This document shows positions 1 through 24,667 of a DNA stretch of 24,667 nucleotides, piece after piece. The stretch is from a virus. How positions within the stretch are numbered: position 1 is the stretch's first letter; the number at the start of each line of letters is the position of its first letter. The notes below the pieces were generated by a model. It was given only the letters and a program-made list of their open reading frames with translations, did no database searches and was not told the DNA's origin. Location of the stretch: IMG/VR virus record IMGVR_UViG_3300046736_000097, positions 1 to 24,667 of that record. One strand, 5' to 3'. The position numbers and the translations under genes are program-made.

Positions 1-3
1 CCG

Positions 4-29
4 CAAAAATTCCCCGGGGGGATTTTTTG
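4..29. terminator. A/T-armed GC hairpin, possible intrinsic terminator
   Basis: An inverted repeat pairs the A-run and CCCC arm (4-14) with the GGGG and T-run arm (19-29), with one mismatch and a loop of about four bases. This is the shape of an intrinsic terminator whose A and T tracts make it potentially bidirectional. It lies upstream of the first gene, so it may end transcription from genes before the window. No clear promoter was seen between it and the first gene. Confidence 0.4.
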
Positions 30-79
30 GACAATGTTTTCATCCCCCACAGCCGTTTTAGCCCTAAGGAGGCTACCTC

Positions 80-244
80 ATGACCGTTCTCTTCTTCGTA
101 CTACTGCTGCTCGCCGGCGTCTGCTTCGGCCTGGCCGCTGGCCGAGTCACGACCCGCCGTCTCGCGAGCGGCGAGTTCCTGGCTCTCGGCCTGTTGCTCT
201 GGGTGGCGGTCGACGCCATCAAGACGCTGCAGCATCTGGCGTAA
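80..244 (+). CDS. Small single-pass membrane protein (54 aa)
   Basis: This short gene starts at an ATG preceded by AAGGAGG at 65-71. The protein opens with a strongly hydrophobic stretch (residues 3-20, rich in Leu, Phe and Val). A short Arg-rich loop (GRVTTRR) follows, then a second moderately hydrophobic segment (about 33-47). It could be a one- or two-pass membrane protein, or a signal-anchored peptide. No family was recognised. A role in lysis or superinfection control is possible for such a protein but nothing in the sequence shows it. The reading frame is supported by the ribosome binding site and by G/C-rich third positions. Confidence 0.6.
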   Translation: MTVLFFVLLLLAGVCFGLAAGRVTTRRLASGEFLALGLLLWVAVDAIKTLQHLA

Positions 245-255
245 CTCACCCCAAA

Positions 256-274
256 CTCAAGACAACTAGTTGAG
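256..274. repeat. Inverted repeat in the 89-base gap between the first two genes
   Basis: CTCAA (256-260) and TTGAG (270-274) can pair, and the overlapping 10-base palindrome CAACTAGTTG lies at 263-272. An AGGAGG at 273-278 has no convincing start codon after it. The site may be an operator or a small RNA structure, or chance. The rest of the gap shows nothing else. Confidence 0.25.
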
Positions 275-333
275 GAGGCCCTACAAGCCTTCTCAGCTTT
301 TGCCAAAGTTTACTCATAGTAGGAGGATACCGC

Positions 334-1134
334 ATGAAAGTACGTACAGCTCACGTCAGCCTCGAGGTCTTCGACAACGACAGGCAGCACACCGAGGATG
401 TCGAGAAGATCGTCGAGCGTGCTGTCAATCGGCGGTACGCCTGGCTGACCGGCACCGAGTCGGGTGGCAACACTGCCAAGGAGCTCGTTCGGGTTTCCAA
501 GGCCCATGGGTACCGCCCACACGTCCCTGACGGCACCGATTGCTGGATTCTGGTCCGAAACGACCTCGTTTCCGGCAACTTTGACGCCAATCTGCAGCGG
601 GTTATTCCCGGCGCAGAGCACCTCTACCGGGAAGCCAACCTCCCCAACGCCGAGAACCTGCGTCCTCGTTGGGCGCCCAAGGGCCTGATCACGGTCGGAT
701 TCGACTGTGACAAGCTCCGCGGACGGGTCAACATCGGCGTCACGCACCACTTGACTCAGGGTCGTACCCCGGGTCAGGAGTCCGTCGTTCACGGTGTGGA
801 CCACTACGAGTGGAACCAGAAGCTCGATCGCGCCGTCATCGACTGGGCGAAGGAGGTTGCGCAGGGTAGGAACCTCGCGTTCTTCAACACCGACCGCAAT
901 CTCTCCGATCGTCGCAGCGGCGAGGACGAGATCAAGGGCCTCACCACCCTGGCCGACGAGCTTCGTGCCTGGCAGGCCAGCGGACACGGCGACATCGACT
1001 GGATGATGTCCTACGACAAGGACGGCCGCGTGAGCGCGTCGAGCTTCACGGTCCTCGACGACCGTGAGTTCCACCTGAACACCGACCACTACTTCTGCGA
1101 GGGCGTCTACAACGTGGAGGTCCCTCGACGCTGA
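334..1134 (+). CDS. Endonuclease/exonuclease/phosphatase (EEP, DNase I-like) family protein
   Basis: The 266-residue protein has the spaced residues expected of the EEP fold: Glu42 in TGTES, a His pair at 138-139 in GVTHH, Asp187-x-Asn189 in NTDRN, IDWMM at 221-225, and Asp251-His252 in the late NTDHYF motif. In this family these residues bind divalent metal and hydrolyse phosphodiesters, as in DNase I and exonuclease III. The likely role is a phage nuclease or a phosphoesterase acting on another substrate; the sequence does not show which. The ATG is preceded by AGGAGG at 321-326. It stands at the head of the terminase and structural operon, so it is probably expressed late and could act in genome processing. 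The overall match is motif-based and divergent, so the family is likely but not certain. Confidence 0.6.
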   Translation: MKVRTAHVSLEVFDNDRQHTEDVEKIVERAVNRRYAWLTGTESGGNTAKELVRVSKAHGYRPHVPDGTDCWILVRNDLVSGNFDANLQRVIPGAEHLYREANLPNAENLRPRWAPKGLITVGFDCDKLRGRVNIGVTHHLTQGRTPGQESVVHGVDHYEWNQKLDRAVIDWAKEVAQGRNLAFFNTDRNLSDRRSGEDEIKGLTTLADELRAWQASGHGDIDWMMSYDKDGRVSASSFTVLDDREFHLNTDHYFCEGVYNVEVPRR

Positions 1135-1154
1135 CCCGAGAGGGGGTTTGACCC

Positions 1155-1514
1155 ATGGCCCGCCGCAATGACGACGAGCATTCCGCTCCTCGGCGGCGTT
1201 CACCGGCGAAGACTCCCGAAGAGCGCGAGTCCATGCTTATTTCGATGGCCTATGAACGCGCCGAGCAGCAAGTTGCTGACGGGACCGCGTCGAGCCAGCT
1301 TCTGACACACTTTGTCAAGGCTGGTTCGACGCGGGACCGGATCGAGAAGCAGAAACTGGAAGAAGAGGTCCTCGTTCTTCGCAAGAAGGTCGAAACCATG
1401 CAGTCTGCAGTCGACATGAAGAACCTGATGGAGGAGGCACTCGATGTCTTCAAGGGATACCAGGGTCGGGCGGTCGATGACGACGATGATGATGAGTTTG
1501 AGTACTACGACTAG
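1155..1514 (+). CDS. Probable terminase small subunit
   Basis: The 119-residue protein has a basic N-terminus, a central segment with the motif DGTASSQLLTHFVKAGS (residues 42-58), a coiled-coil (about 60-90) and a very acidic C-terminus ending in an Asp run and EYYD. Actinobacterial and firmicute phages commonly encode a protein of this size and pattern close to the packaging genes, often annotated as small terminase. In that role it would recognise the packaging site and recruit the large subunit. Here the large subunit begins 3.7 kb downstream, which is further than usual. The helix-turn-helix was not verified, so a general DNA-binding structural protein is an alternative. Confidence 0.5.
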   Translation: MARRNDDEHSAPRRRSPAKTPEERESMLISMAYERAEQQVADGTASSQLLTHFVKAGSTRDRIEKQKLEEEVLVLRKKVETMQSAVDMKNLMEEALDVFKGYQGRAVDDDDDDEFEYYD

Positions 1515-1522
1515 GAGGAACC

Positions 1523-1819
1523 GTGTGGTACCTCGACGATTGGCATGATTTTCTCCGTCTTGGCGTGTTTGTGATCAGCATCTACGCGTTTGTGATGCTG
1601 ATTGTTCGCTGGCGCCAGTATGCAGACGAGTGGACAGACAAGACGAAGGACTACTGGTACGCATTGCTCATGTGGACCTTCGTCGGCATCGTCGGATCCA
1701 TCCAAGGCATCATCATGGATCGTCCGCTCACCCCAGCGACCGTCGTTCTGACCGCAGCGGTGTTGGTCACCGGTAGGGGGCTACACACGAAGGGCGCTTG
1801 GGGCGGAGAGGATGCGTAG
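1523..1819 (+). CDS. Small membrane protein, probably three transmembrane segments
   Basis: The 98-residue protein starts at a GTG with AGGAGGAA at 1513-1520. It has three hydrophobic segments, about residues 9-28, 45-65 and 70-84, separated by charged loops. The first loop contains RWRQYADEWTDKTKDYW. The topology suggests an inner-membrane protein. No enzyme motif is visible and the family was not named with certainty. It lies between the probable small terminase and the HNH gene and overlaps the latter by 8 bases, so the two are likely translated in a coupled way. A holin is conceivable from size and topology, but no endolysin lies immediately beside it. Confidence 0.6.
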   Translation: MWYLDDWHDFLRLGVFVISIYAFVMLIVRWRQYADEWTDKTKDYWYALLMWTFVGIVGSIQGIIMDRPLTPATVVLTAAVLVTGRGLHTKGAWGGEDA

Positions 1820-2213
1820 GTACTCCGAGCTCGTCGAGATCGAGACGTTTGAGGAGCGATTCCACTACCTATCCCTCACAGGACGGGTAGGAGACGTCAC
1901 TTTCGGCTTCGAACGCAGCCTGAACCAGAACTTCTACCACTCACACCAGTGGCGACGCGTACGCAGGCTCGTTCTGCTGCGCGATGACAACTGTGACCTC
2001 GGAATCCCGGGTCGAGACATCCCATCAGGCCTTCACATCCACCACATGAACCCGGTGACTGCCAAAGACCTGTATGAGTTCAACCCTAAAATTCTCGATC
2101 CCGAGTTCCTCATCTCTACAAGCCACACGACCCACAATGCCATTCACTACGGCGATGAAAAGCTTCTTCCCCAGCCTTTCACCGAGCGTAGACCCGGCGA
2201 CACGTGGATCTAG
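1812..2213 (+). CDS. HNH endonuclease family protein
   Basis: The 133-residue protein carries HIHHMNP at residues 75-81 and a later THNAIH at 107-112, the spaced His, Asn and His of an HNH nuclease (a beta-beta-alpha metal finger). It has only one Cys (61), so the zinc-binding CxxC knuckles seen in many HNH proteins are absent. Phage HNH proteins beside terminase genes often nick DNA to assist packaging in HK97-like systems, and that is the likely role here. It could also be a stand-alone homing-type nuclease, but it sits cleanly in the operon and overlaps its upstream neighbour by 8 bases, which favours an integrated function. Confidence 0.65.
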   Translation: MRRYSELVEIETFEERFHYLSLTGRVGDVTFGFERSLNQNFYHSHQWRRVRRLVLLRDDNCDLGIPGRDIPSGLHIHHMNPVTAKDLYEFNPKILDPEFLISTSHTTHNAIHYGDEKLLPQPFTERRPGDTWI

Positions 2214-2224
2214 GAGGGAAACGT

Positions 2225-2392
2225 ATGACGCGCGACGGAACACCTGAGCCCGGAGACATCGGGGACAACACCCTTGGACTCCCGGATGCCCAGGCAGGCA
2301 ACCCGAGTCCGGAACCGCCCGAGAACGACGTCGAGCTTGGCGAGGCCGAGCTCCTCGAGGACATCGGCGACGACTTGGCAGAGGAGGACTGA
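2225..2392 (+). CDS. Small acidic protein (55 aa), function unknown
   Basis: A short gene with a good ribosome binding site (AGGAGGGA at 2213-2220) begins at ATG 2225. An in-frame start at 2204 lies inside the previous gene and has no such site. The protein is rich in Asp, Glu, Pro and Gly, has no hydrophobic segment, and ends in an acidic stretch (LLEDIGDDLAEED). It is probably largely disordered. The next gene begins one base after its stop, so the two are probably translationally coupled. A similar short acidic gene lies at 18333-18494, with no convincing sequence relationship beyond composition. Confidence 0.55.
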   Translation: MTRDGTPEPGDIGDNTLGLPDAQAGNPSPEPPENDVELGEAELLEDIGDDLAEED

Positions 2393-2393
2393 C

Positions 2394-3056
2394 ATGCACA
2401 GCTTGAAGGGCTACTCAATGCGCGTCGTCTACCTCGACGGCAAGCCGATCAACTGGAAGAACCCGCCCGATCCGAACAAGATGGTGATGTGGACCAAGCG
2501 CACCACCGGTGGACGGGTCATCAAGGGATCGTTCAGGACGATCTGCGCAATGGACAGGATCAACCGCCTGGTCTACCGCCGGTTCGGAGTCGGCCTGTCC
2601 ATCATCCAGTCGTGCTACAACAACACCGTCGCCGCATCGGCCGGTACCCACGACTTCGACGCATGCTTCGACGTCTGGATCAACGGCGTCGACCCCTGGG
2701 TCGCACAGCGCTTCCTTCGTCGGCTCGGTTTCGGGTGCTGGGTCCGCAAGCCTCCTCTGTTCGGGTGGCACATCCACGGCATGGTGCTTCCTCCTCGAGA
2801 AGGCAACTCCGTTTCGGACGACTTCAAGGTCCGCGGCTTCAAGGTCGGGGTCTACGTCGACGGTGGCTACTCGACTCGGGGTGGTTTGGTGACCTCATCG
2901 CAGATTGCCGACTACTACAACCACGCATTCGGTCTGTCGAACATGCACAGCTCCAACAGCGACAGGTCCTGGTTCCCCAAGAACATCGGGGAGACGGTCT
3001 TCGACTTGAAGAAGTACGTGGCCAATCGAGTCAAGGAGCAGAGCGCCCGGCGCTGA
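2394..3056 (+). CDS. Protein with DD-peptidase/hedgehog-like metal-site motifs
   Basis: The 220-residue protein has THDFDACFDV (His86, then Asp93 seven residues later) and GWHIHGM (His126, His128). That His-x6-Asp ... His-x-His layout matches the zinc ligands of M15-type D-Ala-D-Ala peptidases and the hedgehog/DD-peptidase fold. If functional it could cleave peptidoglycan cross-bridges in lysis or DNA entry. The usual Gly and Ala of the SxHxxGxAxD motif are not conserved, so the call rests on spacing and is tentative. There is no signal peptide. The chosen ATG lies one base after the preceding stop, with GAGGAGG at 2381-2387; a longer frame opening at 2274 would run through the preceding gene. 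Confidence 0.4.
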   Translation: MHSLKGYSMRVVYLDGKPINWKNPPDPNKMVMWTKRTTGGRVIKGSFRTICAMDRINRLVYRRFGVGLSIIQSCYNNTVAASAGTHDFDACFDVWINGVDPWVAQRFLRRLGFGCWVRKPPLFGWHIHGMVLPPREGNSVSDDFKVRGFKVGVYVDGGYSTRGGLVTSSQIADYYNHAFGLSNMHSSNSDRSWFPKNIGETVFDLKKYVANRVKEQSARR

Positions 3057-3063
3057 ACTGACC

Positions 3064-3082
3064 GTTCAAAATGGAAGAGAAA
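3064..3082 (+). repeat. 19-base direct repeat, copy A
   Basis: GTTCAAAATGGAAGAGAAA occurs here and, identically, at 18326-18344. In this copy it lies in the gap between two genes and includes an ATG (3071) that is probably not used, because a better start lies at 3095. Confidence 0.8.
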
Positions 3083-3094
3083 GGAGGGCCGATC

Positions 3095-3487
3095 ATGGCC
3101 TTGGAGAAGAGCATTCTCACAAGCGTCAAGAAGACATTGGGTTTCGACAAGGGCTACACGCAGTTTGACCACGACGTGATCACCCACATCAACACCTGCT
3201 TCTTCTCGCTGAACCAACTCGGCATCGGCCCTCCCGAGGGCTTCATGATCGAGGACGACACGGTCACCTGGGAGGACTTCGTGGACGGCGATCTCAACAT
3301 CTCCGCCATGAATGCGCTCCAGACCTACTTCTACCTCAAGATCCGCTCCTTCTTCGACCCGCCGGAGACCCCGCACCACATGGCAGCGCTCAAGGAGCAG
3401 ATCATGGAGCTCGAGTACCGACTCAAGACGGAAAGGGAGCTGACCAAATGGACAGAGCGACAGTCATCGTTGCCCTCCCTCCCGTAG
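3095..3487 (+). CDS. Conserved phage protein, possible head-tail connector family
   Basis: The start is set at ATG 3095, 6 bases after AAGGAGGG (3081-3088). An upstream in-frame ATG at 3071 would swallow that site. The 130-residue product has the pattern of a family widespread in firmicute and actinobacterial phages: an N-terminal helix (ALEKSILTSVKKTLG), then DHDVITHINTCFFSLNQLGIGP, then YFYLKIRSFFDPP, and a C-terminal helix that lies near the end of the protein. Such proteins are usually annotated as hypothetical or as head-tail connector-like because of size and helical content. The stop at 3485-3487 lies inside the next gene, a 40-base overlap, so translation is probably coupled. The function is unproven. 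Confidence 0.55.
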   Translation: MALEKSILTSVKKTLGFDKGYTQFDHDVITHINTCFFSLNQLGIGPPEGFMIEDDTVTWEDFVDGDLNISAMNALQTYFYLKIRSFFDPPETPHHMAALKEQIMELEYRLKTERELTKWTERQSSLPSLP

Positions 3488-5175
3488 ATGACCGGATCCA
3501 GAAGCGATCCAGTGAGGAGGTCCCCCATCTCACGTTGCTGTACCTGGGCGACGTGGAGCTCTCCGCCGAAGCTGTCCTCTACGTGCAGCACGCGGCAAAA
3601 GAGCTCAGTCCTTTCATGCTTACCGTGGATTACCGCGGGACTCTTGGCGAGGACGAAGCTGATGTGCTCTTCTTCGAGAAGACGGCGTGGGACCTGGACC
3701 GCATTGCGAGCTTCAGGCACCACCTCCTGCTCAACGACGAGATCAAGGCGGCCTACGACGCAGCTCCACAGCACACGGAGCATCCTGACTGGACGCCGCA
3801 CCTCACACTGGGCTACCCGGCGACCCCGGCCCCAGAAGATGACGAAGACCGGAGTCTTTCGTACGTCAACTTCGACCGGATCGCTGTTTGGACCGGTGAC
3901 TTCGAGGGCCCAGAGTTCCGCCTGAAATACGACAACAACGGAATGGACGAGGTGATGGCCATGAGCGATATTTCAACTACAGAGCGAGGCGCACAGGCCG
4001 CCGCCGAGCTGTTCCACTACGGCACGAAGGGCATGAAGTGGGGTGTCCGCAAGGCTGAGCGGCACCGCGAGGTCGCGGCTCGTAGCCGTCGCATTGCCGA
4101 TGGCACCGCATCGAAGCAGGACAAGCGCGATCAGTTCGTCGGCAAGGGGCTGGACGGAGCTGGCGGCAAGCTGGCAACCAGCAAGTATGGCGCGACCAAG
4201 ATCGCCGAGCGACACGAGAAGAAGGCAGCCAAGCTCGAAGCCAAGGTGGACAAGAAGGCCGAGAAGATGGACAAGAAGTGGGAGAAGTCGATCTACACCA
4301 CTTCGAAGGCTGTGGAGGTCCACAACGCCATGGCCGAGCACTTCAACGAGCGGATCGGTGCGGTCAACGACAAGCATCCTCTCGCCAACATATTTGACTC
4401 GCCCAACTCGCCGGAGTCGGTAGCCTACATGACCGAGGTCGAGAGGTTGACCTCACGATCGTATGCCTACGCGACGACGACCGTCCACGGGACGAGCCCT
4501 TCGGGGCTGAAGCGTGCCAAGTACGTTGACGACGACAAGGGCCCTCGCATTGTCGTCACCAAGACCGACGTCCAGCACGCCGAAGAGGACGATCCGGATC
4601 TGATCTTGCTGGTGAAGCCGGACGAGAGCGGCCATATTCTCGAGCTGAACGAAGCCGAGGTGGAATCGGTCGAGCATTCCGGTGAGGCCGGCGCGTTCCT
4701 CGCACACTACGGCAAGAAGGGCATGAAGTGGGGAGTCACCACCACTGACCGCGCATCGCAGCGGACTCCGACTCCGGTCACCACGGCGCAGAAGAAGCCC
4801 GGCACCTACACCAAGGCCAAGGGCGGGAAGAATCTCCCCGCGCACGAGGACGCTATCAACGCCCTCGTCACCCGGCAGAAGGCCAAGTCCAGCACCACTG
4901 ACGCGCTGTCGAACGTGGAACTGCGCAAGGCCATTGAGAGAATGAACCTGGAGAACCAGTACCACAACGCTTCCTTCAACTCCGATCGCCGGAGCAAGGG
5001 GCAGAGGTTCGTGCAGGGTCTCATCGGCAGAAAGCGCTACGGTCAGAAGCGCAAGTACACCGACTTCAACGAGGAGCTCGGCTCAGCCACCAGGACTGCG
5101 GCCGGCTCGAAGGTGGCCAAGACGGCTGCGGACAAGGCAACAAAGGCGGCCATCAAGAAGGTCGCTGGCATCTAG
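3448..5175 (+). CDS. 2H phosphoesterase domain fused to a double KGMKWGV-motif phage protein
   Basis: The 575-residue protein has two parts. Residues 1-160 look like a 2H phosphoesterase: PHLTLLYLG (HxT at 27-29) and PHLTLGYP (HxT at 118-120). This family cleaves or makes 2',3'-cyclic or cyclic nucleotide bonds in RNA or nucleotides. Residues 171-575 carry HYGTKGMKWGVR at 190-201, a Lys/Ala/Glu-rich coiled-coil (about 205-290), a mixed domain (about 290-415), HYGKKGMKWGV at 420-430, and a C-terminal LSNVELRKAIERM segment with a basic tail. The motif is typical of phage proteins encoded near portal and capsid genes. The second part has its own plausible start at 3961. The start used here follows GGAAAGGGAG at 3431-3440. 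The gene could be a natural fusion of an enzyme and a virion protein. Confidence 0.65.
   Translation: MDRATVIVALPPVDDRIQKRSSEEVPHLTLLYLGDVELSAEAVLYVQHAAKELSPFMLTVDYRGTLGEDEADVLFFEKTAWDLDRIASFRHHLLLNDEIKAAYDAAPQHTEHPDWTPHLTLGYPATPAPEDDEDRSLSYVNFDRIAVWTGDFEGPEFRLKYDNNGMDEVMAMSDISTTERGAQAAAELFHYGTKGMKWGVRKAERHREVAARSRRIADGTASKQDKRDQFVGKGLDGAGGKLATSKYGATKIAERHEKKAAKLEAKVDKKAEKMDKKWEKSIYTTSKAVEVHNAMAEHFNERIGAVNDKHPLANIFDSPNSPESVAYMTEVERLTSRSYAYATTTVHGTSPSGLKRAKYVDDDKGPRIVVTKTDVQHAEEDDPDLILLVKPDESGHILELNEAEVESVEHSGEAGAFLAHYGKKGMKWGVTTTDRASQRTPTPVTTAQKKPGTYTKAKGGKNLPAHEDAINALVTRQKAKSSTTDALSNVELRKAIERMNLENQYHNASFNSDRRSKGQRFVQGLIGRKRYGQKRKYTDFNEELGSATRTAAGSKVAKTAADKATKAAIKKVAGI
3949..3963 (+). promoter_or_regulatory. 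Internal Shine-Dalgarno and start codon within the 2H fusion gene
   Basis: GAGGTGAT (3949-3956) matches the core of the canonical Shine-Dalgarno sequence and is followed four bases later by an in-frame ATG (3961). Translation from there would give a 404-residue protein beginning MSDISTTE and lacking the 2H domain. The start resembles that of the related gene at 6959, which begins MSDIVVNS. Spacing is a little short but workable. Confidence 0.45.
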
Positions 5176-5192
5176 GAAGGGAGGGCACGGCG

Positions 5193-6959
5193 GTGGATGC
5201 AGCACTGATTGAATCGATTGAACGGCACATGTCTAACACCGCCGTGCCTAAGTACTACGGTCAGTACCGTGCAGCAGTAGAGCGCGGCGATATTCCGGTC
5301 TGCCGGGAGATCGAGATGGAGATGAACCGCATCGATGACCGTATCGATGACCCAGACGTCTACTATGCAGGTAATGTGGTCGATGGGTTCGTTGACTTCT
5401 GCGAAAGGGAGATGACTCTCGCTGACGGTAGCGATCTCAAACTCCTACCCATCTTCAAGGTGTGGGCAGAGCAGCTCTTGGGCTGGTGGCACTACGAGGA
5501 AGAGGACGACTACGACGAGAAGCTCGGCCGATGGGTTGTACGGACCAATCTTCGTCGCCTCATCAACAAGCAGTACCTGATCGTGGCCCGTGGTGCAGCC
5601 AAGTCGATGTATGCCTCCCTACTCCAGGCATATTTCCTCAACGTTGACACCACTACCACCCACCAGATCTGCACTGCTCCCACCATGAAGCAGGCAGACG
5701 AGGTGATGAACCCGTTCAGGACCGCCATCACGCGGTCACGCGGGCCATATTTCAAGTTCCTCACCGCTGGCTCGCTGCAGAACACCACTGGTGACCGGTG
5801 GCTGCGCCAGAAGCTGGTCGCTACCAAGAAGGGCATCGAGAACTTCCTCACAGGATCCATCCTTGAGGTCCGACCGATGTCGATCGACAAGCTTCAGGGC
5901 CTTGGTACCAAGGTGAACACGGTGGATGAGTGGCTCTCAGTCGATATTCGTGAGAACGTGATCGACGCGCTCGAGCAGGGCGCAACAAAGGTGGACGATT
6001 GGGTCGTAGTTGCCATCTCGTCCGAAGGTGTCGTTCGAAACGGCGCTGGGGACGACATCAAGATGGAGCTTCAGACCATCCTCAAGGGTGAGTACATCCG
6101 TGAGGACACCTCGATCTTCCACTACAAGCTTGACAGCGTCGAAGAGGTTGAAGATGAGCGCATGTGGCTCAAGGCCAACCCCAACCTTGGCAAGACTGTG
6201 TCCTACACCACCTACAAGCTCGACGTCGAGAAGGCCAAGAAGGTCCCGGCCACCCGCAACGATATTCTCGCAAAGCGTTTCGGGCTCCCGATGGAAGGAT
6301 TCGTCTACTTCTTCACCTATGAGGAGACGCGGCTGCACAGGGTGCGGCCAAACGCCTACAACGGCGGTCTCTGCGCGCTTGGTGTGGACCTTTCGCAGGG
6401 TGATGACTTCTGTGCGTTCACTCTCCTGTTTCCTCTCCGTAGTGGAAAGTTCGGTGTCGACACTCGTAGCTACATCACGAAGCGAACGCTCGACCTTCTG
6501 CCCGGCGCCCTTCGCAACAAGTACCAGGAGTTCCTCGATGAGGGATCATTGGTCGTCATGGAGGGCAATCTCCTGGACATGATCGAGGTCTATGAGGATC
6601 TAGACCTCTATATTCGTCACAACAAGTACGGCGTTCGCGCCGTGGGCTATGACACCTACAACGCTAAGGAGTTCATGGAGCGTTGGGTCCAGGACTACGG
6701 CGAATGGGGCGTCGTCAAGGTCATTCAGGGAGCTCGGACCGAGTCTGTGCCCCTGGGCGAGATCAAGACGCTCACCGAGGACCGTTTGCTCATATTCCAC
6801 CAGGAGCTCATGAAGTTCACGATGGGTAACGCCGTCACCCTCGAGGACACCAACGGTAACCGCAAGCTTTCGAAGAAGCGGAGAGACGAGAAGATCGACA
6901 ACGTCGCCGCTTTGATGGACGCCTACGTCGCCTACAAGGCCAACAAGGAGGAGTTCTGA
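5193..6959 (+). CDS. terL: Terminase large subunit
   Basis: The 588-residue protein is the packaging motor ATPase and nuclease that pumps DNA into the prohead through the portal. The ATPase domain has an adenine-side segment before residue 120, a degenerate Walker A (ARGAAKSM, 132-139), a coupling region, and Walker B plus catalytic Glu (VNTVDE, 241-246). The nuclease domain carries an RNase H-like set of acidic residues: Asp399 in GVDLSQGDD, Asp487 in GYDTYN, and a final Asp in KIDNVAALMDA (569 or 576). Length and domain order are normal for HK97-like phages. The GTG start follows AAGGGAGGG (5178-5186). Its stop overlaps the next start as TGATG. It is flanked on both sides by genes with KGMKWGV motifs, an uncommon setting for terL. 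Confidence 0.93.
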   Translation: MDAALIESIERHMSNTAVPKYYGQYRAAVERGDIPVCREIEMEMNRIDDRIDDPDVYYAGNVVDGFVDFCEREMTLADGSDLKLLPIFKVWAEQLLGWWHYEEEDDYDEKLGRWVVRTNLRRLINKQYLIVARGAAKSMYASLLQAYFLNVDTTTTHQICTAPTMKQADEVMNPFRTAITRSRGPYFKFLTAGSLQNTTGDRWLRQKLVATKKGIENFLTGSILEVRPMSIDKLQGLGTKVNTVDEWLSVDIRENVIDALEQGATKVDDWVVVAISSEGVVRNGAGDDIKMELQTILKGEYIREDTSIFHYKLDSVEEVEDERMWLKANPNLGKTVSYTTYKLDVEKAKKVPATRNDILAKRFGLPMEGFVYFFTYEETRLHRVRPNAYNGGLCALGVDLSQGDDFCAFTLLFPLRSGKFGVDTRSYITKRTLDLLPGALRNKYQEFLDEGSLVVMEGNLLDMIEVYEDLDLYIRHNKYGVRAVGYDTYNAKEFMERWVQDYGEWGVVKVIQGARTESVPLGEIKTLTEDRLLIFHQELMKFTMGNAVTLEDTNGNRKLSKKRRDEKIDNVAALMDAYVAYKANKEEF

Positions 6960-8296
6960 TGTCGGACATCGTTGTCAACAGTCCTCAGAAGTTCGCCTCT
7001 CCACAGGCGGCTCTGGCGCACTACGGCAAGAAGGGCATGAAGTGGGGCGTCCGCAACGAGGGCGAGTCTGGCCGCGGACGTTCTTCGGAAAACTCAGGAA
7101 CGCCCGAGGAGATGAGCACGGCAGCTCTAGAGCAAGCCTTCGATGCTTTCAACGCCAAGCACTCCACGGAATCCCTCCAGGCCGAGGGAGTGGCGAAGAT
7201 GAAGGCTCAGATCGCCAACGATCATCCGCCTAAGCAAATCTCCGATCGTCGTGTCACCAAAGCTGAAAAGTCCGAGGCTGCTGCGGAAAGATTCCAGCGG
7301 CAGGCAGATGAATACCGGGAGAAGCTCGACGCTGTTGGTGATGCGAAGGGGATTGGCGCCAGCGTCAAGCGAGGTCACTACAACGCGGCGGTTCGAGACT
7401 CTGAGATCTATCGGGACAACGCCCTGAAGAGAGCCGAGCAACTTCGCTCTGGAAAGCTGACAAGCGATCAGAAGATGCTTATCGGTCTTGGTGCTGCGGC
7501 GGTCCTAACCATCGGCGTCGGGTATGCAGCTGGTCGCTATCAGCAAAAGCAAGCCGCGAATTTTGCCCTCAATGAGCAAAAGAAGATCGGCCTCAAGAAG
7601 CGAGACATCGACTTCGAAACCGAGCGGAACAGGACTGAGCACTCATCGCAGTTCAGGTCGATATTTGGTCATGATCCTGACTTCGTTCCTGTTGCAAGCT
7701 CGGAATGGGCCGGAGGCGGATTCTTCGCCGGCTTCAGCAACAAGAAGGCCATGGATCGACCCGAGTTCACGATCCCAAAAGACACACTGTTCCAAAGGCT
7801 CTCCAACCACCCCGAAGACAGCACAGAGTATGGTGTGAACAAGCCTGTTTACTCCACATTCCTGAGCAACGACAAGAAGGTCTACGGTGCTTCCGGCGAG
7901 TTCGGCAGTAAGGGTCTGGCTATTAACTTCACGGCCAAAGGCGACACTCGTGTGCCGAACATCAACACCACGGTCGCACACTTGAAGCAGGTTCTCAAGT
8001 CGAACGCAAATGATCCTGCAAAAGCCGCCTACTGGGACAACAACGAGAATGTGCTTACCGAGTACAAGCAGTTGTCTGGCGGCAGCTGGAGCTCTCCTAC
8101 AGCTCAGAAGTTGTTCACGTCGCTAAAGTCGTTTGGCTACAGCGCGATCGTGGATGACATGGATGCCGGATATTTGGGCGACGCGCCAGTCGTCTTCTTC
8201 GGCGACGCAAACTCAGCCACTCACGTTCCCCGAGGTCCGGACGCCAAGGTCCGAGACGCTGTCGGAATGACCAAACTGTCCGGCAAGTACGCATGA
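6959..8296 (+). CDS. KGMKWGV-motif protein with a possible ADP-ribosyltransferase-like C-terminal domain
   Basis: The 445-residue protein begins MSDI and carries HYGKKGMKWGVR at residues 21-32. A charged helical region (about 50-165) follows. A hydrophobic stretch (LIGLGAAAVLTIGVGYAAG, 174-192) could cross a membrane. The C-terminal domain (about 270-445) has TLFQRLS (Arg280), PVYSTFLSND (Ser299-Thr300), LTEYKQL (Glu368) and a terminal DDMDAGYLGDAPVVFF segment. Arg, then Tyr-Ser-Thr, then Glu in that order recalls the R-S-E layout of ADP-ribosyltransferases, and similar domains occur in phage proteins and secreted toxins. The exact catalytic Glu is not clear. Its place between terL and portal suggests a head-associated protein, perhaps carried in the virion. 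Confidence 0.5.
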   Translation: MSDIVVNSPQKFASPQAALAHYGKKGMKWGVRNEGESGRGRSSENSGTPEEMSTAALEQAFDAFNAKHSTESLQAEGVAKMKAQIANDHPPKQISDRRVTKAEKSEAAAERFQRQADEYREKLDAVGDAKGIGASVKRGHYNAAVRDSEIYRDNALKRAEQLRSGKLTSDQKMLIGLGAAAVLTIGVGYAAGRYQQKQAANFALNEQKKIGLKKRDIDFETERNRTEHSSQFRSIFGHDPDFVPVASSEWAGGGFFAGFSNKKAMDRPEFTIPKDTLFQRLSNHPEDSTEYGVNKPVYSTFLSNDKKVYGASGEFGSKGLAINFTAKGDTRVPNINTTVAHLKQVLKSNANDPAKAAYWDNNENVLTEYKQLSGGSWSSPTAQKLFTSLKSFGYSAIVDDMDAGYLGDAPVVFFGDANSATHVPRGPDAKVRDAVGMTKLSGKYA

Positions 8297-8311
8297 GAAA
8301 GGAGGTGACCC

Positions 8312-9676
8312 ATGGGAGTTCGTAGCCGTCTGAAGCACGCCTACAACGCCTTTCTGAACCGCGATCCAATCGACAGCGTCTCTCCATATTCTGGAGGATA
8401 TGACTCGGAGCTCGGGGCTGGACACGCAGCCAATCCGATGCGAATGCGCTTCGGTTTCTCTGGAGAGCGAACGATCACCTCCTCCATCTACTCGCGCATA
8501 GCGGTGGACTCGGCGTCGGTGGACATTCGTCACGTCAAGAAGGACGAGCAAGATCGCTACGTGGAGGACGTCAAGAGCGGGATGCACCTCTGCTTGAACG
8601 TCGAGGCCAACATCGACCAGTCCGGTCGGGCCTTCCTGCAAGATCTCTACTACACAGTCCTCGAGGGTGGGCACATCGCAATCTTGCCCATCGACATGTC
8701 GAAGTCTCCGAAGAATGGCGGCTTGTTCGACATCGAATCGTGGCGTGTGGGATACGTCGTTCAGTGGTACCCCCGCCACGTTCGGGTGGAGGCCTACAAC
8801 GACAGGACCGGCCGGCGAGAGCAGGTCACGGTCGAGAAGCGTTTCGTCGGACTGGTGGAGAACCCGTTCTACACCGTGATGAACGAGCCCAACTCGACGC
8901 TCCAGCGCTTGAAGCGAAAGCTCGCGCTGCTGGACCTCGTCGACGAGAAGGTCAGCTCGGGCAAGCTCGACATCCTGATCCAGCTTCCCTACCCGATCCG
9001 AGATGAGGGTCGTCGTAAGGACGCGGAGAACCGTCGGCAAGACATCGAGTTCCAGCTCAAGGACAGCGCTCATGGTATCGCCTACATCGACGCACAGGAG
9101 AAGGTCGTACAACTCAACCGTCCGATCGAGAACAACCTCCTGGCTCAGGTGGAGCGACTCCTCGAGCTGCTTTACAGCGAGTTGGGTCTGACGAAGAAGG
9201 TCATGGACGGCACGGCCGAAGAGGCCGAGATGATCAACTACTACAACCGCACGATCGAGCCTCTCATCAGCGCCGTCGCCGATGAGCTCAAGCGGAAGTT
9301 CCTGACTAAGACGGCCCGCACTCAAGGCCACGACGTCGTGTTCTTCCGCGACCCGTTCAAGCTGGTTCCGATGAAGGACCTGGCTGAGCTGGCCGACAAG
9401 TTCACCCGAAACGAGATCGTGTCTTCCAACGAGTTCCGCGGATTCATCGGGCTGCGTCCGGTGACCGACGACCCGAAGGCTGACATGCTGATCAACTCCA
9501 ACCTGACCGTCGACCAGTCGCAGCTACAAGCGCAGCAGGTCAGCGCCAAGCTGGGAAGTCCTGACGACGAGATCGTGGACGGGGAGATCGTCGAAGATGA
9601 AGAGGAAGAGGATCCGTTCGAGGAGGTCAACGCCGTACTCGACGATACCTTCAAGATGTTGGGGGTGGAGGGATGA
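8312..9676 (+). CDS. Portal protein
   Basis: The 454-residue protein fits the HK97-type portal family in length, position just before the protease and capsid, and sequence pattern. It has an N-terminal wing with YSRIAVDSASVDI and a central region with NEPNSTLQRLKRKLALLD. A stem and crown region follows (LLELLYSELGLTKKVMDGTAEEAEMINYYNRTIEPL), and then FRDPFKLVPMKDLAE. Twelve copies would form the ring through which DNA enters and leaves the capsid and on which the terminase docks. The C-terminus is strongly acidic (about 413-440). An almost perfect AAGGAGGTGA lies at 8299-8308. The stop overlaps the next start as ATGA, so the following gene is probably coupled. Confidence 0.9.
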   Translation: MGVRSRLKHAYNAFLNRDPIDSVSPYSGGYDSELGAGHAANPMRMRFGFSGERTITSSIYSRIAVDSASVDIRHVKKDEQDRYVEDVKSGMHLCLNVEANIDQSGRAFLQDLYYTVLEGGHIAILPIDMSKSPKNGGLFDIESWRVGYVVQWYPRHVRVEAYNDRTGRREQVTVEKRFVGLVENPFYTVMNEPNSTLQRLKRKLALLDLVDEKVSSGKLDILIQLPYPIRDEGRRKDAENRRQDIEFQLKDSAHGIAYIDAQEKVVQLNRPIENNLLAQVERLLELLYSELGLTKKVMDGTAEEAEMINYYNRTIEPLISAVADELKRKFLTKTARTQGHDVVFFRDPFKLVPMKDLAELADKFTRNEIVSSNEFRGFIGLRPVTDDPKADMLINSNLTVDQSQLQAQQVSAKLGSPDDEIVDGEIVEDEEEEDPFEEVNAVLDDTFKMLGVEG

Positions 9677-10302
9677 TCGACGACTCCTCTCTCTTCCACG
9701 CGCGCGCGTACGACCCGGTCGCGGCCAGGGAGTACTACTTGCGGACCAGAAAGCTGAAGGGCCGCAGACGAACAACCGCCACCAAGGCTAGTCCTGGCCG
9801 GGGTGGTCGGCGTCCATCAAATGTTCCCGCCGTTCGATCTGGCGGGGCGCCCAACCGATCGAAGACCAAGAGCCGTCGAGCTCAGCTCCTGCAACAGAGG
9901 GAGAATCTCGAGGAACGGCTTCATCGCCTTCAAGAAGTGCTCCAAGAACGCGTCGAAGCGGCCAAGGGTCGCAGCGGCGTCAAGAAGAAGCACGACGAGA
10001 AGGACAAGGCGCCTGAAACCCAGAAGGACAAGGCCGATCGCAACAAGGATGAGAAGTCAAAGAAGCTGACTCCGAAGCAAAAGGCGGAGAAGGCCAAGAA
10101 AGCCAAAGAGGATTACGAGAAAGAGAATCCAACCTCTCTTTCGGAAGACATCGACATCCTCCATGAGCAGATCAAGGACATCCACGCCAAGATAGCGGCG
10201 GCCACCAAGAGGGCTCAAGAACGACGACGGAACAAAGCTGGCTCGAACAACTCAAGGTCCGGCTCCAAGAACCGAAACTCCGACGGACCGCGAGGCCGTT
10301 GA
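9673..10302 (+). CDS. Basic coiled-coil protein, possible scaffold or head-associated protein
   Basis: The 209-residue protein begins with a conserved-looking segment, YDPVAAREYYLRTRKLKGR (13-31). This is followed by a basic Gly/Pro/Arg-rich stretch, a coiled-coil (about 65-100), a long Lys/Glu/Asp-rich region (100-150), a second helix containing LSEDIDILHEQI (156-167) and a basic Ser/Asn-rich tail. Proteins like this, lying between portal and protease/capsid genes, are candidates for scaffolding or internal head proteins, although the capsid fusion downstream may supply its own scaffold. The high charge and low complexity make database matching difficult. It overlaps the portal stop by four bases. 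No enzymatic motif is visible. Confidence 0.55.
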   Translation: MIDDSSLFHARAYDPVAAREYYLRTRKLKGRRRTTATKASPGRGGRRPSNVPAVRSGGAPNRSKTKSRRAQLLQQRENLEERLHRLQEVLQERVEAAKGRSGVKKKHDEKDKAPETQKDKADRNKDEKSKKLTPKQKAEKAKKAKEDYEKENPTSLSEDIDILHEQIKDIHAKIAAATKRAQERRRNKAGSNNSRSGSKNRNSDGPRGR

Positions 10303-10328
10303 CAGACAACCGAAAGGAGACAGCCAAA

Positions 10329-12425
10329 ATGGAAGCCGATTTCTCCGGTTACGCCACAAAGGCTGACATCAAGTGCTCCGACGGCCGGACGATCACGCCG
10401 GATGCGTTCAAGCATCAGGACACGGTCGAAGTTCCGCTCGTCTGGCAGCACAATCACGACAGCCCGATGAACGTGCTGGGTCACGCGATCCTCGAGCACC
10501 GTGGTCCTGACCACGCTGACGGCGCGGGCATCTACTGCTACGGCTACTTCAACGAGACCGAAGCCGGTGTCACCACGAAGCAGCTCGTCCACAACAAGGA
10601 CGTCAAGGCGCTGTCGATCTACGCCAACGGTCTGGTCGAGAAGGCCAAGACCGTGCTGCACGGAGCCATCCGTGAGGTCAGTGTCGTGCTCTCGGGGGCC
10701 AACCCCGGCGCCTTCATCGACAACATTCGCATCGCCCACAGCGATGGCGACCTGGAAACGCTCGCCGAGGAGGCCATCATCTACACCGGCCTCGAAATCG
10801 AGCACACCGCAGGCGACGGCAGCACCGCGACTGTCGAGCACGCGGAGGACGACGGCAACACCTCTGCAACGGATGGGGGCGACGAGGAATCGTTCGCCGA
10901 CATCTACGAGGAGTTCACTCCCAAGCAGAAGGAGGTCGTCCACTTCATGGTAGGCGCTGCTCTCGAGCAGGCCGCGACCGGAGGCGACGAAGACGCCGAG
11001 ACTGGTGTCGCACACAGCGCCGACGGAACCGATGACGCCACCGAGGAGACCTCGGAGGGCGACACCGGCGACGACGACAGCAAGACCGACACCAACACCG
11101 AAGAGGGCGACCTCGCACACAAGGAAGGCGACGACAACATGTCCCGCAACCAGTTCGAGCACGGCAACGCCGGTGGCGACACGCTGACCGGTTCCGACAT
11201 CGACACCTCCAAGAGGATCTCGCACGACGACCTCTCCAAGATCGTCGAGGCGGCGAAGAAGCCCGGCGGCTCCTTCAAGGAGGGCGTCCTCGCGCACGCG
11301 GCCGAGTACGGCATCGAGAACATCGAGCTGCTGTTCCCGGACGCCAAGCTGATGGAGGCCACGCCTCAGTTCATCAGCCGGCGCATGGAGTGGGTGGCCA
11401 CGGTCATCGGCGGCACCAAGCACTCGCCGCTCGCCGCGGTGAAGACCCTGCTGGCCGACATCACCAAGGAGGAGGCCCGCGCCAAGGGCTACATCAAGGG
11501 CAACCGCAAGGAGGAGGAGGTCTTCTCCCTGCTCGGTCGCTCGGTGCGCCCCTCCACCATCTACAAGAAGCAGAAGCTCGACCGTGACGACATGCTCGAC
11601 ATCACGGACATCAACGTCGTCGCCTGGCTCAAGGCGGAGATGCGTCTGATGATCGAGGAGGAGCTCGCTCGCGCGATCCTCGTCGGCGACAACCGTCCGG
11701 CCAACCACCCGGACAAGGTCAAGGACCCGATGGGCGCCATCGACGGCGTCGGCATCCGGTCGATCCTGCACGACGACGACCTGTACGCCATCAAGACCGA
11801 GCTCGACTCCAACGTCGACTCGCGTTCGGCCGTGCGGGGCATCGTCCGGGCCATGGACGACTACCGGGGTTCCGGTGGCGCGACCATGTTCCTGGGTCGC
11901 TCGTCCCTGACCGACATGATGCTGGAGGAGGACCGGTTCGGCCGGCCCCTGTACGCCAACCGCGGCGAGCTCGCGGACAAGGTCGGCGTGTCCAACATCG
12001 TCACGGTGGACCTCTTCTCGGAGTACACCAACCTGTTCGCGATCATCGTCTCGCTCTCCGACTACACCATCGGCTCCAACCGTGGTGGGGAGCTGACCTC
12101 GTTCGAGGACTTCGACATCGATTTCAACCAGTACAAGTACCTGCAGGAGACCCGCCTGTCGGGTGGTCTGACGAAGCCGTTCTCGGCGATCGTCGTGACC
12201 CGCGCTGCCGGCACCGAGGTGCCCGCTGGTGCCACCGCGCCGTCCTTCGATGGCGCGACTGACACCGTGACGATCCCGACCAAGACCGGAGTCGTCTACA
12301 CCATCGACGGCGAAGAGGTCACCGGTGACGTCGTGATCAGCGAGCCCACTGAGGTTCGCGCCGAGGCCGCTCCGGGCTACTACCTGCCGACCGGCACCAC
12401 CCGGTCCTGGTACTTCCAGGTCTGA
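10329..12425 (+). CDS. Prohead maturation protease fused to major capsid protein
   Basis: The 698-residue protein joins two head genes normally separate. Residues 1-140 are an HK97-type prohead protease: a His motif WQHNHD (39-44) and IREVSVVLSGANPG (114-127) with Ser118 as probable nucleophile. Residues 140-270 are an acidic low-complexity linker that may act as scaffold. From about 271 (MSRNQFEHG) the HK97-fold capsid protein follows, ending with a small beta-rich extension (about 630-698, containing TIPTKTGVVYTIDGEEV). During maturation the protease would cut itself free and trim the capsid subunit. Start ATG 10329 is preceded by AAAGGAGA (10313-10320); a TTG at 10299 is less likely. Codon use is very G/C-rich at third positions, typical of a highly expressed gene. 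An internal start exists at 11139. Confidence 0.85.
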   Translation: MEADFSGYATKADIKCSDGRTITPDAFKHQDTVEVPLVWQHNHDSPMNVLGHAILEHRGPDHADGAGIYCYGYFNETEAGVTTKQLVHNKDVKALSIYANGLVEKAKTVLHGAIREVSVVLSGANPGAFIDNIRIAHSDGDLETLAEEAIIYTGLEIEHTAGDGSTATVEHAEDDGNTSATDGGDEESFADIYEEFTPKQKEVVHFMVGAALEQAATGGDEDAETGVAHSADGTDDATEETSEGDTGDDDSKTDTNTEEGDLAHKEGDDNMSRNQFEHGNAGGDTLTGSDIDTSKRISHDDLSKIVEAAKKPGGSFKEGVLAHAAEYGIENIELLFPDAKLMEATPQFISRRMEWVATVIGGTKHSPLAAVKTLLADITKEEARAKGYIKGNRKEEEVFSLLGRSVRPSTIYKKQKLDRDDMLDITDINVVAWLKAEMRLMIEEELARAILVGDNRPANHPDKVKDPMGAIDGVGIRSILHDDDLYAIKTELDSNVDSRSAVRGIVRAMDDYRGSGGATMFLGRSSLTDMMLEEDRFGRPLYANRGELADKVGVSNIVTVDLFSEYTNLFAIIVSLSDYTIGSNRGGELTSFEDFDIDFNQYKYLQETRLSGGLTKPFSAIVVTRAAGTEVPAGATAPSFDGATDTVTIPTKTGVVYTIDGEEVTGDVVISEPTEVRAEAAPGYYLPTGTTRSWYFQV
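11121..11141 (+). promoter_or_regulatory. Internal ribosome binding site and ATG inside the protease-capsid fusion
   Basis: AAGGAAGG (11121-11128) stands 10 bases before an in-frame ATG (11139-11141) that begins MSRNQFEHG, at the end of the acidic linker. Translation from here would give a free 428-residue capsid protein without the protease. That offers a way to make many capsid subunits per protease. It is a prediction from sequence only; the fusion could instead be split by proteolysis. Confidence 0.4.
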
Positions 12426-12436
12426 GGTAGTCGCTG

Positions 12437-12820
12437 ATGGCGAGGTTTTCGGGTCTCGTCGGGTTTGCTCACACAGTGAGGACGGCCCCGGGCGTGAGCT
12501 CGGAGGTCATCACGGAGAAAGGTCCATATTTCGGCGACGTCAAGCGCAAAGCACGATCCATGCGCAACGAAACGTCGGTCAATGCGGAAGTTTCTCTGAC
12601 GAACACGATCGAGATCATGGCAGACGACTATGCCAGCGAGAACATCTTCGCCATTCGGTTTGTCGAGTGGGCGGGGGCGTGTTGGACCGTGGCGGAAGCT
12701 ACAGTCGACCGTCCCCGCCTTCTCTTGAGGTTGGGAGGTGTATATCGTGGTGCTCGCGCCAAGCAAGCCGAAACGGCTGAAGTTTCAGACGCTCCTCCAG
12801 GAGACGTCGGGTCTTCCTGA
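12437..12820 (+). CDS. Head-tail connector (stopper/head closure) protein
   Basis: The 127-residue protein matches a connector family found after the capsid gene in many actinobacterial and firmicute phages: N-terminal RFSGLVGFAHTVRTAPGV, a central ITEKGPYFGDVKRKARSM, then SLTNTIEIMADDYASENIFAIRFVEWAG and a LLLRLGGVY end. It should sit below the portal and close the head until the tail attaches. The ribosome binding site is weak (GAGGTAG near 12425). The last 74 bases overlap the next gene in another frame, and the C-terminal tail after LRLGGVY looks like an extension created by that overlap. Family homologues appear to end near that point, by recollection. Confidence 0.65.
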   Translation: MARFSGLVGFAHTVRTAPGVSSEVITEKGPYFGDVKRKARSMRNETSVNAEVSLTNTIEIMADDYASENIFAIRFVEWAGACWTVAEATVDRPRLLLRLGGVYRGARAKQAETAEVSDAPPGDVGSS

Positions 12821-13076
12821 GCCTGATGTGCACTATCAGCCCCCCACAGGGACAGAGATGACCTTTCCGGCCATCGTATACACCCTGGACCGAGAGGCGA
12901 CGCAGTTCGCTGACAATCTTCCGTATCGCAGCGCCAGTGTTTACACGGTAACTGTGATTCACCCGGATCCGGACAACGATATTCGGGACAAAGTGGCTGC
13001 GCTACCGTACTGCTCCCTTGACAGGCGCTTTGCGGTCGATGGCCTGAACCATGACGTGTACACACTTTACTTCTGA
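12747..13076 (+). CDS. Tail terminator or head-tail joining protein
   Basis: The 109-residue protein fits a widespread small phage family with the layout DVHYQPPTGTEMTFPAIVY, then SASVYTVTVIHPDPDNDIRDK and a final DGLNHDVYTLYF. Proteins of this kind, encoded between the stopper and the tail tube gene, cap the tail tube and join it to the head. GTG 12747 is chosen because GGGAGG (12733-12738) lies eight bases before it; GTG 12738 overlaps that site and GTG 12750 is also possible. The gene overlaps the preceding connector by 74 bases, which is long for this compact genome. Its exact function (terminator versus second connector) cannot be settled from sequence. Confidence 0.6.
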   Translation: MVLAPSKPKRLKFQTLLQETSGLPEPDVHYQPPTGTEMTFPAIVYTLDREATQFADNLPYRSASVYTVTVIHPDPDNDIRDKVAALPYCSLDRRFAVDGLNHDVYTLYF

Positions 13077-13090
13077 GGAAAGGAATACCC

Positions 13091-13810
13091 ATGACCGTCG
13101 CAACTGGCGAGATCGTGTGGGACGAGGCCGGTGACCGCGAGTTCGAGACCGGCGTCGACCATGGCGTGCTGTACGAGCCGGACAACTCCGGTGCGTTCGT
13201 GTCGGGTGTGGCCTGGAACGGTCTGACGACCGTCACCGAGTCGCCCTCCGGCGCGGAGTCCAACCCGCAGTACGCGGACAACATGAAGTACCTCAACCTG
13301 AAGTCGGCCGAGGAGTTCGGCGCGACGGTGGAGGCCTTCACCTACCCCGACGAGTTCGGGAAGTACAACGGTGAGGCCCAGCCCGAGCCCGGCGTCTACA
13401 TCGGTCAGCAGCGGCGTGGCACCTTCGGCCTGTCCTACCGGACGCTGAAGGGCAACGACCTGCTCGGCACGGAGTTCGGCTACAAGCTCCACCTCGTGTG
13501 GAACTGTGACGCCGCCCCGTCGGAGCGGGCGTACGCCACGGTCAACGACAGCCCGGAGGCCATCACCTTCAGCTGGGAGCTGACCACCACCAAGGTCGCG
13601 GTCGGAACGGTCAACGGCGTCAAGTACGCTCCGGCCGCCTCCATGACCATCGACAGCACCAAGGTCGACGCGGACGCGCTGGCCGAGCTCGAGGCGATCC
13701 TGTACGGATCCGACGGTGACCCCGCAGCCACTCCGGCTGTGGAGCCCACCGCGGCCCGCCTGCCCACGCCGGCCGAGGTCATCGCGATCTTCGCCGACGC
13801 GGTCGCCTGA
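13091..13810 (+). CDS. Major tail (tube) protein, copy 1
   Basis: The 239-residue protein is the probable main tail tube subunit. Diagnostic segments are GVAWNGLTTVTESPSG, YADNMKYLNLKSAEEFGATVEAFTYP, RGTFGLSYRTLKGND and EFGYKLHLVWN, ending with a linker and a LPTPAEVIAIF helix. Hexameric rings of this protein would stack to form the tail tube. Of three paralogues in the window (also at 14399 and 15784) this one lies next to the connectors and has the most G/C-biased codons, like the capsid gene, so it is the best candidate for the abundant tube protein. AAAGGA before ATG 13091 serves as ribosome binding site. Confidence 0.8.
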   Translation: MTVATGEIVWDEAGDREFETGVDHGVLYEPDNSGAFVSGVAWNGLTTVTESPSGAESNPQYADNMKYLNLKSAEEFGATVEAFTYPDEFGKYNGEAQPEPGVYIGQQRRGTFGLSYRTLKGNDLLGTEFGYKLHLVWNCDAAPSERAYATVNDSPEAITFSWELTTTKVAVGTVNGVKYAPAASMTIDSTKVDADALAELEAILYGSDGDPAATPAVEPTAARLPTPAEVIAIFADAVA

Positions 13811-13839
13811 TCGACATCTGACAGTTAGGAGGCCGGAGA

Positions 13840-14385
13840 GTGCTCACCATTCACATTCAAGGCGATGAGCTTTGGGACGACGAAGCGGAGATATTTCGCT
13901 ACACAGAATGCACCGTCCTTGAGTTCGAGCACTCTCTGGCCTCCCTGTCGAAGTGGGAGGCAAAGTACCACAAGCTGTTCCTTGTTCCGGAGAAGCACAC
14001 CGAAGAGGAGATGTTTGGCTACGTCCTGGCCATGCTTGTGACGCCGAACGTCGATCCGGAAGTGCTCTACCGTTTGACCGAGGAGCAAGTCGCCGCCATC
14101 AACGACTACATCAACGATCCGATGACGGCTACGACCATATCTGAGCTTCCTCAGCGTCGTGGACAGACGAGCGAGCGTCTCAGCTCTGAGTTGATCTACT
14201 TCTGGATGAACAGCTACGGGATTCCTTACGAGGCCCGACACTGGCACCTGAATCAGCTCTTCACGCTCATCAAGATCCACTACGCCAAGCAGCAGAAGCC
14301 CCAGAAGATCAACAAGCAGACCCGAATCCAGCAGATGGCTGAACTCAACGCCCAGCGCAAGGCGAAGTTGGGCACAAAGGGATAG
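13840..14385 (+). CDS. Tail assembly chaperone
   Basis: The 181-residue protein fits a tail assembly chaperone family: LEFEHSLASLSKWEAKYHK (residues 27-45), then a region with NVDPEVLYRLTEEQVAAINDYINDPMTATT, then IYFWMNSYGIPYEARHWHLNQLFTLIKI and a basic tail (MAELNAQRKAKLGTKG). It should bind the tape measure protein and guide tube polymerisation around it. GTG 13840 follows AGGAGG (13827-13832). Many phages extend this gene by a programmed frameshift, but no overlapping downstream frame was seen here; the next gene is a tube paralogue. The tape measure gene lies about 6.7 kb downstream, an unusual separation. Confidence 0.7.
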   Translation: MLTIHIQGDELWDDEAEIFRYTECTVLEFEHSLASLSKWEAKYHKLFLVPEKHTEEEMFGYVLAMLVTPNVDPEVLYRLTEEQVAAINDYINDPMTATTISELPQRRGQTSERLSSELIYFWMNSYGIPYEARHWHLNQLFTLIKIHYAKQQKPQKINKQTRIQQMAELNAQRKAKLGTKG

Positions 14386-14398
14386 GAAGGAGGATCCA

Positions 14399-15067
14399 GT
14401 GTCGCGAGTCGAATGGAACAAGGCGGGAGAACGGTTCTTCGAGACAGGTATCGACCAAGTGGTCCTCTATCCTCCTCTCGGGGCGGGCGTTCCATGGAAT
14501 GGCGTCGTTGCTGTCAACGAAAGCGCCTCGACGAGCGAGTTGGAGCCTCTATATTTCGACGGTGTCAAGTACCTCGACATCGCATCTGCCGAGAACTTCC
14601 AGCTGCAACTCGATGCTTTCTCTGCGCCGGCCGAATTTGGGCCCTGTGACGGCCAGAAACAGCTCTCTCCGGGCCTATTCGTCACTCAGCAGCCCCGGAA
14701 GACCTTCGGACTGGCCTATCGCACTCTGAAGGGCAATGACCTGGTCAGTACCGAGTTCGGGTACAAGCTGCATCTGGTGTGGAATTGCACGGCCGCGCCA
14801 GCGGGCAAGAACAACCAGACCATCAGCGACAACGTCACTCCGGACGTCCGTTCCTGGCAGATCGGCACGGTTCCGCCACCGGCAACCACCTTCAAGCCCA
14901 CAGCCCACGTCGTTTTGGACTCAGAACTGATTGAGCCATACGCCTTGGCGCAGGTCGAAGCTCTTCTCTACGGTCACGACAACGGTCAGGCATATTTGCC
15001 GACTGTGGCCGAGATCGTCGCCACACTTGACACTCGCATCGGCGAGCTGATCACCGAATTCATCTAG
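14399..15067 (+). CDS. Major tail protein paralogue, copy 2
   Basis: The 222-residue protein is clearly related to the copy at 13091: shared VPWNGVVAVNES, YFDGVKYLDIASAENFQLQLDAFS, KTFGLAYRTLKGND and the identical EFGYKLHLVWNC. It lacks the long alanine-rich linker of copy 1 and ends with LPTVAEIVATLDTRIGELITEFI. Codon choice is less G/C-biased than in copy 1, and it carries two ATATTY hexamers, so it is probably made in smaller amounts. It may form the distal end of the tube, an adaptor to the baseplate, or decorations. The GTG start follows GGAAGGAGGA (14385-14394). Confidence 0.7.
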   Translation: MSRVEWNKAGERFFETGIDQVVLYPPLGAGVPWNGVVAVNESASTSELEPLYFDGVKYLDIASAENFQLQLDAFSAPAEFGPCDGQKQLSPGLFVTQQPRKTFGLAYRTLKGNDLVSTEFGYKLHLVWNCTAAPAGKNNQTISDNVTPDVRSWQIGTVPPPATTFKPTAHVVLDSELIEPYALAQVEALLYGHDNGQAYLPTVAEIVATLDTRIGELITEFI

Positions 15068-15076
15068 GAGGCAGCA

Positions 15077-15772
15077 ATGGTTCTTCCGAACCCTCTCGAA
15101 CAGGTCTTCGTCAACGACCCGCTTCCCGCTGCCCTCAACGAGGAGCGGGACGCCATCAACACGCTCGACGGAGCCGTCGACGACCGCATTCCGTTCCCAT
15201 CTGGCGCCCAGACGGGCGATCTGCTCAAGTGGGATGGCTCGAAATGGGCCACAACCGAGACTCGATTCCTCGAGGACGACGGTCGCCCTGACGGCAGGGT
15301 CGCTGGACCCATCGGAACGCGCTACATCGACAGGCTCGGTACCACAGGCGCCGTCGAGTGGGTCAAGCGAGCTGGCACCGCCGACAGCAACACCGGCTGG
15401 ATCTGTCTCGCAGGCGAGACGGGCCCTCGCGATATTTCCGGAGACATCGTCAAGCGCAGCACAGCCACTGTCTACTCTGCGATCATCTTGCGCTCGGGTC
15501 AGGTCGTCACGTTCTACGTCGACATGGCGATGCCGAACAACGTCGCTTCGCCGTACACGATCTACACCCTGCCCGTTGGCTTCCGGCCGACGCATGACAT
15601 CTACGGCGGCATCACGGACAACAAGGAAGGCGCCGATCTCGGTGGAACGCTCGTGGACAACAACGGCGCGATCAACATCTACACCCCCAAGGCCGGCGTC
15701 CGGGACCGTTACCACGGTACCTGGATCACTGCCGATGCTTGGCCGTCGAGTTACCCCGGACCTGCCGCTTGA
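15077..15772 (+). CDS. Minor tail or fibre protein with C-terminal tip-like domain
   Basis: The 231-residue protein has an N-terminal segment with LPAALNEERDAINTLDGAVD, a GDLLKWDGSKWATTE repeat-like strand typical of phage fibres, and TRYIDRLGTTGAVEWVKRAGT. A C-terminal beta-rich domain (about 125-231) includes SGQVVTFYVDMAM, LPVGFRPTHDIYGG and a final GTWITADAWPSSYPG. The C-terminal pattern resembles receptor-binding tips; a related pattern (GFKPAADVVG) ends the large protein at 18498. It is probably a virion fibre component or a spike accessory. It lies between two tail tube paralogues, with AGGAGGCA before ATG 15077. Confidence 0.6.
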   Translation: MVLPNPLEQVFVNDPLPAALNEERDAINTLDGAVDDRIPFPSGAQTGDLLKWDGSKWATTETRFLEDDGRPDGRVAGPIGTRYIDRLGTTGAVEWVKRAGTADSNTGWICLAGETGPRDISGDIVKRSTATVYSAIILRSGQVVTFYVDMAMPNNVASPYTIYTLPVGFRPTHDIYGGITDNKEGADLGGTLVDNNGAINIYTPKAGVRDRYHGTWITADAWPSSYPGPAA

Positions 15773-15783
15773 TCGGAGGAACG

Positions 15784-16521
15784 ATGACAAGACTGGAGTG
15801 GGGCAAGGGTCCCCGTCAGTACGACCGCGGCGTTGACCAAGGTGTCCTATATTTGGACGACACCGGGGTTCCATGGAACGGTCTTGTCGCAGTCAATGAG
15901 CTGGATTCGGGTGCGATCGACACCGAGCACTACTTTGAGGGCAACCGCATCCATATTTCGCAAGAAAGCGGCGACTTCAAGGCTGTGATCGAGGCGTTCA
16001 CCTACCCGGACGTCTTTGCGGAGTACAACGGATTCGGAGAACGGGAGGAGTACCGCCGTTTCGGCTTCTCCTACCGCACGTGGTATGGCGACACCTACAA
16101 GATCCACCTCGTGTACAACGTTCTCGTGCAAGACGACGCTCGTTCGTGGTCGACAGTGACCGCGCAGCTGGATCCGTCGCTGTTCAACTGGAAGATCTTC
16201 GCCGCTGCCGAGCCAGTCCCGGGTGCAAGCCCCGCTGGCCGGCTGACGATGGAGGCGCCGAGGGATCCGTCTGTCCTCAGCTCGCTCGAGGATATTTTGT
16301 ACGGTACCGAAACCACCGACCCACGTCTTCCTGGACCCGCAGAGATCGTTGAGCTGTATGAGGCAGCAACGCTCCTGCGAATCACCAACAACGGCGACGG
16401 CACGTACACCGCCACCGGCCCGGACGACATGGTTCAAGACCTTGGTGACGGTCGTTTCGAGATCAACGCACCTACCGTCGCTCGTGTCGACGCCAATCGG
16501 TATGCCATCAGCTCGTACTAG
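15784..16521 (+). CDS. Major tail protein paralogue, copy 3, with C-terminal extension
   Basis: The 245-residue protein is a divergent third tube paralogue: GVPWNGLVAVNELDSG, EAFTYPDVFAEYNGFG, RFGFSYRTWYGDTYKIHLVYN, and the LEDILYG/PAEIVELYE end shared with copy 1. It adds a C-terminal domain of about 45 residues (ITNNGDGTYTATGPDD ... DANRYAISSY) absent from the other copies, probably a small beta domain exposed on the tail. ATG 15784 is used because GGAGGA (15775-15780) precedes it; an in-frame upstream start at 15739 lies inside the previous gene. It carries three ATATTY hexamers. Confidence 0.68.
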   Translation: MTRLEWGKGPRQYDRGVDQGVLYLDDTGVPWNGLVAVNELDSGAIDTEHYFEGNRIHISQESGDFKAVIEAFTYPDVFAEYNGFGEREEYRRFGFSYRTWYGDTYKIHLVYNVLVQDDARSWSTVTAQLDPSLFNWKIFAAAEPVPGASPAGRLTMEAPRDPSVLSSLEDILYGTETTDPRLPGPAEIVELYEAATLLRITNNGDGTYTATGPDDMVQDLGDGRFEINAPTVARVDANRYAISSY

Positions 16522-16533
16522 GAAGGAGGGCGC

Positions 16534-17082
16534 ATGGCTTCCGTAGTCACACTGTCTGAAGACAAGATCCAAGAGCTGATGGCCGGTTGGCAAGCCGTCG
16601 CCGACCGTCAAGACGCCCTCAACGCCGAGATCACAGAGCTCAAGACGCAGGTAGAAACCTACCAGGGAATGCTGATCGAGTTCACGAACCTGACGCTCCC
16701 CGAGATCGAGGCGATCGTCGCTGCAAACTCGATCGAGACCGAAGACTTGAAGGACAACGCTGTTCCTAACCTCGAGGTCGATGTCGATCAGAACACAGCC
16801 GCCATCGACAACATTCGAACCGTCGACATTCCGGGTTTGCTGGACAACGTGTTCCTGATTGGCGAGAACATGACGGAGATCGGCGTTCCGTTTCGTCAGC
16901 CCGACCCGCCACTTGACGATGACCCGGACAATCCTATCCTTCCGGGTACTCGCTGGTTCGATGAGGACGACAGCAACAAGGAACACTTCTGGAACGGAAC
17001 CGAGTGGGTGGACGCCATGACAGTCCCCGATCTTTCGCTGACTGTTCAGAAGTTCAAGACATCCACGCACCAACTCTACTAG
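16534..17082 (+). CDS. Coiled-coil minor tail or fibre protein
   Basis: The 182-residue protein starts with a heptad-like coiled-coil (about 8-50, KIQELMAGWQAVADRQDALN and following). Next comes a helical linker (NTAAIDNIRTVDIPGLLDNV), then a Pro/Asp-rich region (QPDPPLDDDPDNPILPG) and a TRWFDEDDSNKEHFWNGTEW strand typical of fibre shafts. It ends with LTVQKFKTSTHQLY. The final HxLY resembles the HMLY end of the next protein, so both may dock the same partner. The product is probably a trimeric fibre component. AAGGAGGG (16523-16530) precedes ATG 16534. Confidence 0.55.
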   Translation: MASVVTLSEDKIQELMAGWQAVADRQDALNAEITELKTQVETYQGMLIEFTNLTLPEIEAIVAANSIETEDLKDNAVPNLEVDVDQNTAAIDNIRTVDIPGLLDNVFLIGENMTEIGVPFRQPDPPLDDDPDNPILPGTRWFDEDDSNKEHFWNGTEWVDAMTVPDLSLTVQKFKTSTHQLY

Positions 17083-17091
17083 GAGGCTCAC

Positions 17092-18321
17092 GTGAGCTCA
17101 GCAGCCATTGGAAACAACGTCGTCCCCCTGCACCCCGAGGCGACGGAACCGCAGCAGCAAGTCCCGACTGACCTCAACGAGCTCCGGGCGCTCATCCAGC
17201 AGGACTTCAACGCGGCAGTGGCCGATGTCGAGCGTCGCCTCGCCCAGGCACGGGAGCTGGAGCGCTCGGCAGCCTTCGGTACGCCTCGTCAGATCCACGC
17301 CGAGGACCTGAACCTGTCGAAGTTCATGATCGACGGATACACGTTGACCGCGAACTCGCCGGCGAACGGCTCGATCGCCTGGGCCAACCTCCACCTCGTG
17401 TTCCAGGGCGTGGACTACACGATCACGGCCGCCAACACTGCCTTGAAGTACACATACTTCGTCAAGCCGGCCTCCTACACGCCGGGAACCAACCATCCGT
17501 TGGTCTCGTCCAACACCAAGCCCGTTCTTGGCCCCAACGACGCGCTCGTCTTCGTCAACAACGTGGTCGGTGGCATGAGCACACCGATCTCGGTGCTGGA
17601 AACCTCGATCCCCTACGCGATTGGCGACGGCGTCGTCAGTGACGCGGAGGTCTCGAGCCTTTCCCAGGCCAAGATCACCGGTTTGTCCGGTGCGCTCAAC
17701 ACCTTCACCACCGACATCCAGCGTGTGGAGGCCAAGGCGGACGGTGCGATCACTCAGTGGATCCAGCCGGACTTTCCTTGGGCCAACGGAACGGTCCAGG
17801 GGACGGAAAAGACCGGGGACGTCTACACAGCCCAGGGGTCGACCGATCAGGTCGCTCGCCCCGACGGTCGTTCCTGGAAGTGGTCTGGTCCCTCCGGCGC
17901 ACCGGCCAACAACTGGATCCTGATCGCCGACTCCGACGTGGCCAAGGCTTTGGCAGATTCCGCCGCGGCTAAGAACGGTCTCGCCGGCAAGAACACCTCC
18001 TACTACCGGACGATGGCCCAGGGCGCACCTCCCACCCCGACCGATGGCTTCGCAACCGGTGACGAGTGGGTGCAGACTGACAACGCCAACTACACGCAGC
18101 GCTGGACAGGCTCGGCGTGGACCGCTGTGCTCTATGGAGACGCTGCTCTGTCGGGCATCTCTGGCGGCAAGGTCGGATCTGGCATCAACGGCGACAATGT
18201 GACGACGGGAACGGTTGTTGCAGCGAGGGTTGGGGCTGGAGTTAACGGCGCCGTCCTCACAACCGCCACCGGTCAGGTCGTTCCGTCCAAGCTGAACATC
18301 CCCGTTCACATGCTCTACTGA
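17092..18321 (+). CDS. Tail fibre or baseplate protein
   Basis: The 409-residue protein has a short Pro/Gln-rich N-terminus and a coiled-coil (about 26-60). A beta-rich domain (about 88-175) follows with SPANGSIAWANLHLVFQGVDY, a pattern repeated in the N-terminus of the protein at 18498. Then come a helical segment (LNTFTTDIQRVEAK) and strands with RSWKWSGPSG and NYTQRWTGSAW. The terminal region contains GISGGKVGSGINGDNVTTGTV and the HMLY end. This modular build is typical of phage fibres or upper baseplate components. GTG 17092 follows AGGAGG (17081-17086). Its exact position in the tail cannot be read from sequence. Confidence 0.6.
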   Translation: MSSAAIGNNVVPLHPEATEPQQQVPTDLNELRALIQQDFNAAVADVERRLAQARELERSAAFGTPRQIHAEDLNLSKFMIDGYTLTANSPANGSIAWANLHLVFQGVDYTITAANTALKYTYFVKPASYTPGTNHPLVSSNTKPVLGPNDALVFVNNVVGGMSTPISVLETSIPYAIGDGVVSDAEVSSLSQAKITGLSGALNTFTTDIQRVEAKADGAITQWIQPDFPWANGTVQGTEKTGDVYTAQGSTDQVARPDGRSWKWSGPSGAPANNWILIADSDVAKALADSAAAKNGLAGKNTSYYRTMAQGAPPTPTDGFATGDEWVQTDNANYTQRWTGSAWTAVLYGDAALSGISGGKVGSGINGDNVTTGTVVAARVGAGVNGAVLTTATGQVVPSKLNIPVHMLY

Positions 18322-18325
18322 AGGA

Positions 18326-18344
18326 GTTCAAAATGGAAGAGAAA
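18326..18344 (+). repeat. 19-base direct repeat, copy B
   Basis: This copy spans the ribosome binding site end and the first codons of the 53-residue acidic gene. It is identical over 19 bases to 3064-3082, and the next base differs (T here, G there). Confidence 0.8.
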
Positions 18345-18494
18345 TTGGAGAATCAGAACTCCGCAGATCGCGAATCTGTTCTCGGAGAGGGCGTGGAAGA
18401 GACGCCGTACGTGTCCCCGGAAGTTCTCGCTGCTAGGGACGGGCAAAAAGTGGAGTTCGGCAAGGATCTGACCGACTCAGACGAGGAGGAGTAA
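18333..18494 (+). CDS. Small acidic protein (53 aa), function unknown
   Basis: This short gene lies between two fibre-type genes. ATG 18333 follows AAGGAG (18321-18326), which overlaps the stop of the previous gene. The protein is rich in Glu and Asp (MEEKLENQ at the start, DSDEEE at the end) with no hydrophobic segment and is likely disordered. Its first 12 bases are part of a 19-base exact repeat of sequence at 3064-3082, where a very similar MEEK start lies upstream of another gene. It may be a chaperone for the neighbouring fibre, but this is only a guess from position. Confidence 0.55.
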   Translation: MEEKLENQNSADRESVLGEGVEETPYVSPEVLAARDGQKVEFGKDLTDSDEEE

Positions 18495-18497
18495 CCC

Positions 18498-20711
18498 GTG
18501 GCGGTTCCTGCAGTCACAGACAACTCGCCTCAGCTGGGCGACATCGCTTGGGCGGCCTTCACCATCCAGTACAATGGCGTTGGGTACCAGATCGGCGCCG
18601 GTTCTACCTCTCAGCGATGGGTTTGGTGGCGCTACAGCACCAACACCATCGAAGCTGGACCCGACCTCCCGGCGGATCTGACGGATGACGACCTCGTGCT
18701 GTTCGGAAACAAGAACGGCATTGCGGTTCGGGTTCAGTCTTCGACTACCGTCGATGGCGAGCTCATCGTTGACGGCTCGATCTTGGCCAGGGCTGTCTCG
18801 GCTGAAGTCCTGGTCGCCAACGACGTCTACAGCCAGACCGGTTACTTCGGTGACATCAAGGCTGAGCAGATCAAGTCGGGATCCATCGAAGCGCAGATCG
18901 CGCTTCTCGGCATGCTTGGCATCGGCAACATCACCATCGCACCGGCGCACGGCGTCCCCGGCGACGCCGACTACGACCCGGGCGGCATTGTCATCCCGCT
19001 GAGTACTGGCGGGACGATTCAGTTTCCGGCCGACGGCACGCCTGCACTCATCGAGGCGATTCTGCGGACCAAGGACCTGGTTGTCGATGGTGGTCTGAAC
19101 CTCAACGGTTTGGCGAACTACGTCAATGGCAAGCTGATTCTTGGGTCTGGAACGCCGAACCCGGCGCAGCCGACTGGCCTCGGGTATGCCTTCTTCACCA
19201 AGACCGGTGGCAAGCTCAACGTCAACAGCTACGACAACTCCTCTCGCGGCCTCGCCAAGACGACCTCTGGACACTACGGCACCACGATTCCCTGGGGCCA
19301 GAACAAGGGTCAGTCCGGGCCGTCGGAATTCGTCATTCTCGATCCGACAACGAAGAACGTCGTTCACACGAAGACTCAAGCCGAGATGGATCTCTACGCT
19401 CGAAGCGTCACGGCGGTCGGAAACGTGTTCTACGTCCTTGGCATTCGATGGAATCCGACTGCCGGCGAGTACCAGATGCGAATCCAGGGCTACAACACCG
19501 ATGGAACCTCTGCCTCTGGCACGCATCGCTGGCTCAACGACAATGCCGGCGCTCGTCTTCCAGACTCACCAGTCGGCTGGGCCATCGCGATCGCCTCAGA
19601 AGGCGATGGCTCGCACTTGCGAGTCGCTCGAGGTCAGACCAACGGCAAGATCGTGTTCTACTCTTACACCCTGACCAGCAATGATCCCACGGATTCTGTA
19701 GCTACGCCTGACGTCGGCATCTCCTACATGTCTGGGGCCATGTACTACGGCAAGGCTGACTACGGAACGACCATCAACGACACGATGGTGGTGCTCGGCG
19801 TTGGTCTAGGTTCTGCATACCGGATGGCCGCCTTCTCGGTGGTCACTGGCGCGGAAGTTCCAGCGAACTCGTTCGGAACCGTGGCTGTGGACGGCATCAT
19901 CTACGATGGCACGAAGTTCATCACCCTTGACTGGGACACGACGGGCGCCTGGCTGTCAAACCTCAACACGCTCAAGACCGACACCACGGTGTACGCGCAG
20001 CACGACTGGACGAACGCCGCGGGAACCAAGCGGTCGAAGCCGAGCGCGGTCGCGAGTCGGTTGATTCCGAAGCGCACGTGGCCCATGATCACCATACCGG
20101 CGCCTCCGAAGACTGGCAACGCGCCTGACATCGCCGACCGTGTGAACGTATATTTGGACACCGACAGCGTGACCAAGCTTCTCACGACCGAAACCTCAGG
20201 CGTCACGAAAACCATCATCGCCGCAGCAATGTCTGGTACAGGAATCGCGCCCAAGCTGGCGACAGATGTCACTGACTTCGCCAACGCCGATGCCACCGGC
20301 GCGCTGGAGTCAGTCCTTGGCAACATTTCGCTCAAGGGCGATGGTGCCTGGAAGTTGGGCGAGCTGATCGGTCTGAACGACGGTTCTTTCTCGACTACGA
20401 AGGTCGCTTCGTCAGTAGTGACCACTGCGCCATACACGGGCCGGATCGATTTCGTTCGACTTGGGCAGATGGTGTTCGCGTTCGGATATTTGGACCGGGC
20501 ATCTGGGTTCAACGCGAGCAACCACGACACAACCGCTCGCATTCCAAACGGATTCAAGCCTGCGGCAGATGTGGTAGGAAACTACTACCCGAACTCCGGA
20601 AACACCGGGACTTACCGATACCGGTTCAACGCTGATGGCATCGTTCAGCTTCAGCAGACCGTCGCGATTGCCACGTTCCAGTCGTTCAGCACCATGTGGC
20701 TCGCTGCCTAA
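18498..20711 (+). CDS. Large tail fibre or receptor-binding protein
   Basis: The 737-residue protein has an N-terminal beta module (SPQLGDIAWAAFTIQYNGVGY, about 10-30) shared with the protein at 17092. This is followed by VDGELIVDGSILARAVSAE and a shaft-like region with GYFGDIKAEQIKSGSIEAQI. A long middle (about 225-520) with repeated strand patterns such as GNVFYVLGIRWNP could be a propeller. A segment with TIPAPPKTGNAPDIADRVNVYLD comes next. The C-terminal tip-like domain (about 640-737) contains RLGQMVFAFGYLDRASG and IPNGFKPAADVVG. It is the largest candidate for host recognition in the window. GTG 18498 follows GAGGAGGAG at 18483-18491. Confidence 0.65.
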   Translation: MAVPAVTDNSPQLGDIAWAAFTIQYNGVGYQIGAGSTSQRWVWWRYSTNTIEAGPDLPADLTDDDLVLFGNKNGIAVRVQSSTTVDGELIVDGSILARAVSAEVLVANDVYSQTGYFGDIKAEQIKSGSIEAQIALLGMLGIGNITIAPAHGVPGDADYDPGGIVIPLSTGGTIQFPADGTPALIEAILRTKDLVVDGGLNLNGLANYVNGKLILGSGTPNPAQPTGLGYAFFTKTGGKLNVNSYDNSSRGLAKTTSGHYGTTIPWGQNKGQSGPSEFVILDPTTKNVVHTKTQAEMDLYARSVTAVGNVFYVLGIRWNPTAGEYQMRIQGYNTDGTSASGTHRWLNDNAGARLPDSPVGWAIAIASEGDGSHLRVARGQTNGKIVFYSYTLTSNDPTDSVATPDVGISYMSGAMYYGKADYGTTINDTMVVLGVGLGSAYRMAAFSVVTGAEVPANSFGTVAVDGIIYDGTKFITLDWDTTGAWLSNLNTLKTDTTVYAQHDWTNAAGTKRSKPSAVASRLIPKRTWPMITIPAPPKTGNAPDIADRVNVYLDTDSVTKLLTTETSGVTKTIIAAAMSGTGIAPKLATDVTDFANADATGALESVLGNISLKGDGAWKLGELIGLNDGSFSTTKVASSVVTTAPYTGRIDFVRLGQMVFAFGYLDRASGFNASNHDTTARIPNGFKPAADVVGNYYPNSGNTGTYRYRFNADGIVQLQQTVAIATFQSFSTMWLAA

Positions 20712-20729
20712 TCCTCGGAAGGGGGAGCT

Positions 20730-21113
20730 TTGAGCGAGATCAGTGCCTCCTACAGCAGCTCCGGGGACAGTACAGAGAAGTGGCTTCAGAACCTAACCCG
20801 AGGTGGAGCCATATTCTCACAGCTTGAACATTTCGGGTCGGAGGGGGTCGCTGCTCTCGCTGCGGCGACCCCAAAAGACAAAGGAGAAACTGCAAACGCG
20901 TGGTTCTACGAGATCATCCAGGAGCAGGGCTCTTGGTCGATCGTGTGGGGCAACAACCATGTGCAGGACGGCCGTCAGATCGCCGTTCTCCTCCAATACG
21001 GCCACGGTACAGGCACCGGAGGCTACGTCGCGGGGCGGGACTACATCAATCCTGCTCTTCGACCCATATTTGACCGCGCAGTTGCCGAGGGCTGGAAGGT
21101 GGTGATGGGCTGA
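20730..21113 (+). CDS. Tail completion (HK97 gp10-like) protein
   Basis: The 127-residue protein begins at TTG 20730 after GGAAGGGGGAG (20717-20727). Its second half, NNHVQDGRQIAVLLQYGHGTGTGGYV and then GRDYINPALRPIFDRAV, fits the HK97 gp10/minor tail completion family, whose members act in joining or finishing the tail. These genes normally lie among the head-tail connectors; here it is directly before the tape measure gene, overlapping it as TGATG, about 7.6 kb after the other joining genes. That may mean a different role, for example at the distal end of the tail. Confidence 0.6.
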   Translation: MSEISASYSSSGDSTEKWLQNLTRGGAIFSQLEHFGSEGVAALAAATPKDKGETANAWFYEIIQEQGSWSIVWGNNHVQDGRQIAVLLQYGHGTGTGGYVAGRDYINPALRPIFDRAVAEGWKVVMG

Positions 21114-24100
21114 TGGCTGGCGTTGACAACAGAATCGTGACGATGAAGTTCGACAACCGCGAGTTCGAACGCGGTGCGCAGCAGACGATGGGCACGCTGG
21201 GCAAGCTCAAGTCCTCAATGAGTTTCGGCTCCGTTGTCGGTGGAACCGTCCGCGGACTGGGCACCATCACAGGCGCTCTGGGCAAGATCGGCCTTTCCAC
21301 CCCGTTCAACCCCATGATCAAGGCCGCCAACGTCGGACTCTCCGGCGTGGGCACAGTTCTCGACAAGTTGGGGATGAAGAACCCGTTTGCGAGCAGCACG
21401 CAGAGTGTGCAGGAGCTTGGTCAGGGAGCCGAGCAGGCGAATCAGGGGATGAGCCACCTTTCGGGTGGTGTCACATCGGTTTCGGGCAAGTTCCTGGCAC
21501 TGAGCACGATTGCACTCACGGCACTGTCCAACATCACCAGCCGGGCCGTCAACGCGGGCCTAGAGTTTGCCAAATCCTTCTCGATCGCGCCGATTCAGGC
21601 CGGTCTTGAAGAGTACGAAACCAACTTGAAGGCAATCCAGACGGTCCAGGCCAACACCGACCGTCCTCTGCCTGAGATCAACGCTGCGCTCAAGCAGCTC
21701 AACGCATATTCGGACCTGACGATCTACAACTTCGGCGAAATGGCCAAGAACGTTGGTACGTTCACCGCGGCTGGCGTGGATCTGGAGACCTCGGTCTCCG
21801 CGATCAAGGGTATCGCCAACATGGCAGCCCTTTCAGGCTCGAACAGCCAGCAGGCTGCGACCGCGATGTACCAGCTCAGCCAAGCGCTTGCCTCGGGCAA
21901 GGTCGGTCTGATGGACTGGAACTCCGTGGTCAACGCGGGCATGGGTGGTAAGAAGCTGCAGGGCGCCTTGGCACAGACCGCTGTGGCCATGGGCGAGATC
22001 GACGCTGCCCAAATCAAGGGCACGAAGTCCGGCGAACAGCTCACCATCATGGGCAAGTCCTTCCGCGAGTCGATCATGGCTCAGCCGGGTGAAGAGTCGT
22101 GGCTTACCTCCGGCATCCTTCAGAATTCCCTCGCTGCGCTGGACGGTCGATATTCTCGAGCCGCTCTGAAGGCTGAGCTTCTGGCCGACGGCACGCGCAA
22201 GTACGCCGACGCAGCGGCCATCACCGCTGAGATCGAAAAGCAGCGCAACAAGGCTGCCAAGGAAGGCGTCAAGTACACCGACAAGCAGTTCAAGGACTTG
22301 CAGGCACTTTCAACCTCGGCGTTCGAGGCTGCGACCAAGGTCAAGACGCTGGGACAGGTCTTCGACATCGCCAAGGAGACGATCGGCTCAGGCTGGTCGG
22401 CCTCCTTCCAGAGCATATTCGGTAACCTCGAAGAGGCCAAGGCGCTCTTCACCGGCATGTCCGAGGGTCTTTCCAAGATCATCAAGGACAACGCTCTGGC
22501 CCGAAACAACATGCTTGCCGAATGGAACAAAAAGGGCGGGCGTGCCGACGTCATTGTGGGCCTCAAGAACGCCTGGGAGGGCGTCTGGGCCGTCGTTCAG
22601 CAGGTCAGCAAGGGATTCCGGGACGTGTTCCCGAAGCAGACCGCAGACAGCCTCCTGGCGATGTCTGAGAAGTTCAAGGAGTTCAGCAAGCAGCTCATTC
22701 CGAGCAAGGAAACGCTGGCGGATATTCGTGACGTCGCAGGTGGCGTCGCCGCGGTGTTCCACATCATCTGGCAGGTCATTGCCGGCGTTGCGACGGGGTT
22801 CAAGACGTTGTTCGACACGGTCGGCGGCGGAAACGGAGACTTCCTCAACTTCGCTGGCGGCGTTGGTCAGGCGCTGAAGAACTTCGATGCGTTCCTGGAG
22901 AAGTCTGGCATCATTACGACCGTCTTCCAGGGCCTGGGCAAGATCTTGGCCGTTCCGCTCTCCCTTCTCAAGGGCATCGGCACCGTCATCGGTGCCATAT
23001 TTGGCGGGTTCGACGAAGGTGGTGCCAACAAGGCCGGTCAGTCGATCGACAGCATCAGCACCAAGCTCAGCGGCCTCCAGGCAGTCGGAGAACGCATTCG
23101 CAGCTTCTTCTCAACCCTCGCAGGGTTCTTCGGCAACCTCGGAGAGCACATCGGCAACGCGCTGATGGGCATCGGCGACATGATCGGGAAGATGTTCACT
23201 CCTGAGACGTTCTCCGCCACCCTTGGGGTCATCAACACCTCGCTTCTGGGTGCGATCACACTCATGATCAAGTCGTTCTTCAACAAGGGCGTCAGCGTCG
23301 ACCTCACGGGAGGGCTCTTCGACGGAATTAAGGAGACTCTGGGCGGCGCAACTTCGGCGTTCGAGAACATGCAGAAGACGCTGAAGGCCGATATTCTCAT
23401 GAAGCTCGCAATAGCGATCGGCGTCATGGCTGTGTCGCTGCTGATCCTCTCGGGCATCGACCCGAAGGCGCTTACCAAGGCTCTGGTCGGAATGGGCATC
23501 GGCTTCGGCGTTCTCACAGGCGCCATGGCGGTCCTCATGAAGGTGATGGGCACTGCAGGACTGGTTCAGCTCTACGTAGTCACCTCAGCAATGACCAAGA
23601 TGGCTGCGTCGATGCTGCTTCTGGCGTTCGCGCTCAAGGTTCTCTCCGGAATCCCGTTCGGCGACATGATCCGGGGCCTCTTCGGCCTCGGCGCCATGTT
23701 GTTCATGGTGCAGAAGGCTCTGATCCCGATGGCCGCAGGGTCAAAGGGTATGGGTAAGGCGACTCTGTCGCTCATCGCCCTGGGCATCGCTCTGAACCTG
23801 ATGGCTGTGGCGCTGAAGATCATGGCGTCGATGAGCTGGGAGGAGATGGCCAAGGGTCTCACGACTCTGGGGTTCACGCTGGGCATTCTGGCCGGCGCTC
23901 TCAAGATCATGCCGATAATGAAGCCGCAAGCGATCGCTCTGATCGCTCTGGGTGCCGCTCTTATTCTCATCTCGGTCGCGATGAAGGTGTTCGCGTCCAT
24001 GAGTTGGGAACAGATGGCCAAGGGGCTGATCATGTTGGCCGGATCGTTGGCCATCATCTCGATCGTGATCGGCTCCATGCCGAAGACGATGATGCTACAG

Positions 24101-24667
24101 GCGGCTGCGCTGCTTGTGGTGTCCGCGGCCTTGGTCGTGCTGTCCGGAGCTCTGAAGGTCATGGGCTCAATGGGCTGGGAAGAGATCGCAAAGGGTCTCA
24201 TCGTGCTGGCCGGTTCGCTGATCATCCTCGCCGTCGGCTTGAACGCCATCGGTGTGGTAGGCGCTGTCGGCGCTGCGGCACTCTTGATCGCTGCAGCTGC
24301 TCTGGCAGTCCTGGTTCCCGTGCTGGCAACACTAGGCGCGATGAGTTGGGAGGCCATCCTCAAGGGCATGGTCGGTCTGGCCGGGATATTTGTCATCCTC
24401 GGCCTCGCTGGTGCGCTTCTTGCACCGGTACTGCCGATCATCCTCGGTCTGGGCGTCGCAATGGTGCTGCTTGGTGCAGGTCTGCTCTTGGCAGGCGCGG
24501 GTGCGTTCCTCTTCGGAACCGCATTCGGCATCATCGTGGCCACAGCCACGGCCGGCATTCAGTTGCTGGTCGATTCGAGCGAACAGCTGATCACGATCAT
24601 CCCCAGAATGCTGGTGACACTGGTCAAGGGCCTTGGAGCTGCTGCAAAGCAGGTCGTCAAGCAGGGC
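21113..24667 (+). CDS. Tape measure protein (partial, continues past the window end)
   Basis: The open frame gives 1185 residues before the edge. The N-terminus (MAGVDNRIVTMKFDNREFERG) and the segment QAGLEEYETNLKAIQTVQANT, with following helices and NAGMGGKKLQGALAQT, are typical of tape measure proteins of firmicute and actinobacterial siphoviruses. It spans the tail lumen during assembly, fixes tail length, and may be ejected into the host membrane at infection. The part near the window end is very hydrophobic, with four clear repeats (MSWEEMAKGL type) every 56-57 residues and two degenerate ones before them. Domains beyond the edge cannot be seen. Large size implies a long tail. Confidence 0.88.
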   Translation, partial: MAGVDNRIVTMKFDNREFERGAQQTMGTLGKLKSSMSFGSVVGGTVRGLGTITGALGKIGLSTPFNPMIKAANVGLSGVGTVLDKLGMKNPFASSTQSVQELGQGAEQANQGMSHLSGGVTSVSGKFLALSTIALTALSNITSRAVNAGLEFAKSFSIAPIQAGLEEYETNLKAIQTVQANTDRPLPEINAALKQLNAYSDLTIYNFGEMAKNVGTFTAAGVDLETSVSAIKGIANMAALSGSNSQQAATAMYQLSQALASGKVGLMDWNSVVNAGMGGKKLQGALAQTAVAMGEIDAAQIKGTKSGEQLTIMGKSFRESIMAQPGEESWLTSGILQNSLAALDGRYSRAALKAELLADGTRKYADAAAITAEIEKQRNKAAKEGVKYTDKQFKDLQALSTSAFEAATKVKTLGQVFDIAKETIGSGWSASFQSIFGNLEEAKALFTGMSEGLSKIIKDNALARNNMLAEWNKKGGRADVIVGLKNAWEGVWAVVQQVSKGFRDVFPKQTADSLLAMSEKFKEFSKQLIPSKETLADIRDVAGGVAAVFHIIWQVIAGVATGFKTLFDTVGGGNGDFLNFAGGVGQALKNFDAFLEKSGIITTVFQGLGKILAVPLSLLKGIGTVIGAIFGGFDEGGANKAGQSIDSISTKLSGLQAVGERIRSFFSTLAGFFGNLGEHIGNALMGIGDMIGKMFTPETFSATLGVINTSLLGAITLMIKSFFNKGVSVDLTGGLFDGIKETLGGATSAFENMQKTLKADILMKLAIAIGVMAVSLLILSGIDPKALTKALVGMGIGFGVLTGAMAVLMKVMGTAGLVQLYVVTSAMTKMAASMLLLAFALKVLSGIPFGDMIRGLFGLGAMLFMVQKALIPMAAGSKGMGKATLSLIALGIALNLMAVALKIMASMSWEEMAKGLTTLGFTLGILAGALKIMPIMKPQAIALIALGAALILISVAMKVFASMSWEQMAKGLIMLAGSLAIISIVIGSMPKTMMLQAAALLVVSAALVVLSGALKVMGSMGWEEIAKGLIVLAGSLIILAVGLNAIGVVGAVGAAALLIAAAALAVLVPVLATLGAMSWEAILKGMVGLAGIFVILGLAGALLAPVLPIILGLGVAMVLLGAGLLLAGAGAFLFGTAFGIIVATATAGIQLLVDSSEQLITIIPRMLVTLVKGLGAAAKQVVKQG
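23456..24391 (+). repeat. Tandem hydrophobic repeats in the tape measure protein
   Basis: Four repeat starts are clear: the Met of SMSWEEMAKGL at 23831, SMSWEQMAKGL at 23999, SMGWEEIAKGL at 24170 and AMSWEAILKGM at 24341, spaced 168, 171 and 171 bases (56-57 residues). Two weaker copies begin near 23456 (IDPKALTKAL) and 23651 (IPFGDMIRGL), spaced 65 and 60 residues. Each unit is a short amphipathic motif followed by two hydrophobic helices. Confidence 0.75.

Follow-up and report, generated by a model that had tools for sequence, protein, structure and literature searches.

A 2H phosphoesterase domain fused to a DUF7211-tagged head-region protein in a relative of soil actinobacterial phages: a probable virion-borne enzyme

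Introduction

Why does a viral gene that lies among head and packaging genes begin with a 2H phosphoesterase domain, could the enzyme be carried into the host cell by the particle, and on which phosphodiester would it act there? These questions are raised by a gene in a viral record of 24,667 bases, which was analysed as a whole and is called the window here. Head and tail genes form a cluster on the + strand of the window. Its closest DNA relatives in the phage collection are phages of Streptomyces, Microbacterium, Gordonia and other actinobacteria, with nearest-relative matches that cover only approximately 10% of the window at an identity of approximately 72–74%. The source phage is a relative of viruses of soil actinobacteria. 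On balance, the gene product is probably a metal-independent 2H phosphodiesterase that is active, sits on a minor head protein, is delivered with the genome and acts on a host phosphodiester. Computation has established the 2H fold with its invariant active site, as well as the fusion and the fixed gene position.

The 2H gene and its neighbours

The gene starts with ATG, with AAAGGGAG upstream, and its start overlaps the 3' end of the adaptor gene by 40 bases. The features of the locus are as follows:

3071–3487, +: head–tail connector/adaptor gene (Pfam PF24829, E 6.5e-34)
3448–5175, +: whole 2H gene, 575 aa, encoding the 2H domain, a tag, a helical linker, a tag and a C-terminal core
3448–3930, +: 2H phosphoesterase domain, residues 1–161 (Pfam PF13563/PF02834; AlphaFold; Foldseek CPDase/LigT)
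3526–3534, +: first catalytic motif, H27-x-T29, invariant in 72 aligned sequences
3799–3807, +: second catalytic motif, H118-x-T120, invariant in 72 aligned sequences
4015–4044, +: first DUF7211 tag, HYGTKGMKWG, residues 190–199, in a low-confidence, probably disordered region of the model
4705–4734, +: second DUF7211 tag, HYGKKGMKWG, residues 420–429, in a low-confidence, probably disordered region of the model
4900–4968, +: conserved LSNxEL core helix of the chassis (alignment of 31 members; phage 1706 orf7)
5193–6959, +: terminase large subunit, TerL (domain and family matches)
6959–8296, +: second tag-bearing protein, 445 aa, with its tag at 7019–7048 (DUF7211, phrog_7502)
8312–9676, +: portal protein (Pfam PF04860)
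10299–12425, +: protease–capsid fusion, member of the head and tail cluster

The second tag-bearing protein, between TerL and the portal, has no named domain, and its C-terminal part has relatives in Streptomyces and Rhodococcus phages. No RNA families, tRNAs or promoters were found in the region, and a comparison with the PADLOC defence families gave no match.

The 2H domain and its active site

The first-pass annotation, made from the sequence alone, had placed a 2H phosphoesterase domain at 3448–3930, and this stretch coincides with the folded domain. The two HxT motifs that it had read 91 residues apart are found as such: PHLTLLYLG occupies residues 26–34 and PHLTLGYP residues 117–124, with 91 residues from H27 to H118. 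Pfam scores lie above both cut-offs, at 37.1 bits for 2_5_RNA_ligase2 (cut-off 27) and 25.2 for LigT_PEase (cut-off 23.3), with a Pfam E-value of 4e-9. When the protein was shuffled 20,000 times, two HhTh motifs spaced 75–115 apart did not arise once.

In a 67-sequence alignment, H27 and T29 are kept in all 66 sequences covering the position, and H118 and T120 in 67 of 67. When seven MuF- or protease-fused forms are added, all four residues are invariant (72/72), and no loss of an HxT residue was found. Further invariant positions (L66, G67, A71, V73, Q108, P117, G122 and W148) suggest that the pocket has been preserved. Comparisons of close relatives give a dN/dS of approximately 0.05–0.18. 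The strong conservation across phages of many hosts could reflect a housekeeping rather than an arms-race substrate.

A sequence profile of the domain had no meaningful match in the PDB, and a fold search was needed. The AlphaFold model, built with 52 sequences, reached a pLDDT of 91 and a pTM of 0.86, and it contains the paired HxT site. Against the PDB, Foldseek gave Arabidopsis CPDase as the best match (E 1.4e-7; identity approximately 18%), with E. coli LigT at about 2.5e-7, indicating a fold of the LigT/CPDase kind. Human Usb1, AKAP18 and viral 2'-5' phosphodiesterases are also among the best 50 of 248 PDB matches. The domain thus shows the hallmarks of the 2H superfamily, an alpha/beta fold with an internal duplication and a pair of HxT/S motifs. 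Within the superfamily, membership of the ThpR equivalog (TIGR02258) was rejected at 22.1 bits, with a cut-off of 65.7. A tie to the anti-CBASS nuclease Acb1 had been suggested earlier and is not supported: the Acb1 model (PF23474) has no match at E up to 1, with a T4 57B control at 2.7e-60, and the fold search places CPDase, LigT and Usb1 closest.

The chassis and its slot between adaptor and TerL

Beyond residue ~160, the protein consists of what is called the chassis here: two DUF7211 tags (HxGxKGMKWG) and a conserved C-terminal helix. The assignment to DUF7211 (PF23847) is clear, with two copies and 68.5 bits against a gathering score of 27. In the helix (LSNxELxxxxxRLxLE), L487, L492, R498 and E502 are invariant among 31 members. 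The full-length model has a mean pLDDT of 73.5 and a pTM of 0.37, and its linker and tags are poorly predicted, so that no claim is made on tag docking.

In metagenomic phages and in those of Streptomyces, Rhodococcus and Gordonia, the chassis occupies a fixed slot, with the adaptor on one side and TerL on the other. At loci retrieved with the 2H domain, nearly every 2H protein carries at least one tag and its gene lies between these two genes. In a sample of tag-bearing contigs, the adaptor–TerL interval holds at least 77 distinct proteins, with the tag in at least 65, the core helix in at least 50 and the 2H domain in at least 11. These counts are lower bounds, as the wrong between-gene ORF was taken at a few loci where the adaptor does not adjoin TerL (e.g., L002, L044 and L066). 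The cargo of the slot differs among phages and can be 2H, GNAT (L151 and L205), both 2H and GNAT, or none; minimal chassis proteins of 114–170 aa reach hardly beyond tag and core and lack an enzyme. The slot proteins of L102 and L197 have a domain without family assignment that is flanked by two tags. In one locus (L153:1854-3452, +), two enzymes share a carrier, in the order 2H, tag, GNAT acetyltransferase, tag and core helix. In another (L126:3920-4411, −), TerL and a tag/core chassis gene flank a separate, divergent 2H-like gene (HMT...HAT; below the Pfam cut-off), which overlaps the chassis gene by one base.

The same gene order as in the window, adaptor–X–TerL–portal–capsid/protease, is found in Lactococcus phage 1706. 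Protein X of this phage, orf7, combines two tags with the core helix but lacks a 2H domain, and is annotated in GenBank as a structural protein, reportedly on the basis of virion mass spectrometry. The earlier view that the 2H domain is encoded in the packaging region and fused to a KGMKWGV protein was right; HYGTKGMKWG and HYGKKGMKWG both belong to DUF7211. That the partner is a likely virion protein stands insofar as it is a head/packaging-region protein with a 2H-less counterpart annotated as structural; to the description of the partner can be added that there are two tags, not one, and a conserved C-terminal helix.

The linker before the second tag contains VQHAEEDD (4570–4593, +), and the protease–capsid fusion contains VEHAEDD (10833–10853, +). 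Linkers of relatives hold more copies of the pattern [VIL]xHA than expected, with 17 observed and a shuffled mean of 1.85. These motifs are possibly sites of the maturation protease.

A second head carrier for the same enzyme

The 2H family is spread over 125 phage records and more than 70 metagenomic viral contigs. A scan of bacterial genomes gave one weak match only. Many members are annotated as "hypothetical" or "RNA ligase". The latter label is not supported by the 2H fold, and this misleading name likely stems from that of the superfamily, 2'-5' RNA ligase. Among the 125 phage records, the adaptor–TerL chassis is used by those members from Gordonia, Streptomyces and Rhodococcus phages that were inspected, whereas for Microbacterium, Arthrobacter and Curtobacterium the product named is mostly a capsid maturation protease or a MuF-like fusion protein. 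MuF followed by 2H is found in Squash gp25, Wilde gp18, Beagle gp25, SilentRX gp19 and OneinaGillian gp22, with some matches below the Pfam cut-offs. In Kithara gp23 and RubyRalph gp25, the 2H domain is N-terminal and the gene lies beside the portal gene, and the chain of Kithara matches head-protein families.

The 2H domain shares one chain with a head protein in both groups, the chassis here and MuF in related members. The tag is absent from all seven MuF/protease-fused phages, whereas five tag-chassis phages have 3–8 tags each, none of them more than a few kilobases from the adaptor–portal region. In a tree, the tag-fused and MuF-fused 2H domains separate with a support of only 0.33, so no claim is made on the number or direction of carrier changes. 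Of the comparative evidence, the strongest sign that the head itself matters, and not merely the neighbourhood, is that a single enzyme occurs on two head carriers unrelated to each other.

DUF7211 as a candidate loading signal

A scan of viral contigs yielded at least 232 distinct ORFs with the tag. Among the matches listed, adaptor, TerL, portal or capsid genes are also present at 112 of 114 tag loci, and all 383 pairs of a tag gene with TerL or portal are on the same strand. When 150 tag proteins were compared, the tag was almost their sole common feature; Pfam found 2H in 15, GNAT in 9, a papain-fold glutamine-deamidase-like domain in 7, and an ADP-ribosyltransferase and a portal in one each. 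Because the tag was the selection criterion for this sample, its counts apply to tag proteins and not to phages in general. One portal (L191:5124-6575, +) has the tag at residue 427, near its C-terminus, which directly links tag and portal. A Gordonia phage protein (L081:9736-11379, +) combines GNAT, two tags and a glutamine-deamidase-like papain fold in a single chain.

These patterns tentatively suggest that DUF7211 is a portable capsid-loading signal of 10–20 residues in phages of Actinobacteria and Lactococcus. It may bring unrelated enzymes (2H, GNAT, papain-fold deamidase-like, ADP-ribosyltransferase) to the head or portal for delivery with the DNA, and the adaptor–TerL slot would then be an exchangeable cargo site. 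The tag would be a directly testable candidate signal for protein loading into phage heads, and would offer a sequence rule to find head-delivered effectors in phages of Actinobacteria and Firmicutes.

Delivery and possible substrates

As the 2H domain is joined to a tagged protein of the head-packaging region, the enzyme is probably particle-borne and may enter the cell with the DNA. In the proposed course of events, an active, metal-independent phosphodiesterase is borne on a minor head protein, and the chassis, through its tag and core helix, would bring the enzyme during assembly to a site in or at the head, next to adaptor, portal and terminase. The enzyme would then go into the cell along with the genome and act at once on a host phosphodiester. 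Judged from sequence and gene order, the location in the virion is likely, and comparison supports it well, because the 1706 counterpart is annotated as structural and the same subfamily occurs on MuF and capsid-protease proteins. Late expression alone could also account for a place near the head genes. Delivery into the cell is likely too, at a lower level of confidence. An enzyme in the virion would be brought rather than made, and able to act before defence signals accumulate.

By analogy, the leading candidate for the substrate, still tentative, is a nucleotide signal made by a defence system, such as a cyclic or 2'-5'-linked oligonucleotide; distant 2H enzymes of phages and eukaryotic viruses are known to degrade such signals (PMC9117128, PMC11410667). 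A 2',3'-cyclic RNA end would come next and is rather doubtful as the substrate class. The corresponding alternative to the whole explanation is an RNA end-processing enzyme or RNase, which would open the 2',3'-cyclic phosphates that host anticodon nucleases leave behind, or trim RNA as Usb1 does. Among the closest folds of known structure are human Usb1 and E. coli LigT/ThpR, the latter an RNA 2',3'-cyclic phosphodiesterase, and GenBank labels relatives as RNA ligases. However, the RNA_ligase, RtcB and KptA domains are absent from the genomes of 12 relatives, a negative that rests on these three families, as the search with PF09511 had no positive control and was left uncounted. The window has no tRNA, the ThpR equivalog score falls far below its cut-off, and such 2H domains were likewise reported to lack ligase partners (PMC5512222), making this alternative somewhat unlikely.

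Counter-defence against CBASS is a narrower form of the preferred explanation, in which cyclic di- and trinucleotides are cleaved by the two-step HxT chemistry of Acb1 in an enzyme that is not homologous to it. Acb1 has an HxT/HxT tetrad (PMC9117128), and a distant LigT-like 2H protein of avian poxviruses cleaves cGAMP (PMC11410667), with 9bkq in the list of fold matches. The Pfam Acb1 model found no match, however; Acb1 is absent from the best 50 of 248 PDB fold matches, and the profile aligned with T4 57B across 35 columns only. This specific form is unlikely.

It is less probable still that the 2H domain serves head assembly only, or acts late in the producing cell and is not delivered on infection. 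The gene does lie inside the head cluster and its chassis counterpart is annotated as structural, but enzyme-free minimal chassis proteins (~114–170 aa) occur, indicating that 2H is dispensable for assembly, and unrelated head proteins carry the same enzyme in other phages. A role as an ADP-ribose 1'',2''-cyclic phosphate phosphodiesterase on NAD-derived products, the activity of the top fold match Arabidopsis CPDase, is very improbable, as fold similarity does not predict the substrate across 2H families, identity is approximately 18% and a KptA partner is absent.

Comparison with known systems

Phage proteins with 2H joined to MuF or portal were proposed in 2017 and 2022 to be head-packaged, injected effectors (PMC5512222, PMC9503650), so the concept is not new. 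These surveys gave RNA or signal nucleotides as substrate options, without an RNA-ligase partner (PMC5512222, PMC9503650). The window protein likewise joins 2H to a head protein and has no RNA-ligase partner, but here 2H is carried by a DUF7211-tag protein encoded between the adaptor and TerL genes, and not by MuF or portal. New are this carrier, its tag and the evidence of variable cargo in one slot; carrier and tag seem to be previously undescribed, and within the literature collection consulted, no paper on the KGMKWG motif or DUF7211 was found.

The window protein belongs to the family of phrog_24711 and ReqiPepy6 gp013-type proteins, which share 2H, tag, core helix and an equal gene slot and are annotated as hypothetical protein, phosphoesterase or RNA ligase; it has both tag copies, whereas Pepy6 has one clear copy. 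Acb1 (T4 57B) is also phage-borne, of similar size and equipped with a paired HxT site, but its histidines (H44 and H113) are 69 residues apart rather than 91 (PMC9117128), and it is a free-standing protein of 152 aa rather than a fusion to a head-region protein. E. coli LigT/ThpR agrees in fold and in having an HLTL-type first motif, and differs in the second motif (HITLLR in LigT, HLTLGYP here). In its logic, DUF7211 is like the capsid targeting sequence of T4, a short peptide common to otherwise unrelated head-packaged proteins (PMC9026906), with no sequence likeness noted between the two. Unlike the T4 sequence, the putative targeting tag can be internal to the chain and present in several copies.

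Follow-up and report, generated by a model that had tools for sequence, protein, structure and literature searches.

The window, a stretch of 24,667 nucleotides of viral DNA, carries three full-length paralogous tail tube genes (copies 1, 2 and 3; Table 1). All three open reading frames are intact and a Shine-Dalgarno-like sequence precedes every start; for copy 3 we took the ATG at 15784 and rejected the longer alternative from the open reading frame list, which begins with a TTG at 15739. Over the tube domain, all three copies match the phrog_2645 'major tail protein' profile far beyond chance (1.1e-97, 2.9e-77 and 2.5e-54 for copies 1, 2 and 3, respectively), and in a MAFFT alignment copy 2 is 47% and copy 3 is 41% identical to copy 1. 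An earlier note on this DNA had proposed three related tube proteins with common WNG, YRT and YKLHLVWN-type segments that do not lie in tandem, and the analysis agrees on each point. W-N-G and Y-R-T are invariant across the three copies, as is much of the YK[LI]HLV[WY]N segment, and a chaperone-like gene separates copies 1 and 2, a fibre-like gene copies 2 and 3. Searches of the three copies against Pfam gave no match. A structural model of copy 3 (pLDDT 79.8) adopts a tube fold (best Z 10.2), with nearly all of the PDB matches listed being tail-tube, Hcp or contractile-injection tube entries; for copies 1 and 2 the same fold is suggested by homology. When solved relatives were sought by sequence, the single match under E 1 was TbpB (E 0.068), which is not credible.

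Table 1. Tail genes and related features of the window
Feature	Coordinates	Strand	Basis
Protease-capsid fusion, codon-usage reference	10299..12425	+	phrog_3270 4e-210
Copy 1, main tail tube protein (probable), 239 aa, without C-terminal domain	13091..13810	+	phrog_2645, capsid-like codons, tree
Tail-assembly-chaperone-like gene, 181 aa	13840..14385	+	phrog_4338, family without assigned function
Copy 2, minor tube-fold paralogue, 222 aa, proposed fibre anchor	14399..15067	+	phrog_2645, tree, fusions in relatives
Fibre-like gene between copies 2 and 3, 231 aa	15077..15772	+	phrog_6614 and phrog_3639 minor tail matches
Copy 3, minor tube-fold paralogue, 245 aa, proposed fibre anchor	15784..16521	+	phrog_2645, modelled tube fold, tree
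C-terminal domain of copy 3, about residues 198-245	16375..16518	+	46/46 third copies, strands in model
Gene after copy 3, 182 aa, probable coiled coil	16534..17082	+	in relatives, docking-motif fibre gene here (29/37)
Probable minor tail/fibre gene, 409 aa	17092..18321	+	position, weak PHROG match only
Probable minor tail/fibre gene, 737 aa	18498..20711	+	position; PHROG search without match

Codon usage sets copy 1 apart from its paralogues. GC3 in the window is 0.93 for copy 1 and, measured over its final 300 codons, 0.92 for the capsid gene, which bears out the capsid-like bias noted earlier for this copy, compared with 0.70 for copy 2, 0.72 for copy 3 and 0.77 for the other genes. Is this bias a common property of related loci? 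Using the window copies as queries we gathered 275 contigs, many of them partial, so that copy-number shares in this set do not reflect prevalence. Of the 174 contigs with at least two copies, 113 entered the codon test (36 three-copy and 77 two-copy), the rest having no usable capsid open reading frame or background. In its codons, copy 1 was the most capsid-like of the three in 36/36 three-copy contigs, and it surpassed the second copy in 75/77 two-copy contigs. The mean capsid-likeness of copies 2 and 3 lies even below that of other genes.

The copies also have long separate histories. In the phylogeny across relatives, a check that the earlier note had suggested, copy 1 groups with all single-copy tube genes, which are those of Bacillota phages and prophages (46 rows, 100/96); copy 2 of the window falls in the copy-2 lineage (10-row set, 99/98), and its copy 3 is placed in a copy-3 lineage. 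The tree indicates that every copy is a separate old lineage and rules out a recent local duplication as the origin of copies 2 and 3. Neither did we find the decay of these two copies in relatives that had been raised as a counter-test: they contain no stops and are under purifying selection, with dN/dS, where computable in ten pairs, of 0.11-0.26. For the two-copy phages, reciprocal loss of one copy was favoured at first. However, 38/120 of their second copies are mosaic, with three quarters copy-2-like and the last quarter copy-3-like, and since such mosaics are equally consistent with an ancestor from before the duplication and with a subsequent fusion, the case for reciprocal loss is weakened. 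A single origin of the copy-2 lineage was not rejected (AU test on 28 rows, p-AU 0.321).

An appendage of 186-615 aa is fused behind copy 2 in 8/50 contigs that have at least three copies. In the window a fibre gene of its own stands in its place, the product of which is 41-43% identical to that of the same-place gene in three contigs (L190, L191 and L037) and has the N-terminus alone in common with that of a fourth (L047). The copy 2 extension of contig L059 matches Pfam CBM_4_9 (2.6e-9); copy 2 of the window carries no C-terminal cell-wall-binding domain of this type. For another fused copy 2 (L224) the structural model is poor (pLDDT 58), and its Foldseek list holds carbohydrate-binding-module folds (E ~1e-3) among unrelated large matches, so the case for carbohydrate binding rests on the Pfam match of L059. 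As read from the table of the 50 contigs with at least three copies, copy 2 has neither a fusion of at least 100 aa nor a following gap of at least 300 bases in 26. In two three-hit contigs (L209 and L249), the second copy consists of a 98 aa fragment only.

The additional C-terminal domain claimed for copy 3 is real and general: although small in the window, a C-terminal extension is found on 46/46 third copies. Copy 1 of relatives also bears a C-terminal domain, of a different kind, in 35/49 three-copy contigs. A match to this latter domain is present at the C-terminus of the protease-capsid fusion in the window.

In most relatives, the fibre gene following copy 3 carries a conserved N-terminal stretch of 48 residues, hereafter the docking motif. 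Among three-copy contigs, a gene with this motif lies directly after the copy-3-type gene in 29/37 (it is absent there in 8/37), after the copy-2-type gene in 1/48 and after copy 1 in 0/48, copy types being profile calls that assign a few third copies to the copy-2 type. Directly after single copies of the copy-1 type it was found in 0/80. Searched alone, in the best 80 of 152 contigs less 3 with too little upstream DNA, the motif occurs immediately downstream of a tube paralogue in 77/77 usable contigs, and 76/77 of these paralogues have a C-terminal extension. The bodies behind the motif are variable, with any similarity in 119/496 non-redundant pairs; the N-terminal similarity in 496/496 pairs is given by construction of the set. 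In Streptomyces relatives the docking gene sits one gene further downstream. The gene after copy 3 in the window has only a weak trace of the motif (3.0 bits), for which we claim no significance; its equivalent in contig L004 scores higher (12.1 bits).

Copies 1 and 2 are separated by a homologue of the chaperone-like gene in 47/49 three-copy and 105/124 two-copy contigs, and such a homologue is also found downstream of the tube gene in 59/68 genome-contig loci of single-copy relatives. A lambda G-T type frameshift fusion of this gene with copy 2 can be dismissed, as the frame relation of the two is spread over 58, 51 and 44 of 153 contigs; the copy-2 frame is open over the end of the chaperone-like gene by at least 30 bases in only 38 of these 153. 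That the copies are separate genes with starts of their own, together with the same spread for copy 2, speaks against a programmed frameshift within one gene of the SPP1/936 type. Conventionally, the gene for the distal tail protein (Dit) directly follows the tape measure gene. Gene order excludes copies 2 and 3 as Dit, since both precede the tape measure gene, and in relatives a separate 'minor tail protein' gene of ~270 aa directly follows it.

We consider it fairly probable, judging from the sequences, that copy 1 builds the bulk of the tail tube, while copies 2 and 3 would be scarce tube-fold paralogues that anchor host-binding fibres to it. The appendage of copy 2 would in the wider group be part of the same polypeptide or the product of the next gene, and the window shows the latter arrangement. 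For copy 3, the fibre would come from the gene that follows, probably docking via the conserved N-terminal motif. That copies 2 and 3 are few per virion and are built into the tube is inferred, as are physical docking and receptor binding. The idea of minor specialised tube subunits linked to fibres gains support from the copy 2 fusions and the docking gene. So does the proposed pairing of each copy with its adjoining gene for copies 2 and 3; for copy 1 the pairing fails, because its chaperone-like neighbour also follows the tube gene in single-copy relatives. Against anchoring, adjacency of genes may stem from operon order rather than contact; the weak motif trace in the window, the 8/37 three-copy contigs without a docking gene after copy 3, the 26/50 contigs whose copy 2 has neither fusion nor gap, the shifted docking gene of Streptomyces relatives and the poor model of a fused copy 2 weigh in the same direction. 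Separate segments or distal rings, as the earlier note suggested, find no support in the sequences, which are compatible with copies 2 and 3 lying among the main subunits, near the tip or near the neck. More tentatively, and with somewhat less than even confidence, we speculate that the tube is mixed and that dedicated paralogues serve as fibre sockets, each recognising its own docking tag, so that swapping either the fused domain or the gene with the tag could exchange fibres. Attachment would then be modular and located on the tube, apart from the tip baseplate. Our literature search found no report of fibres along the tube and, among the records listed, recognised no relevant virion mass spectrometry of these phages.

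T4 gp48 and gp54 have the tube fold. By description they resemble copies 2 and 3 as two extra proteins at the tube-baseplate junction, where each is present in a fixed low number of 6 copies (PMC3004832, in excerpt), and the low codon optimisation of copies 2 and 3 would likewise fit a few rings. It is conceivable, if rather unlikely, that both are assembly adaptors of this kind, forming the first rings at the tip or the last at the neck, and that the fibre neighbours are tip proteins sharing the operon by chance. However, single-copy relatives manage without copies 2 and 3, and adaptors leave unexplained both the fused appendages and the linkage of the motif to tube paralogues. T4 also differs in its contractile tail, and the excerpt of PMC3004832 describes no fused fibre for gp48 or gp54. 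An adaptor role and fibre anchoring are, in any case, compatible.

Still less likely, in our view, is a decorated tube in which copies 2 and 3 are scattered among the main subunits, as are the longer version of SPP1 gp17.1 and TpeX of 936 phages, with duplication in place of frameshifting. The likeness would lie in tube subunits of which some bear a C-terminal, cell-wall-directed domain: according to excerpts of the respective reports, short subunits and subunits with a C-terminal extension are mixed 3:1 in SPP1 (PMC8718954), and some subunits of 936 phages have a carbohydrate-binding extension (PMC6669499), to which the copy 2 fusions are similar. Those phages use one gene and a programmed frameshift, whereas here separate, diverged genes are found. 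Codon usage suggests, indirectly, a share far below a quarter of the subunits, and divergence to 41-47% identity may disfavour free mixing. The mosaic second copies of two-copy phages would suit relics or recombination partners without a function of their own, but this is very improbable given the intact frames, the dN/dS values, the conserved gene order and the universal C-terminal extension of copy 3.

Fibre anchoring would bear on phages already in culture. Lactococcus phage 1706-type phages and Bacillota prophages, whose tube gene groups with copy 1 and is followed by the same chaperone-like gene, mostly have a single tube gene, and the docking motif was not found directly after it (0/80 single genes of the copy-1 type). 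Closer in organisation are actinobacteriophages of clusters AM, AU, AW, BI, CC, DJ and EL, which have two major tail proteins of the same family in the same gene order and, like the window, a capsid-protease fusion and a chaperone-like gene that separates copies 1 and 2. Two such genes have already been published for relatives, and records with three exist for Microbacterium phages Count, Camille and DizzyRudy and Arthrobacter phage Shiba; in Camille and DizzyRudy copy 2 is fused. Annotators list at least two 'major tail proteins' in these phages without a function; the excerpts of their literature name two genes and no function, whereas in the window there are three copies, and a fibre gene stands by itself between the second and the third. 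Beyond the homology, the old lineages, the capsid-like codons of copy 1 only, the purifying selection, the copy 2 fusions and the docking-motif linkage are new here. If copies 2 and 3 are indeed fibre anchors, receptor binding would take place on the tube, and genes setting adsorption would be indicated in cultured phages. This would also answer a question left open in the excerpt of a 2026 cluster DJ paper, namely whether the two major tail proteins overlap or diverge in function. The same excerpt ascribes the GC-rich tube copy to horizontal transfer on the basis of GC content. Our codon data offer an alternative cause: in the cluster DJ phage Avazak, GC3 is 0.82 for the GC-rich tube gene and 0.84 for the capsid part of the fusion gene, compared with 0.56 for the second tube gene.

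The best interpretation of copies 2 and 3 of the tail tube gene on the window is that they are scarce anchors with a tube fold, to which putative host-binding appendages would attach. The appendage of copy 2 would be fused to the same protein or encoded by the next gene, and that of copy 3 would be supplied by a gene opening with a 48-residue docking motif. The three paralogous tube genes claimed in the earlier note are real, full-length and homologous, with good ribosome-binding sites before all three, and the interleaving described there also holds: the order is terminator (phrog_78), copy 1, chaperone-like, copy 2, fibre-like, copy 3, minor tail genes, tail-completion-like and tape measure, within which the 3' end of the 24,667-base window falls.

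The bulk of the tube very probably consists of copy 1, because its capsid-like codon score (log-likelihood of capsid-like versus background codon use) tops those of its paralogues. In 36/36 three-copy contigs its score exceeds those of both copy 2 and copy 3 (Wilcoxon 2.9e-11 for either comparison). Of 77 two-copy contigs, 75 have a higher score in copy 1 than in the second copy. We infer that copies 2 and 3, whose scores lie under the background mean, are scarce. The available text on cluster DJ attributes the GC contrast of tube genes to horizontal transfer (PMC12859696), but capsid-like codon use can explain this contrast. In Gordonia phage Avazak, GC3 is 0.84 in the capsid part, 0.82 in the first tube gene and 0.56 in the second; what raises GC in the first tube gene is its third codon positions, as in the capsid, which goes against the published inference of transfer.

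Two tail proteins per phage have already been published (available parts of PMC11080557, PMC10652937, PMC12859696). By tblastn, we found 480 tube-gene places over 243 phage records (mean two per record), chiefly Arthrobacter, Gordonia and Streptomyces phages. Microbacterium phages Count, Camille and DizzyRudy and Arthrobacter phage Shiba carry three copies, and Stayer and Egad have three tblastn places each; Lactococcus CHPC971, Faecalibacterium oengus and many Bacillota contigs have one. Among 275 distinct contigs (from 335 loci including the window), three matches were found in 49, four in 1 (contig L199), two in 124 and one in 101, shares that are a product of the queries and not prevalence. 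The second copy of the two-copy contig L161 bears a 677 aa extension.

Each copy is an old lineage, a point the earlier note had wished to see checked. In a 115-row IQ-TREE phylogeny, every copy-1 and every single-copy row fall in one group (46 rows, 100/96), and copies 2 and 3 form two further sides (86/87 and 91/87), with the long-branched copy 2 of contig L013 outside the copy-2 side. Second copies of two-copy phages are distributed over both of these sides, and 38/120 combine features of copies 2 and 3 as mosaics. An AU test does not reject one common origin for copy 2 (p-AU 0.321). Decay of copies 2 and 3 in relatives, which would have spoken against the proposal, was not seen in ten contig pairs: their frames are open and the computable dN/dS values lie in the range 0.11-0.26 (saturation affected three copy-3 values), thus they are not decayed.

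The predicted structure of copy 3 is a tail tube subunit (pLDDT 79.8) whose best structural matches are the tube proteins of JBD30, YSD1 and SPR (Z 9.8-10.2, ~140 residues), and its last 48 residues make a small strand-rich unit. The extra C-terminal domain noted in copy 3 is indeed general, as 46/46 third copies carry a C-terminal extension. The copy-1 C-terminal domain of most relatives is of another kind and matches the C-terminus of the window capsid, as do 116 of the 156 first or single copies with an extension; the matching part of the capsid fusion is its last ~65 residues. Because these domains match, head and tail share a single small decorating domain. It is seemingly present twice in copy 1 of contigs L005 and L017.

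The docking motif often opens the gene behind copy 3, with varying bodies beyond it. In three-copy contigs it lies directly behind 29/37 copy-3-type, 1/48 copy-2-type and 0/48 copy-1 genes (Fisher 2e-14 and 9e-16, kinship of contigs ignored), and behind 0/80 copy-1-type single tube genes. When IMG/VR was searched by the motif alone, a tube paralogue stood directly upstream in 77/77 usable contigs among the best 80 of 152, and 76 of these 77 paralogues carried a C-terminal extension. The motif occurs in 82/50,697 phage records, all from five actinobacterial host genera that, compared at genus level, also have multi-copy phages. The window departs from this pattern by degree: the gene that starts at 16534 retains only a trace of the motif's first residues (3.0 bits; 12.1 bits in the equivalent of relative L004), followed by a probable coiled coil, judged by eye.

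Copy 2 is fused at its C-terminus to a further 186-615 aa in 8/50 contigs with at least three copies (L022, L023, L024, L057, L059, L224, L247, L250), and copies 2 and 3 are at most 30 bases apart in all eight. The gap is at least 300 bases in 16 of the 42 non-fused contigs, including L209 and L249, where a 98 aa tube-gene fragment sits between first and last copy; 26 contigs have neither fusion nor such a gap. The extensions are partly related among themselves and some match minor tail families; that of L059 matches CBM_4_9. In the window, a separate 231 aa gene fills this place, with 41-43% identity to counterparts in L190, L191 and L037. The L047 counterpart has only its first 37 residues in common with it (54%) and a different body, the pattern of a conserved end, putatively for attachment, and a variable outer part.

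The proposed working principle resembles that described in the available parts of the reports on the SPP1 gp17.1 long form (PMC8718954) and 936 TpeX (PMC6669499); these use a frameshift, whereas the window and its relatives would use gene duplication. In the accessible portions of the open-licence literature, we found no earlier statement of the three lineages, the copy-2 fusions or the docking linkage.

The window's DUF7253/phrog_4270 gene and terminator-like ORF overlap, and the true start of the latter may lie further downstream. Two genes of the head region together contain three copies of the short motif HYGxKGMKWGV (Pfam DUF7211).

Coordinates of window features
Feature	Position	Details
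2'-5' RNA ligase/LigT-like domain	3448-5175	PF13563, 4e-9; fused to DUF7211 repeats, inside structural operon
HYGxKGMKWGV motifs	3448-5175	residues 195, 425
HYGxKGMKWGV motif	6959-8296	residue 26
Protease-capsid fusion	10299-12425	
DUF7253 gene	12437-12820	phrog_4270
Terminator-like ORF	12738-13076	phrog_78
Copy 1	13091-13810	phrog_2645
Chaperone-like gene	13840-14385	phrog_4338
Copy 2	14399-15067	phrog_2645
Fibre-like gene	15077-15772	231 aa
Copy 3	15784-16521	phrog_2645
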